Assembly (NCBI GenBank): GCA_030684835.1
Contig: JAUXWZ010000046.1
Location: 1 to 64,000, forward strand
Length of the DNA: 64,000 nucleotides
From: Beijerinckiaceae bacterium
GTDB lineage: Bacteria; Pseudomonadota; Alphaproteobacteria; Rhizobiales; Beijerinckiaceae
Reading direction: 5' to 3'
A model generated the notes under the pieces. The model was not told the origin of the DNA, did not search any database, and was given only the letters and a program-made list of their open reading frames with translations. Made by a program: the position numbers and the translations under genes. This document shows positions 1 to 64,000 of this stretch, piece after piece (within the stretch, counting starts at the first letter, position 1; every line of letters starts with the position of its first letter).

Positions 1-440
1 TCGGCAAAGCGCAGGCGGCCGCCGTCTTCCACGATTTTGTCGAACGTGCGGCCCACGGCGAACAGCATCGTTTCGCCCTCCTGCATCGTGCGCAGGACGG
101 AGAAATTGCTCCGCGCGCGGATCACGCCGCCCGAACCCCCGCTATCTTGCGAGAGCACGCGGACCGCGCTCAGCATGTGGCAATAAACGTGCGGCTCAAA
201 AATGTTGGCCGTGCGCAGCGCGCTGATGCGGTCGGCCATCATGCCGCGCCCGTCGCAATAGACCATCGCGAGCGGCAGGCCGTTGTCGTAGTTTTCGCGC
301 GTGGTGACGCGGTAGATCGCGTTGTCCGTGAACAGGCCGGGCCATTCCTCCAGCCGGTCGTCGTCAATCGTGTGCGCGTATTCGGCGTACAGGTCTTCCA
401 CGCGCAGGCGCAGGGAGAGATCGGATTCGGTATTTGTCAT
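1..440 (-). CDS. Aromatic-ring-hydroxylating dioxygenase, beta subunit (partial, 3' end outside window)
   Basis: Small, non-catalytic subunit of a Rieske non-heme iron dioxygenase, which forms the scaffold of the alpha3beta3 oxygenase. The first 146 residues are visible and the gene runs off the left edge. The start (MTNTESDLS) has a strong ribosome site (AAGGGGGCG) and lies 10 bp after the alpha-subunit stop, so the two genes are co-transcribed. The N-terminus, with the DDRLEEWPGLFTDNAIYRV-type stretch and a later YCHMLSAVRVL stretch, matches the NTF2-like beta-subunit fold seen with anthranilate, benzoate and salicylate oxygenases. The substrate cannot be read from the sequence. Confidence 0.85.
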   Translation of the reverse strand, partial: MTNTESDLSLRLRVEDLYAEYAHTIDDDRLEEWPGLFTDNAIYRVTTRENYDNGLPLAMVYCDGRGMMADRISALRTANIFEPHVYCHMLSAVRVLSQDSGGSGGVIRARSNFSVLRTMQEGETMLFAVGRTFDKIVEDGGRLRFA

Positions 441-450
441 CATCGCCCCC

Positions 451-1692
451 TTAGACGCCCATGCATTCGCGCCAACCCTTCCAGAAACCGCGCACGGCGG
501 CCTCGGTGACGCGCGATCCTTTGCTGGCTTCAATCGCACGACCGCCCATGGGCATGATCGTCATGGCCTCGGGGTCGGCCTTCGCCGCGCGCTGCACCCA
601 GCCGCCCACGCACCCGTCCTCCATGGAGATGAGACCCGCGGGGCCGACGAGATTGTTCACGCGCAGCCGCAGTTCCTGCATGTCCGCGTCGTCATCCTCA
701 AAGCCCAGAATCGTCCACACGAGTTCGGTGCGATCGACGCCCTTGGGCTGGATCTGCCGCACCGCGAGCGCGTTCAGGATTTGCTGCACCACGAGCGAGG
801 GGAAGATGGTCTGGATGGCGTTCGTCACCTGATCGCCCAGTTCCAGCTTGTGCTCCATCATCGTGACGTCGTTGAGCTTGTATTGCTCCTGCAGCGAGCG
901 CACCTTTTCCTTGGCCACCACCTCGTCCCCCAGCGACTCGCGCTGCGTGTAGGACAAATGGTGCCAGCCGTTATCGGAAATCTTCACGCCGCCGCCCATG
1001 TTGGGCCGCACCACGCCGAACGTGTTGTGAAACACGTGCAGCAGGCTCGCGTGATATGAGTCCTTGTTGTTCTCGGCGTAGAGCTTCCAGTTGTTGGGCA
1101 GCACCTGGCAATGATAGCCGAGCACTTTGAGCTTCTTGGGGAACACGCGGTCGATGTTGGCCGCCAACTCCGCGCCAATAAAGTCGACGAACGGCGGCGT
1201 TTCATCGCTGAACGTGCCGAAGATGAGGCCGTTGTAGGTTTCCACGCGCAGCTGGCGCAGGCCGTTGGCCTTCATCTCGAATTCGTCAGTGAGCCCACCC
1301 TTGCCGCCAACGCCCTTGCGGAACGCGACGCCGGTGAGGTTGCCGGCCAGATCATACGTCCAGTTATGATAGACGCAGTTGAATTCCGCGACGTTGCCCT
1401 TGGGCTTGTAGCAGACGAGCGCGCCCTTGTGGGCGCAGCGGTTCAGCATAGCGTTGATGGCGCCGTCCTTCGCGCGCGCCACGATGATAGGCGCGTCACC
1501 TGCGAAGGTCGTCTTGTAGTCGCCGGGATTGGGGATCTCGCACTCGAGCGCGAGGAAATTCCACACCGGCCCCTGAAAGATGCGCTCCTGCTCCAGCGCG
1601 TAAATGTCAGCGTCGGTGTAAACGCGAAAAGGCGCGCGCGAGGTGTCCTCGAACGGCCAGACAAAATCGACGGCGGTGGCGGCGCTCGACAC
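451..1692 (-). CDS. Rieske aromatic-ring-hydroxylating dioxygenase, alpha (oxygenase) subunit
   Basis: Catalytic subunit that inserts O2 into an aromatic ring with electrons from a reductase. The 413-residue protein has the Rieske [2Fe-2S] pattern C86-x-H88 ... C106-x2-H109 and the mononuclear iron motif N208-x2-D211-x2-H214-x4-H219. I chose the GTG at 1692 because AAGGAGAG lies 7 bases upstream and the protein then starts in the usual place; the ORF stays open to 1896 but that extension looks non-coding. The beta subunit follows 10 bp downstream. No ferredoxin or reductase gene is visible, so it may lie beyond the left edge. The closest relatives by eye are benzoate/anthranilate/salicylate-type oxygenases; the substrate is unknown. 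Confidence 0.9.
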   Translation of the reverse strand: MSSAATAVDFVWPFEDTSRAPFRVYTDADIYALEQERIFQGPVWNFLALECEIPNPGDYKTTFAGDAPIIVARAKDGAINAMLNRCAHKGALVCYKPKGNVAEFNCVYHNWTYDLAGNLTGVAFRKGVGGKGGLTDEFEMKANGLRQLRVETYNGLIFGTFSDETPPFVDFIGAELAANIDRVFPKKLKVLGYHCQVLPNNWKLYAENNKDSYHASLLHVFHNTFGVVRPNMGGGVKISDNGWHHLSYTQRESLGDEVVAKEKVRSLQEQYKLNDVTMMEHKLELGDQVTNAIQTIFPSLVVQQILNALAVRQIQPKGVDRTELVWTILGFEDDDADMQELRLRVNNLVGPAGLISMEDGCVGGWVQRAAKADPEAMTIMPMGGRAIEASKGSRVTEAAVRGFWKGWRECMGV

Positions 1693-1948
1693 TGGACTCT
1701 CCTTGAACAAGCGGTCTGTACGATCTTGCGTCACTGTAGCGCCGCGCAAGTCCACCATGCAATTGCGCAAGGCGACCGGACGCCGCAAAAATGGAAAAAG
1801 CCCGCTCAGCCACCCTGCGGTTTCCCGCTCGCACCCCGGCTGAACAAGAAATAGCTCACTCTGCCTGCCCGCTCGTGGCCGGAGCGGGCGGCCCACAGGC
1901 GGCGCCTTGTGCCCCGGCTGCCGGTTTCTCCCGCCTCGCCAAGCTGAT
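1693..1948. other. Intergenic region between cca and the dioxygenase operon, with a hairpin
   Basis: This 256-bp stretch holds the promoter and leader of the dioxygenase operon. An 8-bp inverted repeat, GCCCGCTC (1867-1874) and GAGCGGGC (1882-1889) with a 7-base loop, lies 60 bp after the cca stop. No T-run follows it on the minus strand, so it is either a weak cca terminator or a leader hairpin. No regulator gene is adjacent. Confidence 0.4.
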
Positions 1949-3220
1949 CTACTTCGTCGCAGCGTCCGCGAGTTTTGCGATCACCGCAACGTCCGATGGA
2001 AAGTCCGCCGCGATCCAGGCTTCTTCCACGCGCTTTAGCGCGGCGCCCATGGCGGGCCCCGGCTTTACGCCGCGCCCCATGAAATCGCCACCGCGCACAG
2101 GAAGCTTCAACTCCGGCGCATCGCGCAGATGAGCGAACGCTGCGCGCCATGCATCGTCATTGGCGGGGCTTCGGCTTTCGGCGTGGGCGAGAACAAGCGC
2201 ATCAAGCGCGGCTTGTCGTCCGTGACGATAGAGAGATTCGCGCGCCTTTTTTTCATCTGGCGGCGCTTCAAAGCCATGCCATGCGACGAGCGCGCGCGCG
2301 GCGCTCACAAGACGCGCTGCATGTGCGTTTGAGAGGCGCAATCGCCCGCGCAGCCGTTCAGCGTCTTCCTCCACCTGCACGGCAAGCGCGGCAAGCCCAA
2401 GCACCGCGTCGGTCGCAACGCCATTGGCGATCGCGATGGCCCGCGTCTTGCGCAAGCGCGCGGGATTGGGCGCGCTCGCGAGCGGATCATTCAGGAGGCC
2501 GCAATGCGTCATCACCTCGATGGATTCATCGGCGCGTCTTGTAATTAGCAGCTTCATCAGCTCACCCTGCACGCGTTCGCGCGAAAGACCTGCAAGGCCG
2601 GCACGCAGCTCAATGCAAGCGTGCATGGCCTCGGCGTCCATCGCGCCATCTGCATAGGCGGCATGAAAGCGGAAAAAACGCAGAATTCGCAGATAATCTT
2701 CAGCGATACGGGTCATCGCATCGCCGATGAAGCGCACGCGCCGCGCGGCGATATCGTCAAGCCCGCCCGCGTAATCGTACACACGGCCTTCAGCGTCGAC
2801 GGAGAGCTGGTTGATGGTGAAATCGCGCCGCAACGCATCGGCGCGAAAGTCGCGGCCAAAGCGCACCGTCGCGTGCCGCCCGTGCGTTTCCACATCCTCG
2901 CGCAACGTCGTCACTTCAAAGGCGACCCCATCGCACACAAGCGTAATCGTGCCGTGTTCAATGCCGGTCGGCACGGCGCGCAATCGCGCCTGCTGCGCGC
3001 GGGCAAGGATCACATCCGGCGTCGCCGTCGTCGTCAAGTCAACATCGTGCACGGGCTCGCCCAGCAACGCGTTGCGCACCGCGCCGCCAATGACGCGCAC
3101 CTCTTCGCCCGCCCCATCAAGCGCGCGAAGAACGCGCTTCAGTCGCGCGTCGCTGAGAAATTGCGCGCCCGAAAGCAGGCCTTTCTCAATCCGCACAAAA
3201 TGGTCCTGACGTTCGCTCAC
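1949..3220 (-). CDS. cca: CCA tRNA nucleotidyltransferase
   Basis: Adds or repairs the 3'-terminal CCA of tRNAs in the cytoplasm. The 423-residue protein is a class II nucleotidyltransferase: the GG loop (V-I-G-G-A-V-R-N, residues 43-50) is followed by the metal-binding D59-V-D61, then the RRDFTIN and GLDDI motifs and the RILRFFRF helix of the tRNA-binding part. No HD phosphohydrolase domain is seen, as is usual for alphaproteobacterial forms. Its ATG overlaps the stop of the upstream Nudix gene by 4 bp (ATGA), giving translational coupling within the DUF1285-Nudix-cca operon. Confidence 0.93.
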   Translation of the reverse strand: MSERQDHFVRIEKGLLSGAQFLSDARLKRVLRALDGAGEEVRVIGGAVRNALLGEPVHDVDLTTTATPDVILARAQQARLRAVPTGIEHGTITLVCDGVAFEVTTLREDVETHGRHATVRFGRDFRADALRRDFTINQLSVDAEGRVYDYAGGLDDIAARRVRFIGDAMTRIAEDYLRILRFFRFHAAYADGAMDAEAMHACIELRAGLAGLSRERVQGELMKLLITRRADESIEVMTHCGLLNDPLASAPNPARLRKTRAIAIANGVATDAVLGLAALAVQVEEDAERLRGRLRLSNAHAARLVSAARALVAWHGFEAPPDEKKARESLYRHGRQAALDALVLAHAESRSPANDDAWRAAFAHLRDAPELKLPVRGGDFMGRGVKPGPAMGAALKRVEEAWIAADFPSDVAVIAKLADAATK

Positions 3221-3894
3221 AGATAAAGTCTTTCGTAGAGGTTGCGCAGCATGCCCGCTGTTGCGCCCCAGATGTATCTTTCGCCATAGGTCATCGCATA
3301 AAAGCGGCGACCGTCATGCTCACGCGTGACAATCTGGTGATTAACCGGGTTCATCAAAAAATCGAGCGGCGTTTCGAAAACATCCTCCACTTCCGCTTCG
3401 CACAGCGTGAGATCAAACGGCGGGCAAACAAGCGCGACGACTGGCACAACGCGATAGCCGGTGCCGGTCTGGTAGGCGTCAAGATAGCCAAGCGGCGTAA
3501 CGCTGGACGAGGTGAGCGCGATCTCCTCATGCGCTTCGCGCAATGCGGCGGCGAGGGGATCAGCATCTTGTGGATCAATGCGGCCGCCAGGAAAAGCAAT
3601 TTGCCCGGCGTGGCTACGCAGAGTGCTGCGTCGTTGCGTCAGCAGAATGGTCGCTCCCGCTGGACGCATCACAATGCCCACCAGAACCGCAGCAGGCTTG
3701 CCCGGCGGAGGCGGCGGATCGGGCCATGCGTTCAAGTGATAATCCCCGCGCGACGGCGGCCCGGCATGTGTGAACACGTCATGAGGAAGCTCGAGGCAAA
3801 GGCGCGCGCGGGCGCGCTGCGCCAGATCCTGCGCGCAGTAACTGGGCGCACTCATGTTATCCTGGCTCATGTCGCGTCGCTCATGCCGCGCCAT
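3217..3894 (-). CDS. Nudix hydrolase, CoA pyrophosphatase type
   Basis: Predicted to cleave CoA or acyl-CoA to 3',5'-ADP and phosphopantetheine. The 225-residue protein carries the extended CoA-Nudix signature: LLTQRRSTLRSHAGQ runs straight into FPGG, then the Nudix box with R119-E120 and E123-E124. The gene sits between DUF1285 (14 bp upstream) and cca (4-bp overlap). I used the first ATG after GAGGG; an internal start at MSQDN (residue 9) is also possible. The bound CoA derivative has not been shown for this branch. Confidence 0.85.
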   Translation of the reverse strand: MARHERRDMSQDNMSAPSYCAQDLAQRARARLCLELPHDVFTHAGPPSRGDYHLNAWPDPPPPPGKPAAVLVGIVMRPAGATILLTQRRSTLRSHAGQIAFPGGRIDPQDADPLAAALREAHEEIALTSSSVTPLGYLDAYQTGTGYRVVPVVALVCPPFDLTLCEAEVEDVFETPLDFLMNPVNHQIVTREHDGRRFYAMTYGERYIWGATAGMLRNLYERLYL

Positions 3895-3908
3895 TCATGT
3901 CGCATCCC

Positions 3909-4541
3909 TCACGCCAGGTCCTCAATCTCGTGCGCGGGCGCCATCGCGAAGAATGCGCCGCCCGACGCCACGCCGAACATGCGATCGCCGTCGATGTCGC
4001 GGATTTCGCCCAGTTCGACAAGGTCGAGAAAAAGCGGCCGCGTGACCAGCGCCCAAAGATCCCCGCGAACCAGCACATATGGTTTCACGCCATCAGCCGC
4101 AGAGCGCTCAAAGCGGATCGGCCGATCCTGTCCTGCACGGGTCACGTCATCAAGATTCGTTCGGAAAACGAGTTGGGGGCCTTCCGGTCCCTCCTCCCGG
4201 CGCATCGCGACAGCAAGAAATGGCGCGTCTTCCACCTCTACCAGCACCATTTCCACAGGCGTGACGAGGACGTGGCGATCCGGATCTTTACGCAAAATGG
4301 AAGCGAACAACTTCACCATGGGTAGTCGGCCGATAGGGCTGCCCTGATAAAACCATGTGCCGTCTCGGGCGATTTTCATGCCGATATCGCCGCAAAATCG
4401 CGGATTCCATAGGTGGACGGGCGGAAACGTGCGCGCTGCGCCTGTCTCGTCCTGTGCCGAACGGGCCGCAGTCGCCAGATTTTCGAGCCCCGGCGCGCCG
4501 TTCGCCGCGCCTGCGCCCTCACTCGATGCAACATCCGCCAT
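3909..4541 (-). CDS. DUF1285 domain-containing protein
   Basis: A 210-residue soluble protein of the DUF1285 family, whose function is unknown. The conserved core begins at the FPPVHLWNPRFCGDIGM stretch and continues through DGTWFYQGSPIGR and LVTPVEM. About 35 residues of low-complexity, alanine-rich sequence precede the core. It is the first gene of the operon that continues into the CoA-Nudix and cca genes, and it is divergent from the moxR module across 240 bp. The same order is common in Rhizobiales, which supports the family call rather than a function. Confidence 0.8.
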   Translation of the reverse strand: MADVASSEGAGAANGAPGLENLATAARSAQDETGAARTFPPVHLWNPRFCGDIGMKIARDGTWFYQGSPIGRLPMVKLFASILRKDPDRHVLVTPVEMVLVEVEDAPFLAVAMRREEGPEGPQLVFRTNLDDVTRAGQDRPIRFERSAADGVKPYVLVRGDLWALVTRPLFLDLVELGEIRDIDGDRMFGVASGGAFFAMAPAHEIEDLA

Positions 4542-4781
4542 AATTACCCACCACCACTTTCTGACTGCTATCGCATGACGAGGCTTGGCCGAACCGCGGT
4601 ACTGTCAATAATGTGACAAGGCGACTGATCGACAAGTGCGCGCCGAACCCTAAAGTGAGCAAGGTGCAGAACCGCTCGGGCCAATATGGTCCGGGAGTTG
4701 AATGTAGCGAAGGCGCCCTGAAACGAAAACAGGCGCAGGCGCAGGACGATGAGCCGCTCATCGCGGCGATCTGGAGGCTTT

Positions 4782-5807
4782 ATGAGCGCGACGCAGAATT
4801 TTCAGCCTACGTCCATGCAGCCTACCTCCATGGAAGAGGCGGTTGCCCGTCAGGCTGAACAGGCGTTGGAAAAGGCCGCCGCCGCTCGCGCGGCGATCGG
4901 CGAAATCATCTTTGGCCAGAAGCAAGTGGTCGAGGAGGCTCTTGTCACGCTGATCGCTGGCGGTCACGGCCTGCTCGTGGGCGTGCCCGGCCTCGCGAAA
5001 ACGAAACTTGTCGATACGCTTGGCGCCGTACTGGGCCTTGACGCCCGCCGCGTCCAGTTCACGCCCGACCTGATGCCCGCCGACATTCTAGGCTCGGAAA
5101 TCATGGAAGAGGGCGAGAACGGTCGCCGCGCCTTCCGGTTCGTGCGCGGCCCCATTTTCGCGCAGCTTCTGATGGCCGACGAAATCAACCGCGCCAGCCC
5201 GCGCACGCAATCGGCGCTCCTGCAATCCATGCAGGAATATCATGTGACGGTTGCTGGCGAGCGCCACGACCTGCCGCGCCCGTTTCATGTTCTCGCGACA
5301 CAAAACCCGCTGGAGCAAGAAGGCACCTACCCCCTGCCCGAAGCGCAGCTTGACCGCTTCCTGATGCAGATCGACGTAAATTATCCCGATCGCGCCGCGG
5401 AAAAGCGCATCCTCATCGAGACGACCGGCGACAACGACGTTCGCCCTAAACAGGCGATGACGGCTGAAGATCTGCTCGCCGCCCAGCGTCTGGTGCGCCG
5501 CCTCCCTGTCGGGGACCGCATCGTGGAAGCTATCCTCGACATCGTGCGCGCCGCGCGCCCCGGCGAGGGCGATCCGCAAATCACCAAGTTTGTCGCCTGG
5601 GGTCCGGGGCCGCGCGCCGCGCAGGCGTTAATGCTGGCTTCACGCGCCCGGGCGCTCGTTGACGGACGCCTGTCACCCTCGCTCGACGACATCGCCGCGC
5701 TCGCCGCGCCCGTGCTCAAGCACCGCATGGCGCTAACCTTCGCCGCACGCGCGGAGGGAGAGACGATCGCGGGCGTCATTGCCCGTCTCATCAGCCGCAT
5801 CGGCTAA
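4782..5807 (+). CDS. MoxR-family AAA+ ATPase
   Basis: AAA+ chaperone-like ATPase expected to act with von Willebrand factor A (vWA) proteins, here encoded directly downstream. Walker A is GVPGLAKT and Walker B is LLMADEINRA, followed by the PLPEAQLDRF stretch typical of MoxR. I chose the ATG at 4782 (MSATQNFQ) because GGAGG precedes it; the reading frame is open from 4749. The DUF58 gene begins 4 bp after the stop. The first 30 residues are a Q/T/M-rich tail. Its client is unknown. Confidence 0.9.
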   Translation: MSATQNFQPTSMQPTSMEEAVARQAEQALEKAAAARAAIGEIIFGQKQVVEEALVTLIAGGHGLLVGVPGLAKTKLVDTLGAVLGLDARRVQFTPDLMPADILGSEIMEEGENGRRAFRFVRGPIFAQLLMADEINRASPRTQSALLQSMQEYHVTVAGERHDLPRPFHVLATQNPLEQEGTYPLPEAQLDRFLMQIDVNYPDRAAEKRILIETTGDNDVRPKQAMTAEDLLAAQRLVRRLPVGDRIVEAILDIVRAARPGEGDPQITKFVAWGPGPRAAQALMLASRARALVDGRLSPSLDDIAALAAPVLKHRMALTFAARAEGETIAGVIARLISRIG

Positions 5808-5810
5808 CGC

Positions 5811-6737
5811 ATGGCCGAGGCGCGCCCTCTTGAATCAGACGAAAGCGCCATCGCCGGGACGCATCGCCAGGGCGCGCTCGAGCTTGCGCGCCGCCTACCG
5901 AGCCTCGTCGTCGCCGCCAAGGAGGTCGCCGCCACCGTCATGCATGGCGTCCACGGACGCCGGCGCGCGGGCGTTGGCGAAACCTTCTGGCAGTTCCGCC
6001 CCTTCATGTGGGGCGAATCGACAACCAGGATCGACTGGCGCCGCTCCGCTCGCGACGATCGGATTTACGTGCGCGAGCGCGAATGGGAAGCCGCGCACAC
6101 GGTGTGGATCTGGATGGATCGCTCACCCTCCATGGCCTATGTCTCGACCCTCGCCCTTCAATCGAAAGTGGACCGCGCCCTCACGCTGGGCCTCGCCGCC
6201 GCAGACCTGCTTGTGCGCGGCGGAGAACGCGTCGGCGCGCCGGGCCTCACGCGCCCCATGGCCGCTCGCAACATCGTCGACAGGCTCGCTGAATCGCTGA
6301 TTGAGGAAGCGGGCCGGCGTGACCACACGCCCGCCGAACTGCCGCCCCCGGACGCGCTGGCGCCGCGCACGCAAATCGTAATCCTGAGCGACATGCTCAA
6401 CGCGCCTGACGACATTCGCGCGACAATCCACTCCCTCGCCAGTCGCGGCGGCATTGGCCATGTGGTGATGATCTCCGACCCGATTGAGGACACGTTCCCC
6501 TTCGCAGGCCATACGGAATTTCTCGACGTCGACAGCGACGCGCGCCTGCGCGTTGGCGAGGCGCAGAGCTTCAAGGCCGAGTACGTGCGCCGCCTCGCCG
6601 CCCATCGCGACGCCGTTCGCGAAGCCTGCGCGTCACGGGGCTGGAGCTTTGCGCTGCATCGCACGGATCGTCCGGCCTCCGAGGCGCTTCTTGCATTACG
6701 CATGCGCCTTGAAGGCCCGCAGGGAGGGACCGCCTGA
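5811..6737 (+). CDS. DUF58 domain-containing (vWA-like) protein
   Basis: 308-residue partner of the MoxR ATPase. The DUF58 core is clear: RRRAGVGETFWQFRPF, then GESTTRIDWRRSAR, then a vWA metal-site motif D-R-S-P-S-M. No transmembrane segment is evident, so the protein is probably soluble or peripheral. The ATG is 4 bp after the moxR stop, and its TGA overlaps the start of the next gene (TGATG), so moxR, this gene and the BatA-like gene are translated as one unit. Confidence 0.88.
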   Translation: MAEARPLESDESAIAGTHRQGALELARRLPSLVVAAKEVAATVMHGVHGRRRAGVGETFWQFRPFMWGESTTRIDWRRSARDDRIYVREREWEAAHTVWIWMDRSPSMAYVSTLALQSKVDRALTLGLAAADLLVRGGERVGAPGLTRPMAARNIVDRLAESLIEEAGRRDHTPAELPPPDALAPRTQIVILSDMLNAPDDIRATIHSLASRGGIGHVVMISDPIEDTFPFAGHTEFLDVDSDARLRVGEAQSFKAEYVRRLAAHRDAVREACASRGWSFALHRTDRPASEALLALRMRLEGPQGGTA

Positions 6738-9577
6738 TGTTCGGTCTTCCGCTCGCCTTTGCGGCTCCACTAGTTCTAGGCGCGCTCGCGGCGCTGCCGG
6801 TGCTCTGGTATTTGCTGCGCATCACGCCGCCGCGCCCCCGGCAGATCGCGTTTCCTCCGCTCAGGCTGATTCTCGATCTTGAACCCAAGGACCAGCAACC
6901 CGCGCGCACGCCGTGGTGGCTGCTCGCCCTGCGTCTCCTGCTCGCAGCGCTGATCATTCTGGCGATGGCCGGACCAATCTGGAATCCTCCCCCGCGCGGA
7001 CAAGCGGGCTCGGGCCCGCTCGTCGTCGTTCTCGACAACGGCTGGCCCGCCGCGCTCGACTGGGACAAACGGCTCGCAGCGGCCAACGACGCCATTGTGT
7101 CCGCCGCGCGCGAGGGCCGCGCCAGCGCGGTCTTGGCGACGTCCGAAGCCGCCCGCGATGTCTTGCCCGCCGATCCCTCCCGCCTCACCGAGCGCCTGCG
7201 CGCACTGAAACCCGTGCCCCACGCGCCTGATCGCAAATCCGCTCTGGCGCCCATTACAAAATTCGTGGCCGCAAATCCGGGCGCGGACATTCTTTGGATC
7301 TCCGACGGGATCGATCAGGGCGACACGCGCGCTTTCGCAGAAGGCCTCATTGCGGCGGCGGGCGAAAAGTCGAGCGTGCGCATGCTCACCGGCGCGCGTT
7401 CGCCCGTGGCGATCACCAACGTCGAGAACGCGCCCGCCGCGCTTGATGCGCGTCTTGTTCGCGCTGGCGCGGGCGGCTCCGAAAACGGCGTCATGCGCGC
7501 CTATGATCTCAAGGGTCTATCCATCGGCGAGACGCGCTTCACCTTCGCCGGTGCGAACGAAACGACAGCTCGCCTCGATCTACCAACAGAATTGCGCAAC
7601 GAAATTGCGCGCCTGGAAATCGAAAACGAGCGCACGGCAGGCGCCGTGGCGCTTCTGGACTCGCGTTGGAAGAGGCGGCGCGTCGCCATCGTCTCGGGCG
7701 TCACCGCCGACCTTGCGCAACCGTTGCTGTCGCCATCGTATTACGTGTCGCGCGCGCTGGCGCCGTTCGCCGAAGTTCGCGAACCGCGCGCCGGAACACG
7801 CGACCCCATTATCGCTGCGCTGGATGAACAACCAAGCCTCATCGTCCTCACCGATGTCGGCGTGATCTCGGGTCTTGCGCGTGATCGACTGACTCGTTTC
7901 ATCGAAGAGGGCGGCGTGCTCCTGCGGTTTGCAGGCACACGGCTGGCGTCAGGCGCCAACGACGATCTCACGCCTGTTCGCTTGCGTCGCGGGGGCCGGG
8001 TGCTGGGTGGTTCGCTCTCATGGGACACCCCGCGCAAACTTAGCGCCTTTGATCGCTCGTCGCCGTTCAGCGGCATCGACATAAGCGAGGAAGTGTCTGT
8101 CACACGCCAAGTTCTCGCGGAGCCAGAAGCGGGGCTTGTGACAAAAACATGGGCCGCGCTCGATGATGGAACGCCGCTCATCACGGCCGACCGGCGCGGC
8201 AAGGGACTCATCGCGCTTGTGCATGTCACCGCAGACACGACATGGTCGAACCTGCCGCTCTCCGGCCTCTTCGTGAACATGCTGCGCCGCATGGTGGCGC
8301 TTGCAGGCGAAACGACAGAGGGCCCCGCGACTGGCACATCCAACACGCCGGGCGCCTCGCGCGCCGAAACAATTGCGCCCACCCGGACGCTGGACGGGTT
8401 TGGAATTCTCGGCGAACCGCCGGTGACCGCGAAACCCATCCTCGTCAACTTTGGCGGACCATCGACCCCCGATCATCCGCCCGGATTTTACGGCCCGCCT
8501 GACGCGATGGTTGCGATCAACACACTGGCGCCGGACGCAAAACTGAGCGTCCCAAACTTCGATGGACTGAAACTCGACATGCAGGCTCTTCGTCCAGCTG
8601 AACCGGTTGATCTGCGTCCCTCACTGATCGCGCTCGCATTCCTGCTGTTCCTCGCCGACGCGCTCGCAACGCTGTGGCTGGGAGGCGTGGGACGGCGCGG
8701 CAAAACAACTGCAACGCCGGCGCGCGCAGCAATCGCCTCATCGCTTGTCGCCTGTCTCGTCGTTGTTCTGTCGGCTCACAATGCGCCGGCGTTCGCGCAG
8801 AGCGCCGCGCCGGCCAATCCGGTGTTGAACCAGAAGATGATCGAGGCCGCGCTGACGACGCGACTGGCTTACGTGGTGACAGGCGATTCGCAGATAGACG
8901 AAGCAAGCCGCCTCGGCTTGACGACGCTTTCGCGCGCACTTGGGCAACGCACCGCGCTTTCGCCGGGCGAGCCCATGGGCGTTGACCCCGGCCGCGATGA
9001 ACTGGCGTTTTTCCCAATCATCTACTGGCCGATAGCCGCCAATCAGCCGCTGCCCGCGCAGGCGACGGCGACGCGTATTTCCGAGTTCATGAAAAACGGC
9101 GGAACCGTTATTTTCGATACGCGCGATGCGCTCACCCAGCGCCCGGGCGGGCCGCCGACACCCGAGACTGCATGGCTGCGTCGTCTTCTTGCAGGCGTGG
9201 ACGTGCCAGAGCTGGAACCTATCCCGCGCGATCATGTGGTCACGAAAACCTTCTATCTGCTCGAGACCATTGTCGGTCGCACCACTGTGGGCCAGACGTG
9301 GATCGAGGCGATGCCAGCTTCGGTGGAAGAGATCTCGCAACGGCCTGCGCGCGCAGGCGACAGCGTATCCCCCATCATCATCACGTCGAACGATCTCGCC
9401 AGCGCCTGGGCTTCGGACCGATCCGGCCAGCCGCTTTATCCGCTGCAGCCGGGAACGGGTCGCCAACGTGAAATGGCGATCCGCGGCGGCGTCAACATCG
9501 TCATGTACGCGTTGACCGGCAATTACAAAGCCGATCAGGTGCACGTGCGCGATCTTCTCGATCGGCTCGGTCTTTAA
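6737..9577 (+). CDS. BatA/DUF4159 domain membrane protein
   Basis: A large 946-residue membrane protein. The N-terminus has the two BatA transmembrane segments (about residues 5-25 and 58-80), followed by a vWA-like region whose expected DxSxS metal site reads D-N-G-W-P, so metal binding there is doubtful. A hydrophobic segment lies near 640-660 and another near 680-695, preceding the C-terminal DUF4159 domain (about 715-946; from NQKMIEAAL). This organisation recurs beside MoxR and DUF58 genes in alphaproteobacteria. It is thought to act in envelope stress or maturation, but no substrate is known. Confidence 0.85.
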   Translation: MFGLPLAFAAPLVLGALAALPVLWYLLRITPPRPRQIAFPPLRLILDLEPKDQQPARTPWWLLALRLLLAALIILAMAGPIWNPPPRGQAGSGPLVVVLDNGWPAALDWDKRLAAANDAIVSAAREGRASAVLATSEAARDVLPADPSRLTERLRALKPVPHAPDRKSALAPITKFVAANPGADILWISDGIDQGDTRAFAEGLIAAAGEKSSVRMLTGARSPVAITNVENAPAALDARLVRAGAGGSENGVMRAYDLKGLSIGETRFTFAGANETTARLDLPTELRNEIARLEIENERTAGAVALLDSRWKRRRVAIVSGVTADLAQPLLSPSYYVSRALAPFAEVREPRAGTRDPIIAALDEQPSLIVLTDVGVISGLARDRLTRFIEEGGVLLRFAGTRLASGANDDLTPVRLRRGGRVLGGSLSWDTPRKLSAFDRSSPFSGIDISEEVSVTRQVLAEPEAGLVTKTWAALDDGTPLITADRRGKGLIALVHVTADTTWSNLPLSGLFVNMLRRMVALAGETTEGPATGTSNTPGASRAETIAPTRTLDGFGILGEPPVTAKPILVNFGGPSTPDHPPGFYGPPDAMVAINTLAPDAKLSVPNFDGLKLDMQALRPAEPVDLRPSLIALAFLLFLADALATLWLGGVGRRGKTTATPARAAIASSLVACLVVVLSAHNAPAFAQSAAPANPVLNQKMIEAALTTRLAYVVTGDSQIDEASRLGLTTLSRALGQRTALSPGEPMGVDPGRDELAFFPIIYWPIAANQPLPAQATATRISEFMKNGGTVIFDTRDALTQRPGGPPTPETAWLRRLLAGVDVPELEPIPRDHVVTKTFYLLETIVGRTTVGQTWIEAMPASVEEISQRPARAGDSVSPIIITSNDLASAWASDRSGQPLYPLQPGTGRQREMAIRGGVNIVMYALTGNYKADQVHVRDLLDRLGL

Positions 9578-9580
9578 CGT

Positions 9581-11665
9581 ATGACCAATTTTAACATCGC
9601 ACTCTCCCCCTTGCTGCCCTGGCCGCTTCTTATAGCGCTTCTGACTGGCGCAATCGCGGTCACGGCGCTGGGCGTGTGGAGCGGGCGTCGCGGCGCACTG
9701 ATCCGTGCGCTGGGCCTCGCGCTCATTCTCTTTGCGCTCGCCGATCCCTCGCTTGTGCGTGAGGACAGGCAACCGCTGAAGGACGTCATCGCCGTTGTGG
9801 TTGATCGCAGCGCCAGCAATGCGATCGCCAACCGCACCGCGCAGACGGATGCCGCGCGCGCGCAGGTGCGCCAGTCGCTCGAGGGCATGGAGAACGTCGA
9901 AATCCGCATGGTCGAAGCTGGCGCCAGCGCCGGACAGGACGATGGCACGCGGCTGTTCTCGGGGCTGGCGTCTGCGCTCGCGGACGTCCCGCCCGAACGC
10001 ATCGGCGGCGCGGTTCTGATTACCGACGGCGTTGTGCACGACATTCCGCAGAGCGCCGAACAGATGGGCTTTCGCGCACCCATTCACGCGCTGATCACAG
10101 GCCGTGAAGGCGAGCGCGACCGGCGCATCGAACTTGTGGAAGCGCCGCGCTTCGGCCTCGTGGGACGCGACCAGACCATTGTCGTGCGCGTGCATGACAC
10201 GGGCGACCGTGGCGAGCCGATTGAACTTATCGTGCGCCGCGACGGACAGGAAGTGAGCCGCGTGCGCACACGGGCCGGCGCCCTCGCGCGCGCCACAGTG
10301 CGCGTTGAGCACGGCGGCCCCAACGTGGTGGAGCTGGAAGCGGCCACCGTCCCCAACGAACTCACCGCATTGAACAACAAGGCTGTCGTTACGATCGACG
10401 GCGTGCGCGACAAGTTGAAAGTGCTGCTCGTCTCGGGTGAACCCCATGCGGGCGAGCGCACATGGCGCAACCTTCTCAAGTCCGACGCCAATGTCGATCT
10501 CGTGCATTTCACGATTTTGCGCCCGCCGGAAAAACAGGACGGCACGCCTATCGGCGAACTTTCGCTGATCGCGTTCCCCACAGCTGATCTTTTCGGCCGC
10601 AAGATTCGCGAATTCGATCTCATTATTTTCGACCGCTATTCAAACCAGACGGTGCTGCCGCCGATCTACTTCAACAACATCGTCAACTACGTGCGCGAAG
10701 GCGGCGCGCTGCTGATTGCGGCGGGGCCCGATTACTCGGGGCCGGATGGATTGTTCTATTCGCCGCTGGGCAAGATCGCGCCAGCGCGCCCTGATGGCCG
10801 CATCATCGAGCGCGCCTTTCGTGCGCAGATTACCGGCACCGGCGGCCGCCACCCTGTTACGCGCGCCCTGCCCGGCTCGCAGCAGACGCCGCCCGCCTGG
10901 AGCGAATGGTATCGGCAGGTGTCGGCGGAAGCCACGCGCGGCGTGTCCGTGATGTCGGGCGTCGAAGATCGCCCGCTACTGCTTCTCTCACGCGAGGGCA
11001 AGGGCCGCGTCGCGCTGATGCTCTCGGACCAGATCTGGCTGTGGGCGCGCAATTACCAGAACGGCGGGCCGCATCTGGAATTGCTGCGCCGCCTTGCGCA
11101 CTGGCTGATGAAGGAGCCGGAGCTTGAGGAAGAAGCGCTGCGCGCCACAGCGCGTGGGCAGGAGATCTCCATCGAGCGCCAAAGCCTGAAGGACGACAAG
11201 TTTAACGTCGTCGCGTCCTTCCCGTCCGGCAAGAAGGAAACCTACGTTCTGGAAAACGCCGAACCCGGCATTGCGCGCGCGAAAGTGAAAGTCGATGAGC
11301 TTGGCCTCTTCACGATCACCGAAGGCGATCTCACAACGCTCGTGAACGTCGGCGTGGAAAATCCGCGCGAGTTCCGCGAAGTTGTCTCGACGCTCGACCC
11401 GCTGCGCCCGCTCGTCGAGGCGACGGGCGGCACGATCCGCCGCATCGCGGCCAGCGGCGACGCGGTGAACATCCCGCGGTTCTCGTCGATGCGCGAAAGC
11501 CCCGTGTATGGCGGCGCCGATTACGCGGGCTTCAAGCGCACGGGCGCGAGCGTGGTGACAGGCGTTGGCGTTGCGCCGCTCGCAGTGGGCTTCATCGGCT
11601 TGCTGATCTTGCTGGGCAGCGTGCTTGCCGGATGGTTGTGGGAAGGCCGCAGACGGCGCGCGTAA
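9581..11665 (+). CDS. Membrane protein with vWA and glutamine-amidotransferase-like regions
   Basis: A 694-residue protein closing the MoxR module, 3 bp after the previous stop. Two N-terminal membrane segments (about 12-30 and 38-55) precede a vWA-like domain with an intact D-R-S-A-S metal motif. A central region (about 270-500) resembles the class I glutamine-amidotransferase-like fold used as a non-enzymatic domain in these proteins. A last membrane helix lies at about 665-685 before a basic tail (WEGRRRRA). I infer that it forms a membrane complex with the BatA/DUF4159 protein. Confidence 0.75.
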   Translation: MTNFNIALSPLLPWPLLIALLTGAIAVTALGVWSGRRGALIRALGLALILFALADPSLVREDRQPLKDVIAVVVDRSASNAIANRTAQTDAARAQVRQSLEGMENVEIRMVEAGASAGQDDGTRLFSGLASALADVPPERIGGAVLITDGVVHDIPQSAEQMGFRAPIHALITGREGERDRRIELVEAPRFGLVGRDQTIVVRVHDTGDRGEPIELIVRRDGQEVSRVRTRAGALARATVRVEHGGPNVVELEAATVPNELTALNNKAVVTIDGVRDKLKVLLVSGEPHAGERTWRNLLKSDANVDLVHFTILRPPEKQDGTPIGELSLIAFPTADLFGRKIREFDLIIFDRYSNQTVLPPIYFNNIVNYVREGGALLIAAGPDYSGPDGLFYSPLGKIAPARPDGRIIERAFRAQITGTGGRHPVTRALPGSQQTPPAWSEWYRQVSAEATRGVSVMSGVEDRPLLLLSREGKGRVALMLSDQIWLWARNYQNGGPHLELLRRLAHWLMKEPELEEEALRATARGQEISIERQSLKDDKFNVVASFPSGKKETYVLENAEPGIARAKVKVDELGLFTITEGDLTTLVNVGVENPREFREVVSTLDPLRPLVEATGGTIRRIAASGDAVNIPRFSSMRESPVYGGADYAGFKRTGASVVTGVGVAPLAVGFIGLLILLGSVLAGWLWEGRRRRA

Positions 11666-11667
11666 GC

Positions 11668-12207
11668 TCAGGTCGCTTTCAGCACCAGGCCGCCGACGGC
11701 CTCGAACGCGCCTTCGACGAGTTCGCAGATGAGAACGCGCGCGGGGTCCACTGGCCCCGGCAAGACAAGGCGCCCGTAAGGCGCGCGCTTGAACCCAAGG
11801 CGGGCGTAATAGGGTTCGTCGCCCACCAACAACACAAGTTTCTGGCCCGCAGCCCGCGCAGCCTCAAGTGAACGCGCGGCCAGCGCCTCACCGATGCCGC
11901 GCGATCGAAACGCGGGCTCAACCGTGAGAGGCCCAAGCAGCAGCATCTCTATGGCGCCGCACTTCACCGGCGTCATGATGTTGGAGCCCACCAGCAGCGT
12001 GCCCACATGCGCGACAAACGACAGCGCGAAATCAGGGCCAACGCCTTCGCGCAGACGGTACGCCGTGCGCGCAAAGCGCCCCGGCCCAAAGGCGCGCTCG
12101 TCAAGCCGCTCGATCTGCGGCAGGTCTGAAGGATGCAGAGGCCGCAAGCCGAGCGCCGGAAGATCGGGCGCCTGCGTGAAGCCGTTAAAGGGGGCGGCGG
12201 TGCTCAT
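11668..12207 (-). CDS. GNAT family N-acetyltransferase
   Basis: A 179-residue acetyl-CoA-dependent N-acetyltransferase. The acetyl-CoA motif A is visible as LTVEPAFRSRGIGEAL (R-x-x-G-I-G), and the C-terminal YYARLGFKR motif B is present. Start: AGGA lies 6 bases before the second of two adjacent ATGs (12207); the ORF is open to 12252. The gene converges on the MoxR module with only 2 bp between the stop codons. Similar proteins are often called YhbS-like. The acceptor substrate is unknown. Confidence 0.82.
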   Translation of the reverse strand: MSTAAPFNGFTQAPDLPALGLRPLHPSDLPQIERLDERAFGPGRFARTAYRLREGVGPDFALSFVAHVGTLLVGSNIMTPVKCGAIEMLLLGPLTVEPAFRSRGIGEALAARSLEAARAAGQKLVLLVGDEPYYARLGFKRAPYGRLVLPGPVDPARVLICELVEGAFEAVGGLVLKAT

Positions 12208-12288
12208 CATCGGTCCTGGAGGGGCGTATCGTCCGTTCTCCACTATGGCCAATGACGCGCGGGCGCAATGGCGGCGGTTACCGGGCGC

Positions 12289-12750
12289 TTACCAATAAGC
12301 GCTGCGTTGCGCGCCCTGAAAGACTTCCGCGATCCGCGCCAGCGTCGCCGCGCTGGTGTCGCCCGGCAGCGCATTGAGCGGGAAGAACTCCGCCGCCGCG
12401 ATTTCCCAGTCCGGCGGGCGCGGCCCGAGCACCCGCACGTCGCGCGCCACAAACAGGCCCACGTGGTCACGCCGCGACGCCTTGTGATTGAAATAGAGGC
12501 CAAAAAATTCTGGCGCGCCGGCAATCTCGACGTTGCCCTCTTCGCGCACTTCGCGCTCGACGGCCTGCGCCATCGTTTCGCCCGCCTCCACCCCGCCGCC
12601 GGGCAGCAGCCAGCCGCTGGCGTAGGTATGCTTCACGAGCAAAATCCTGTCCTGGCCATCCAGCACAACGCCACGCGCGCCCAGCGTCATCGGCCGTGAA
12701 AACCGGGACCAGACATGCACGAGGCGGCGAAAACTTTTCTCGAATCTCAT
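12289..12750 (-). CDS. Nudix hydrolase
   Basis: A 153-residue Nudix hydrolase of unknown substrate. The Nudix box is GGGVEAGETMAQAVEREVREEGNV, broken here as GGGVEAGET ... REVREEGN, with all catalytic glutamates present. The start MRFEKSF is preceded by GGAG at 11 bases; the ORF extends upstream to 12801 without a better ribosome site. It is divergent from mbfA, so the 150 bp between them carries both promoters, including the Irr-type box. Confidence 0.82.
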   Translation of the reverse strand: MRFEKSFRRLVHVWSRFSRPMTLGARGVVLDGQDRILLVKHTYASGWLLPGGGVEAGETMAQAVEREVREEGNVEIAGAPEFFGLYFNHKASRRDHVGLFVARDVRVLGPRPPDWEIAAAEFFPLNALPGDTSAATLARIAEVFQGAQRSAYW

Positions 12751-12845
12751 GACTTGCGCTTCTCCACGTCGAGTATGTTGGCGCCGCGCGATCTGCGACA
12801 AGCGCCCTGCGACCTTCAGGGGCTGGAAACTTGCGCGAACCTTGA

Positions 12846-12860
12846 TTAGAAAGATTCTAA
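12846..12860. promoter_or_regulatory. Irr-type ICE box (iron control element)
   Basis: TTAGAA-AGA-TTCTAA is a perfect 6-3-6 palindrome and fits the ICE-box consensus (TTTAGAA-N3-TTCTAAA), with the 3' flank also matching. It lies 39 bp before the mbfA start codon. In rhizobia the iron-responsive regulator Irr represses mbfA through such a box when iron is low; I infer the same here. The position could also influence the divergent Nudix gene. Confidence 0.85.
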
Positions 12861-12899
12861 ATTTTACGCGCTGCTGCGCGCCCGCCGCTGGAGCCAGCC

Positions 12900-13871
12900 T
12901 TGAAAACGTTCGCCGAACTGACCGAGCGCGAAATCCTCGCCGTGGCTATCGCCTCCGAGGAGGAGGACAGCCGCATCTACATGTCGTTCGCCGAGGATCT
13001 GGCCGAGCGTTATCCGTCGTCCTCGCAGGTGTTCGTGGAGATGGCGGAGGAGGAGACGCGCCACCGCCACATGCTGCTCGAAATGTACCAGCAGCGCTTC
13101 GGGCCCAATCTGCCACCCATCCGCCGCGACGACGTGAAGGGTTTTTTGACGCGCCGGCCCGCGTGGCTGTCCAAAAACCTGCCGCTCGACACCATCCGCA
13201 AGGAAGCGGAGAACATGGAGTTTCAGGCCCAGCGCTTTTACGCCAAGGCCGCAGAACAGACGCGCGACGTCAACATCCGCAAGCTTCTGGGCGACCTGTC
13301 CGAGATTGAAAAATCGCACCGCGACACGGCGGGGAAGCTGGAGGAAGCTCATCTCACCGAGAGCGCGCGCGACGCGGAAAACCGCACCCGTCATCGCATG
13401 TTCTTGCTGCAATACGTGCAGCCGGGCCTCGCCGGCCTCATGGACGGATCAGTCTCGACGCTGGCCCCGCTATTCGCCGCCGCGTTCGCGACGCAGAACA
13501 ATTGGCAGACGTTTCTCGTTGGCCTCGCGGCCTCCGTGGGCGCGGGCATCAGCATGGGCTTTGCCGAAGCCCTGTCCGACGACGGCTCGCTCACCGGACG
13601 CGGCAGCCCGTGGATCAGGGGCGTGGTGTCGGGCATGATGACGGCGCTGGGCGGCATCTTCCACACCCTCCCCTACCTCGTGCCCGACGCGTGGCCGAAC
13701 GCCTTCTGGATCGCCACCGGCATCGCGGGTTTCGTGGTGCTGATCGAATTGTGGATCATCGCGTGGATCAGGGCGAAATACATGGACACGCCCTTCCTGA
13801 AAGCGGCGTTCCAGATCGTGGTGGGCGGGTTTATCGTGCTGATGTCGGGGATCATTATCGGCGGGGCTTAG
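12900..13871 (+). CDS. mbfA: MbfA: membrane-bound ferritin-like / VIT1 iron exporter
   Basis: Exports ferrous iron across the inner membrane and protects against iron and peroxide stress in rhizobial homologues. The N-terminal ferritin-like di-iron domain (about 1-160) shows EEEDSRIY, EEETRHRH and a later EIEKSH motif. The C-terminal VIT1-type domain (about 165-323) starts at QPGLAGLMDGSVSTL and has four to five membrane helices. The start codon is a TTG, supported by GGAG at 6 bases and by the usual MbfA N-terminus (x-FAELTEREILA); no ATG fits. An ICE box sits 39 bp upstream. Confidence 0.93.
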   Translation: MKTFAELTEREILAVAIASEEEDSRIYMSFAEDLAERYPSSSQVFVEMAEEETRHRHMLLEMYQQRFGPNLPPIRRDDVKGFLTRRPAWLSKNLPLDTIRKEAENMEFQAQRFYAKAAEQTRDVNIRKLLGDLSEIEKSHRDTAGKLEEAHLTESARDAENRTRHRMFLLQYVQPGLAGLMDGSVSTLAPLFAAAFATQNNWQTFLVGLAASVGAGISMGFAEALSDDGSLTGRGSPWIRGVVSGMMTALGGIFHTLPYLVPDAWPNAFWIATGIAGFVVLIELWIIAWIRAKYMDTPFLKAAFQIVVGGFIVLMSGIIIGGA

Positions 13872-13931
13872 CAATTTTCCAAAATCTTGAGCTTTGCCAT
13901 ACCATCCGGTACGTCGCAGCAGGGGATGCAG

Positions 13932-14798
13932 ATGACCGGCTTTTTGATTCAACCGCTCACGCTCGATTTTCGGGGCATTGATGCAGACGAGCATGTGGTC
14001 GACGCCCTACTGCTGGGCCGCTCACTCGGCGGACTGGCAAAAATCTATAATTCGGCGGGGCAAGTCTACTTCTTTGGGCCTGAGGATCGAGCGCCGAGGC
14101 TAATACGAACATGCGTGGGACCACCACGTGAAGGCTCGGTAACTTATGCAGTTTACCTCTTGCTCGTCCATGGTCAGCTACCCCTTTACCCAGAAGCACT
14201 GGGCAAATTCGCTGACTTCGCAATTCCCCGCTTTGTCAAAGCGATTATTGCAAAGCGTGTGGGACAAAACCAGATGTCAGAAAAACTCATCGAGCAGATC
14301 GCCAAGCAACAGCAAGACAATATTGACTTACTCAAAGCGGCACAAGAACGAGGCTTCGCAACAGAGCAGCGGTTGTTTGACCTTGTTGAAGGCTTAACGT
14401 TTCAGAATCGTCGCTCTCTGTCCGACTTTGCGTCTCCAATCGGAAAAACTGTCCGTGTTATTCGCCAAACAAGCGCGGAGAGCGAAGACATAGAGATAGA
14501 TCCTGCGACAGCAGACGCTCTTAGGTCCAAATCGAATTTGAAGGTTGGGGAGATCATAACGGTCATCGGTACGTTATCGAAAATTGATAAGAAAACTGGC
14601 AGTTGTCGAATCCAAACGTCCGAGACGAAGCAGGAGATCAATGCAAAAATCGTTGATCCGGTGCTTCAGACAGAAGCTAACATTTATACGGAAGCCCTAC
14701 ATTCCGGCAGACCTATTGTCGCCACCGGCAAGCCTACGACCCAGGATGATGGATCGATTTCCAAATTATTTATAAGCGATACCCGTTTCGCAGATTAG
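13932..14798 (+). CDS. Low-GC hypothetical protein, probably acquired
   Basis: I do not recognise this 288-residue protein. The start at 13932 (MTGFLIQPL) has AGGGG 6 bases upstream; the frame is open from a TTG at 13887. The N-terminal ~110 residues look like an alpha/beta domain (DADEHVVDALLLGRSL ... GSVTYAVYLLL). A helical Q/K/E-rich part follows (about 125-165), then a beta-rich C-terminus. Base composition is close to 50% GC, clearly lower than the neighbours, and codon use is correspondingly A/T-rich. It stands alone between mbfA and a REP-like palindrome, suggesting horizontal transfer. Confidence 0.7.
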   Translation: MTGFLIQPLTLDFRGIDADEHVVDALLLGRSLGGLAKIYNSAGQVYFFGPEDRAPRLIRTCVGPPREGSVTYAVYLLLVHGQLPLYPEALGKFADFAIPRFVKAIIAKRVGQNQMSEKLIEQIAKQQQDNIDLLKAAQERGFATEQRLFDLVEGLTFQNRRSLSDFASPIGKTVRVIRQTSAESEDIEIDPATADALRSKSNLKVGEIITVIGTLSKIDKKTGSCRIQTSETKQEINAKIVDPVLQTEANIYTEALHSGRPIVATGKPTTQDDGSISKLFISDTRFAD

Positions 14799-14850
14799 TA
14801 ATCCTCGGACCGTGTTCCCGAGTTACCCAAGCTCGTAGGATTCTGAGCTG

Positions 14851-14880
14851 GGCACCCTCTCCCGCGAGGGAGAGGGTGCC
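14851..14880. repeat. REP-like perfect palindrome
   Basis: GGCACCCTCTCCC and its exact reverse complement are separated by GCGA, giving a 13-bp hairpin between two convergent genes. No T-run follows on either strand (AAAACC on the plus side), so it is a poor classical terminator. CCCTCTCCC-type palindromes are widespread intergenic repeats in Rhizobiales genomes, so a REP-like element that may also end transcription is the best call. Confidence 0.6.
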
Positions 14881-14886
14881 AAAACC

Positions 14887-15768
14887 TCAACCCGGCTTCT
14901 TGCCGTTCAGCACGTCATAAACATTACACGCGATGCCAGTGGCCTCATAACCGTCCTGCCCGGTCGCCTGCGCGATGGCGAACATCTGCTGGGCGAGGCC
15001 GACGAAGGGCATCGGCACTTCCATGTCGCGCGCCATGTCGAGACCGAAGCCAACGTCCTTGGGCATCCAAGACTTGCGCGGCTTGTACTTGCGGCTGACC
15101 ACCACTTCCATGATGCGGCGCGTCGCAACCGAATCCTGCTGCGAGTTGACGAGGATGGTCTGGAACGTGGCGTCGTCGAGACCGCCCTTTTTGAGCCATG
15201 AGCCGATCTCGACCAGCGTCATGTGTTGCACGGCGGCGAGCATCGCCATGGCGTTCTTGACCATCTTCGCGTTGCCAAGTTCGCCCACATAGAGGATCGA
15301 CTTGCCCATCGGCTTGAAGATGTCCTGACAATCCTCAAACAGCTCCTTCGAGCCTGACACCCAGATTGCCAGCTGCCCGGCGGCGGCAACCTCTTCCACG
15401 CCGCCTGCCGAGGCGTCGAGCAGCGTCCAGCCCGACTTGCCCAATTCTTCGCTGGCCGCCACGATGGTCGCCTTGTCGATGCTGCTGAAATCGATCCAGA
15501 CCTTGGCGCCCTTGGTCGCTTCGGCAAGACCGCCCTTGCCCGTCGCCACCATGGTCACGGCGCCATTGTAGGGCAGCATGGAGAGCACGATGTCGCTGGC
15601 CTCCGCGACAGCCTTTGGCGAATCGACAAATGTCGCGCCCGCCGCCTCAAGCCCCTTGGCCTGCGCGCGGTTGAGATCGGTCACCACCAGTTTGTAGCCG
15701 GCCTTGATGAGATTGGCGGCCATGCCGCTACCCATGCCGCCGGTGCCGATGAACCCCAAGGTCTTCAT
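14887..15768 (-). CDS. NAD(P)-dependent dehydrogenase, 3-hydroxyisobutyrate dehydrogenase family
   Basis: A 293-residue beta-hydroxyacid dehydrogenase. The Rossmann motif is G-x-G-x-x-G at residues 8-13 (FIGTGGMGSGMAANL). The substrate-binding segment reads DASAGGVEEVAAAGQL rather than the usual D-A-P-V-S-G-G, and the catalytic lysine is in GNAKMVKNAM. The start has GGGAGAGAAGC just upstream. A TctC/Bug binding protein is encoded 163 bp upstream on the same strand, so the pair may take up and oxidise a hydroxyacid. The altered substrate loop argues against assuming hydroxyisobutyrate. Confidence 0.85.
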   Translation of the reverse strand: MKTLGFIGTGGMGSGMAANLIKAGYKLVVTDLNRAQAKGLEAAGATFVDSPKAVAEASDIVLSMLPYNGAVTMVATGKGGLAEATKGAKVWIDFSSIDKATIVAASEELGKSGWTLLDASAGGVEEVAAAGQLAIWVSGSKELFEDCQDIFKPMGKSILYVGELGNAKMVKNAMAMLAAVQHMTLVEIGSWLKKGGLDDATFQTILVNSQQDSVATRRIMEVVVSRKYKPRKSWMPKDVGFGLDMARDMEVPMPFVGLAQQMFAIAQATGQDGYEATGIACNVYDVLNGKKPG

Positions 15769-15931
15769 GCTTCTCTCCCTTTTCCCAATGTTGAGCCCCG
15801 GGCCTGGCCTAATGCGCCCGCGTGGCCGCTTTCATCGACCTTAGCGGGCCCTCTGGCAAGATGTTCGTGAACCACGGGCGCGGCGCGGCGGCCCCCAGCG
15901 CGAGCAGGAGGCCGACACTGGCGCCTAACCG

Positions 15932-16951
15932 CTATTCGCGTGGATAGACCGCGCGCACCCGCTCAAGCAGCTGCGGGCTCATATTGGAAAAGTCGACGAC
16001 GAGTTTCTGCAGGTCCTCACCCTTCATGGGGCCCATATCCATCCTCATGCGCTTGAGATCTCCACCAAATCCGGGGTCGGCCATGGTGGCGTCAAAAGCG
16101 CGGCGAAGCGCGGTGAGGCGGTCAGCAGGAACGCCCGGCGCCGTGAAGAATGACGTTCCGATCTCGCTCGCGGACATGATGGCCGTGAGAACCTCGCGGG
16201 CCTGCTCATTGGGCGCGCTTTCGATGGCGGTGGGGACATTCGGAAGATCGGGCAGTCTCTTCAGCCCGAACTGGGCCAAAATATTGATGCTGCCGTCCGC
16301 AAGCCAACTGGGCTTGGCCGCACGCACGGCCTCGAACGCCGTGGAGTGCCCCTCGACCTCGCCGCGCTCCACCGCGAGCATGGCCTCGTTCGATCCCCGG
16401 TAGCCCATCACCAGTTTGAATTTCGTGCCAAGCACATTGTTGAGCACGAGCGGGTAGACGGAAGCTGTCGAGCCCGCCCCGGTTCCGCTGAGCGTCGCCT
16501 CGCGCTGGCGCGCTTGCTCCAGCGTCTTTACGGGCGACGTTTTCCACGTGAACGCGATGTTGACGAGCGGACCAATGCGCCCGACCCAGTTCAGCTCTGC
16601 GGTCTTGAAGCGCACGCCCGGATTGCCGAGCTTTTCGTCGAGCGCCATCGTCGGGGCGCCCAGCGCAATAGACGTCCCGTCTTTTGGCGCGGCGGCGTAG
16701 ATGTGATTGACCGCGAGGAAGCTGCCCGCGCCCGGCATGTTGCGAGCGATGACAGTAGGATTGCCGGGAATGTGCTTGCCAATGTGTTGAGCCAGCATCC
16801 GCGAATACGTGTCATTGCTGCCGCCCGGAGCGTAGCCGATGATGATCTCGAAATTTCGACCCTTGTAGAATTCGGCCGGCGATTGCGCGAACGCAAAGCC
16901 GCCAGAAGCCACTAATCCTGCTACGCCGAGAGTCGCCACACGAATGCCCAT
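15932..16951 (-). CDS. TctC/Bug family periplasmic solute-binding protein
   Basis: A 339-residue binding protein for carboxylate-like solutes, exported by a Sec signal peptide (about 1-23, ending AFAQS). The Bug signature is present: IIIGYAPGGSNDTYSR, then HIPGNPTVIARNMPGAGS. No TctA or TctB membrane component is encoded in the window, so this is an orphan that may share a transporter or act as a sensor. It is divergent from a metallophosphoesterase and precedes the dehydrogenase on the same strand. Confidence 0.88.
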   Translation of the reverse strand: MGIRVATLGVAGLVASGGFAFAQSPAEFYKGRNFEIIIGYAPGGSNDTYSRMLAQHIGKHIPGNPTVIARNMPGAGSFLAVNHIYAAAPKDGTSIALGAPTMALDEKLGNPGVRFKTAELNWVGRIGPLVNIAFTWKTSPVKTLEQARQREATLSGTGAGSTASVYPLVLNNVLGTKFKLVMGYRGSNEAMLAVERGEVEGHSTAFEAVRAAKPSWLADGSINILAQFGLKRLPDLPNVPTAIESAPNEQAREVLTAIMSASEIGTSFFTAPGVPADRLTALRRAFDATMADPGFGGDLKRMRMDMGPMKGEDLQKLVVDFSNMSPQLLERVRAVYPRE

Positions 16952-17123
16952 AAAGTCCCCTCCAGATTCAGCCCATGCGGGGGACTGCGTTCTGCGATGC
17001 AGATCATTCCGCGGAAGCTTATCACCGGAAAGTCTGACGGCAATTGCCGCGGACGGGCCTCTGACTGCGGAAAGTCTTTCCGCCTCCGCTTGACCTGACG
17101 GCCGGAGCCCTTACACCACCTTC
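16952..17123. promoter_or_regulatory. Divergent intergenic region with repeated GCGGAA elements
   Basis: Three related elements fall in 77 bp: the palindrome TTCCGCGGAA (17007-17016), GGAAAGTC (17027-17034), and the hairpin GCGGAAA-GTC-TTTCCGC (17067-17083), which contains a second GGAAAGTC. They sit between the Bug protein gene and the metallophosphoesterase gene and could be operator half-sites for a regulator not encoded nearby. Confidence 0.4.
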
Positions 17124-18011
17124 GTGACCAGCTTTTCCCTTGCCCACCTCTCCGACGCGCATATCGGCCCGTTGCCGAAGCCGCTGCGCCGTGAACTGCT
17201 GAACAAGCGGTTCACCGGCTACGTGAACTGGATTCGCCGCGCCCACATTCACGATATGAAGGTGCTCGGCTCCATCGTCGCCGATGCATGCGCGCAAGCG
17301 CCCGATCACATCGCCATGACAGGCGACGTGATGAACATCGGCCTGCCGGCGGAATTTCCCTTCGCCAAGGCCTGGCTGCAGACGTTGGGCGAGCCGCAGA
17401 ATGTGAGCTTCACGCCCGGCAACCACGACGCCTATGTGCGCGGCTCGCTGCCGTTCATCACCGAAACGTTCGCGCCCTGGTGCTCGAACGACACCGAAAA
17501 CCATACAGTTTTTCCGTTTCTGCGCGTGCGCGGCGAGGTCGCGCTGATCGGACTGTCTTCGGGCATCCCAACCTTGCCACTGCTGGCCTCCGGACGATTG
17601 GGCGCGGCGCAGCGCGACGCGCTGGCAAAGCTTCTGGACGATACGGGCCGACGCGGCCTCATGCGGGTTGTGATGATCCATCATCCGCCGACCCAGGGCG
17701 GCGCCAAAATAGGACGCGGCCTGACGGACGCCCGCCATTTCGAGCAAATTATCGTGCGCCACGGCGCCGAGCTGATCGTGCACGGGCACAACCACCGCCT
17801 GCAGGTGCGCCACATTGAAGGCGGCGGGCGCCGCGTGCCGGTTGTGGGCGTGGCCTCCGCGTCTGCTGTTCCGGGCACGCCGCTGCATCGCGCGGCCTAT
17901 CATCTCTATCGCTTCGAGAAGCTCGGCAATGGCTGGAAGATCGAAGCGCGCATGCGCGGAACGTCACCTGGCGGCGAGCATGTCAGCGACCTCGGTCCCA
18001 TCGAGCTTTGA
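17124..18011 (+). CDS. Calcineurin-like metallophosphoesterase
   Basis: A 295-residue di-metal phosphoesterase of the class that includes cyclic-nucleotide and lipid phosphodiesterases. All five metal motifs are seen: D11-x-H13 (LSDAHIG), GDVMN, GNHDAY, MIHHPP and HGHNH. The start is GTG (MTSFSLAHLSD) with no strong ribosome site, but the conserved SDAH motif at residue 10 leaves little room for alternatives. No signal peptide, so cytoplasmic. The substrate is unknown. Confidence 0.87.
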   Translation: MTSFSLAHLSDAHIGPLPKPLRRELLNKRFTGYVNWIRRAHIHDMKVLGSIVADACAQAPDHIAMTGDVMNIGLPAEFPFAKAWLQTLGEPQNVSFTPGNHDAYVRGSLPFITETFAPWCSNDTENHTVFPFLRVRGEVALIGLSSGIPTLPLLASGRLGAAQRDALAKLLDDTGRRGLMRVVMIHHPPTQGGAKIGRGLTDARHFEQIIVRHGAELIVHGHNHRLQVRHIEGGGRRVPVVGVASASAVPGTPLHRAAYHLYRFEKLGNGWKIEARMRGTSPGGEHVSDLGPIEL

Positions 18012-18015
18012 CGCT

Positions 18016-18705
18016 CTAGCGAAGCTGCGCGTAGCGCGAGATCCACAGGTTTTCGCCAAACCGCCACGCGAAATAGATCGCGCCAATCAGGATAATGAAG
18101 AGCACAATCGAACCCAGAAGCTCGATGGTGAAAAGCAGCGCGCTTTCCGCCAGCCTGCGCCAGCGCCGTTTGGTGGGCGGCGCCGCATGTCCAGCGTTAT
18201 CTGGCGCAGCACCTGGGGCAACAAGGCCCGGCGCCACACGCGCTGATTCAAACGCGGGCCGATTCGCGACTTCCTTTTGCGCGTAAGCGCTTGTGATGTC
18301 TGCGGCCAGCGCCGCCTCGCGCTCCACCAGGCGCCGCGCGATGTAATCGGTCATCGACTCGACAATGGGATCAACCCTGTCGCCCTCGGCGAGCGTCATC
18401 CGCCCATGCCGCGTGTCTTGCACAAACCGATAGGTGCGCTTGTCGTGCCCCATCTCGACAAAGGCGATCATGTCCACAAACAGGCGCGGCCGTTCGCCTG
18501 GCGCGATCCCGCAATCAAACAGGTCGACGGACGCGGGAACCTGCGCGAGGATTGGCTTGAACGCGTCATGGAGCAATTCAAGGCGCGCGAGTTCGGCGCG
18601 GCGCAAATCGCTGACCACGTCGGAGCGCTCGGCCTGTTCAACGCGCGCCTTGCGCACGGCGGACTTTAGGCTCGGCGGAATAATGTGTGCGTCGGGTTCG
18701 TCCAC
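18016..18705 (-). CDS. Hypothetical protein with a C-terminal membrane anchor
   Basis: A 229-residue protein I cannot assign. The N-terminal ~130 residues are soluble and charged, containing LFDCGIAPGERPRLFVDMIAFVEMG and YRFVQDTRHGRM stretches. A proline/alanine linker (about 155-180) leads to a basic KRRWRR motif, then a long hydrophobic segment (about 190-215) and a short tail. The layout suggests an inner-membrane protein with a cytoplasmic head. Similar proteins occur in Rhizobiales without a function. It converges on the metallophosphoesterase with 4 bp between stops. Confidence 0.7.
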   Translation of the reverse strand: MDEPDAHIIPPSLKSAVRKARVEQAERSDVVSDLRRAELARLELLHDAFKPILAQVPASVDLFDCGIAPGERPRLFVDMIAFVEMGHDKRTYRFVQDTRHGRMTLAEGDRVDPIVESMTDYIARRLVEREAALAADITSAYAQKEVANRPAFESARVAPGLVAPGAAPDNAGHAAPPTKRRWRRLAESALLFTIELLGSIVLFIILIGAIYFAWRFGENLWISRYAQLR

Positions 18706-18799
18706 AAGACTTCCGTATCTGCTCGTACATTAACGCAGCGTGAACTATATCGTTTGCGCATTCTGCCGCCACACAAACCAAGGAATATGGTGAGCGCTT

Positions 18800-21700
18800 A
18801 TGGCTAACGCTGCGGTCGATGCGCGCTGGCGTTTCTGGATAGACCGGGGCGGCACGTTCACCGATGTGGTGGGCTGCGATCCGAACGGGCGTCTGCATGT
18901 GCGCAAGCTGCTGTCGGAAAACCCTGCGGCCTATTCAGACGCAGCCGTTGCAGGCATTCGCTCCCTGCTTAAGCTTGAACGCGGCGCACCCATTCCGCGA
19001 GGCGTCATACATAGCGTAAAGATGGGCACGACGGTCGCGACCAACGCTCTGCTCGAGCGCAAGGGCGCGCGCACCCTGCTTGTCACCACGCGGGGCTTTC
19101 GCGACGCGCTGGAGATCGGCAATCAGGCGCGGCCAGATATTTTCGCGCGCAACATCATCAAGCCGGAACAGGTATACGCGGGCGTCATCGAGATCGACGA
19201 GCGCGTGCGCGCGGATGGCGCGCTTGAACGCGCGCTCGATGAAACAGCTGCGCGATCGGCGCTGCGTCAGGCGCATGCGCAAGGTTTTGAAGCCATTGCA
19301 ATCGTCTTCATGCACGCATGGCGCTGGCCGCTTCATGAGCAACGCGTCGCCGCAATTGCGCGTGAGATCGGCTTTACGCAGATCTCCACAAGCCACGAGA
19401 CAATTGCGCTCGTTAAATTCGTGCCGCGCGGCGACACCACGATTGCCGACGCGTATCTCACGCCGATCCTGCGCCGCTATGTGGATCGCGTTGCTGAAGA
19501 ACTTGGCGCGCAAGAACTTGGCGCCAAAGAAGACGGCGGGCCGCGCTTGCTCTTCATGTCGTCAGCAGGCGGCTTGTCCTCCGCACGTTTTTTTCAGGGC
19601 AAGGACGCCATTCTGTCCGGTCCAGCAGGCGGCGTCGTCGCCATGGCCCGCACCGCGCAAAGCGCCGGGTTCACGCGCGTCATCGGTTTTGACATGGGCG
19701 GCACATCGACCGACGTGACGCATTATGCAGGCGCTTATGAACGCGCGTTCGACAGCGAAGTTGCAGGCGTGAGATTGCGCGCGCCGATGATGCGTATTCA
19801 CACCGTGGCGGCGGGTGGCGGCTCCATTATCTCCTACGATGGCGCGCGATTGCGCGTTGGGCCGCAATCGGCTGGCGCCTCGCCCGGCCCCCTTTCCTAT
19901 CGGCGCGGCGGGCCCCTCACGGTGACAGACGCCAACGTGATGACGGGCAAAATTTTGCCCGAGCATTTTCCCACCCTCTTTGGCGAGGGCGGCGATGAAC
20001 GCCTCGACGCGGACGGCGTGCGCGCGGCCTTTGCGGAGCTTGCAAATAGCATCGGCGATGGCCGCACGCCGCAAGCTGTCGCCGACGGTTGCATTGAAAT
20101 CGCCGTGGCGGGCATGGCGGAAGCGATCAAGAAAATATCAGTGGCGCGCGGCTATGATGTGACGCGCTATGCGCTCAATTGCTTTGGCGGCGCGGGCGGC
20201 CAGCACGCCTGCCTCGTCGCCGATGCGCTGGGCATGAACATTGTGTTGCTGCATCCGTTGTCCTCCGTTCTGTCGGCTTACGGAATGGGGCTCGCCAATG
20301 TGAGCGCGTTGCGCACGGCAGCTCTTGAAGACGCGCTGGATGCAGAAGGCCTCGCATCACTCGCCGCAAGCGTGAACTTGCTGGCGCAGGACGCGCGCGC
20401 GGAACTGGAAGCGCAAGGACTCGCAGGCGAGTGCGTTACAACGCAGGCCCGCGCCCATGTGCGCTACGCGGGTTCCGACGCGGCGCTCGAACTCGATCCG
20501 CCCTTCACAGATGCGGCTGCAATGCGTGAGGCTTTCGAGAACGCCCATCGCACGCGTTTTGGTTTCATCGATCCATCGAAAAGCCTGATCATTGAGGCCG
20601 TCAGCGTAGAGGCGTCGGGCGGCGGCGAGGATCGCGAGGAACCGCAGCTCGACGAGGTGACGGCATGCCCACCCGCCCGCGCGCAGACTAGGTTTTATTC
20701 GCGCGGCCAATGGCGCGACGCGCGTCTGTTTGTGCGCGAAGACATGTCCCCCGGCCATACGCTGGCTGGTCCTGCGCTCATCATCGAGGCGAACCAGACC
20801 ATCGTTGTGGAAGACGGCTGGTGCGCGCAGATCACGCGCAAGGATCACGTGCTGCTCACGCGCGGTGCGCCGCGCGAAAAGCGCACCGCCATTGGCACAA
20901 AGGCCGATCCTGTTTTGCTCGAAGTGTTCAACAATCGCTTCATGTCCATCGCAGAGCAGATGGGCGTCACGTTGCAGAACACCGCGTCCTCGGTGAACAT
21001 CAAGGAGCGGCTTGATTTCTCCTGCGCGATTTTCGACGCGCACGCGAATCTCGTCGCCAACGCGCCGCACATGCCCGTCCATCTGGGCTCCATGGATCGG
21101 TCGGTGGAGACCATCGCGCGGCAGAACGCGCAGAATATCAGGCCGGGCGATGTGTATGCGATCAACGCGCCCTACAACGGCGGCACGCATTTACCGGACA
21201 TCACGGTCTGCACGCCGGTCTTCGACAAAACAAACTCTCGCATCCTGTTCTGGATCGCCGCGCGCGGCCACCACGCAGACGTGGGCGGCATAGCGCCCGG
21301 CTCCATGTCGCCCCGCGCGACAAGCATCGAGCAGGAAGGGGTCTATATCGACAATTTCCGCCTCGTTTCGGGCGGCCGTTTCGCCGAAGCCGAAACGCTG
21401 GCGCTGCTCACACAAGCAAAATACCCAGCGCGAAATCCGGCGCAAAACATCGCCGACCTCAAGGCGCAGGTCGCCGCAAATGCGCGCGGCGCGGCGCTGT
21501 TGCAGCAGATGATCGACGAATTCTCGCTGCCTGTTGTGGAGGCCTACATGGGCCACGTGCAGGACAACGCGGAAGAAAGCGTGCGCCGCGTCATTGCGCG
21601 CCTCGCTGATTGCGCCTTCACGCTTGAACTCGATCAGGGAACGCAGATCCGCGTCGCCATTCGTGTGGACAAAGACGCGCGTGCAGCGACCATCGACTTC

Positions 21701-22432
21701 ACCGGAACCTCGCCACAGCAGGCCGATAACTTCAATGCGCCCGAACCGATCACGCGGGCGGCGTGCCTTTATGTGTTTCGCATGCTGGTCGACAGCGACA
21801 TTCCCATGAATGCCGGCTGTCTGCGTCCGCTAAATATCATTGCGCCGCAAGGCTCGCTGCTCGCGCCGCGCTGGCCTGCCGCCGTCGTGGCGGGAAATGT
21901 CGAGACAAGTCAAGCCGTCGCCGATTGCCTGTTTGGCGCGTTGGGCGCGCTCGGCTCCGCGCAAGGCACGATGAACAATCTCACCTTCGGCAATGCGCGC
22001 CATCAATACTACGAGACGATCTGCTCGGGCGCGCCTGCGGGCGAGGGCTTTAACGGCGCCGCCGCCGTGCACACGCACATGACGAATTCGCGCCTCACCG
22101 ACCCGGAGGTGCTGGAGCTTCGCTTTCCGGTCGTGTTGGAGGACTTCCACATCCGGCGCGGCTCGGGCGGCAGAGGCCGCTTCAAAGCGGGCGATGGCGT
22201 CAGCCGCACGATCCGCTTTCTTGAGGGCATGGAATTGTCGATCCTATCGGGGCGCCGCCGCGTGCGCGCCTTCGGGGTCGCAGGCGGCGAAGCGGGCGAT
22301 CTCGGGCAAAACTGGCTTCGTCGCGCGGACGGGAGCAACGAGCAGCTTGCGGGCTGCGCCTTCACCGAGGTTGCGCCCGGCGATTGTGTCACGATCATCA
22401 CGCCGACGGGCGGCGGCTGGGGACGAAACTAA
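18800..22432 (+). CDS. 5-oxoprolinase / hydantoinase A-B fusion
   Basis: ATP-dependent hydrolysis of 5-oxoproline or a related cyclic amide. The 1210-residue protein fuses both halves seen in this family. The HyuA-like N-terminal half (1-~690) begins [14 protein letters not shown] and has the [14 protein letters not shown] phosphate motif and [10 protein letters not shown]. The HyuB-like half (~690-1210) starts near [20 protein letters not shown], with the [10 protein letters not shown] and [14 protein letters not shown] metal/substrate motifs. Length matches single-chain 5-oxoprolinase. A TctC/Bug binding protein follows 95 bp downstream, plausibly for substrate uptake. Confidence 0.92.
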
Positions 22433-22477
22433 TTCGTGGGTGTTCACAAGATCGACACTTCCCCAATTGATTGCGGC

Positions 22478-22495
22478 ATGGCAAAACTCTGCCAT
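22478..22495. promoter_or_regulatory. Inverted repeat (operator-like) before the Bug protein gene
   Basis: ATGGCA-AAACTC-TGCCAT has perfect 6-bp arms and a 6-base spacer, and ends 32 bp before the start codon at 22528. No T-run follows, so an operator for a repressor or LysR/GntR-type protein is more likely than a terminator of the oxoprolinase gene. No matching regulator is encoded next to it. Confidence 0.4.
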
Positions 22496-22527
22496 AAGCG
22501 AGTTTAAAAAACGTCTTGGGAGGGAAT

Positions 22528-23517
22528 ATGAAAAGCATCATTTCACGTGCTTTGGTCGCCAGCGCGCTGGTCATCGCACCCAGCGCCGCGATGGCGCAGA
22601 AGGCGGAAACCGCCACGCAATATCCCAGCCGCCAGGTTCGTCTCATCGTGTCGGCGGCGGCCGGAGGCGGCAACGATCTTATCGCCCGCATCGTCGGCGA
22701 ACGGCTTCAGAACAGGTGGGGCCAGACAGTCACGGTGGAGAACCGCCCCGGCGCCGGCAACAACATCGCCGCCGAATTCGTCTATCGCGCGCCCCCCGAT
22801 GGCTACACGATCCTCGTGTCCCCGCCCGCGCCTCTCGTCGTCAACGCGGCGCTCTTCAAGGAGCTTCGGTTCGATCCCAAAAAATTGGAGCCGGTCTCCG
22901 TCTCGTCGTCGATCCCCAACATGCTGGTGGTGCGCGGCAACGCGCCGTGGAAAACCGCGCAAGAATTCATCGCATTCGCCAAAGCCAACCCCGGCAAGCT
23001 CTCCTACGCTTCCCAGGGCAACGGCACGACTGGCCACCTCACCGGCGCCCTGTTTGAAATGTTGATCGGCACGAAACACGCGCACGTGCCCTATTCAGGC
23101 GCGGCGCCCGCGCTCAATGATATCGCGGCCAATCACGTTGACTTCATGTTCGCTGACATCGGCACGATTTTGCCGCTCGCGCAGGCCGGCAAGGTGAAGA
23201 TGCTCGCAGCGACCATGAAGGAAACGCCCAAGCAGGCGCCGGGCGTGCCCACGATTGCTGAAGCCGGCATGCCGCTGCTGCTGTCGGACACGTGGACCGC
23301 ATTCACCGCCCCTCCGGGCACGCCTCTCGACATCCGCCAGAAATTCGCGGAAGCCGTCCGCGAGATCATTTTTTCGGCGCCCATTGTCGCGCGGCTCGAT
23401 CAGCTGGGCGTTGTGCCTCTGGGCCTGCGCCCCAACGAGATGGCCGATCTTGTCGCCTCCGAGTCAAAGCGCTGGACCGATGTGGTCGAGAAGGCGAACG
23501 TCAGGTTGCAGCAGTAA
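22528..23517 (+). CDS. TctC/Bug family periplasmic solute-binding protein
   Basis: A 329-residue Bug protein with a Sec signal peptide (1-~24, AMAQK). Typical motifs: RLIVSAAAGGGNDLIAR and VENRPGAGNNIAAEFVYRA. The ATG at 22528 follows GGGAGGG at an ideal distance; the TTG at 22516 lies within that site and is rejected. Co-directional with the 5-oxoprolinase, 95 bp downstream of it, so the natural inference is binding of 5-oxoproline, a hydantoin or another small amide/carboxylate. No TctAB genes are present. Confidence 0.9.
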   Translation: MKSIISRALVASALVIAPSAAMAQKAETATQYPSRQVRLIVSAAAGGGNDLIARIVGERLQNRWGQTVTVENRPGAGNNIAAEFVYRAPPDGYTILVSPPAPLVVNAALFKELRFDPKKLEPVSVSSSIPNMLVVRGNAPWKTAQEFIAFAKANPGKLSYASQGNGTTGHLTGALFEMLIGTKHAHVPYSGAAPALNDIAANHVDFMFADIGTILPLAQAGKVKMLAATMKETPKQAPGVPTIAEAGMPLLLSDTWTAFTAPPGTPLDIRQKFAEAVREIIFSAPIVARLDQLGVVPLGLRPNEMADLVASESKRWTDVVEKANVRLQQ

Positions 23518-23580
23518 GCGCGGTCCTGCTATCGGGCACGTTAGCGCTCGCCGACTCGGCGCGTGATTCTTGCGACGGCG

Positions 23581-23615
23581 AAAAACTACGACAGGCTACA
23601 GCGTTTGCCTGTCGT
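23581..23615 (-). terminator. Rho-independent terminator for the extensin-like gene
   Basis: Read on the minus strand, ACGACAGGC and GCCTGTCGT form a perfect 9-bp stem with a 10-base loop, followed by AGTTTTTC. It lies 47 bp after the stop of the extensin-like gene and between two convergent genes. Confidence 0.7.
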
Positions 23616-23662
23616 TGCGGTCGGCCTTCGCTGGCCGTGACGCGGAAAGACAGAGGCTTCTG

Positions 23663-24655
23663 CTAATCCCCGATTTCGCCCGGCGGCACGAACACCCCGT
23701 CGTCACGCAGCATGCCGCCGCGCGCGGCGAGCGCGGGCTGTCGCTGCGGCATCTGGAGGGGCGCCCCAACATCGAGCCCCATGCGCCCGCCATAACGCGA
23801 GGTGGCGCCCATCGGCGCTGGCGGCAGCGGCGCAGCGCGCACCAGCGCGGCCGTCGCCTGGCGGCTCATGGCCAGCTGATTGCGATTGCCGCCCATGCTG
23901 CGCGCCATATCGATTTCCGGCTCCAGCATCGGCGGGTCCGGCAGGTCGTCAAGTCGCGGGCGCGGCGGCAAGTCGCGCAGAATGGGCCGGCAATAGCGGC
24001 GCGGGCCCTGAGACGTGTTGCCGTGCATCGCGAGATCGACATGGAAATGGTTGTAGTGCAGCGCGTTGGAGCCGGGCCCCAGCACGGTCGTGAAATGATT
24101 GCACGCGCCGATATGCGCCTCGCGCAGGAAGCCCTTTTCCTGCTCGTCGCCCTTGGTCCATCCTTTGACGAGCGTAATCTTCTGCCCGTCAGCAAGGCGG
24201 AAGCCGCCGATGTCGATGGCGTTGCCGAACGCGTGTTCGGATAGCTTGGCGCCGCTCTTGTTATTGATTGGCCGGCATCCGTACGAGCCCATCGTATCGA
24301 TCTGCGTCACCGGCTGTTTGAATCGCGCCCATGCAGCAGGCTGAACCACATCCAGCATCCACTTTTCAAGCGCCTCGGCCATCGGGCAATTCAGCGTGGC
24401 GGAGGAGGAGATCGCGACCGTGCCATCCTTGAGAGCGGCGACCTTCAAAGGCTGGTTGAGGCCGCAGATGCCGGGACCATTGATGGAGCGGGCCGGTTGA
24501 ACGTAGGCGCTCATGCGCACGGTGCGGCGCGCGGCGCAGGCTTTGTCCGCAGCCTCGCGCCACGCCGGACGCTGCGGGCGCTCAAAGAGCCCGCATCCGG
24601 GAAGCGTCGCGATCACGCCCGCGACTAGCATGAAAGGCAGAACTCTACGCGCCAT
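23663..24655 (-). CDS. Extensin-like C-terminal domain lipoprotein
   Basis: A 330-residue exported protein. The N-terminus has a signal peptide with a lipobox-like TLPGC, so lipid anchoring is likely. The extensin-like domain (about 35-225) shows INGPGICGLNQPL, a catalytic-site-like SEHAFGNAIDIGGF (H and D as in LAS-type peptidases), and HYNHFHVDLAMH. The family resembles D-Ala-D-Ala carboxypeptidase/endopeptidase zinc enzymes and is presumed to act on peptidoglycan. A proline- and arginine-rich tail of about 100 residues follows and looks disordered. I prefer the ATG at 24655 to the TTG at 24664. Confidence 0.85.
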   Translation of the reverse strand: MARRVLPFMLVAGVIATLPGCGLFERPQRPAWREAADKACAARRTVRMSAYVQPARSINGPGICGLNQPLKVAALKDGTVAISSSATLNCPMAEALEKWMLDVVQPAAWARFKQPVTQIDTMGSYGCRPINNKSGAKLSEHAFGNAIDIGGFRLADGQKITLVKGWTKGDEQEKGFLREAHIGACNHFTTVLGPGSNALHYNHFHVDLAMHGNTSQGPRRYCRPILRDLPPRPRLDDLPDPPMLEPEIDMARSMGGNRNQLAMSRQATAALVRAAPLPPAPMGATSRYGGRMGLDVGAPLQMPQRQPALAARGGMLRDDGVFVPPGEIGD

Positions 24656-24783
24656 TCGCGACAATTGCGCACGAATGATTAAGCACGCTTAAAGGATGAC
24701 GGTTAACGCAGAGGAAGGCGCAAATTCAGAATTGTATTTTTTTCAGCGGCATCGATCACGTGCGCGAGAACGGCCTGAGGCGC

Positions 24784-24811
24784 ACAAAAAAATCCCCGCC
24801 TTGCAGCGGGG
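24784..24811 (-). terminator. Rho-independent terminator after the DUF2852 gene
   Basis: On the minus strand ATCCCCGC and GCGGGGAT form an 8-bp stem with a 6-base loop, followed by an uninterrupted T-run (AAAAAAA at 24784-24790 on the plus strand). It lies 30 bp after the stop of the gene at 24842-25384. Confidence 0.9.
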
Positions 24812-24841
24812 ATCTGTCTTGCTTGCATTTAGCAAAAGGCG

Positions 24842-25384
24842 TCAGGCGCTGGCGCGGTCCTCAGCCTGACCGGTGCGTTCGCGCATGAAACGCTCGAACT
24901 CTTCACGATCCTTGGCTTGACGCAGGCTCTCGATATAGTCGGAGAACTCACGCTCTGCGGCTTCGAGCTTGCGGCGCTCTTCTTCAAGACGGGCCAGCTC
25001 ACCCTCGCGCCAACCATCGAAGGCGCTGTTGCCCGATGAACGGCTCGCGGTGAAACCCCAGTCACGCGCGACGGACGCGCTATTTGTGCGGCAGGCAAAG
25101 CCGGAGGTCATTCCAGGCCAACGCTTCATCACATTCTCCTCAAAAGCGCCGCGCGCGGCGGTGATCATGTCGGTGGGATAGCCCTGCCGGTTGCGCCAGA
25201 GCTTGATAGCAAGAAGGGTTAGGCCAAGCGCCCACCACACCATGAAACCGACAACAACAGCTGCGATCTCGATGATCCGCCACCGTGGCCGGGGCGCGTA
25301 GGCTTTATCGCGCGACGATGCGCCCGACGACGCATTGGCGGTGTTGGACCAGGAATTGGACCAGGCGTTGGAGGACGAACTCAT
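24842..25384 (-). CDS. DUF2852 domain-containing membrane protein
   Basis: A 180-residue protein of the DUF2852 family, found in Rhizobiales and of unknown function. After a serine/asparagine-rich N-terminus there is one membrane segment (about 37-60, IIEIAAVVVGFMVWWALGL), then a soluble part with NSAFDGWREGELARLEEE leading into a coiled-coil-like helix (about 128-172) rich in E, R and K. RBS AAGGAG precedes the ATG. A perfect 27-bp palindrome lies 23 bp upstream of the start, and a strong terminator follows, so it is a single-gene unit. Confidence 0.82.
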   Translation of the reverse strand: MSSSSNAWSNSWSNTANASSGASSRDKAYAPRPRWRIIEIAAVVVGFMVWWALGLTLLAIKLWRNRQGYPTDMITAARGAFEENVMKRWPGMTSGFACRTNSASVARDWGFTASRSSGNSAFDGWREGELARLEEERRKLEAAEREFSDYIESLRQAKDREEFERFMRERTGQAEDRASA

Positions 25385-25406
25385 GTCACGGGCTCCTTCT
25401 GGGTAG

Positions 25407-25433
25407 CATGTGAATGTAATTTACATTCACATG
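25407..25433. promoter_or_regulatory. Perfect 27-bp palindrome (operator or leader hairpin)
   Basis: CATGTGAATGTAA and its exact reverse complement flank a single central T. It is AT-rich in a GC-rich genome and lies 22 bp before the DUF2852 start codon, between that gene and the receiver gene. Symmetry and position fit a dimeric repressor operator; a leader-RNA hairpin is the alternative. Confidence 0.6.
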
Positions 25434-25506
25434 GGTCCAGCTTCAAGGGCGCGGACGCAGCTTTTGAAAACTTTACAAAAGTCTGATCAACGAACCGGGA
25501 GTCCGG

Positions 25507-25851
25507 TCAGGAGGCGCGGGACTCGCGCGGAAGGTTCTGGGCGATCTGCCAGACCTTGTAAGGCTTGGAGATGAACGGCACATCCCGCAACAGGACCGGG
25601 ATCTCGTGCCGCAATGCGCCCGACACAAAGACAAACGGGATCTTGCGGCGGCGCAATTCAGCCGCCACCGGAAAGATCTTGCCGTCCGGCATATCAATAT
25701 CGAGGAAAGCGAAGTCGATCGGCAAATGCGCACAACGACGCGCCTCCGCCAGCGTTGAAGCCATGCAGATGTCCGCGTCGGCGGAGTCTCTCACAATGCA
25801 TTCGAGGTCGAGAGCCACAAAGGGGTCGTCTTCAACAATGAGAATCCGCAC
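25507..25851 (-). CDS. Single-domain response regulator (receiver only)
   Basis: A 114-residue CheY-like receiver without an output domain. The acidic pocket is E7-D8-D9, the phospho-acceptor is D51 (FLDIDMPDG), with S77 and K96 completing the site. The start codon is GTG, preceded by GGAG at 8 bases. No histidine kinase is encoded nearby, so it is an orphan that probably works by protein-protein interaction in a phosphorelay. Confidence 0.85.
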   Translation of the reverse strand: MRILIVEDDPFVALDLECIVRDSADADICMASTLAEARRCAHLPIDFAFLDIDMPDGKIFPVAAELRRRKIPFVFVSGALRHEIPVLLRDVPFISKPYKVWQIAQNLPRESRAS

Positions 25852-25957
25852 TACTCACACTCCGTTCGCGGATTCAGCTGGCCCCTCCGCTGTGTACGCA
25901 ATGCGTCATATCGTCGAAAGTTCCAAAATCAGATGACGGTAGTGTGAATGCTACGCT

Positions 25958-26701
25958 TCAAATTTGCGGGGTAAACCCATCATCCACCCGCACCAGAGTT
26001 CGCAACCCGGACTCCAGCAAGCTATAGGCGTCCGACCCGCCCGCGCCCGGCAAATAACCGCCGAGCATGAGCGTCGCAGCGCCGTGCGACAGCGCCCAAA
26101 CTTGAAGCGCCAGGTGGGCGGGGTCACAACCGCTGCGGCGGCGGGCCCGCAGCACCGCGCCCGCCGCCTCGTTCAGCAACGCAAAGGACTGGGCCGCGGC
26201 AACCGGGGGACCGACACCGCCGGGCGGACATGATGCGTCAAGCTCCGGCGCCCGGGTGAACATGCTCCGGTAATACCCGGGCTCCTGCCGGGCAAAATCC
26301 AGATAGGCTCGCCCCATGCGGGAAAAAGCGGTTTCAGCTTCGGGCCGACCTTCATTCCAGGCTTGCCTCAGCCTGTCGTTGAACAGTTCGAACCCGCGCC
26401 GGGCGACCTCGCCCATCAGCGCATCGCGGTCGCTGAAATGGCGATACGGCGCAGCCGGGGTCACCCCCACGAGACGCGCCGCCTCGGTGAGGCTGAACCC
26501 CTGGGGGCCCCGTTGCTCGATGAGGTCACGTGCAGCTTCGATCAGCGCGTCTTTGAGCCGGCCGTGGTGATATCCCCGGCGGCCCGTCGCGTTGTCGCCT
26601 TCCCCGCCGTCGTCTGCCGCACTGCCGTTCAAGGTGTCACCCAAATTATTGATAACGTTTATTTTCAGAGACTTGCGGCGAAAAAACACCAGTTGCAGCA
26701 T
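25958..26701 (-). CDS. TetR/AcrR family transcriptional regulator (WHG-type C-terminus)
   Basis: A DNA-binding repressor. The helix-turn-helix is FSLTEAARLVGVTPAAPYRHF, preceded by GYHHGRLKDALIEAA, a pairing typical of TetR proteins with the WHG C-terminal domain. The start is uncertain. The first ~20 codons of the open frame are AT-rich (26640-26690) and include TTGATAACGTTTATT, which looks like promoter or operator. A TTG at 26644 or 26632 may be the true start. No adjacent target operon is obvious; the RND pump lies 10 kb away. Confidence 0.8.
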   Translation of the reverse strand: MLQLVFFRRKSLKINVINNLGDTLNGSAADDGGEGDNATGRRGYHHGRLKDALIEAARDLIEQRGPQGFSLTEAARLVGVTPAAPYRHFSDRDALMGEVARRGFELFNDRLRQAWNEGRPEAETAFSRMGRAYLDFARQEPGYYRSMFTRAPELDASCPPGGVGPPVAAAQSFALLNEAAGAVLRARRRSGCDPAHLALQVWALSHGAATLMLGGYLPGAGGSDAYSLLESGLRTLVRVDDGFTPQI

Positions 26702-26813
26702 CGCACGCGCCCGACTCGCGCTTGGCCGAAAAGCGTTTGTAGGTTAACATTTTGTAATCCCATGTGCGGGCCGCTTCCATCCCGGATGCGTGTCCACCTG
26801 TGAGGAGCGAACG

Positions 26814-26897
26814 ATGATCGGAAGCCAGGCTCTGGAGTTCGTTGGAATTGTTGCGTCTCTTCTCTTCATTGGGGCGATCGCGCTTGGCGTTTTTTAA
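26814..26897 (+). CDS. 27-residue single-span membrane peptide
   Basis: A very small ORF encoding a peptide that starts MIGSQALEFVG and ends IALGVF. It has an excellent ribosome site (TGAGGAGCG, 4-9 bases before ATG) and no charged residues after Glu8, giving one hydrophobic helix long enough to span the membrane. It lies alone between the TetR and Tim44-like genes. I do not recognise the family. Translation is inferred from the ribosome site and the hydrophobic pattern only. Confidence 0.5.
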   Translation: MIGSQALEFVGIVASLLFIGAIALGVF

Positions 26898-27028
26898 GTC
26901 AGCTGTCGCACCCGTATATCTTGGTAGCAATCACTCCGTATCTGCCTCACTTGCAGTTGGGCCTAAGCAGTCCGATATTGACGGCTAGAGCGTGCGTTGA
27001 AACCGCACGGCTCAAAGGGAGAAAATTC

Positions 27029-28120
27029 ATGAATTCGCAGAACAGGCGTACCGCGGGCCGCTTCACGGCAGTTGCCGCAGCGCTGGTCCTCGCGTTTGCC
27101 CCCGTGCTGGCCGAGGCTCGCGCGGGTAAAGGCTCAAGCTTCGGCAGCCGCGGCTCGCGCACCGAGAGCGTTGCGCCGCGCACGAACACGGCGCCCGGCG
27201 CAGCGCAATCGTTCCAGCGCTCCAACCCGGCCCAATCCACCCCGGCCACTAGCGCGGCTCGTCCGGGCGCGGCCGCAGCCGCAGCTCCCGCCGCAGCCGG
27301 CGGCATGTTCTCATCGCCGCTTGCACGCGGCATCATGGGCGGCCTCATTGGCGCGGGCATCATGGGCATGCTGATGGGCTCTGGCCTGTTCAGCGGCCTT
27401 GGCAGCCTCGCAGGCATCTTTGGTCTGTTGCTGCAGCTCGCACTGATCGGTGGTCTCGTGTGGCTGGCTGTGTCCTGGTGGCGTCGTCGCCAGCAGCCGC
27501 AGATGTCAGCCCCAATGGGCTATCAGCGCGCAACGGGCCCTGATCCGGTCGCCCCCGAGCAGCCCCAGACGAGCGCCCCGCGCTCGGCGCTTGGCGGCAT
27601 CGGCGGCCTCGGCGCGATCGGTGGTGGCGCTGGCATGGGCGCTGGCATGGGCGCCGGCGGCGGCTCGGCCTTCGGAACGCAGACCCGTCCCCTGAAGCTG
27701 GACGGCGCTGATTTCGAGCGCTTCGAGAAGGTGCTTGAAGAAGTTCAGGGCGCCTACTCGCAGGAAGACATCGGGTATCTGCGCCGCATCTCGACACCCG
27801 AAATGGCGACCTTCTTCGAAGAGGATCTCGCCGAACAGCAGGCGAAGGGACTCATCGCGAAGTCGGGCGGCGTGAAGCTCCTGCAGGGTGACCTGTCGGA
27901 AGCGTGGAGCGAGGCGAACGGCGATTACGCGACCGTGGCCATGCGCTACGAAATCTTCGACGCAGTGCTTGAGCGCGCAACCAACAAGGTAGTCCACGGC
28001 GATCTCAAGACGCCGACGGAAATCACCGAGATCTGGACGTTCCTGCGCCAGCATAACGCCGGTCCGCAGAGCTGGGTGCTCGCCGCGATCCAGCAGGTCG
28101 AAGACGAAGAGCAAGCGTAA
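27029..28120 (+). CDS. Tim44-like domain-containing membrane protein
   Basis: A 363-residue protein with a signal-like N-terminus (1-~32, ending AEARA). A serine/proline/alanine-rich linker follows, then a glycine-rich hydrophobic region (about 90-150, GIMGGLIGAGIMGMLMGSGL then LLLQLALIGGLVWLAVSWW). Then comes a Gly/Ala-rich stretch and a C-terminal Tim44-like domain (about 225-363, FERFEKVLEEVQGAYSQED). Bacterial Tim44-like proteins are widespread in alphaproteobacteria with no settled role. Start chosen at the ATG after AAAGGGAG. A strong terminator follows. Confidence 0.85.
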   Translation: MNSQNRRTAGRFTAVAAALVLAFAPVLAEARAGKGSSFGSRGSRTESVAPRTNTAPGAAQSFQRSNPAQSTPATSAARPGAAAAAAPAAAGGMFSSPLARGIMGGLIGAGIMGMLMGSGLFSGLGSLAGIFGLLLQLALIGGLVWLAVSWWRRRQQPQMSAPMGYQRATGPDPVAPEQPQTSAPRSALGGIGGLGAIGGGAGMGAGMGAGGGSAFGTQTRPLKLDGADFERFEKVLEEVQGAYSQEDIGYLRRISTPEMATFFEEDLAEQQAKGLIAKSGGVKLLQGDLSEAWSEANGDYATVAMRYEIFDAVLERATNKVVHGDLKTPTEITEIWTFLRQHNAGPQSWVLAAIQQVEDEEQA

Positions 28121-28146
28121 TAGCGCACGTCCTACGGAATGCGAAA

Positions 28147-28171
28147 GGCGGGCCTCGTGCCCGCCTTTTTT
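28147..28171 (+). terminator. Rho-independent terminator after the Tim44-like gene
   Basis: GGCGGGC-CTCGT-GCCCGCC followed by TTTTTT, 27 bp after the stop codon and between two convergent genes. Confidence 0.9.
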
Positions 28172-28216
28172 GTATCCCTGGTCCAGTCATGTCGCGCCGG
28201 GGCGCGCGACGCAGGT

Positions 28217-30298
28217 TTAATGCCCATTCGCCCGCGCATGCGCAGCCTGCGCTACGATCGCGTCCGCCTGTTTGCCGGTCAGTTCTGTGAGATGATCGAA
28301 CTGCGCGCTGAACGAGCCAACGCCCGCCGTCGCCGAACGCAATTCCACGATGAGATCGTTCATCTCGCTTTCGGGCATGAGCGCACGCAGGTCGTCCCAT
28401 CCATCCCAGCCCTCGCGCGCATCGTACCCGAGGATTTGTCCACGCCGCGCAGAGACGATCGCCGACGCCTTCGACATCGCATCGGTGGGAATGGAAATCG
28501 TCACCGACTGAATTGGCTCCAGCAGCACCGGACGCGCTTTGGCAAGCGCCTCTTGCATCGCAAGTTTTGCGGCGGCGCGAAACGCCATGTCGGATGAATC
28601 AACCGTGTGATACGAGCCGTCGAGCAGCGTCGCCGCCACATCTACAACGCGAAAGCCGAGCGGCCCGCGCGACAATGCATCTTCGCACCCCGCTTCGACG
28701 GAGCTGAAATATTGCTTCGGCACCGCGCCGCCATGCACGCTTTCTGCAAAACGGAAGCCATCCCCCCGCGCCAGCGGCGCAACGTCGATGACCACGTCAC
28801 CGAACTGCCCGTGCCCACCAGACTGCTTGCGATGGCGCCCGCGCACGTTGACGTGGTCGCGAATGGTTTCGCGATAGGCGATGGCTGGACGTCGCGCCTC
28901 CGCCATAACGCCGAAGCGCGCCGCCAGACGTTCGAGCGCGATGCGCAAATGCATTTCGCCCTGCCCCAGGAGCTTCAACTCGCCGTTTTCCTGATCCTGC
29001 ACGAAGGCGAGCGACGAATCTTCGTCGATCAACTTTGCAATCGCGGACGTGAGGCGCACTTCATCCTTGCGGTCCCGTGTGGATATAGCAAAGGCGTGAA
29101 CGGGCGTGGGGACGTGGGGGCGCGCAATCTCAATGGCGTCGGCGCTGCTGGCGGCTTTTGCATCGACGAAACTGTCGCCAGTAGTTACGTTATCCAGTCG
29201 GCCAAACGCGCCCGTCTCCCCCTCCTCCGCTTTTGGTATGCGCGACACCGCAGAACCCATCAGCCGGGAGACGCCAGCGATGCGATCTTCGCCGCTGCGC
29301 GAAGCGACGACGCCGCCATCAGCGAAGGATCCGCGCAGCACACGCGCCAGCGAAAGCTTGCCGCCGTGGGGCGTATGGACCGTGCGGATAACGCGCGCCA
29401 GCGGCGGTCCTTCAGCGGGCACACCCAGTCGGTCACGCGTTGCGGCGATGCCTGGCGCCTCATGACGCAACGCTTTCAGGAGCCGCGTGACGCCATTGCC
29501 GCGTTCGGCCGAGCCGATCAGCAGCGGCACGACAAAGCCCTGTCGCAAGTCCTGGGCGAGGTCGTCAAAGATCTGGTCGCGCGGCGGCTCGATGTCGCTG
29601 AGCAATTCCTCCATCAGCGCATCATCATAATCAGCGAGCTGTTCGAGCATCGAATAGCGCGCTTCCTTTTCGCGCGGCACTTCGCCCGCTGGCACGTCGA
29701 TGATGGTCGAGGGCGCATGTTCGCGATAGACGAACGCGCGCTCGAGCGCGAGATCGATGAAGCCTGTCGCAATGCCGCGCTGCCAAATGGGGATTTGCCG
29801 CAACAGAAGTGGCGTGCGCGAGGCGGGCTGGAGCATGGCGAGCGTTTCGCGCACCCGCATTGTGGCCGTATCAATCTTGTTGAGAAACAGGAAGCGCGGA
29901 ATCTTCAGGTCTTCGAGTTCGCGCAAAATCAACTGCAGTGCAGGCATTTTTCGTTCATCGGCTTCGCACACGACAATCGCGGCGTCGCAAAGCGGCAACG
30001 TGAATCGCATGTCGTTGAGAAACTCGATAGAGCCCGGACAATCGACAAAAGTGATGCGGTCTCCAAGGTATTCGGCGCTGGCGACATTCGCCTCGACGCT
30101 CATGGCGTGGGAGCGCGCTTCGATCGACGCATCGCCAACGCTGGTGGAATCCCGCACCGAGCCCTGCCGCGACAATGCGCCGGTGCGCGCCAGCAAGCTT
30201 TCAAGAAGGGTCGTCTTGCCGCTCTGAAAAGGGCCAACGAGCGCAATAAGCCGTGGCCCGGCAACGCGTGTGGGGTTCCGCTTCGCCGTTTCGACCAT
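28217..30298 (-). CDS. Elongation factor G-like translational GTPase (paralogue)
   Basis: A 693-residue EF-G-type protein with all domains, but a divergent GTPase centre. G1 is GPFQSGKT (residues 22-29). The switch I segment reads HAMSV where EF-G has RGITI. G3 is D86-C-P-G-S90, with serine where canonical EF-G has the catalytic histidine. G4 NKID is at 140-143. Domain IV/V motifs are recognisable (YRETI, HRKQSGGHGQFGDV, PIQSVTISIP). It stands alone with no ribosomal-protein genes, so it is a second EF-G rather than housekeeping FusA. Start at 30298 follows GGAGG; ATG 30316 is too far upstream. Confidence 0.88.
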   Translation of the reverse strand: MVETAKRNPTRVAGPRLIALVGPFQSGKTTLLESLLARTGALSRQGSVRDSTSVGDASIEARSHAMSVEANVASAEYLGDRITFVDCPGSIEFLNDMRFTLPLCDAAIVVCEADERKMPALQLILRELEDLKIPRFLFLNKIDTATMRVRETLAMLQPASRTPLLLRQIPIWQRGIATGFIDLALERAFVYREHAPSTIIDVPAGEVPREKEARYSMLEQLADYDDALMEELLSDIEPPRDQIFDDLAQDLRQGFVVPLLIGSAERGNGVTRLLKALRHEAPGIAATRDRLGVPAEGPPLARVIRTVHTPHGGKLSLARVLRGSFADGGVVASRSGEDRIAGVSRLMGSAVSRIPKAEEGETGAFGRLDNVTTGDSFVDAKAASSADAIEIARPHVPTPVHAFAISTRDRKDEVRLTSAIAKLIDEDSSLAFVQDQENGELKLLGQGEMHLRIALERLAARFGVMAEARRPAIAYRETIRDHVNVRGRHRKQSGGHGQFGDVVIDVAPLARGDGFRFAESVHGGAVPKQYFSSVEAGCEDALSRGPLGFRVVDVAATLLDGSYHTVDSSDMAFRAAAKLAMQEALAKARPVLLEPIQSVTISIPTDAMSKASAIVSARRGQILGYDAREGWDGWDDLRALMPESEMNDLIVELRSATAGVGSFSAQFDHLTELTGKQADAIVAQAAHARANGH

Positions 30299-30504
30299 CG
30301 CCGCCTCCTGACGCATGACTCGTATGTTCGGGTCGCCCCTGGGGGCTCATTTTTGAGGCGCGAAGTGACTGGCGCGACTTCTTTACCGGATGGTTTCAGG
30401 AGTGGCGCGGCTTTGCAAGCGTGACAACAAAGAGCGTTGGCGTGGCGACTCGCAATCCCGGCTTCGCCGCGTTATCTTGTGAGCAGGAACTCCGGAGTTG
30501 AGTA

Positions 30505-30759
30505 ATGGAATCCTCGCGCAGATCGCCGCGCGACATCGCCCGCCGCATGTCGGAGAAGTCGCGCGCCATGAAAGCCAACGGTGGCGGCTCCTGGCGTCGC
30601 GAAACCTATCTGCTGCCGCGTGGCGAAGCGCGCGCAAAAGCCCGCGAGTGGTTCGACCGGTTCCCCAAAGCGGCGTACATGACAGAGATCGAATTTTGGC
30701 GCGAGCTTGACGGCGATGTCATCGAATTCACGATCCGGCGCTTGCCCAGCGCGGACTGA
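30505..30759 (+). CDS. Small basic hypothetical protein
   Basis: An 84-residue cytoplasmic protein, rich in Arg and Glu, with no membrane segment. It starts MESSRRSPRD after GGAGTTGAG and has a folded-looking C-terminus (EWFDRFPKAAYMTEIEFWRELDGDVIEF, quoted in parts: EWFDRFPKAAY, then EIEFWREL). I do not recognise a family. It is divergent from the EF-G-like gene. Confidence 0.65.
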   Translation: MESSRRSPRDIARRMSEKSRAMKANGGGSWRRETYLLPRGEARAKAREWFDRFPKAAYMTEIEFWRELDGDVIEFTIRRLPSAD

Positions 30760-31160
30760 CCCTCGTCCGGTACGAGCGTCATCGCAATAAATGAGCGTCA
30801 CCTTTCACGTGTGAATTGGGCTCCGACAAGTCTAGCGGAAGCCTCATCTTGCGGCCCCGATACTTTAACACATCATTAAGCCAACTGACCCGTCGTAAGC
30901 CCGGTATTCGCGAGCCGTTGATACATCAACACAAGCCGTTAACTGCGTTCGCGCGCAACCATTGAGGTAAACGCTTTCGCTTTTAACGGGTGCGGCGAAA
31001 AGCCAGCAGAACCGCCACTTTCGCGCCGTTTTGCGCAAGTGTTGCGACACGAATTTGCTTACCTTTACCGTCTATGAATCCAACCCATCGACTTCGCGCA
31101 ATTAGCGTCGTCACACATGACGGTCGCCCATCTGGCGGTCCTTCTGTTGGAGTAAATTTG
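30760..31160. other. 401-bp non-coding region upstream of the outer-membrane protein
   Basis: No convincing gene is present. It carries a CtrA-type box at 30865-30879, several TTAAC half-sites (for example near 30941 and 30984), and presumably a long 5' leader. The reading frame of the downstream gene is open back to 30990 but lacks a ribosome site there. Confidence 0.5.
30865..30879. promoter_or_regulatory. CtrA-type binding box
   Basis: TTAA-CACATCA-TTAA exactly fits the TTAA-N7-TTAA consensus of the alphaproteobacterial cell-cycle regulator CtrA. It lies 281 bp before the start of the Omp25/31-like gene and 106 bp after the small gene at 30505. The distance is long, so the transcription start would need mapping. 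Confidence 0.5.
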
Positions 31161-31859
31161 ATGCGTATTTATCGTCTTGCCGCTCTGGCGTTTCCCTTCC
31201 TTGCCGTCGCCTCGGCGCAGGCGGCTGACCTCCCGAACCGTGGTTATGCGCCCGCCCCGGCCGCAGCGTACTACACCCCGCCCGTCTTCTCGTGGACCGG
31301 CTTTTATGTCGGCCTCAATGGCGGATATGGCTGGGGATCGCTCGGCAACGTCGGCAACACCACGTTCGGTAAGCCGTCTGGCTTCACGCTTGGCGGCACG
31401 CTTGGTTATAATTATCAGATCAACCAATTCGTCGTCGGCCTCGAAGGCGACCTCAACTGGACGAACATTGATTCCACCGGCCGCACGCTCGTTGGCGGCC
31501 CGCCCGCTTCCGCAGTCGTCAGCACGGCTGGCGTGAACTGGATGGGCACCCTGCGCGCGCGCGTCGGCTTGTCACTTGATCGCGCGCTGATCTTCGCGAC
31601 CGGCGGTTACGCTGGCGCTTCGCTCGACACGAAGTTCAACGATATCACGCTCGCTATTGCGGGCAAGGATTCCGGCTGGCGTAATGGCTGGGCGGTTGGC
31701 GGCGGCATCGAATACGCCTTCAGCAACAACATTTCGGCGAAGACCGAATACCTCTACACTTCGTTCGGGGCGAAGGACGTCTTCGCCGCAACGCCTTATG
31801 CTTCGCGTGGCGACTTGTCCGTATCCCTGGTCCGGGCTGGCGTAAACTACCGCTTCTGA
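31161..31859 (+). CDS. Omp25/31-like outer-membrane beta-barrel protein
   Basis: A 232-residue outer-membrane protein with a Sec signal peptide (1-~21, SAQAAD). The mature part starts with a proline/alanine/tyrosine-rich segment and FSWTGFYVGLNGGYGWG, the hallmark of the Omp25/31 family. Alternating strands with Gly-aromatic patterns follow, and the chain ends in the outer-membrane insertion signal VNYRF with terminal Phe. RBS GGAG is 8 bases before ATG. A strong terminator follows. Confidence 0.92.
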   Translation: MRIYRLAALAFPFLAVASAQAADLPNRGYAPAPAAAYYTPPVFSWTGFYVGLNGGYGWGSLGNVGNTTFGKPSGFTLGGTLGYNYQINQFVVGLEGDLNWTNIDSTGRTLVGGPPASAVVSTAGVNWMGTLRARVGLSLDRALIFATGGYAGASLDTKFNDITLAIAGKDSGWRNGWAVGGGIEYAFSNNISAKTEYLYTSFGAKDVFAATPYASRGDLSVSLVRAGVNYRF

Positions 31860-31890
31860 TCGCATCAATCTGCAGTCACGCATTTGCGAA

Positions 31891-31914
31891 GGCCCGGCTC
31901 ACGCCGGGCCTTTT
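31891..31914 (+). terminator. Rho-independent terminator after the Omp25/31-like gene
   Basis: GGCCCGGC-TCAC-GCCGGGCC followed by TTTT, 31 bp after the stop codon. Confidence 0.88.
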
Positions 31915-31992
31915 GCTTTCAGAACCTATTGCCTTCGGCTATGATTGCAGACGCCGGAACGTCGGCGCTATTTTGAACCAAGGGAGATTTTC

Positions 31993-32436
31993 ATGGGGCT
32001 CTGGAATTTCGCCAAGTCCGTCGGCGCGAAATTATTCGGCGCGTCCGAGGCGCAAGCGGCTGACGCTGACACGCTCAAGAAGGAGGCCGAGAAGCACGGG
32101 CTCGACATGTCAGGCGTCGACGTCAAGGTTGAAGGCGACAAGGTCGTCCTCTCCGGCAAAGCCGTGAGCACGGAAGAACTCGAAAAGATCATGCTTGCCG
32201 TCGGCAACACGACTGGCATTGCGCAGGTCGAGAGCAATGTCGCCGTCACCAAGTCGACGGCGGAATCGCGCACCTACGAAGTCAAGAAGGGCGACACACT
32301 CTGGAAGATTTCGGAAGAGATGTACGGCAAGGGCAAGGGTGGCCAATACAACGTCATCTTCGAGGCCAATAAGCCGATGCTGACGGATCCCGACAAGATC
32401 TATCCGGGCCAGATTCTGCGCGTCCCACCCGTCTGA
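31993..32436 (+). CDS. kbp: BON-LysM protein (Kbp/YgaU-like)
   Basis: A 147-residue protein with an N-terminal helix, a BON domain (about 25-88, VKVEGDKVVLSGKAVSTEEL) and a C-terminal LysM domain (about 94-146, YEVKKGDTLWKISEEMYGKG to YPGQILRVP). Length and order match E. coli Kbp (YgaU), a potassium-binding protein of about 149 residues. No signal peptide is present, as in Kbp. ATG follows AGGGAG at 7 bases. The role in K+ sensing is inferred from the family. Confidence 0.88.
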   Translation: MGLWNFAKSVGAKLFGASEAQAADADTLKKEAEKHGLDMSGVDVKVEGDKVVLSGKAVSTEELEKIMLAVGNTTGIAQVESNVAVTKSTAESRTYEVKKGDTLWKISEEMYGKGKGGQYNVIFEANKPMLTDPDKIYPGQILRVPPV

Positions 32437-32455
32437 TATTCAGGCGCGCTAGCGA

Positions 32456-32677
32456 TTAGAGGAGCCGGAGGTTCACAGCCTTCGGCCCTTTGCCCTTTTT
32501 GTCCGGCTCGATGTCGAAGCCGATGCGCTGGCCTTCGGTCAAGCCGGCTAAACCGGCCTGCTCCACAGCGCTGATATGGACGAAAATATCGGCGCCGCCG
32601 CTGTCCGGCTTGATGAAGCCATAGCCTTTCTCAGGCTTGTAAAACTTGACCGCCCCCTGCTGCATGACGCGCCCCAT
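32456..32677 (-). CDS. Cold-shock domain protein (CspA family)
   Basis: A 73-residue single-stranded nucleic-acid-binding protein. RNP1 is KGYGFI and RNP2 is IFVHIS. The sequence has a K-rich C-terminus (EPDKKGKGPKAVNL) and a short N-terminal addition (MGRVMQQG) before the usual GAVKFY start, so the second Met (residue 5) is an alternative start. It converges on the LysM gene with 19 bp between stops. Confidence 0.9.
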   Translation of the reverse strand: MGRVMQQGAVKFYKPEKGYGFIKPDSGGADIFVHISAVEQAGLAGLTEGQRIGFDIEPDKKGKGPKAVNLRLL

Positions 32678-32878
32678 GTTGGCCGATCATCCTGGATCGG
32701 CATTCGGGCGTCCTGCAATTCGTGAAGCCCGCCGCTCTTCGGCTTCACGGCTCCGATCCGCCAAGGCAGCCGGTCCCCTCGTTAAGCAGGTAAGGAGCGC
32801 CTGCGCTCCATCCTCAAAGCTGGTCCATTGCGCGGCGTTTGGCAAGCGGCAAGCGTAACCGCCAGTTCAATACGCCAT

Positions 32879-33724
32879 TCAGGGCGCACCCTCTTCGATG
32901 CGCACGCCCGCTCCGGGCCCATGCGCCAGAACCTTGCCCAGCCATGGCAGGAGCGCGCGCGCCTCTTCGGCAAGAACGAAAGGCGGGTTGATAATGGCCA
33001 GGCCGTTCGCCACCAGCCGCCCCTCTGGCGCGGGCGCCGCCACCGCCAGCTCCAGCCGCAGCAGCTTGCCGCCACACGCGTTCGCAAGGCTGCGATAAAA
33101 ATCATCCACGATCCGGCCGTCCTTGACCGGATGCCAGAGCGCATACACGCCGGTTGGCCACTTGGCGTAAGCCGATGCGAAAGCCTTGGCGAGCCGCTCG
33201 AATTCGTCAGTCGCTTCAAACGGCGGATCGACCAGCACAAGACCCCGGCGTTCGACTGGCGGCACGAAGGCGTTGAGCGCCATGTAGCCGTCGATGGCCA
33301 GCGTCTTCATGCGATGATCGCGGCCCATGGCCGCCCGCAACCTTTCGATGTCGACGGGGTGCAGTTCGCAGAGCGTCAGCCGGTCCTGCTTGCGCAGCAT
33401 TGCCTGCGCAAGCGCGGGCGAACCCGTGTAAGACTCCGGCTTCCCCTCCTCATCGCAGGGGCCCAGCGTCTTGAGCCAGGGAGCCAGAAGCGCGGCAATC
33501 TGCGGCGGCCGCTCCGCCTTCATCACCCGCGCAACGCCATCGCGCCATTCGCCCGTGCGCGACGCCTCGTCGCCCGCCAGATCGTAGCGGCCGACGCCAG
33601 CGTGCGTATCGAGATAGCGCAGCGGCGCGTCCTTGCGCATCAGATAATCGAGGATGCGCGCGAGGATGGCGTGCTTGAAGACGTCAGCAAAATTGCCGGC
33701 GTGGAACGCGTGGCGGTAATTCAT
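32879..33724 (-). CDS. rlmJ: 23S rRNA (adenine(2030)-N6)-methyltransferase RlmJ
   Basis: SAM-dependent methylation of A2030 in 23S rRNA. The 281-residue length matches RlmJ. The N-terminus is the family's MNYRHAFHAGNFADVFKH, followed by LDTHAGVGRYDL (SAM site) and the catalytic motif LVDPPFE, corresponding to DPPY/F of N6-adenine methyltransferases. Stand-alone gene; no operon partner. Confidence 0.93.
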   Translation of the reverse strand: MNYRHAFHAGNFADVFKHAILARILDYLMRKDAPLRYLDTHAGVGRYDLAGDEASRTGEWRDGVARVMKAERPPQIAALLAPWLKTLGPCDEEGKPESYTGSPALAQAMLRKQDRLTLCELHPVDIERLRAAMGRDHRMKTLAIDGYMALNAFVPPVERRGLVLVDPPFEATDEFERLAKAFASAYAKWPTGVYALWHPVKDGRIVDDFYRSLANACGGKLLRLELAVAAPAPEGRLVANGLAIINPPFVLAEEARALLPWLGKVLAHGPGAGVRIEEGAP

Positions 33725-33800
33725 GCCGGCATCTAACCAGATGTGTTGCGGTGTGCTGACTTAATCCGCCGCCGCCGCAAAAGATAGCGCGCCCGATGAA

Positions 33801-34445
33801 TCAGTGCGTGGGCGCGCTCACGTTTTGCGCGCGGCAACCTGACCGCACGACATCGGGACACGCTACGAACCCGCGCAGATCCTTGCTCATGCAAACCCGC
33901 ACTTCCTGCAGCATGCCGCGCATGCAGGTGGTCGTGATCATGCCCGCGCGCAGGCCCTGGTTCGCCTCAATGAACTTGCGCTCGATGTCGCGCGGGTTCA
34001 CACGCCCGCCCTCGCGCGCTTCGTTGAACGTGTCAGGGATCTTCACCTTCTCGACGGCGCGTTTCACTTCAGCGAAATAGCCCGTCGGCGTCTGCCCGGC
34101 GCATGTGCCGTGCTTGCGCCATTGGTGCCGCGCGAGCCCCTCCTCCGGGTACAGACCGCGGATCTGCTGCATCACGGAATAGGACGCATTGCGCACCGGG
34201 TGATCGCAATTGGAGGGGAAGCCGCGGTCGTACTGCGGCCAGAGCCCATGCAGCACGAAACCCTTGGCGGGGCCGTCGCATTGCGCCCGCCCCTTCTCGC
34301 GCCCTTCGAGCGCGCAGAAGCTGGGCGACCACGACAGGGCCAGCACATAGAAATCGAAATTGCCGGACCGAGACTGCGCATTGGCGGTGCCGCTGATGAC
34401 CCCGCAGGCAGCCACGGCTGCGAGCGAGGCGAGGATGCGCTTCAC
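33801..34445 (-). CDS. Ribonuclease T2 family protein
   Basis: A 214-residue exported endoribonuclease with a Sec signal peptide (1-~23, TANAQ). The first catalytic segment FVLHGLWPQ carries H66. The second reads ARHQWRKHGTC: H112 is present, but the usual Glu is Gln108, which may slow catalysis. The start is GTG, overlapping the previous stop as GTGA; the frame is open to 34475. It is translated together with the small exported protein upstream. Confidence 0.87.
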   Translation of the reverse strand: MKRILASLAAVAACGVISGTANAQSRSGNFDFYVLALSWSPSFCALEGREKGRAQCDGPAKGFVLHGLWPQYDRGFPSNCDHPVRNASYSVMQQIRGLYPEEGLARHQWRKHGTCAGQTPTGYFAEVKRAVEKVKIPDTFNEAREGGRVNPRDIERKFIEANQGLRAGMITTTCMRGMLQEVRVCMSKDLRGFVACPDVVRSGCRAQNVSAPTH

Positions 34446-34900
34446 GGCTGGGCGGCCATGCAGGAGCGGCCCCATGCGTAATTGCGATCAAGCCCGACGA
34501 TGCACCATTCCACGCCCGGACCCCAGCCAATGATGCTCTGGCTCTCGGCGATGGCGTAAACCACCTGGCGGACCTTGCCGTCATTCATGACAGCAGCGGC
34601 GCGGCAATAGCGACGTGGGATGTAATCCAGCCCGTTCGACCGGTAACCGGTCTCGCTAACCTTCTCATAGCCGAGGATTTCGAGGCCGGAGCTCCAGTAT
34701 TTTTTCTCTCGCTGCACGAAACGGCTGGCGATGCGCTTAAGCAGCGCCGGGTCGTGGCAGCCCGGCAGATCGCCGGTATAGGGCTGCTGGCGCCGCTCGG
34801 CGGGCGTAATGGGCCTCGCATCGGCGGGGAGGAGGGACACGGAGGCGAACCCCAAGGTCGCGCAGGTCATCACAATGGCGGACTTAAATTTGCTGGTCAT
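34442..34900 (-). CDS. Exported hypothetical protein coupled to RNase T2
   Basis: A 152-residue protein with a signal peptide (1-~29, PADARP). The mature part is small and has four cysteines (GCHDPALLKR, RRYCRAAAV, EWCIVGL, GRSCMAA) that could pair as disulfides. I recognise no named domain. The start MTSKFKSA has GGGAG 10 bases upstream; the longer frame to 35026 lacks a site. Its TGA overlaps the GTG of the RNase T2 gene, implying coupled translation and perhaps joint function. An inhibitor or cofactor role is only a guess. Confidence 0.75.
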   Translation of the reverse strand: MTSKFKSAIVMTCATLGFASVSLLPADARPITPAERRQQPYTGDLPGCHDPALLKRIASRFVQREKKYWSSGLEILGYEKVSETGYRSNGLDYIPRRYCRAAAVMNDGKVRQVVYAIAESQSIIGWGPGVEWCIVGLDRNYAWGRSCMAAQP

Positions 34901-35041
34901 CTCGAACTGACTCCCGGACATTGTGGGAACGATGCGCGGGGGCACCGCGCGGGTCAAGAGCCTCACGCGCCTCATCCCCCATCTGCGCGGCAAGCGTGGC
35001 GCGCGGGACACGCAAGCGGACACCAAATCGGGCCAAGCCGG

Positions 35042-36622
<1,581 letters not shown>

Positions 36623-36734
36623 TGATGTCCTCGGGATGGCGGCCGCGCACGGCCTGCCGGGGATTTGCCCCATTGGGGGCGGGAACGCAAATGGTTGAAG
36701 CCGCCTCCGCTCCTCCAGCTATGAAAGGAAGGCG

Positions 36735-39700
36735 CTACTCCGCCGGATTCAGGTGAGCCGCCCGGCGCTCGTCGCCTGCCTTCGCCAGCGCCGCCTTTTC
36801 GCGGTCGCGCGAGCGTTCGCGCGCCAGGAATGTGTACATTACCGGCGTGACGAACAGCGTGAACAGCGTGCCAATCGCCATGCCGAAGGCGATGACGATG
36901 CCGATGTCCATGCGGCTGCGCGCGCCCGCGCCCGACGCGATCATGAGCGGCACCATCGCCACCACCATCGCCGCCGTGGTCATCAGAATCGGCCGCAACC
37001 GCACGCCGCACGCACGTTCAATCGCCTCGCGCCGCGACATGCCCTCTTCCTGCAGCTTGTTGGCGAACTCGACCATGAGAATGCCGTGCTTCGAGATGAG
37101 GCCGATGAGCGTGACGAGACCCACCTGCGTGTAGATGTTGATCGACCCCGCGCCCATCATGCCGAGCACGTTGAGGGGCAACAACGCGCCGAAGATCGAC
37201 GTCGGCAGCGCGATGAGGATGATGAACGGATCGCGGAAACTTTCGAACTGCGCCGCAAGCACGAGATAAATCACAATGAGCGCGAAGAAGAACGTGATCG
37301 CCAGCGTATTGCCCTCCTGCACGAACTGGCGCGATTCCCCCTGAAAATCGTACGAATAGCCCGCCGGGAAGCTCGCTGCCTGATCACGCAGGAAGTCAAC
37401 AACCTCGCCCATCGTGCGCCCCGGGAACGGCGCGCCCGACAGCGTGGCGGAGCTCAATTGCTGGAAGTTCGTCAAGGCATTTGGCTGCACGCTCTGCGTC
37501 ACCGTCGCCACTGTAGAGAGCGGCACGAGTTCACCGCCCGCCGTGCGCACCTGATAGCGCGTCAGCCAATCTGACGTGTCACGGAACTCGCGCGGCGTCT
37601 GCGGCACAACCTGATAGCTGCGTCCGTAAAGATTGAAGCGGTTGACGAAATTGCCGCCAAGCAGGGTTGCGAGAGACGAGCCGACATCCTGCATCGATAT
37701 GCCGAGCCGGTTCGCCTTGTCGGCGTCAACCCTGAATTCAAACTGCGGCGTGTCAAACTTCAGATCGGTATCGGTGAAGATGAACAAGCCGCTCGCTTGC
37801 GCGGCCTTTTGAACATTCTCCAGCACCTGCGCCAATTGCTGGTAATCGCCGGTAGAACGAATAACGAACTGCACGGGCGGGCCACCGGCCGAACCCGGCA
37901 ACGCCGGTGGCGAGAACGCGAACGCAGCGCCGCCCGTAACCTCGGGGAAACGGCCTTGCAATTGCTGTTGCACCTGCTTGGTCGAGCGTTGGCGCTCGCT
38001 CCAGGGCTTCATGATGACGCCGACAAACGCCTGCCGCACGCCAGCCATCCCGTTGATGGCGAAGACATGCTCCTTCTCGGGAATTTCATCAATGATCTTG
38101 CCAACCGCGGCGGTCGTGCGTTCGAGATAATCGAGGTTGGCGTATTGCGGCGTCTTGACGATGGACAGCAAGAATCCCTGATCCTCTTCCGGCGCAAGCT
38201 CGCGCGGCGTGGACACATAAAGGACCGCCGTCAGCGCCAGAACGCCCGCAAGAACGACAACGGTCATCGCGCGGAAGTTAAGCGTCTTGTGCAAGCGCCG
38301 CTCATAGCGCAGCCGCAGCCGGTCAAACAACCTGTCCAGAAAGCTCGCAAAACGGCCCTGCCCTTTCGCGCTGTGCGGCTTGAGAAGTTTGGAGCACATC
38401 ATGGGCGTCAAGGTCAGCGCGATCACGCCCGACACGATGACCGCGCCAGCCAGCGTAAACGCGAACTCCTGAAACAGCGCGCCGGTGAGGCCGGTGACGA
38501 AGCCGATGGGCGCATAGACAGCCGCCAGCGTGATCGTCATGGCCACAACAGGCCCGGCAATTTCCCGCGCCCCGCGTAATGATGCGTCGAACGGCGTCAT
38601 GCCGTCCTCGATATGCCGATAGATATTTTCCACCACGACAATGGCGTCATCGACCACAAGGCCGATGGCCAGCACCAGCGCAAGCAGGGTGAGCAAGTTG
38701 ATGGAATAGCCCAGCGCCATCAGCATGATCATCACGCCGATCAGCGAAAGCGGAATAGTGACGACGGGGATAAGCGTCGAACGCAGATTTCCAAGGAACA
38801 GGAAGATGACCACGATGACGATGATCGCGGCTTCACCCAGCGTCTTGGCGACCTCGGAGATGGACGCCCGGATGAACACCGTTGAGTCGTAGGCGATGCT
38901 CGACTCCATGCCCGGCGGCAATTGCGAGACGATGTCCGGCATCGCCTTGCGTACGTTGTCGATCACCGTCAGCGGGTTCGCGGTCGGCGTGCCGTAGACG
39001 CCGACAAACACCGCCTTGAGTCCGTCAAACACCGAGGATGAATCCACCGTCTGCGGTCCAAGCTCTACATCGGCGACGGCCCCAAGACGGATGAGCGAGT
39101 CGCCGCGCGTCGCAACCACGAGATTGGAAAACGCTTCCGGTGTGTCGAGCGATGTCCTCGCATTGATGCTTGTTTGAACAAACTGGCCTTTCACTTGGCC
39201 CGCGGCGGAGGTGAAATTGTTGATGGTGAGCGCGTTGCGCACATCGGCAGGCGTCACGCCGCGCGCGGCCATCCGGTCGGGGTCGAGCCAAATGCGCATG
39301 GCGAAGGTCTGTCCGCCAAGAATTTGCGCGTTGCCGACGCCATCCAGCGTCTGCAAGCGCGGCTGCACCACGCGCGTGATGTAGTCGGTAATCTGCGATG
39401 CGGTGAGAACTTTGGAGCTGAACGACAGGTACATCAGCGCGAAGCCCTGCCCCGTTGTCTTCACCACGACGGGGTCATTCGCCTCGCGCGGCAATTGCTG
39501 ACGCACCTGATTGACCTTCGACAGAACGTCCGTCACCGCGCGGTCCGCGTCCGCATTCAGGCGCAGGTTGAGCGTGATCGTCGAAACGTTCTGCTGCGAG
39601 GACGACACAAGCGTGTCGATGCCCTCCGTGCTCGCGACCGCCTGTTCCAGCGGCGTCGTGATGAAGCCTTTGATCAGGTCAGCGTTCGCGCCGGGATACG

Positions 39701-39851
39701 CAGTCGTGATGGTGACGGTCGTCTGCTGGATTTCGGGATATTGCCGAACCGGCAAATTGAACGCTGCCTGCAATCCAAGGAGCAGAATAAGCAAGCTGAC
39801 AACGGTCGCCAGCACAGGCCGGCGGATGAAGAGATCGGTGAACGCGCCCAT
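36735..39851 (-). CDS. RND efflux transporter, HAE1-type inner-membrane pump
   Basis: Proton-driven multidrug exporter of 1038 residues. Start MGAFTDLFIRRPVLATV matches the family, with 12 membrane segments expected and two large periplasmic loops. The proton-relay aspartates lie in GLVVDDAIVVVEN in TM4. The adaptor gene is 3 bp upstream in the same operon. No outer-membrane TolC-like gene is in the window, so the channel must be supplied from elsewhere. Substrates are unknown. Confidence 0.93.
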   Translation of the reverse strand: MGAFTDLFIRRPVLATVVSLLILLLGLQAAFNLPVRQYPEIQQTTVTITTAYPGANADLIKGFITTPLEQAVASTEGIDTLVSSSQQNVSTITLNLRLNADADRAVTDVLSKVNQVRQQLPREANDPVVVKTTGQGFALMYLSFSSKVLTASQITDYITRVVQPRLQTLDGVGNAQILGGQTFAMRIWLDPDRMAARGVTPADVRNALTINNFTSAAGQVKGQFVQTSINARTSLDTPEAFSNLVVATRGDSLIRLGAVADVELGPQTVDSSSVFDGLKAVFVGVYGTPTANPLTVIDNVRKAMPDIVSQLPPGMESSIAYDSTVFIRASISEVAKTLGEAAIIVIVVIFLFLGNLRSTLIPVVTIPLSLIGVMIMLMALGYSINLLTLLALVLAIGLVVDDAIVVVENIYRHIEDGMTPFDASLRGAREIAGPVVAMTITLAAVYAPIGFVTGLTGALFQEFAFTLAGAVIVSGVIALTLTPMMCSKLLKPHSAKGQGRFASFLDRLFDRLRLRYERRLHKTLNFRAMTVVVLAGVLALTAVLYVSTPRELAPEEDQGFLLSIVKTPQYANLDYLERTTAAVGKIIDEIPEKEHVFAINGMAGVRQAFVGVIMKPWSERQRSTKQVQQQLQGRFPEVTGGAAFAFSPPALPGSAGGPPVQFVIRSTGDYQQLAQVLENVQKAAQASGLFIFTDTDLKFDTPQFEFRVDADKANRLGISMQDVGSSLATLLGGNFVNRFNLYGRSYQVVPQTPREFRDTSDWLTRYQVRTAGGELVPLSTVATVTQSVQPNALTNFQQLSSATLSGAPFPGRTMGEVVDFLRDQAASFPAGYSYDFQGESRQFVQEGNTLAITFFFALIVIYLVLAAQFESFRDPFIILIALPTSIFGALLPLNVLGMMGAGSINIYTQVGLVTLIGLISKHGILMVEFANKLQEEGMSRREAIERACGVRLRPILMTTAAMVVAMVPLMIASGAGARSRMDIGIVIAFGMAIGTLFTLFVTPVMYTFLARERSRDREKAALAKAGDERRAAHLNPAE

Positions 39852-39854
39852 GGT

Positions 39855-41027
39855 CTACTCCCGCGGCAGCGTGTTGGGAGCGCCCGCGAGCGCGCCCGTT
39901 CCGATCTTCACGCGCGCGCCGGGCTGCAGACGAATCTGCCCCTCGGTAACGACGCGCTCTCCCGCTTTCAGCCCTTCAGCAATCGCAACGCTCTCGCCGC
40001 GCGTCTCGCCCGTGCGCACAAAGCGGCGCTCGGCCTGCAGAACGTCGCCGCCGGCCTTTGGATCAGGCGCGACCACGTAAACTGAATCGCCATAGAGCGA
40101 GAAACTCACCGCCGTGCGGGGCACGGTCACAACACTGCGCGCGGCGCCGATGAGCACGCCCACATTGCCGAACATGCCGGGCCGCAGCTTCTGATCGGCA
40201 TTAGCAATCTCGCCGCGCACGATCACGTTGCGCGTTTCAGCGCTCACACGCGCATCAATAGAGCCGATCTTGCCGATGAAGGTCTCGCCCGGGTAAGCAT
40301 CGACTTCAACTTCGATGACCTGACCCACCTTCAGATCGCCGAGCCTCTGCTCGGGCATCGGAAAATCTATGAACATCGGATCGAGCTGTTGCAGCGTCAC
40401 AAGCGCGGTCCCCGGGGACACGAATTGCCCCACGTCCACGCGCCGCAGTCCCAGTCTCCCGCTGAAGGGCGCGACAATTCTCTTCTGCGCGATAAGTGCG
40501 CGCGTGCGGTCCACCTGCGCCGATCCCTGATCGCGCGCCGACACTGCCGCATCAAGGTTAGCCTTCGTTGTCGCGGCAGACCCGACGAGTGTGCGCTGAC
40601 GCTCGAGCGCAAGCTCAGCATTTTTCAACGTCGCTTGGTTGGCCTTCAAGTCTGCCTGCTCGACGGTGTCGTCGATCTGCACGAGGGCGCCGCCTTGCTT
40701 GACGTCCTGACCCGATTCGAAATTGATCTGCACAATGACGCCGGCCGCCTGGGGCGCCACGTCAACGCCCTGCACGGCGCGAAACGTGCCGATGGCAGGC
40801 GCGCGCGGCAGCCATTCATCCTGTTTCGCGTCGCCAACGGCCACAGTCGAAACTGGCTGCGGGGCAGCCGCAATGAATCCGCGGATCATCTCCGGCTTGT
40901 AGATAAAATGAAACCACGCCAAGCCGGCGGTAAGCCCAGCCAGAAGAATCAAGACGATCGTGAGTAAAACAGCGCGTTTCATTCCAAGCACCAGGGGTCG
41001 TGGATCGTCAGATCCGATTTCGGACAT
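39855..41027 (-). CDS. RND efflux periplasmic adaptor (membrane fusion protein)
   Basis: A 390-residue adaptor linking the pump to an outer-membrane channel. One N-terminal membrane anchor (about 18-38, VLLTIVLILLAGLTAGLAW) is followed by a lipoyl-like segment (DVAPQAAGVIVQINFESGQDV), an alpha-helical hairpin (about 110-165), and beta-barrel and membrane-proximal domains. First gene of the efflux operon. ATG at 41027 preferred over TTG at 41033; AGGT precedes it. Confidence 0.92.
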   Translation of the reverse strand: MSEIGSDDPRPLVLGMKRAVLLTIVLILLAGLTAGLAWFHFIYKPEMIRGFIAAAPQPVSTVAVGDAKQDEWLPRAPAIGTFRAVQGVDVAPQAAGVIVQINFESGQDVKQGGALVQIDDTVEQADLKANQATLKNAELALERQRTLVGSAATTKANLDAAVSARDQGSAQVDRTRALIAQKRIVAPFSGRLGLRRVDVGQFVSPGTALVTLQQLDPMFIDFPMPEQRLGDLKVGQVIEVEVDAYPGETFIGKIGSIDARVSAETRNVIVRGEIANADQKLRPGMFGNVGVLIGAARSVVTVPRTAVSFSLYGDSVYVVAPDPKAGGDVLQAERRFVRTGETRGESVAIAEGLKAGERVVTEGQIRLQPGARVKIGTGALAGAPNTLPRE

Positions 41028-41158
41028 ATTCAACTGACCTGGGAGCGGGCCACGGGGACGCTTCTGCCGAGCGACCTTCGAACTGCCAACAAAGAGCCGG
41101 TGCGGCGACCCTCGTCTTCCTCGCGGGGGCTAACTAGCACGCATTCGCATGAAAAGCG

Positions 41159-41172
41159 AACGCTCATTCGTT
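41159..41172. promoter_or_regulatory. Possible TetR-type operator upstream of the RND operon
   Basis: AACG-CTCATT-CGTT is a 4-6-4 inverted repeat 132 bp upstream of the adaptor start, in the position where efflux repressors bind. ATTCG also recurs nearby (41142). Short arms make chance occurrence possible. Confidence 0.25.
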
Positions 41173-41292
41173 ATCAATTTGGGTTAAGCGAGCGCGTGTT
41201 ACAAAAACGTGACTTGCCGGGAACGCGGGCGCCGTCACGCTTGAAGAGCCTGAGGGATGGATGAAATCGACACCCGGGGGCGACGCCTCTCT

Positions 41293-41317
41293 TCAAGGCG
41301 CATTGCACACGCCTTGA
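41293..41317. promoter_or_regulatory. 8-bp inverted repeat upstream of the Anbu operon
   Basis: TCAAGGCG and CGCCTTGA are perfect arms with a 9-base spacer. The element ends 144 bp before the ATP-grasp gene and could be an operator or a leader hairpin for the four-gene operon. Confidence 0.35.
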
Positions 41318-41461
41318 GCACATAAAACGAGCCATCAACGCTCAACATTTATTCAAACGCGACCTATGGCGCGGTTTTGATCTGGCAAGCAGTGGTATAG
41401 GCTTTGCAACCGACGGGTTGACGCTGAGCGATGCAATTTGCTTGGCCGCTTGGGTGAGGCG

Positions 41462-42889
41462 ATGGTCGAGAAGAGTTTCTGGGACGAGATGACCGGCGGG
41501 GCGGGCGACATCCGCGCCGTCTATGCACGGATTGACCAGTGGCTTCGCGACACGCCGCCAGACATCCTTGCAGCCCGCCGCAGCCAGGCCGAGCTGCTTT
41601 TCCGGCGCATCGGGATCACCTTCGCCGTGTATGGCTCCGCTGACGCCGCGGAACGCCTGATCCCCTTCGACATCATTCCCCGCGTCATTGCGCAGAAGGA
41701 ATGGCATCTGCTCGAAGAGGGCCTCATCCAGCGCGTGAAGGCGATCAACGCCTTTCTCACCGACATTTACGGCCCCCGCGAAATTCTGCGCGCCGGCATT
41801 ATTCCCGCCGACCTGGTGTTTCAGAATCCGGCGTTTCGGCCCGAAATGGCGGGCCGCCGCGCGCCGCACGACATCTGGGTGCATATCGCCGGCATCGACG
41901 TCGTACGCACGGACGAAAACGAGTTCTACGTTCTCGAAGACAATGCGCGCACGCCCTCGGGCGTGTCCTACATGCTGGAGAACCGCGATGTGATGATGCG
42001 GCTTCTGCCGGATCTCTTCGCGGCCCACCGCATCGCCCCGGTCGAAAATTACACGGACCTTCTGCTCAAATGCCTGCGCTCTGTCGCCCCGCCCACGGCC
42101 TCCGGCGAGCCCAGCGTCGCGCTGCTGACGCCGGGACAATTCAACTCGGCCTATTACGAACATTCGTTCCTGGCCGACCGGCTCGGGGTCGAGCTTGTCG
42201 AGGGCAGCGATCTTTTCGTGCGCGATGACGTGCTGTACATGCGCACGACGCAGGGGCCCAAGCGCGTCGACGTTCTCTATCGCCGCATTGACGACGATTA
42301 TCTCGATCCGCTGGTCTTCCGGCCAGACTCCGTGCTCGGCGTGCCCGGCATTCTCAACGCCTGCAACGCGGGCAATCTCACGCTCTCAAATGCCGTGGGC
42401 ACTGGCGTCGCCGACGACAAGGCGATGTACACCTACATGCCCGAGATCGTGCGCTTCTATCTTGGGCAAGAGGCAATCTTGAAAAACGCGCCCACGTGGC
42501 GCTGCCGCGACGCCGATTCTTTGAAATATGTGCTCGAGCATTTGCACGAACTTGTGGTCAAGGAAGTCAACGGCTCCGGGGGCTACGGCATGCTGGTTGG
42601 CCCTCACGCCACGAAGGAAGAGCGCGAACGCTTCCGCGAAAAACTGCTGGCAGACCCTGCTAATTACATCGCGCAACCGACCCTCTCGCTTTCCACGTGC
42701 CCGGCGTTCGTGGAAGAAGGCATCGCGCCGCGCCACGTCGACCTTCGGCCATTCGTGCTGACTGGCGCGAACGGCTCGCGCGTTGTGCCAGGCGGCCTGA
42801 CGCGCGTGGCCATGCGCAAAGGCTCGCTGGTCGTTAATTCAAGCCAGGGCGGCGGCACCAAGGACACCTGGATCATCGAAGATGCCTGA
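41462..42889 (+). CDS. Circularly permuted ATP-grasp protein (Anbu-operon type)
   Basis: A 475-residue protein of the circularly permuted ATP-grasp type 2 family, predicted to form amide or peptide bonds using ATP. Visible motifs: RRIGITFAVYG, FDIIPRVI, EFYVLEDNARTPSGVSYM, RVDVLYRRIDDDYLDPL, KEVNGSGGYGMLVGP and HVDLRPFVL. It is the first of four co-directional genes (ATP-grasp, alpha-E, transglutaminase-like, Anbu), a neighbourhood described across proteobacteria. ATG at 41462 (MVEKSFW) is chosen; the frame is open from TTG 41438. The actual substrate is not known. Confidence 0.9.
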   Translation: MVEKSFWDEMTGGAGDIRAVYARIDQWLRDTPPDILAARRSQAELLFRRIGITFAVYGSADAAERLIPFDIIPRVIAQKEWHLLEEGLIQRVKAINAFLTDIYGPREILRAGIIPADLVFQNPAFRPEMAGRRAPHDIWVHIAGIDVVRTDENEFYVLEDNARTPSGVSYMLENRDVMMRLLPDLFAAHRIAPVENYTDLLLKCLRSVAPPTASGEPSVALLTPGQFNSAYYEHSFLADRLGVELVEGSDLFVRDDVLYMRTTQGPKRVDVLYRRIDDDYLDPLVFRPDSVLGVPGILNACNAGNLTLSNAVGTGVADDKAMYTYMPEIVRFYLGQEAILKNAPTWRCRDADSLKYVLEHLHELVVKEVNGSGGYGMLVGPHATKEERERFREKLLADPANYIAQPTLSLSTCPAFVEEGIAPRHVDLRPFVLTGANGSRVVPGGLTRVAMRKGSLVVNSSQGGGTKDTWIIEDA

Positions 42890-42937
42890 CATGTCCGCCC
42901 CGCGTGCCCTCATCCCATCCAAACGCCGGAGCGCCTG

Positions 42938-43897
42938 ATGCTTTCGCGCACAGCCGACAACATTTATTGGCTTGCACGCTATGTGGAGCGCGCGGAGTTC
43001 ACGGCGCGCATTATCGACATTACCTCGCGCCTCGCCGCATTGCCCAAAGCCTACGGCGGCACCGGCGTTGAATGGGAAAGCGCGCTTCTGGCGGTTGATG
43101 CGCACGATGCGTTCAAGGAAAAGCATGACGTCGCAGATGAGCAGACTGTCCTGCGCTTCCTCGTCTTCGACCCCGACAATCCATCCTCGATCCGTTATTG
43201 CGTCGAGCGCGCCCGCACCAATGCGCGCGCGGTGCGAACTGCGCTGACATCCGACATGTGGCAGGCGATCAACTCGAGCTGGATCGAGATACGCAACATC
43301 GAGCGCGCCGTCGCGCCGTTCGAGCGAATGAGCCGCGACCGTATCGACCCCGCGCTGGACGCCGTGAAATCGATGTCGCGTGACTTCGATGGCCTTGCCT
43401 ATCGCTCCATGCTGCGCAACGACGCCTACTGGTTCAACCGGCTCGGCCTTTACATGGAGCGTTCGGACAACACCGCGCGCATCCTCGACGTCAAGTATCA
43501 TGTCCTGTTACCCGAAACGGAATCGGTGGGCGGCTCGCTCGACTATTTCCAGTGGACCTCGATCTTGCGCGCCGTGTCCGCGCTCACGGCCTATAACTGG
43601 GTTTATCGCCAAAGCATCAAGCCGTGGCTGGTCGCCGACCTGCTGATCCTGCGCAAAGAGATGCCACGCTCGCTCGTTTCCTGCTACGACAACCTCTCGC
43701 GCTTTCTTGACGACATCGCCAGAGCTTACGGCGCGCAAGGGCCCGCGCAACGCCACGCACGCGCGATGCTGCTGCGTCTGGAGAGCGCCACGATAGAAGA
43801 TCTCTTTCGCTCCGGCCTGCATGAATTCGTGACCGAGTTCATCGACGACAACAACCGCCTTGGCGTGCTGCTCGCCGAACAATACCTGCTGAACTGA
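42938..43897 (+). CDS. Alpha-E domain-containing protein
   Basis: A 319-residue, largely helical protein of the alpha-E (DUF403) family, almost always found beside the circularly permuted ATP-grasp gene. The N-terminus MLSRTADNIYWLARYVERAE is characteristic, and the motif recurs internally as WFNRLGLYMERSDNTARILD. No catalytic motif is known. It probably forms a complex with the ATP-grasp protein. It lies 48 bp after the ATP-grasp stop and 18 bp before the transglutaminase-like gene. Confidence 0.9.
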   Translation: MLSRTADNIYWLARYVERAEFTARIIDITSRLAALPKAYGGTGVEWESALLAVDAHDAFKEKHDVADEQTVLRFLVFDPDNPSSIRYCVERARTNARAVRTALTSDMWQAINSSWIEIRNIERAVAPFERMSRDRIDPALDAVKSMSRDFDGLAYRSMLRNDAYWFNRLGLYMERSDNTARILDVKYHVLLPETESVGGSLDYFQWTSILRAVSALTAYNWVYRQSIKPWLVADLLILRKEMPRSLVSCYDNLSRFLDDIARAYGAQGPAQRHARAMLLRLESATIEDLFRSGLHEFVTEFIDDNNRLGVLLAEQYLLN

Positions 43898-43915
43898 CAG
43901 CCCCTGGGGCGAACC

Positions 43916-44746
43916 ATGCGCATTCACATCCGACACGAAATCGCGCACACCTTTGAACCGCCAGTCCGGTTTTTGAACGCGACGTTGCGACTGACGCCGC
44001 GCAGCCATGAGAGCCAGCACATCGCGCGCTGGCGCGTCGAGATCGACGGCGACAGCCGGATCCGCGCGTTCGACGACGGTTTTGGCAATTGCATGCATAC
44101 GCTGAGCATGTCGGGCCAGACGGAAACGTTGCGCCTCTTTGCTGAAGGCGTTGTCGATACGTTCGACGCAGCCGGCATCGTGCGCGCGACTGTCGAACGG
44201 TTCCCGCCCGAATTGTTTTTGCGCGAGACGGCCCTCACATCGCCCGATGATCGCCAGCGCGCGCTGGCGGCGAAGATTGAAGGCGAAAACAGAATCGAGC
44301 GGCTGCATGCGCTGCTTCTGCTTCTGTCGGACGATGAGAAGCCGGAAGAGCCGGCACAGGAGCAGACACAGGCAAAAGAGCCGGCTGCGCAGAAGCAATC
44401 ACAAGAGGTTCCGGCGCCAAAAGCGCCGACTAAGGAAGACAAGAACAAGGTCAAGGCGCTGGTTCACGACTTCATCGTCTGCGCGCGTCTTGTCGGCGCC
44501 CCGGCGCGGTTTGTCAGCGGCTATCACCTTCACCCCAAGACGCAGGCTGGCGGTTTTCATTTCTGGGCGGAGGCGCATGTAGAAGGCGTCGGCTGGATCG
44601 GTTTTGATCCGGCGAACGCGATCTGTCCGCACGAGAGCCACGTACGTATGGCGGTGGGCCTCGACGCGCTGGACGCGACGTGCATGCGCATAGCGCCCTC
44701 GCCCCAAACCGAAATAGAAACGGTGGATGTGCGCCGCCAGAGTTGA
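43916..44746 (+). CDS. Transglutaminase-like protein lacking the catalytic cysteine
   Basis: A 276-residue member of the bacterial transglutaminase-like family found in Anbu operons. The N-terminal beta-rich domain (1-~105) is normal (RIHIRHEIAHTFEPP, FPPELFLRETAL). The core segment aligns by HxFI...AR...PARFVSGY, but the position of the nucleophilic Cys is V179 (KVKALVHDF). His215 (FHFWAEAH) and Asp231 (GFDPANAI) remain. Residues about 140-180 are a Q/E/K/P-rich linker in place of the expected helix. It therefore looks like a pseudoenzyme. It is 51 bp upstream of anbu. Confidence 0.85.
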   Translation: MRIHIRHEIAHTFEPPVRFLNATLRLTPRSHESQHIARWRVEIDGDSRIRAFDDGFGNCMHTLSMSGQTETLRLFAEGVVDTFDAAGIVRATVERFPPELFLRETALTSPDDRQRALAAKIEGENRIERLHALLLLLSDDEKPEEPAQEQTQAKEPAAQKQSQEVPAPKAPTKEDKNKVKALVHDFIVCARLVGAPARFVSGYHLHPKTQAGGFHFWAEAHVEGVGWIGFDPANAICPHESHVRMAVGLDALDATCMRIAPSPQTEIETVDVRRQS

Positions 44747-44797
44747 GAAGCGCGTCGCGCACAGATAGAAGAACCGCTTAACGGGGAATCTGGCGTT

Positions 44798-45556
44798 ATG
44801 ACGTATTGTTGTGGACTTCTGGTGCGCGAAGGCATGGTGATGATCGCCGACACGCGCACCAATGCCGGCCTCGACAACATATCCACGTTTCGCAAACTCC
44901 ATCTGTTCCACACGCCGGGCGAGCGCGTGATGATGATCGCCACTGCTGGCAATCTCTCGATCTCCCAGAACGTCATCAATTATGTGACCGAAGGACTCGA
45001 AAACCCGGAAACCGGCGAGATCGAACGTCTGATGCAGGCGCCAACCATGTTTGCGGCGGCCGAGCTGATCGGCCGCGCCGTGCGCAAAGTGCGAGCCGTG
45101 CAGGGCGAGGCGCTCGAAGAGGCCAAGATCAACTTTGAAGTCACCATGCTCTTTGGCGGCCAGGTCAAGGGCGGCCGCATGCGGCTTTTCATGATCTATT
45201 CGGCTGGCAATTTCATCGAGGCCACGCGCGACACGCCCTACCTGCAAATCGGCGAACACAAATATGGCAAGCCGGTGCTCGATCGCGCCGTCGAATACGA
45301 CACCCGTGTGGATGACGCGCTGAAACTGGCGCTCATCTCAATGGACTCCACGATGCGCTCGAATCTCGGCGTCGGCCTGCCCATCGACATCGCCGTCCTG
45401 CCCCGCGACACGATGGTGCTGGAAGTCGATCACCGCATCGACAATGTCGATCCGTATTACCACGACCTGCGCGACCGCTGGTCAGTCGCCCTGCGCGCCG
45501 CGCACATCGCCATTCCTCGCCCCCCGTATCTGAAGAACCTGCCCAAAACGAGCTGA
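44798..45556 (+). CDS. Anbu: proteasome-like (ancestral beta subunit) peptidase
   Basis: A 252-residue Ntn-hydrolase related to proteasome beta subunits and HslV. Removal of Met exposes Thr as N-terminal nucleophile (MTYCCGLLV). Asp18 in IADTRTNAG and Lys33 in STFRKLH complete the catalytic set. RVMMIATAGNLS and YSAGNFIEATRDTPYLQIGEHKYGK (shown in parts) are typical. Anbu forms open helical or ring assemblies without a known ATPase partner. It closes the ATP-grasp/alpha-E/transglutaminase operon. A 15-bp in-frame duplication repeats its last codons and stop. Confidence 0.93.
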   Translation: MTYCCGLLVREGMVMIADTRTNAGLDNISTFRKLHLFHTPGERVMMIATAGNLSISQNVINYVTEGLENPETGEIERLMQAPTMFAAAELIGRAVRKVRAVQGEALEEAKINFEVTMLFGGQVKGGRMRLFMIYSAGNFIEATRDTPYLQIGEHKYGKPVLDRAVEYDTRVDDALKLALISMDSTMRSNLGVGLPIDIAVLPRDTMVLEVDHRIDNVDPYYHDLRDRWSVALRAAHIAIPRPPYLKNLPKTS

Positions 45557-45571
45557 GGCAAAACGAGCTGA
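45545..45571 (+). repeat. 15-bp-period duplication of the anbu stop region
   Basis: AAAACGAGCTGA occurs at 45545-45556 (ending in the anbu TGA) and again at 45560-45571, in the same frame. Reading through the first stop would add G-K-T-S and meet an identical stop. Confidence 0.7.
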
Positions 45572-45654
45572 AGCCAGGCGGCGCACGGGCCGGCGGATCG
45601 CGACATGCTCTCCCCTCCCTTGCCGCCTCTGCGCCTTTCGGCTAACGTCCTCGA

Positions 45655-45742
45655 CATCGCCAGGGGTGCCGACCGGAAATCCGGCGGCTGAGATCACACC
45701 CTTCGAACCTGATCTGGTTGACGCCAGCGTAGGGAGGGCGCG
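45655..45742 (+). ncRNA. TPP riboswitch (THI element)
   Basis: Thiamine pyrophosphate-sensing leader of thiC. The conserved elements are in order: GGGGTGCC (45663-45670), the P3 stem GACCGG-AAAT-CCGGC, CTGAGATCACACCC (45688-45701), GAACCTGATCTGG and GCCAGCGTAGGGA ending near 45735. CGCC (45658-45661) pairs with GGCG (45737-45740) in P1. Binding of TPP lowers thiC expression in this class. Confidence 0.96.
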
Positions 45743-45770
45743 AAGGCGGGGGCAATCCGTCTTCCCGAAA

Positions 45771-45778
45771 CCTCCTCA
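45771..45778 (+). promoter_or_regulatory. Predicted anti-Shine-Dalgarno strand of the thiC riboswitch
   Basis: CCTCCTCA is perfectly complementary, over 8 bases, to TGAGGAGG at 45848-45855, which is the thiC ribosome site. The same strand can pair with GGGAGG (45732-45737) at the 3' edge of the aptamer, one pair being G-T wobble. These helices exclude one another, giving a plausible ON/OFF switch at translation. Confidence 0.7.
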
Positions 45779-45806
45779 ACGTTGGCCAACAACCTCGGCT
45801 AAATAA

Positions 45807-47705
<1,899 letters not shown>

Positions 47706-47719
47706 ATCGTTATTGAACG

Positions 47720-47773
47720 AGGCCTGCGCCGCAGGCCTCTGACAACATTGCGCGGCGCCAAGGATGGCGCCGC
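47720..47773. repeat. Two tandem hairpins after thiC
   Basis: AGGCCTGC-GCC-GCAGGCCT (47720-47738) and GCGGCGCC-AAGGAT-GGCGCCGC (47752-47773) are both perfect 8-bp stems within 55 bp. Neither has a T-run, so they may end or stabilise the thiC transcript by a Rho-type or REP-like mechanism before the TRAP binding-protein gene. Confidence 0.5.
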
Positions 47774-47825
47774 ATTGATGGCGCGCGAGCCCGCCTGACG
47801 ATCCGAGCCTGTCGAGGAGACGAGA

Positions 47826-48914
47826 ATGACCTCTCCCACCCGTCGCAATCTGATCGCGGCCTCCGCCGCAGGCCTCATGTCCGCCCCCGCCATCGCGCGC
47901 GCGCAAACGAAGCCGATCGCGGGGCCAACAATTACATGGCGCATGGTGACCTCATGGGCCAAAAACCTGCCCGGCCCCGGCGTCTCCGCCGAGCGCCTCG
48001 CCCAGCGCATCACCACCATGAGCAACGGGCGCCTGCGCGTCGACGTGTTCCCTGCCGGCCACATCGTGCCCGCGTTTGGCGTCCTCGACGCCGTGTCGAC
48101 GGGTGCGGCGGACATGGGGCACACGGCGGCCTTCTTCTGGGACGGCCAATTGCCCGGCGCCGCGTTTTTCACTACAGCCCCCTTTGGCATGGGCGCTTTG
48201 CAACACCAGACATGGATCGAGCATCGCGGCGGCCAGCAATTGTGGGACGAATTGTATAAGCCGCGCGGCGTGCGCGGTCTGCTTGCGGGCAACACAGGCC
48301 CCTCCATGGGCGGCTGGTTTCGCAAGCCCATTGAAAGCCTCGCAGACATCAAGGGCATGCGCATTCGCGTGCAAGGCATGGGCGGCGAAGTTTACGCCGC
48401 GCTGGGCGCGACGCCCCAATCCATAGCGCCCGCAGATATTTATCCCGCGCTTGAGCGCGGCACCATCGACGCTGTGGAAATCCTTGCGCCGGTCAACGAT
48501 CTGCCGCTCGGGCTGCACCGCATCGCGCCCTATTATTATATGCCCGGCTTCAACAAGCCCAACGGCGCGGGCGAAGCGCTGATCTCGCTCGACGCCTTCG
48601 CAAAACTCTCGCCCGACCTGCAGCGCATCGTGGAAAGCGCCTGTCAGGCGGAGCATTCGGCAGCACTGGCGGAATCTGAACACCAGAACGGCGCCGCGCT
48701 CGTTGAATTGGTCAAGGCCGGCGCAAAGCTAACCGCCTTTCCCGCCGATGTGATGAAAGCCGCGCGCGAAACCTCCAACGACGTCATAGACCGCAAGGCG
48801 AAGGCCTCGCCCATCGCCGGCAAGATCGTCGCGTCCTGGCGCGACGCGCTGAACGCGGGCGGGCCTTGGGCGCGCGTCGGCGCCTACATGGAACACGCGC
48901 TGCGCGGCGCGTAG
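47826..48914 (+). CDS. TRAP transporter periplasmic binding protein (DctP family)
   Basis: A 362-residue solute receptor for a TRAP-type carboxylate transporter, resembling the TakP/keto-acid branch. The N-terminus has a twin-arginine-like signal (SPTRRNLIAAS, cleavage near AIARAQ). Motifs: ITWRMVTSWAKNLPGPG, ADMGHTAAFFWDG, and the conserved Arg in KGMRIRVQGMGGEVY followed by VNDLPLGLHR. No DctQ/DctM membrane genes are present, so it is an orphan. Its start follows GAGGAGACGAGA. The ligand is not known. Confidence 0.9.
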   Translation: MTSPTRRNLIAASAAGLMSAPAIARAQTKPIAGPTITWRMVTSWAKNLPGPGVSAERLAQRITTMSNGRLRVDVFPAGHIVPAFGVLDAVSTGAADMGHTAAFFWDGQLPGAAFFTTAPFGMGALQHQTWIEHRGGQQLWDELYKPRGVRGLLAGNTGPSMGGWFRKPIESLADIKGMRIRVQGMGGEVYAALGATPQSIAPADIYPALERGTIDAVEILAPVNDLPLGLHRIAPYYYMPGFNKPNGAGEALISLDAFAKLSPDLQRIVESACQAEHSAALAESEHQNGAALVELVKAGAKLTAFPADVMKAARETSNDVIDRKAKASPIAGKIVASWRDALNAGGPWARVGAYMEHALRGA

Positions 48915-48946
48915 ACAATTTTCCTTAGCTTAAACCCGTGCAGCCC

Positions 48947-49291
48947 ATGCCTTATGTCTCCGTCACAGGCCTTCGCGTAAAATCAATCTGGCGCGTTCCG
49001 CACTTCTGGTGGCATGCGTTCGCGGCGATGCGGCAGGCCAAGCAGGCGCCGGGCAATCTGTTCGCCGACGCCCGCAGGATAGAAGGCGTGCAGCATACGT
49101 TGTCTGTCTGGCGCAGCCGCGAAGACATGCGCGCCTATATGACGACCGGCGCGCATCTTGCCGCGATGAAAGACTTCCGCCGCATCGCAACAGGCTCGAC
49201 CTGCGGTTTCGAAGCCGAACATCCGCCCACATGGGATGAGGCGATCACCTATTGGCGCGTCCACGGACAAGCTTACTCAACAAGCCGATGA
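48947..49291 (+). CDS. DUF3291 / spheroidene-monooxygenase-like small protein
   Basis: A 114-residue protein of the heme-dependent monooxygenase-like DUF3291 type. The start MPYVSVTGLRVKS is preferred; GTG at 48938 is an alternative and neither has a strong ribosome site. Visible motifs: HFWWHAFAAMRQAKQAPGNL, TLSVWRSREDMRAYMTTGAH, KDFRRIATGST. Such proteins share the dimeric ferredoxin-like fold of antibiotic-biosynthesis monooxygenases. The activity is unknown. It follows the TRAP protein by 32 bp. Confidence 0.75.
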   Translation: MPYVSVTGLRVKSIWRVPHFWWHAFAAMRQAKQAPGNLFADARRIEGVQHTLSVWRSREDMRAYMTTGAHLAAMKDFRRIATGSTCGFEAEHPPTWDEAITYWRVHGQAYSTSR

Positions 49292-49307
49292 AGCTGGTCT
49301 CGACCCG

Positions 49308-49316
49308 TGCTATAAT
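49308..49316 (+). promoter_or_regulatory. Extended -10 promoter element
   Basis: TGC-TATAAT is a perfect extended -10 hexamer, 25 bp before the shikimate-dehydrogenase-like gene. No good -35 box is seen at 17 bp, as expected for extended -10 promoters. It suggests a transcription start near 49323 and an almost leaderless message. Confidence 0.55.
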
Positions 49317-49341
49317 GGTTAGGTAACAAACATGATGACCG

Positions 49342-50184
49342 ATGGCGCACGCTGATCATTATCTTCTCGCGGGCGTGATGGGGTTTCCCATCATGCACTC
49401 GCGCTCGCCCGTCATTCACAACTACTGGCTCGCCGAATATGGCCTGCTTGGCCATTATGCACCGCTCGCGGTGAAGCCAGAAGGGCTGGAGAAAGCCCTG
49501 CGCGCATTGCATCCGCTGGGCTATGCCGGCGTCAATCTCACGATCCCGCTCAAGGAACTCGCGCTGCCGCTGCTGGACGAGATTGATCCGGTTGCGCAGG
49601 CCATCGGCGCGGTCAATTGCGTGGTCGTGGAAAAAAACGGGCGACTGCGCGGCGTCAATTATGACGCCTTTGGCTTTGTGGCGTCCCTTCAAGAAGCGGC
49701 GCCGGGTTGGCGCGCGGACGCGGGCCCTGCTGTGGTGCTTGGCGCGGGCGGCGCGGCGCGGGCGGTTCTCGCGGGCCTTATTGGTGAGGGCGTAGAAGAA
49801 ATTCGCCTCGCCAACCGCACCTTCGAGCGCGCGCAGAAACTGGCTGCTGAATTTGGCGCCAGCGTTCAGGCTCTGGACTGGGACAAGCGGGAAGACGGGC
49901 TTACCGGCGCCTCGCTTCTCGTCAACACCACCAGCATGGGCATGCTGGGCCAACCGCCGCTCGACATCGCGCTCGACGGACTGCCCTCAACAGCGCTGGT
50001 CACCGACATCGTTTATGCGCCGCTGGAGACGGATCTGCTGGCGCAGGCGCGCCTTCGCGGGCTCAAAGGCGTGGACGGCCTGGGCATGCTATTGCATCAG
50101 GCGCGACCCGCTTTCCGCGACTGGTTTGGCCCCATGCCGAAGGTGACGCCAGACCTGCGCCGCAAGATCGAGGCGTCGCTTTAG
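49342..50184 (+). CDS. Shikimate dehydrogenase family protein (AroE paralogue)
   Basis: A 280-residue NADP(H)-dependent dehydrogenase of shikimate or quinate type. The N-terminal substrate domain has GFPIMHSRSPVIHN and the catalytic lysine in NLTIPLKE. The substrate Asp is within NYDAFGF, where canonical AroE reads N-T-D. The Rossmann motif is LGAGGAARAV and the adenosine-side motif LANRTFERA. The NYD substitution and the isolated context suggest a paralogue with altered substrate, not necessarily the housekeeping AroE. Confidence 0.85.
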   Translation: MAHADHYLLAGVMGFPIMHSRSPVIHNYWLAEYGLLGHYAPLAVKPEGLEKALRALHPLGYAGVNLTIPLKELALPLLDEIDPVAQAIGAVNCVVVEKNGRLRGVNYDAFGFVASLQEAAPGWRADAGPAVVLGAGGAARAVLAGLIGEGVEEIRLANRTFERAQKLAAEFGASVQALDWDKREDGLTGASLLVNTTSMGMLGQPPLDIALDGLPSTALVTDIVYAPLETDLLAQARLRGLKGVDGLGMLLHQARPAFRDWFGPMPKVTPDLRRKIEASL

Positions 50185-50246
50185 GACGCCGCTCAACGCC
50201 CCGCCTTGCCCTCGCCCTCTCAATCCGGTAGATCGTTCACGCAATG

Positions 50247-50285
50247 ACCCCGGCCGGCGCCGACAGGATTGCCGCCGGGTTTTTT
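50247..50285 (+). terminator. Probable terminator between aroE-like gene and purA
   Basis: ACCC-CGGC-CGGC pairs, with bulged cytosines, to GCCGCCGGGT and is followed by TTTTTT at 50280-50285. Position is 62 bp after the aroE-like stop. The stem is imperfect. Confidence 0.65.
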
Positions 50286-50341
50286 ATGTGAAGGCTGCGC
50301 AACGGGGGCGTGCGCGGCCATGAACAAGAGCGAAAACGAAC

Positions 50342-51637
50342 ATGGCGAACGTGGTCGTCGTCGGCGCCCAGTGGGGCGATGAGGGCAAAGGCAAGATCGT
50401 GGACTGGCTGTCCATCGAGGCGGACGTCGTCGTGCGCTTTCAGGGCGGCCACAACGCGGGCCACACGCTCGTCATTGACGGCGTCACTTACAAACTGTCG
50501 CTGCTGCCATCTGGCATCGTGCGCCCGGGCAAGCTGTCGGTCATCGGCAACGGCGTGGTCGTCGACCCCCATCATCTCGTAAAAGAGATTGCGGCGCTGC
50601 GTGAAAAGGGCGTCGAAATCTCGCGCGACAATCTCCGCATCGCCGAGAACGCGCCGCTTATTCTCTCCATTCATCGCGAGCTTGACGCGCTGCGCGAGAA
50701 CAGCGCCTCCGCGGGCACGAAGATTGGCACGACGATGCGCGGCATCGGCCCTGCGTATGAAGACAAGGTTGGTCGCCGCGCCATCCGCGTGATGGACCTC
50801 GCCGAATTATCCACGCTCGACGGCAAGATCGCCCGCCTGCTTGCGCACCACAACGCGCTGCGCCGCGGCTTCAACCTGCCGGAGATTGACCCGAACACGA
50901 TCCGCGACGAACTCGCCGTGGTGGCGGACGAAGTGCTCGAGTACATGGACCGCACCTGGTCGCTGCTCGAAGACCTGCGCCGCGCCGGCAAGCGAATCCT
51001 GTTTGAAGGCGCGCAGGGCGCGCTGCTCGACATTGATCACGGCACATACCCTTACGTCACATCGTCAAACACCGTCGCGGGCAACGCCCCCACCGGTTCG
51101 GGCCTCGGCCCCAAGGCCGCTCAATATGTGCTCGGCATCGCCAAGGCGTACACGACGCGCGTCGGCGGCGGTCCTTTCCCCAGCGAGCTGACGGATTCGG
51201 TTGGCCAGATGCTTGGCGAACGCGGCCATGAATTTGGCACGGTCACCGGCCGGCCGCGCCGCTGCGGTTGGTTTGACGCCGTGCTGGTGCGCCAGACCGT
51301 GAAGACCTCCGGCATCGACGGCATCGCCTTCACCAAGCTCGACGTCCTCGACGGCTTCGACGAAATCAAGATCTGCACCGCCTACAAGCTCGACGGCGAG
51401 ATCATCGACTACCTGCCCGCAAGTCAGGCTGCACAGGCCCGTGTCGAGCCGATTTATGAGTCGATTGAAGGCTGGAAAGGCACGACGCAGGGCGCCCGCT
51501 CGTGGGTGGACCTGCCCGCGGCAGCGGTTAAATATGTTCGCCGCGTTGAAGAACTTATTGAGGCGCCGGTTGCGCTGCTCTCCACCAGCCCGGAGCGCGC
51601 GGACACGATTCTCGTGCACAATCCTTTTCGAGACTAA
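50342..51637 (+). CDS. purA: Adenylosuccinate synthetase
   Basis: GTP-dependent ligation of IMP and aspartate, the first committed step to AMP. The 431-residue length is standard. Key motifs: [11 protein letters not shown] (P-loop-like), [35 protein letters not shown] (in parts [13 protein letters not shown]), TGRPRRCGW and TSPERADTI. The start is the ATG at 50342; an upstream ATG at 50320 is out of frame. Confidence 0.96.
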
Positions 51638-51694
51638 GGGTGTTTGCGCGCTTTACTGTTGACGGGCGGCCTTTGGAAATGATGATAACGCCCC

Positions 51695-53317
51695 ATGGCT
51701 GATTACTATCCGCTTCTGGCGCGCGCAGTCGCCGCACTGCCCAACTCCACGCGCGAGACGCGCACCGCGATTTATGATCGCGCTCGCAAGGCCCTGCTTG
51801 GCCAATTGCGCTCGCTGGACCCTCCTGTCTCCGAAGAGCATCTCCAATCGGAGAGCGACGCTCTGGACGACGCGATCGCGCGTCTTGAAGGCGAGCTTCC
51901 ACAGGAAGCCTCCGGGGAACCGGCCAGAGAGCCCCCCAAGCCGGCTGCGCCGAGCCCTCCGCCTTCGCCCGTTGTTGTCCGTCCTGCGCCAATGCCGGGA
52001 GGGCAGCCTCCGTCGCCGCCGCCTTCCGCCCGGCCCGCGCCGCCAATCCTGCCCGCAGGCGCCACAGGCGCCAGCCCGCTAACACCCCCGCAGGGGTTTT
52101 CGGCGAATGGCCGCCCCGAATCCCCGCCAAATATGGCTCATGCGTCACCGGCCGCCAGCGCGAAGCCGCCGCAAGCGGCCACGTCAGCTGGGCCAACGGA
52201 GTCGGCGCCTGCAACCAGCAGCAAACCTGCGCAAACATCTGAAGCCGGGCACGCGCCCGTCAGCGGGCTGCCCAGCTCCAGCGCATCGGCACGTCCCTCC
52301 GGACGCAACGACGTCGAAAGCGATCCCGTAACGCCCGACGTGACAACACGAACGCCAACAACCCCCGGGGGACGCGGCGACGTCACGCGCCCGGCCGTTC
52401 CGATTCGGCCGGAATCAGGGCGCATGGTCTCCCGCCAGATGCTGATCTGGATTCCCTTGATCCTTCTGATCGGAGGCGGCATCGGCTTTGCGGCGTGGCG
52501 CTTGCGCGTCCCGCAGGAAGATTTTGCCAAGCCCCGCGCAACCATCGCGGAAGTAGCGCGGCCGCAGGGTTCAGCCAAGATCAACGAGCGAGTCGGGAGC
52601 GCGGGCGTCAATAATGCGGCGCCCGTCGCGCCATCGCAGCCGCAAGCGCCGCAGCCAGCCCAGCCGCCACGCGCCGCTGAACAGCCCCCCGCGCAACCTG
52701 CCGCACCCCAGCAACAGGCACAGACGCAGCCCCAAGCGCCACAACGACCAGCCAATGTCGAACAGGCGGCCCCGGTGGCGCAACGCTCGGCGATCCTCGT
52801 GCAGGCGGCGCTCAACGACATGCAAAACGTCGAGACGCATGTGGGCACGACCGTATGGCGGCTGGAAGAGAGCAAGCGGCCTGGCGCCAACGGATCCCCT
52901 GCCGTGCGCGCCGATGTTGAAATCGCAGCAGTCGGCGTCAAGTTCGTGTTGCTGATCGAAAAGAACAACGACGCGACATTGCGCGCCTCGCATATGATGA
53001 CGCTTCGTTTCCTGCCGCAGGAGGGGGCAAGCCTTCCCGGCGTCGCAGAAATTGGCACGCCGCAAATGCGCAACGAGTCCTCCCCCGCAGTGGAGCCGCT
53101 CGCGGGCGCTCAGGCCAAGATCACGGACAACATCTACATCGTCGCACTGAGCGCGGACCCGACGCTGGTTGCGCGCAATATCGACACGTTGAAGACGCGG
53201 GGCTGGTTCGATTTCCCCATTCGGCTATCGGATGGCCGAATCTCGAAGATCACCGTTGAAAAGGGTACGCCCGGAGACAGATTGCTCGAACAGGCGCTGG
53301 AGCAGTGGCAACGCTGA
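51695..53317 (+). CDS. Single-span membrane protein with long disordered linkers
   Basis: A 540-residue protein with no named function. The N-terminal ~70 residues form a conserved helical domain (ADYYPLLARAVAALPNSTRE, then RKALLGQLRSLDPP) seen in Bradyrhizobium-type genomes. A very Pro/Ala/Ser-rich linker (about 70-240) leads to one membrane helix (about 250-272, WIPLILLIGGGIGFAAW). Another Gln/Pro/Ala-rich linker (about 300-365) precedes a folded C-terminal domain (about 370-540). The latter is probably periplasmic. It begins 57 bp after purA and ends at a strong terminator. Confidence 0.75.
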   Translation: MADYYPLLARAVAALPNSTRETRTAIYDRARKALLGQLRSLDPPVSEEHLQSESDALDDAIARLEGELPQEASGEPAREPPKPAAPSPPPSPVVVRPAPMPGGQPPSPPPSARPAPPILPAGATGASPLTPPQGFSANGRPESPPNMAHASPAASAKPPQAATSAGPTESAPATSSKPAQTSEAGHAPVSGLPSSSASARPSGRNDVESDPVTPDVTTRTPTTPGGRGDVTRPAVPIRPESGRMVSRQMLIWIPLILLIGGGIGFAAWRLRVPQEDFAKPRATIAEVARPQGSAKINERVGSAGVNNAAPVAPSQPQAPQPAQPPRAAEQPPAQPAAPQQQAQTQPQAPQRPANVEQAAPVAQRSAILVQAALNDMQNVETHVGTTVWRLEESKRPGANGSPAVRADVEIAAVGVKFVLLIEKNNDATLRASHMMTLRFLPQEGASLPGVAEIGTPQMRNESSPAVEPLAGAQAKITDNIYIVALSADPTLVARNIDTLKTRGWFDFPIRLSDGRISKITVEKGTPGDRLLEQALEQWQR

Positions 53318-53346
53318 GCCCCGCGATCCGGCGCGACAAACGCAAA

Positions 53347-53371
53347 AGCCGCCCCGGAGGGCGGCTTTTTT
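53347..53371 (+). terminator. Rho-independent terminator (likely bidirectional)
   Basis: AGCCGCCC-CGGA-GGGCGGCT followed by T-run on the plus strand and preceded by AAAA, so it can also end the convergent rpoH transcript on the minus strand. Confidence 0.9.
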
Positions 53372-53416
53372 ATAGGCTCGAAGTTCTGTCGGTAACGAGC
53401 GGTCTGGGCGGTCCGC

Positions 53417-54319
53417 TTAGTGCGCGGTGACAGCCGCCGGCGCTCCCGGCGACGCCTCGATCCGTGCGAGGCCATCTTTCACCGCAACCTGAACCTTCTC
53501 GAAAGCGCGGACCTCGATCTGACGCACACGCTCACGCGAAATGCCGAACTCGCTCGACAATTGCTCAAGCGTTACCGGGTCGTCGGACAGGCGGCGCGCC
53601 TCGAAGATTCGCCGTTCGCGCTCGTTCAACACCCCCAGCGCCTCTTTCAAGGCAGTCATGCGGTTGCTGGTCTCTTCCTGCTCGACGAGAACGGTCTCCT
53701 GACTGGTGCCGGCGTCCACCAGCCAATCCTGCCACTCGCCTTCGCCTTCCTGACGGATCGGGGCGTTCAACGACGCATCGCCACTCAGGCGACGGTTCAT
53801 GTCGATGACTTCTTTCTCGCTCACGCCCAGTTTGGTCGCGATGATCTTGACCTGGTCAGGACGTAGATCGCCCTCCTCCAAAGCCGAGATCTGGCTCTTG
53901 GCCTTACGCAGATTGAAGAACAGCTTTTTCTGATTCGCAGTCGTGCCCATTTTGACGAGCGACCACGAGCGCAGAATGTATTCCTGAATTGAGGCGCGGA
54001 TCCACCACATGGCGTAGGTCGCCAGCCGGAACCCTTTCTCGGGCTCAAAACGCTTGACGGCCTGCATCAGGCCAACGTTGCCTTCAGAGATTACCTCTCC
54101 GATCGGCAAACCATAGCCGCGGTAACCCATGGAAATTTTGGCGACAAGCCGCAGATGCGACGTCACCAGCCGATGGGCGGCGTCCCGATCCCCATGTTCC
54201 CGCCAGCTCTTGGCGAGCATGTATTCTTCCTCCGGCTGGAGCATGGGAAAACGCCGGATCTCTGCGAGATAACGGGACAATCCGCCTTCAGCGGACAGTA
54301 CCGGAAGCGCAGCACTCAT
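53417..54319 (-). CDS. rpoH: RNA polymerase sigma-32 factor RpoH
   Basis: Heat-shock sigma factor of 300 residues. Region 2 contains RLVAKISMGYRGYGLPIGEVISEGNVGLM and the RFEPEKGFRLATYAMWWIRASIQEYIL stretch (shown in parts). The RpoH box is QKKLFFNLRKAK. Region 4 ends SEFGISRERVRQIEVRAFEK. No adjacent anti-sigma or chaperone gene. The start MSAALPVLS has GGAGGAAG just upstream. It is divergent from an EcfG-controlled gene. Confidence 0.95.
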   Translation of the reverse strand: MSAALPVLSAEGGLSRYLAEIRRFPMLQPEEEYMLAKSWREHGDRDAAHRLVTSHLRLVAKISMGYRGYGLPIGEVISEGNVGLMQAVKRFEPEKGFRLATYAMWWIRASIQEYILRSWSLVKMGTTANQKKLFFNLRKAKSQISALEEGDLRPDQVKIIATKLGVSEKEVIDMNRRLSGDASLNAPIRQEGEGEWQDWLVDAGTSQETVLVEQEETSNRMTALKEALGVLNERERRIFEARRLSDDPVTLEQLSSEFGISRERVRQIEVRAFEKVQVAVKDGLARIEASPGAPAAVTAH

Positions 54320-54484
54320 TCTTCCTCCTCGAGTCCCCTTCAGGGCAACTCCCGATGCGGCCGCAAACGCCGACCGCGCACGTCGTAATATAGGGCCCTG
54401 TAACCGTGGCCGAAAGAGGGCGCCCGAGCGTTTCGTGAAGCGACCCTTAATCGCACCCTACGAGATGGCGGGTTCTGTCAATTG

Positions 54485-54510
54485 GGAACACCCCATGACC
54501 GTCCCGCGTT
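54485..54510 (+). promoter_or_regulatory. EcfG-type general-stress promoter
   Basis: GGAAC (54485-54489) and CGTT (54507-54510) are separated by exactly 17 bases, matching the EcfG sigma-factor consensus GGAAC-N16/17-CGTT of alphaproteobacteria. The -10 element is 30 bp before the small gene at 54541. Confidence 0.75.
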
Positions 54511-54540
54511 CCATTCGCGAGCCAGACGAGGAGCGCTAAA

Positions 54541-54810
54541 ATGACAAAAGAGCAGAACAAGCCGCAGAGCGACGCCAAGGATCGGGACAAAAATCCGGAT
54601 ATGGACGGCAATCAGGGCGAGGGAAACCGGGGCGCGGCGAAAGCTTACAACGACGCAACGGCCGATTTTGCCAAAAGCGGCAAGGTTGACGAGCAGGCGC
54701 AAAAGGCTCGCCGGGATCTTGAGGGCGATGCTGGCGACGAACTTCGTCGCGCCGAGGAGGAAGGCAAAAGTCACTCGAAGGGAGAAGACCCCGCCCTGCG
54801 CAAGGGCTAA
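54541..54810 (+). CDS. Small hydrophilic, probably stress-induced protein
   Basis: An 89-residue, highly charged protein with no hydrophobic core: Lys, Asp, Glu, Gln, Asn and Gly dominate, and only one Tyr is present. It looks intrinsically disordered, like hydrophilin or CsbD-type stress proteins, though I recognise no named domain. GAGGAG lies 7 bases before ATG, and an EcfG promoter is directly upstream, so a role in general stress tolerance is a reasonable inference. A strong terminator follows. Confidence 0.75.
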   Translation: MTKEQNKPQSDAKDRDKNPDMDGNQGEGNRGAAKAYNDATADFAKSGKVDEQAQKARRDLEGDAGDELRRAEEEGKSHSKGEDPALRKG

Positions 54811-54833
54811 GAGCGAAATGACGACTGGGACAC

Positions 54834-54866
54834 AGCCCGGGGGTTTGAACGCGCCCGGGCTTTTTT
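54834..54866 (+). terminator. Rho-independent terminator after the small stress gene
   Basis: AGCCCGGG and CCCGGGCT, with a 12-base loop, followed by TTTTT, 24 bp after the stop codon. Confidence 0.88.
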
Positions 54867-55013
54867 ATATCCCTATTGCAAATTTTACTTTGTTAACTGC
54901 ATTCAGCAGATAAAGTAAGGATGCCGCGTTTTTTTTCATCGGAACGCCGCAAAAGTTCGCATAATCAAGCCATCGCCTTCGAGCGTCGCAGGCGCGATAT
55001 TGAGGTTCACGTG

Positions 55014-55982
55014 ATGAGGCCGAGCCGCCGCACGTTTCTCTGTTCCGTTGCCCTCGCGGCCATGGCCGGAGCGGCGCGGGCGAGTTCGCCCGGCTCCATT
55101 CGGTTCGGCGTAACGGTTTCCGACAACGTATGTTTTGCGCCCGCCTTCGCAGCGCAGGAGCTGGGCTTTTTTGAAGAAGCCGGCTTAAAGGTGACCATCG
55201 TGCCGTTGCGCGGGTCCGCCATCGCAGAAGAAGCGCTCGCCGCAGCGCAGGTTGACGTCATCGATCATGTCATCGCCTACACGGGGCGCGACATCAGCCG
55301 CGGCAACGATGCGCGCGTCATCGCCACCGCCAGCCTCGGTTTTCTGGGCTGGAGCCTGATTGTGCGCGCCGACAGCCCCATCACAAGCGTTCGCGATCTT
55401 GTAGGCAAGAAGATCGGCGTCGGCCCGCGCCTCAGCGTTGGCGACATGGCGGCGCAGCGGCTTTCCGATCAGGTGAGCGGGCGGTTCGAACTGATTCACA
55501 ACGGCCCCGGCGCGCTTGTGCCGGCGCTGCGCAGCGGCAAGATCGACGCCATGCTGTTCTCCGCATCTGTGGCGCAACGCGAGGTGGCCGCCGGCTACGC
55601 CCGGCTAATCCTCGATATGACGGGGCCCGGCGATCGCACGGCGATCTACGGCTACGCCGCCTCCGCTGAAGCGCGCGAGAAGCGCGGCGATGATTTGCGG
55701 CGCTTTCTGGCTGCTGTCTTGCGCGCGACGGCCTACATGAAGGAAAATCGCGACTGGTCGCTGCGCTTTCTGAAGGCTTACGTGCGCGTGCCCGACGACG
55801 CGTTCGCGGCGATCCTGCAAGATCGAATTATCGCGAATCTTTCATCAAACGGCGAGACCAGGGCCAACGATGTCGAGCGCGCCGTCATGCTTGCAGCCCG
55901 CGCGTGGGATTCGCCCGCGATCATGGAAATACCTGTCGAACGGGTCTTCACAAACGAGTTTTTGCCCGACGACGGGGCTTGA
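55014..55982 (+). CDS. NMT1/THI5-like ABC transporter substrate-binding protein
   Basis: A 322-residue periplasmic receptor of the nitrate/sulfonate/pyrimidine-precursor type. The N-terminus has a twin-arginine-like signal (PSRRTFLCSVA; cleavage near ARASS). Binding-fold motifs: FAPAFAAQELGFFEEAGLKV, VDVIDHVIAY, LVGKKIGVGPR. No ABC ATPase or permease is adjacent, so the transporter partner is elsewhere or absent. The start at 55014 follows GAGG at 8 bases; GTG at 55011 is possible. The ligand is unknown. Confidence 0.85.
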   Translation: MRPSRRTFLCSVALAAMAGAARASSPGSIRFGVTVSDNVCFAPAFAAQELGFFEEAGLKVTIVPLRGSAIAEEALAAAQVDVIDHVIAYTGRDISRGNDARVIATASLGFLGWSLIVRADSPITSVRDLVGKKIGVGPRLSVGDMAAQRLSDQVSGRFELIHNGPGALVPALRSGKIDAMLFSASVAQREVAAGYARLILDMTGPGDRTAIYGYAASAEAREKRGDDLRRFLAAVLRATAYMKENRDWSLRFLKAYVRVPDDAFAAILQDRIIANLSSNGETRANDVERAVMLAARAWDSPAIMEIPVERVFTNEFLPDDGA

Positions 55983-55991
55983 TCCGGCACG

Positions 55992-56990
55992 CTATGGCAG
56001 CAGCACGACGCTGCCCGCATACTTCCCCGCCTCTGCATCGCGATGGGCCTGAGCCGCGTCTTCAAGCCGGTATGTCGCTGCGATATCGACGGCCAGAACG
56101 CCTGACTGCACAAGCGCAAACAACCGCTCTGCGACGGCGCGGAGCCGCGCGGCATCATTCAGAAAATAGCTCACCGCAGGACGGCAGATCGACAGAGACC
56201 CCTTCTGCGCCAGATCAATCATGTCTATCGGCGGCACATGGCCCGACGCATTTCCGTAGTTTACAAGCGTGCCGAACGGCGCGGTGCAGTCGAACGAGCG
56301 GACGAATGTATCCTTTCCAACGCCGTCAAAAACCGCGTTAACGCCCAACGGCGCGATCTTCTTCACCTCGGTGACAAAGTCGTCCTCACGATAGAGGATA
56401 GCGTGCGCCGCGCCGTTGGCGAGGGCCGCACGCGCCTTGTCTCGGTTGCCGACCGTTCCGATGACGATCGCCCCCAGATGCGCAGCCCAGCGCGTCAGGA
56501 TGGAGCCAACGCCGCTGGCCGCCGCGTGAACGAGGATGATCTGCCCGGCGCGCGGCGGAAAGATCCGCTCGATAATGCTGGCTGCGGTGGCGCCTTTCAG
56601 AAGCAGGCCGCAGGCGACGCGATCCGACACGCCCTCGGGGATAGCAATCAGCCGATCAGCCGGCACATTGCGCTCCTGCGCGTAAGCGCCGGTGTTGCGG
56701 TAAAATGGCCCATGCATTCCCGCGTAAGCAACACGATCTCCCGCACGCCAGTCCGCCACGCCTTCGCCAACGCTGTCGATAACGCCTGCCGCTTCGTTGC
56801 CTGGAATAAGCGGCATCGGCGCCGGCTCTTCCTGATAAAACCCGCCGCGCCTGACGTTGATGTCGGAGAAGTTGAGCGCAATCGCGGTGTGGCGCACGCG
56901 CACTTCACCGGGGCCTGGACTTGCGATCTCCACGTCGTCCGCGACCAGCGCCTCGGGACCGCCGTGCGCATGGATGCGAATAGCCTTCAT
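55992..56990 (-). CDS. Quinone oxidoreductase / medium-chain reductase
   Basis: A 332-residue NADPH-dependent, zinc-lacking member of the MDR family (QOR type). It starts MKAIRIHAHGGPEAL and has the quinone-reductase signature GNEAAGVID, the AASGVGS nucleotide motif in HAAASGVGSILTRWA, and VFDGVGKDTF. The cysteine cluster of zinc alcohol dehydrogenases is missing. RBS GGAGG precedes the ATG. Its physiological electron acceptor is unknown. Confidence 0.9.
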   Translation of the reverse strand: MKAIRIHAHGGPEALVADDVEIASPGPGEVRVRHTAIALNFSDINVRRGGFYQEEPAPMPLIPGNEAAGVIDSVGEGVADWRAGDRVAYAGMHGPFYRNTGAYAQERNVPADRLIAIPEGVSDRVACGLLLKGATAASIIERIFPPRAGQIILVHAAASGVGSILTRWAAHLGAIVIGTVGNRDKARAALANGAAHAILYREDDFVTEVKKIAPLGVNAVFDGVGKDTFVRSFDCTAPFGTLVNYGNASGHVPPIDMIDLAQKGSLSICRPAVSYFLNDAARLRAVAERLFALVQSGVLAVDIAATYRLEDAAQAHRDAEAGKYAGSVVLLP

Positions 56991-57006
56991 GCCCCCTCCT
57001 CCCGCA

Positions 57007-57390
57007 CTATTTCAGCTTTGCCTGCTCCTTGGGGTCGAACCCATAGTCGAACGTCAGCTCCTCGCCTTTCGCTATGTCGGTCAAGGCGCGAAACCAGACG
57101 CCGCGACGGTAAAGAACCGCCTCCAGGTTCGGCTTCTTCGAATGATTGATATAGACTGACTCGTTCCCTCCGATCAGACCGTCGATGTAATGCGTTTCGG
57201 CGTCAAACAACGCGGTATACCCGATGGAGTGATAGAAGCGGTCGCGTCGGCGCCCTTCGCGACGGTCAATTTTCTCGCCGGTGTACTTCATGACCCAGGT
57301 GTCGCAAGCAATTCGCTGTCCCGCGAAAAGCCCGCGCCCCTGAATGCGCGAACGAGCAACGACAACCTTGATAATCTTTTGAGGTGGCAA
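57007..57390 (-). CDS. SET domain-containing protein
   Basis: A 127-residue stand-alone SET fold, a lysine methyltransferase domain. N-terminal SET strand: RSRIQGRGLFAG. The SAM-site motif is YINHSKKPN (N-H-S), and the catalytic-Tyr segment is ELTFDYGFD. No pre-SET or post-SET cysteines are present, as usual for bacterial stand-alone forms. Substrates of such proteins are mostly unknown. It lies 16 bp upstream of the quinone reductase on the same strand, so they may be co-transcribed. Confidence 0.85.
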   Translation of the reverse strand: MPPQKIIKVVVARSRIQGRGLFAGQRIACDTWVMKYTGEKIDRREGRRRDRFYHSIGYTALFDAETHYIDGLIGGNESVYINHSKKPNLEAVLYRRGVWFRALTDIAKGEELTFDYGFDPKEQAKLK

Positions 57391-57456
57391 AGCGTCTGGC
57401 CTTTATGACAAGACCGCTGCTACCGCCTGCGGCTCACGGACGCAAGCCATTAACGC

Positions 57457-57843
57457 CTAACGGCTGGAAACCTTGTTCCATGAAACCGAACGGCAGAGTA
57501 GACCGCCCAGCACGCATCCGCTGGTCGTCATTGCGTTTTCCGAATAGGTGATCTTGCTCGAAAATCGCAAGTTGCGCTTCGGATCAAAGGCTGAGCCTTC
57601 CATCTGGCCCGGTTTGACGGGCTTGACGTTGAGCACGAGTCGATCGCCGACCTTCTCGTCACCAGGATTTTTCACCCATACATTGATTGCGCAAAATGCA
57701 TCGCCGCACCTTTGGACGCGGACCTGCGCTAATCCGTCGCCGCGCATCCATGTTCCGGAGGTGATGTCCGCCTGCGCAACAGCCATCCCGGGCGCGAATA
57801 GAGCGACGCCTGAAACTGCGGCAGCAAGAAAGCTTACCTTCAT
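57457..57843 (-). CDS. DUF2147-type exported protein
   Basis: A 128-residue periplasmic protein with a Sec signal peptide (1-~24, MAVAQA). The mature domain begins TSGTWMRGDGLAQVRVQRC, then FCAINVWVKNP and FDPKRNLRFSSKITYSENAMTTSGCVLGGLLC (in parts), resembling the calycin-like DUF2147 family. It has four cysteines. ATG at 57843 follows GAGAGGGG; the ORF opens at 57855. Function unknown. Confidence 0.78.
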   Translation of the reverse strand: MKVSFLAAAVSGVALFAPGMAVAQADITSGTWMRGDGLAQVRVQRCGDAFCAINVWVKNPGDEKVGDRLVLNVKPVKPGQMEGSAFDPKRNLRFSSKITYSENAMTTSGCVLGGLLCRSVSWNKVSSR

Positions 57844-58141
57844 GGCCCCTCTCATTCGTTGCAGGTTGCGATCCTGCTTTATACGGCGTGCCTGTGGAGC
57901 GGATCACTGACACCGTAATTTTAGCTTGGCTGAAGCCAGATACAATGCCGCCGCATGAAACATAAACAGCCCTGCGCAAGGTCACTGCGGACATCGCACT
58001 GGGGATGAAACTTTTAACGATGATGCGAAATTGTAAGCTTCACAAAGTCTTGGCCGCTATTTCGCCGGATATCGCTCGCTAAGAATGCAGCGCGCGTATC
58101 GGAGGCCTGCGCAATCCGCTGGCGCTCTTGGAGGAACATCT

Positions 58142-58552
58142 GTGAAAACAATTTATGCCCTTGGCTTTGCTGCGGCCGCCGCTCTGCCGCTCGCGGGCTG
58201 CTACACACCAGAGGACCGCGCCGTGGGCGGCGCATTCCTTGGTGGCGCAACGGGCGCCGTCATCGGCGCTGCAGCGACGGGCCGGCGCAGCGGCGCTGCC
58301 GCTGGCGCGGTCATCGGCGCTGCAAGCGGCGCCATCATCGGGGGCTCATCCCGGCCAGCTTACGCGGACCCGTATTATTATCCGGCCCCCGAACCCGTTT
58401 ACGTGCAGCCGCGGGGCTACGCCGGGGCCCGTGTGTATGGGGCCCCCAGAGTCTACGCCGCGCCAGCGCCGCGCTGCTGGATGGAGCGCCAGCCGGTGGC
58501 AGATCGGTGGGGTCGCATTGTCGCCTATCAACGTGTGCGCGTCTGCGGCTGA
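58142..58552 (+). CDS. Glycine-zipper lipoprotein
   Basis: A 136-residue envelope lipoprotein. The signal peptide ends in the lipobox LAGC (Cys19). A glycine-zipper region follows (about 28-70, GGAFLGGATGAVIGAA and GAAAGAVIGAASGAIIGG), then a Tyr/Pro-rich tail with PYYYPAPEPVYVQPRGY and RCWMERQPV. The start is GTG with GGAGG 7 bases upstream. Similar proteins are abundant in Rhizobiales and probably insert into or cross the outer membrane; the exact role is unknown. Confidence 0.85.
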   Translation: MKTIYALGFAAAAALPLAGCYTPEDRAVGGAFLGGATGAVIGAAATGRRSGAAAGAVIGAASGAIIGGSSRPAYADPYYYPAPEPVYVQPRGYAGARVYGAPRVYAAPAPRCWMERQPVADRWGRIVAYQRVRVCG

Positions 58553-58581
58553 CGCCAAGACCAAGCAAAATGCAAATCATC

Positions 58582-58610
58582 GTGCGCGCCCAAGGGCGCG
58601 CACTTGTTTT
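58582..58610 (+). terminator. Rho-independent terminator after the glycine-zipper gene
   Basis: GTGCGCGCCC and GGGCGCGCAC form a perfect 10-bp hairpin around AA, followed by TTGTTTT, 29 bp after the stop codon. Confidence 0.85.
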
Positions 58611-58794
58611 CTGGCCCTGATCTTGTGCGACGGCGCCCATGGAACAGCCCATCATAGCGCCATGCCCGCAGGACAGCCCCGTTCCAGGCCGCCAAGCCGT
58701 CAACGGCGACGCCAAGGCTTGCCAGCATGATCCTGCGCTTTATGATCCGGTTGCCGGCTCACGGAGAACGTGCCCCAGGCGCACGGAAAGCAGG

Positions 58795-59361
58795 ATGACC
58801 ATCAAAGCTCCCATCAATGGGCGCCTCGTCGCAGGCGGCGTTGCGGCCGCTGTCGCGGTATGGGCTGGCGCGTTTCTGCTCCCTGCCCCCCGCACGCCTG
58901 CCGTGACTGTTTCAGGTCCAGGCATTGCGCTCGCCGCCCCTCCCGTAGACCCCGCGGTATTCGGCGCGCTGCAGATGAGCATGGCGCCCCCTCCGCCCGC
59001 GCCGCGCGTCTCCATCCTCGACGCTGCCGGTCGCGTTCCGTTGACGTCGATTTCGCTTGCATCAACGCCGCTCCAGTCCATCGGCGCGACGTTTGCGGAA
59101 CCTGTCGCTGGGACGGGATTGCCGGAGCTTGGCGGCGCGTCCGCGCTCGACGGGCCAGCGGACGCCGGGCTCGACAGCCCGGTGGCCAGATCCGGCGAAG
59201 CCGACACGGCCAACCTGTACCCACCGCCGCCTCGCGGAAAAATCATCGCAATCGACGCGTCGGAGGGGACGAAAATCGACCCCCTGCGTCAGCGCAATTG
59301 GGATCTGAACGCCGTTCAGGTCATCCCGCCTATGCCATCGAGCGCCCCGCCCAAGCGCTGA
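58795..59361 (+). CDS. Exported/anchored proline-rich hypothetical protein
   Basis: A 188-residue protein with one N-terminal hydrophobic segment (about 10-28, LVAGGVAAAVAVWAGAFLL), then a Pro/Ala/Ser-rich low-complexity body. A short distinct stretch near the C-terminus (GKIIAIDASEGTKIDPLRQRNWDLN) may be folded. I recognise no family. ATG at 58795 is preceded by GGAA; the frame is open from 58639. Coding status rests on the signal segment and the position before a conserved gene. Confidence 0.55.
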   Translation: MTIKAPINGRLVAGGVAAAVAVWAGAFLLPAPRTPAVTVSGPGIALAAPPVDPAVFGALQMSMAPPPPAPRVSILDAAGRVPLTSISLASTPLQSIGATFAEPVAGTGLPELGGASALDGPADAGLDSPVARSGEADTANLYPPPPRGKIIAIDASEGTKIDPLRQRNWDLNAVQVIPPMPSSAPPKR

Positions 59362-59386
59362 GGCGCGCAGCCCTGTGGATACTTTC

Positions 59387-60982
59387 ATGAAGCTTTCATT
59401 CCACGGCGCGTGCCGCTCGGTCACCGGTTCCTGCTTTCTCGTCGAGACGCAACGCACACGCGTTCTCGTGGACTGCGGCATGGTGCAGGGTTCGAAAACG
59501 GAGAAGGAGCTTAACTATCGCGCCTTTCCGTTTGATCCCCATCGCATCGACAGCGTTGTTCTCACGCACGCGCACATCGACCACAGCGGTCTGCTGCCCA
59601 AGCTCACAAAACTTGGCTTCGATGGACCCATCTACGCAACACGCGCAACAACTGATCTGTGTTCAATCATGCTGCAGGACTCGGCGCGCATTCAGGAAAG
59701 CGAAGTCGCGCAACTGAACGCCAGAAATGCGCGGCGCGGCGTCAACAAGGACGTTGAGCCTATTTACACCGTGGATGATGCGCAGATATGCCTCACGCAG
59801 TTTCGACCCAGCGCGTACAACGCATGGACGCAAATCGCCGAGGACGTCCGCATCCGCTTCTGGAACGCTGGTCATTTGCTCGGCTCGGCCTCCGTCGAAA
59901 TGGAAGCGCAAGACGGCGAGCAAGACGGCGAGAGCGTCACCCGCCTCCTGTTTTCCGGCGATATCGGACCCGACGGCAAACTGCTCCAGCATGATCCCGA
60001 CGGACCGGCCGGCGTCGATCACGTGGTGTGCGAGGCAACCTACGGGGACACAGAGCGCCCTGCGATGACAGACGCCGGGCGCCGCGCCCTTTTGCTTGAA
60101 GAGGTGACGACGGCCGCAGGCAAAGGCGGCGCGTTGCTTATCCCCTCCTTCGCTGTCGAGCGCACGCAGGAATTGCTGACCGACCTCGTCTCGCTCATCA
60201 CAGCGCGCGATATGCCGGCATTCCCCATTTTCATCGATTCCCCGATGGCCGATAAGGCGAGCGATGTGTTCGCCGCGCACGCCAGCGAACTCGACAATGG
60301 GCGCGCGCTCACACAGGCGATGACGTTCCATTCCGTTCGCTTTACGCCCGGCGTGGAGCAAAGCAAGGCGATCAACCGCCTGCGCGGATTTCATGTCGTC
60401 ATCGCCGCAAGCGGCATGTGCGAAGCAGGCCGCATCCGGCATCACCTCAAGCAATGGCTTTGGCGGCGTGACGCGACTGTGCTGCTGGTCGGCTTTCAGG
60501 CGCAAGGAACGCTCGGGCGAATTCTTCTAGAAGGCGCGCGGCGCGTGCGCATCATGGGCGAAGAAATCGACGTGCGCGCCAGCATCCGCCGACTCGATAT
60601 ATATTCAGGCCACGCGGACGGCCCTGCACTGGAAAGATGGATAGATGAACGTGCGCCCGTGACGGGAAACGTGTTCCTCGTTCATGGAGAGGAACGCGCC
60701 ATGGCGGGCCTGCAGGCGCGCATCGCCAAAAGCTTCGCGCCCGAAAACATCATTTCGCCTGCGCTCGACGAAGCGTGGACGCTGGAAGGCGGCGCGGCCA
60801 GGATCGCGGAAGGCGGCCCCCCGCCACGACTGTCGCCCGAGAGCCTTGGGCGTGTCGATTGGCACAACGACCTGTCGAAGCTTATTCTCGACATCAACGA
60901 CGCGATCCGCGCCGAAGCAGACGAACGCAATCGCGCGAAGCTTGTCCGCAAATTACGGCGTGTGCTTGAGGAGGAAACATGA
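59387..60982 (+). CDS. Beta-CASP metallo-beta-lactamase-fold RNase-like protein
   Basis: A 531-residue metallo-hydrolase with an RNA-specificity (CPSF73/YSH1-like) architecture. The MBL motif THAHIDHSGLLP gives H-x-H-x-D-H, and SGDIGPDG supplies the second-site Asp. Beta-CASP motifs follow: LIPSFAVERTQELL, FIDSPMADKAS, ASGMCEAGRIRHHL, and the terminal YSGHAD plus FLVHGEERAM. Predicted endo/exoribonuclease. The start MKLSFHGACRSVTGSC is at 59387; GTG 59375 is an alternative with no better ribosome site. Confidence 0.9.
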   Translation: MKLSFHGACRSVTGSCFLVETQRTRVLVDCGMVQGSKTEKELNYRAFPFDPHRIDSVVLTHAHIDHSGLLPKLTKLGFDGPIYATRATTDLCSIMLQDSARIQESEVAQLNARNARRGVNKDVEPIYTVDDAQICLTQFRPSAYNAWTQIAEDVRIRFWNAGHLLGSASVEMEAQDGEQDGESVTRLLFSGDIGPDGKLLQHDPDGPAGVDHVVCEATYGDTERPAMTDAGRRALLLEEVTTAAGKGGALLIPSFAVERTQELLTDLVSLITARDMPAFPIFIDSPMADKASDVFAAHASELDNGRALTQAMTFHSVRFTPGVEQSKAINRLRGFHVVIAASGMCEAGRIRHHLKQWLWRRDATVLLVGFQAQGTLGRILLEGARRVRIMGEEIDVRASIRRLDIYSGHADGPALERWIDERAPVTGNVFLVHGEERAMAGLQARIAKSFAPENIISPALDEAWTLEGGAARIAEGGPPPRLSPESLGRVDWHNDLSKLILDINDAIRAEADERNRAKLVRKLRRVLEEET

Positions 60983-61010
60983 CTCCCAGGGGCAGATCAA
61001 GCGCCGAACA

Positions 61011-61256
61011 TTAAGCGGCTTCGCGGAGCCGTGCGTCCGCGGGCGCACGAGCGAGCGCAGCGCGGGCCTCGCATAGCGCATCGAAAAGTTCGCGCAGCCC
61101 AATCGCCTGCGCAGCGGCCAGCGCAAGCGCCGTGTCATGATCAATCACGAATTCTCCGTCATCGATAGCGCAGTAATCAGCTTCGCCGCGCCGAAGGGCT
61201 ATCGCCAACGCAATGCGCTCCACAGCAGATTCGTAGAGTTGATCGGACGTCTTCAT
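61011..61256 (-). CDS. Small helical hypothetical protein
   Basis: An 81-residue, alanine- and leucine-rich, probably all-helical cytoplasmic protein (MKTSDQLYESAVERIALAI at the start). GGGAG lies 9 bases before ATG. I recognise no family. It converges on the beta-CASP gene with 28 bp between stops and is downstream of nothing obvious. Confidence 0.55.
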   Translation of the reverse strand: MKTSDQLYESAVERIALAIALRRGEADYCAIDDGEFVIDHDTALALAAAQAIGLRELFDALCEARAALARAPADARLREAA

Positions 61257-61398
61257 AAGATGTGTCTCCCTGTCCCAAGTACAGGCATAGGAATTGCGGC
61301 GGGCAGAAATATGTTCTCTCTTGGCCGATATGAAGATCGCACGCCAGCGTCAGCGTGAACTTGTCTTGAAGGGACGCGGGGTCAGCATCTCGATACGG

Positions 61399-62910
61399 CT
61401 ATTTTACCAGGATACGCCCCTCGGGCTTTGCGCGAATTTGGCTCAGTCGCCGCGCGTGAACCATCACATCATTGGCGATGAGCTGCGCATCCTCGACGCG
61501 AGTGCGCAGTGTTTCGTTGTTGAACTCGGTATAGCCATCACCGCCGCGCAAGAAGAAATCAGACGCCGCGACGCTGTAATAGGTCTTCTCATCTAGCGGC
61601 TTGCCGCCGATGGTGATCGACGCCACCCGTTCGCCGCTTTTGCGCGATGTGTCGACAATAACCTGCGCGCCCGAAATATGCAGGAAATGACCAGCGGGAC
61701 GCGGGAGATCCGCATACCCGTGCTCGAATGTTGTTCGCAATTGCGCGCCAGTCAGGCGAAACATGAGCGTCGCATTGCCGAATGGAAGCTCGGACAGAAC
61801 ATGGCGTCGCGTCAGCCGGGCGCCCGCCTCATAGCGCGCGCCACCCCGGATGCCCCCGCCATTCATGATTCCGATATCCGCGTGCGCCGCAGAACGTATC
61901 GCGTCGGCGATCAAATTGCCCCATGCCGCCTCGCCGCCGCGCACGACGGCGCTTCGGCTGTCGAGCGGTTCGCCCAACGTCGCAAGCTCGACATCGAGCT
62001 CCTGGCTGAGAAGCCCTTCGTAATAAGCGACACGCTCGGCGACAGCCGGATCGGGCGTCACGTCGGCCGTGTCGATAACGCGCACGCGCGGGTTCCAGAC
62101 GAGCCGTTCGTCGGCCTTTGGCTTTTGCCCCAGTACGACATCGAGCGCGATGACGTAGGTTCCATCTTCGCCGCCCTCAATGAGCACCGAGCGGCGATTA
62201 TAAATGTAGCGAAAGTCATGGTCGTCGCCGCTCAAAATGACGTCGGCGATTCCAAGATCATACAGGCGGGTGTCGATGTTGCGATCCGCATGCACAACGG
62301 CAACGATCATGTCAGCGCCCTGCGCGCGAAGTTCTTTCGCACGCTCCTCCAGCGTTTCCTGCACAGGCGCGATGCGCAAATCGCCGGGGTTGCTCTTCTC
62401 GTGCGAGTCCTGCGCAGTAAGTCCGATGATCGCAATTCGGACGCCGCCTTGATCGATGATCATCTCGTCGCGATGACCGGGCAGCACACGTCCGTCCGCC
62501 CCGCGCAAGTTGGCGGCGAAAACGGGGAACTTGGCTTCACCCATGCGCTTGAGATAAGTCTCCTTGCCAAAATCGTATTCATGATTGCCGGGCACGAACA
62601 TGTCGAAGCCCATGCGGTTCATGATGTCGATGACGTGTTCGCCGGAATCGAACGCACACATCAGGCAGGGCGACAACGCGTCGCCGGCGTGAACGACCAG
62701 CACAGTGCCGCCCCGCGCACGCTCCTGATTGATGGCGCCGGCAATGCGCGCGTAGCCGCCGCGACCGTTCACCGCGTTCATCTTGTAAACATCGCTCACC
62801 ACGACGAACGTGACGCGATTCTCAGCCGGCTTGTCCTGCGCGGACGCGGCCAATGAGACAATGAAACAGGCGAAAACAGACGTGACTAGCCGCGCAATGG
62901 AAAGACGCAT
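61399..62910 (-). CDS. 5'-nucleotidase/metallophosphatase-like exported protein with altered metal ligands
   Basis: A 503-residue periplasmic protein with a Sec signal peptide (1-~24, AASAQD). The calcineurin-like domain has GD77ALSP, N109-H110 (PGNHEYDFG) and H207 (VVHADRN), but the first motif reads SD40VY42 instead of D-x-H, and the last reads G228-D-D-H231 where G-H-x-H is expected. The C-terminal 5'-nucleotidase domain is intact (GNLIADAIR, MNGGGIRGG, LPFGNATLMFRLTG, FFLRGGDGYTEF). Activity on nucleotides is therefore uncertain. Confidence 0.87.
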   Translation of the reverse strand: MRLSIARLVTSVFACFIVSLAASAQDKPAENRVTFVVVSDVYKMNAVNGRGGYARIAGAINQERARGGTVLVVHAGDALSPCLMCAFDSGEHVIDIMNRMGFDMFVPGNHEYDFGKETYLKRMGEAKFPVFAANLRGADGRVLPGHRDEMIIDQGGVRIAIIGLTAQDSHEKSNPGDLRIAPVQETLEERAKELRAQGADMIVAVVHADRNIDTRLYDLGIADVILSGDDHDFRYIYNRRSVLIEGGEDGTYVIALDVVLGQKPKADERLVWNPRVRVIDTADVTPDPAVAERVAYYEGLLSQELDVELATLGEPLDSRSAVVRGGEAAWGNLIADAIRSAAHADIGIMNGGGIRGGARYEAGARLTRRHVLSELPFGNATLMFRLTGAQLRTTFEHGYADLPRPAGHFLHISGAQVIVDTSRKSGERVASITIGGKPLDEKTYYSVAASDFFLRGGDGYTEFNNETLRTRVEDAQLIANDVMVHARRLSQIRAKPEGRILVK

Positions 62911-63016
62911 TTATCAGGGCTCGCAATAAAGTTCGATACGGCGACCCTACCGCGCTTTCGCGAACCGCGCATAGCCATTCACTAAGCCTTACAAGCCTTT
63001 ATTTCCGGGGCGCTCA

Positions 63017-64000
63017 TCATTCATGCAAACCCGGCGCTTCGTGGCCCGTGCGCTCGACATATTCAGTGTAGCCGCCGCCGTATTGGTGGATGCCGTCCGG
63101 CGTCAGCTCCAGCAGCCTGTTGGACAGCGCCGCGAGGAAGCGGCGATCATGGGACACGAAAAGCATTGAGCCTTCATATTGCGCCAGCGCATTGATCAGC
63201 ATTTCCTTGGTCGCCATATCAAGGTGGTTGGTTGGCTCGTCCAGCACGAGGAAGTTTGGCGGATCGTAAAGCATTTTCGCCATCACGAGACGCGCCTTCT
63301 CGCCGCCCGAAAGTACGCGACAGCGCTTTTCGACATCGTCGCCCGAAAAGCCGAAACAGCCTGCGAGCGTGCGCAACGATCCCTGTCCGGCCTGCGGAAA
63401 GGAAGCTTCCAGCGATTGAAAGATCGTCTCCTCACCGTCGAGGAGATCCATCGCATGTTGCGCAAAATAACCCATTTTCACGCTGCCGCCGACCGCGACT
63501 GAACCTTCATCCGGCGCGGCGCCGCCGGCAATCAGCTTGAGAAGCGTTGACTTGCCCGCGCCGTTGACCCCCATCACGCACCACCGCTCGCGGCGGCGGA
63601 TGGAAAAGTCGAGGCCCTCATAAATCACGCGCGAGCCATAACGCTTATGCACGTTCTTCAGCGTCGCGACATCCTCGCCTGAACGCTGCGGAACTGGAAA
63701 ATCAAAAAGCACGCTCTGGCGCCGGCGCGGCGGCTCGACCCGCTCGATCTTTTCAAGCTTTTTGACGCGGCTCTGCACCTGCGCGGCATGAGACGCGCGC
63801 GCCTTGAAACGCTCGATGAATTTGATCTCCTTCGACAACATCGCCTGCTGGCGCTCGAACTGCGCCTGCTGCTGCTTTTCCGAAAGCGCGCGCTGCTGTT
63901 CGTAGAATTCATAGTCGCCCGAATAGGTGGTCAGCGAGCCAGCATCGATCTCGACGATCTTGCCCACGATCCGGTTCATGAACTCGCGATCATGCGAGGT
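63017..64000 (-). CDS. ABC-F family ATPase (partial, 5' end outside window)
   Basis: C-terminal ~327 residues of a soluble, twin-ATPase ABC-F protein, a class acting on ribosomes. The coding frame continues past 64000 (TSHDREFMN is the end of the first ATPase cassette), so the true start is outside. Visible: the coiled linker (FYEQQRALSEKQQQAQ), then the second cassette with Walker A GVNGAGKST, signature LSGGEKAR and Walker B FLVLDEPTNHLD, and the switch SHDRRFLA. Subtype (Uup/EttA/YbiT-like) cannot be fixed from this part. Confidence 0.92.
   Translation of the reverse strand, partial: TSHDREFMNRIVGKIVEIDAGSLTTYSGDYEFYEQQRALSEKQQQAQFERQQAMLSKEIKFIERFKARASHAAQVQSRVKKLEKIERVEPPRRRQSVLFDFPVPQRSGEDVATLKNVHKRYGSRVIYEGLDFSIRRRERWCVMGVNGAGKSTLLKLIAGGAAPDEGSVAVGGSVKMGYFAQHAMDLLDGEETIFQSLEASFPQAGQGSLRTLAGCFGFSGDDVEKRCRVLSGGEKARLVMAKMLYDPPNFLVLDEPTNHLDMATKEMLINALAQYEGSMLFVSHDRRFLAALSNRLLELTPDGIHQYGGGYTEYVERTGHEAPGLHE

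Follow-up and report, generated by a model that had tools for sequence, protein, structure and literature searches.

The transglutaminase-like protein of a Beijerinckiaceae Anbu operon lacks its catalytic cysteine, a loss associated with a second, paralogous locus

Analysis of the 64,000-nucleotide stretch of Beijerinckiaceae DNA studied here (the window) revealed the published Anbu operon with its genes in the known order. Judged from its alignment, the transglutaminase-like (TG) protein of this operon is a pseudoenzyme predicted to be incapable of ordinary Cys-based catalysis. In the family of the window, Cys loss occurs almost only where a second locus, here called locus B, carries an intact TG, an association that is strong in raw counts and weak in independent pairs. 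The reading that we favor, and to which we give an even chance of being correct, is that of a nitrogen-responsive amide-bond module with ATP-grasp and Alpha-E as its fixed core, in which the TG step could be supplied by locus B in trans. The Cys-less state of the window TG is new relative to the preliminary description of this DNA. Among the open PMC papers listed by our literature searches, none describes Cys loss in an Anbu-operon TG in its title or opening abstract, and an earlier mention is possible.

Gene content of the Anbu operon

The operon and its surroundings comprise the following features.

41393..41408, + strand: sigma-54 (-24/-12) type promoter-like site, TGGTATAGGCTTTGCA, 2 mismatches
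41462..42889, + strand: ATP-grasp gene (CP_ATPgrasp_1/2), circularly permuted ligase with conserved residues intact
42938..43897, + strand: Alpha-E gene (PF04168)
43916..44746, + strand: TG gene, predicted Cys-less pseudoenzyme with Val179 at the Cys position
44327..44449, + strand: low-complexity stretch in TG, rich in Glu, Gln, Lys, Pro and Ala, taking the place of the loop before the active-site helix
44798..45556, + strand: Anbu gene, with Thr1, Asp17 and Lys32 present (numbering after Met removal)
45652..45753, + strand: TPP riboswitch preceding thiC, outside the operon and marking its downstream boundary

The ORF 3' of the riboswitch (45807-47705) is one that we take, from its sequence, to be thiC; thiC also lies 3' of the Anbu operon in three other loci (L129, L138 and L151). 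The ATP-grasp gene starts at an ATG (41462) immediately preceded by GGTGAGG, with an alternative open TTG at 41438.

The preliminary description had seen four co-directional genes with short gaps and had recognized the known Anbu set. Both statements agree with our results: all ORFs run in the same direction with intergenic gaps of 48, 18, and 51 bases, and the families are backed by Pfam and PDB matches. The Pfam matches are CP_ATPgrasp_2 for ATP-grasp (E 2.2e-166), Alpha-E (E 4.7e-92), Bact_transglu_N (E 3.2e-17) and Transglut_core (E 1.7e-9, covering profile positions 56-108 of 108 only) for TG, and Proteasome for Anbu (E 2.4e-8). In the PDB, the ATP-grasp has 3n6x as a relative and Anbu has five Anbu sequences, including 5loy (E 2.2e-81), 5nyj (E 2.7e-75), 5nyw, and 5lox, while sequence searches gave no relative of Alpha-E up to E 1 or of TG up to E 0.1. 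Conservation of gene order across genomes, the check proposed with the preliminary description, was assessed in the 80 named loci whose Anbu is closest to that of the window. The four genes lie on one strand in 56 of them; 5 further loci have Alpha-E, TG, and Anbu with ATP-grasp not seen, Anbu stands alone in the fetched stretch of 17 (some ended by contig ends), and in 2 the other genes were seen on the strand opposite Anbu. Gene order is thus kept across relatives, which places the four-gene arrangement far from chance.

In the alignment, the Cys column of the window TG holds Val179, behind the low-complexity insert, and the nucleophilic Cys is absent. His215 (44558-44560) and Asp231 (44606-44608) are both retained. 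The nearest following Cys lies ten residues on and is also present in Cys-intact TGs. Without its Cys, the window TG is therefore not expected to act here as an enzyme that makes or breaks bonds.

Loss of the catalytic cysteine across the family

The genus set and family sample contained 173 genomes with an Alpha-E match, of which 162 were scored; the unscored genomes (G011, G296, G302, G315, G347, G350, G351, G365, G370, G374, and G381) had no operon-type Alpha-E listed, a place that was not fetched, or a contig end. Among the 131 operon TGs scored in the window's family, 66 lack the Cys, and the TG gene is missing from 29 of the 162 operons, with the deletions in G299, G328, and G331 scored from coordinates alone and G293 scored as a deletion whose only nearby TG lies behind Anbu. 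Two TGs truncated before the Cys column (G010 and G277) were scored as '?'. The Cys is replaced in seven ways (41 Ala, 7 Pro, 7 Ser, 6 Gly, 3 Val, 1 Arg, and 1 Thr). An assembly or frameshift artefact is unlikely because G268, G283, G310, G332, and G335, whose assemblies consist of one to three contigs each, also show the loss with differing residues. Cultured strains having a Cys-less TG include Alsobacter soli SH9 (G258), which carries the locus B described below, and Methylobacterium sp. WSM2598 (L231).

On a tree built from the operon's own genes, the Cys state changed at least 14 times in the family and 18 times with outside genomes added, G029 alone forming one side of the midpoint root in the latter analysis; in both counts, as in the independent pairs, the outside comparison, and the clustering by genus below, the TG state of G009 is wrong, the locus-B TG having been used. 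Read as irreversible, the losses number 26 once the long-branch tip G029 is pruned, each within a clade having some B carriers. Outside the family, the Cys is kept in 46 of 52 TG rows; two of the other six represent one genome (G046), and one is the misaligned G057, whose TG appears by eye to lack both Cys and His in the presence of B and was not counted.

The Cys-less TGs are under purifying selection, with dN/dS values of 0.08-0.37 across 14 pairs. This bears on plain decay, in which any second TG would relax selection and the Cys-less operon TG would be functionless and on its way to being lost. The missing TG genes and the low-complexity insert at the active site of the window TG are in keeping with decay, as is a dN/dS above that of the neighboring Alpha-E in 14/14 pairs; in the sole Cys-intact pair tested, TG is likewise faster than Alpha-E. 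Against it, the 66 Cys-less cases stand in open frames at the dN/dS values given above, and they retain the Asp in 66/66 and the His in 62/66, four having lost the His as well. We regard decay as an unlikely explanation.

A second locus associated with cysteine loss

Locus B (L157) consists of an ATP-grasp/Alpha-E fusion, in which the ATP-grasp is degenerate (21/21), and a TG. In the fusion, E159, N161, and D427 are replaced in 21/21 and K367 in 20/21, and the Cys-His-Asp of the locus-B TG is intact in all 40 found of 41 sought. The Anbu operon (operon A) and locus B thus share the same domain families, A with an intact ligase and a dead TG and B with the reciprocal state. Both active and inactive circularly permuted ATP-grasps are mentioned in the Pfam text for PF04168.

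Locus B was scored as present in the family at a best E <=1e-150, and the partial matches of G253 and G293 were also accepted; the genus genomes were scored separately. Where B is absent, 45 operons have a Cys-intact TG, 3 a Cys-less TG, 3 no TG gene, and 1 a truncated TG; where B is present, the corresponding numbers are 20, 63, 26, and 1. The association of Cys loss with B is supported by these raw counts and also by rate modeling, a two-rate model of loss (G029 pruned) being favored over a one-rate model with an LR of 62.6. The three Cys-less TGs without B all come from a single genus (g204), and B is present in the sisters that were sampled, G332 and G378. Some observations count against the favored reading, namely the 20 B genomes that keep the Cys, the three TG deletions without B (G006, G328, and G389, with G006 82% and G389 85% complete), and the independent pairs, where Cys loss against B gives a median p of 0.0625 with B unchanged in most pairs. 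When TG deletions are added to Cys loss, the median p is 0.03.

The independent pairs would also suit a lineage effect, in which locus B and Cys loss share clades by descent without a functional link, and the two are indeed clustered by genus. This is made quite improbable by the 26 irreversible losses, all falling in clades with B, and by the comparison of sampled genera, where a Cys-less TG occurs in 18 of the 29 with B and in none of the 13 without it. The same pattern is seen among 30 genomes outside the family (4/8 with B vs 0/22 without B).

Active sites and modular gene loss

A Cys-less TG that is still an enzyme via another nucleophile is highly improbable: Ser or Thr occupies the site in 8 of 66 cases and a Cys lies one residue away in 6, but 53, including the window TG described above, have neither, and for these the idea is rejected.

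The other active sites of the operon are conserved. E159, N161, K367, and D427 are present in 129/129 operon ATP-grasps, window included, and the glycine loop of operon ATP-grasps is found in the window protein. Thr1, Asp17, and Lys32 are present in all 125 aligned Anbus of TG-scored genomes, again including the window, which rules out Anbu as the failing part; the available text of PMC6376114 gives the Anbu triad as Thr1, Asp17, and Lys32/33. In the ATP-grasp and peptidase paired in the preliminary description, the active-site residues are thus kept, and it is the TG that lacks its catalytic residue.

TG and Anbu have each been lost in many relatives, while ATP-grasp and Alpha-E stay. The Anbu gene is found in the genome in 63/65 Cys-intact, 41/66 Cys-less, and 12/29 TG-deleted cases. 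These separate losses argue against a single line needing every step. In independent pairs, significance is reached neither for TG loss with Anbu (median p 0.375) nor for the presence of Anbu with B (median p 1), so that support for Anbu becoming optional with B comes from the raw counts. Pull-downs with the operon proteins of Yersinia gave no specific complex (PMC6376114, available text). Four active enzymes acting jointly in peptide synthesis, tagging, or proofreading, as first envisaged from gene content and order and in line with the peptide-synthesis or tagging system suggested in the literature (cited in the available parts of PMC5666114 and PMC6376114), are very hard to reconcile with a window TG without catalytic Cys and with the separate losses of TG and Anbu in relatives.

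Promoter and nitrogen control

The promoter-like site was scored against TGGCACRN4TTGCW, which we take to be the sigma-54 consensus. Upstream sites with <=2 mismatches occur in 56 of the 84 family operons having enough upstream sequence, compared with 1.8/84 expected by chance from single-base shuffles and 2.2/84 in control stretches of the same loci. Upstream of the other three genes in the window there is no comparable site (4, 4, and 5 mismatches). A weaker sigma-54-like site precedes the large TG of locus B, with <=2 mismatches in 6 of 25 scored loci and 0.2 expected (30 loci were scanned and 5 without the motif dropped).

Published data, as far as the available text of the sources goes, offer good support for nitrogen control and mixed support for sigma-54. 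In B. cenocepacia, sigma-54 and NtrC share an ATP-grasp/DUF403/TG/large-TG cluster among their targets (PMC5491218). In P. putida, PP_2686-2688 are up under nitrogen limitation (PMC7801951) and the upstream fragment of PP_2688 (ATP-grasp) is nitrogen-responsive (PMC8050072). PP_2686-2688 are still up 14- to 20-fold in the rpoN mutant, like wild type; PP_2685 (Anbu) is not induced even in the wild type (PMC7801951, Table 2), and its upstream fragment is a constitutive promoter of its own (PMC8050072). The rpoN-mutant and promoter-fragment data are thus at odds with an operon in P. putida that has one promoter under strict sigma-54 control. For the single operon of the preliminary description, the site before the first gene only is favorable, and the P. 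putida Anbu fragment with its own promoter is not. The operon probably has a sigma-54/NtrC promoter, and sigma-54 may be used in the window's organism.

Discussion

The window operon resembles the ATP-grasp/Alpha-E/TG-like/Anbu operon of Iyer et al. 2009, as cited in the available text of Fuchs 2017 (PMC5666114) and Piasecka 2018 (PMC6376114), in its four genes, their order, the Anbu catalytic residues, and the intact ATP-grasp residues. It differs in the absence of the TG Cys, in the frequent absence of TG and Anbu in the family, and in the tie to locus B. The same protein families are found in P. putida PP_2685-2688 (PMC7801951, PMC8050072) and B. cenocepacia I35_5080-5083 (PMC5491218); both clusters are nitrogen-responsive, and the window operon carries the sigma-54-like site. 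For I35_5080-5083, the available text of PMC5491218 names ATP-grasp (DUF404/407), DUF403, TG, and large TG, and names no Anbu. The RloABC operon of Pseudomonas aeruginosa likewise encodes an ATP-grasp, a peptidase, and a transglutaminase domain that is inactive, but with a membrane-anchored TG and a secreted aspartic peptidase, and no Alpha-E or Anbu is named in the available part of the source (PMC12239564).

For the nitrogen-responsive module that we favor, the data show the gene content, the Cys loss and its association with locus B (by raw counts and the rate model), residue conservation, purifying selection, and the promoter match. In this module, the ATP-grasp ligase and Alpha-E would form an amide bond to a substrate. 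The operon TG-like protein would be non-catalytic and retained as a folded subunit with an accessory or binding role. Locus B, its paralogous counterpart, may complement it in trans, with its small TG supplying the TG reaction, presumably cleavage or transfer of the amide in what the ligase makes. Anbu, a predicted intact Ntn hydrolase, would draw on that same pool of products, and the cell may be able to do without it when B is present. Proteins of operon A and locus B would be in contact.

A tentative further reading, which we consider possible though somewhat doubtful, is that operon A and locus B each contribute one half of a split machine, with the dead partners kept as structural or substrate-binding subunits and Anbu made optional by B. 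Since in many lineages the intact circularly permuted ATP-grasp lies in A and the small TG that is intact lies in B, the two reciprocally inactivated loci would then have to cooperate.

The natural losses suggest that the indispensable part of the operon is ATP-grasp with Alpha-E and that TG activity and Anbu are dispensable, and they point to the second locus as the operon's partner. Co-expressing the four operon proteins alone, as was done for Yersinia (PMC6376114, available text), could therefore leave out a component where the species also has B.

Organization of the Anbu operon

As the preliminary description had proposed, the Anbu operon consists of four co-directional genes with short gaps, here 48, 18 and 51 bases. 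The source assembly comprises 4.93 Mb in 208 contigs, and its family is handled as f1. The features of the region are as follows.

35042-41033, - strand: upstream genes, presumably (from their sequences) a peptide chain release factor 3-like gene and an RND pump with its membrane-fusion partner
41393-41408, + strand: sigma-54-like -24/-12 site, a sequence match upstream of the operon
41462-45556, + strand: genes for ATP-grasp, Alpha-E, the transglutaminase-like protein (TG) and Anbu, in this order
45652-45753, + strand: TPP riboswitch of thiC, 3' of the operon
45652-47705, + strand: riboswitch and thiC together, downstream of the operon

The next gene, which we take from its sequence to be thiC, has its own riboswitch. 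The first gene product is a circularly permuted ATP-grasp ligase. Sequence searches against solved structures related it to 3n6x, annotated as a putative glutathionylspermidine synthase, and Anbu to solved Anbu particles; they gave no relative for Alpha-E or TG. The closest named relatives of this Anbu come from Hyphomicrobiales or Rhizobiales MAGs, one labelled Beijerinckiaceae. The neighbourhood is conserved: among the 80 named loci nearest by Anbu, 56 have all four genes on the same strand, and the adjacency to thiC recurs in the loci L129, L138 and L151.

The operon TG is a predicted pseudoenzyme

An alignment with its locus-B counterpart from this genome (motif GVCQDFAH) places Val at the catalytic Cys column of the window TG, which retains His215 and Asp231 and is on this evidence a predicted pseudoenzyme. 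Ahead of the lost Cys lies a low-complexity segment enriched in Glu, Gln, Lys, Pro and Ala, and the Pfam Transglut_core match covers only the second half of the protein.

Of the 173 genomes that have an Alpha-E match (the genus genomes plus a family sample), the operon could be scored in 162. The TG Cys is kept in 65, replaced in 66 (Ala 41, Pro 7, Ser 7, Gly 6, Val 3, Arg 1, Thr 1), the gene is absent in 29 and truncated in 2. Cys-less TGs retain Asp in 66/66 and His in 62/66, both residues are present in all 65 Cys-intact TGs, and 53 of the 66 Cys-less proteins have no substitute Ser, Thr or shifted Cys. Outside the family, Cys is present in 46 of 52 TG rows.

Among 14 pairs of Cys-less relatives, the dN/dS of TG ranges from 0.08 to 0.37, and the Cys-less TG is therefore maintained by selection. 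These values speak against the chief rival explanation, slow decay of a redundant TG gene, and the weaker selection on TG than on Alpha-E in all 14 pairs speaks for it; TG also exceeds Alpha-E in the sole Cys-intact pair compared (0.14 vs 0.09).

The operon as a whole is modular, its constant part being ATP-grasp and Alpha-E. For example, Anbu directly follows Alpha-E in genome G013; thiC comes after Alpha-E in G018 and G031, where both TG and Anbu are missing, and G008 lacks Anbu and retains TG. An Anbu gene occurs in 63/65 genomes with Cys-intact TG, 41/66 with Cys-less TG and 12/29 without TG, a trend that is not significant on independent pairs. Anbu lies elsewhere in the genome, away from the operon, in G009 (locus L131), G283, G288, G324 and G390. 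In genus g196 the usual place of TG is empty, and a locus-B-like gene (L356, G253) or a TG (L337, G293) stands close behind Anbu.

Locus B and its link to loss of the catalytic Cys

Locus B, present in the window's own genome as L157, encodes a fused ATP-grasp/Alpha-E protein and, behind it, a TG. In its ATP-grasp part, E159, N161 and D427 (operon numbering) are replaced in 21/21 sequences and K367 in 20/21 (kept in G335), and the glycine loop has mostly been lost; the operon ATP-grasp keeps all four residues and the loop in 129/129. The locus-B TG, sought in 41 genomes, retains Cys, His and Asp in all 40 found, 20 of them from genomes whose operon TG is Cys-less. The window genome also encodes a third, large transglutaminase protein (L087, contig C194; open frame of 1126 aa) whose Cys motif, GSCRDSAW, looks intact; in several relatives this type and the locus-B TG are about 6 kb apart.

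Genomes with locus B have an operon TG that is Cys-intact in 20, Cys-less in 63, absent in 26 and truncated in 1; without it, the counts are 45, 3, 3 and 1. Any Cys-less TG occurs in 18/29 sampled genera with locus B vs 0/13 without, and the three Cys-less genomes without locus B belong to one genus whose sampled sisters have locus B. Outside the family, Cys-less TGs occur in 4/8 genomes with locus B and 0/22 without. Fisher tests that ignore descent give p ~8e-16 in the family and 0.003 outside.

On a FastTree phylogeny of the operon's own ATP-grasp, Alpha-E and Anbu, Cys loss takes a minimum of 14 changes within the family and 18 with outside genomes added. Counted as irreversible, there are 26 losses, every one in a clade with at least one locus-B carrier. 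A B-dependent loss-rate model outperforms a B-independent one (LR 62.6, p 2.5e-15), a kind of model that can overstate dependence. An independent-pairs test, run with the wrong TG state for one genome (G009), gave 13 supported pairs, with locus B differing in the same direction in ~5, the opposite in ~0 and not differing in ~8 (median p 0.06 for Cys loss, 0.03 with TG deletions included). Taken together, these results make a tie between Cys loss and locus B likely, not proven; locus B likely accounts for when the operon TG may lose its Cys.

Regulation

Upstream sequence was long enough in 84 family operons; 56 of them have a sigma-54-like site with at most two mismatches, where shuffles or control stretches lead one to expect ~2. 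Published work on such control is mixed. In B. cenocepacia, a cluster of DUF404/407, DUF403, TG and large TG is a common sigma-54 and NtrC target whose expression is 6- to 9-fold lower when ntrC is mutated (PMC5491218). Nitrogen limitation raises P. putida PP_2686-2688, named likely NtrB/NtrC targets (PMC7801951), the PP_2688 upstream fragment responds 3.7-fold (PMC8050072), and COG3484, a proteasome-type protease, is included in a survey of sigma-54 regulons (PMC12316311). On the other side, PP_2686-2688 rise equally strongly in an rpoN mutant, and wild-type cells show hardly any change in PP_2685 (Anbu) (PMC7801951); the PP_2685 upstream fragment is constitutive, although the gene's transcript is more abundant on nitrate than on ammonium (PMC8050072). 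According to PMC5666114, expression stays unchanged under several further conditions. In P. putida the ATP-grasp/Alpha-E/TG response is RpoN-independent and Anbu seems to be under a separate constitutive promoter, so that PP_2685-2688 may form more than one transcript.

A possible role for the operon

We favour, as the reading with most support, a nitrogen-responsive module around an amide-forming ligase, ATP-grasp with Alpha-E. These two would form a product with an amide bond, and this bond would be cleaved or transferred by TG and Anbu. Where locus B is present, its TG would be able to perform the TG step, and the operon TG would therefore survive merely as an accessory subunit; Anbu, too, may become optional there. 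A more daring version of this proposal puts proteins of the two loci in direct contact. The pairing of a Gsp-type ATP-grasp with papain-like amidases presumably resembles glutathionylspermidine synthetase/amidase, a likeness we take as a lead only. An ATP-grasp of the kind found in the operon is reported to release phosphate from ATP (PMC6376114).

The Anbu locus itself is already known, as the preliminary description held. In the text that it made available, our search of the open-access literature found no earlier report of an operon TG whose pseudoenzyme state recurs and is linked to locus B. Such a TG brings the question of what the Anbu operon does within reach of simple genetics.
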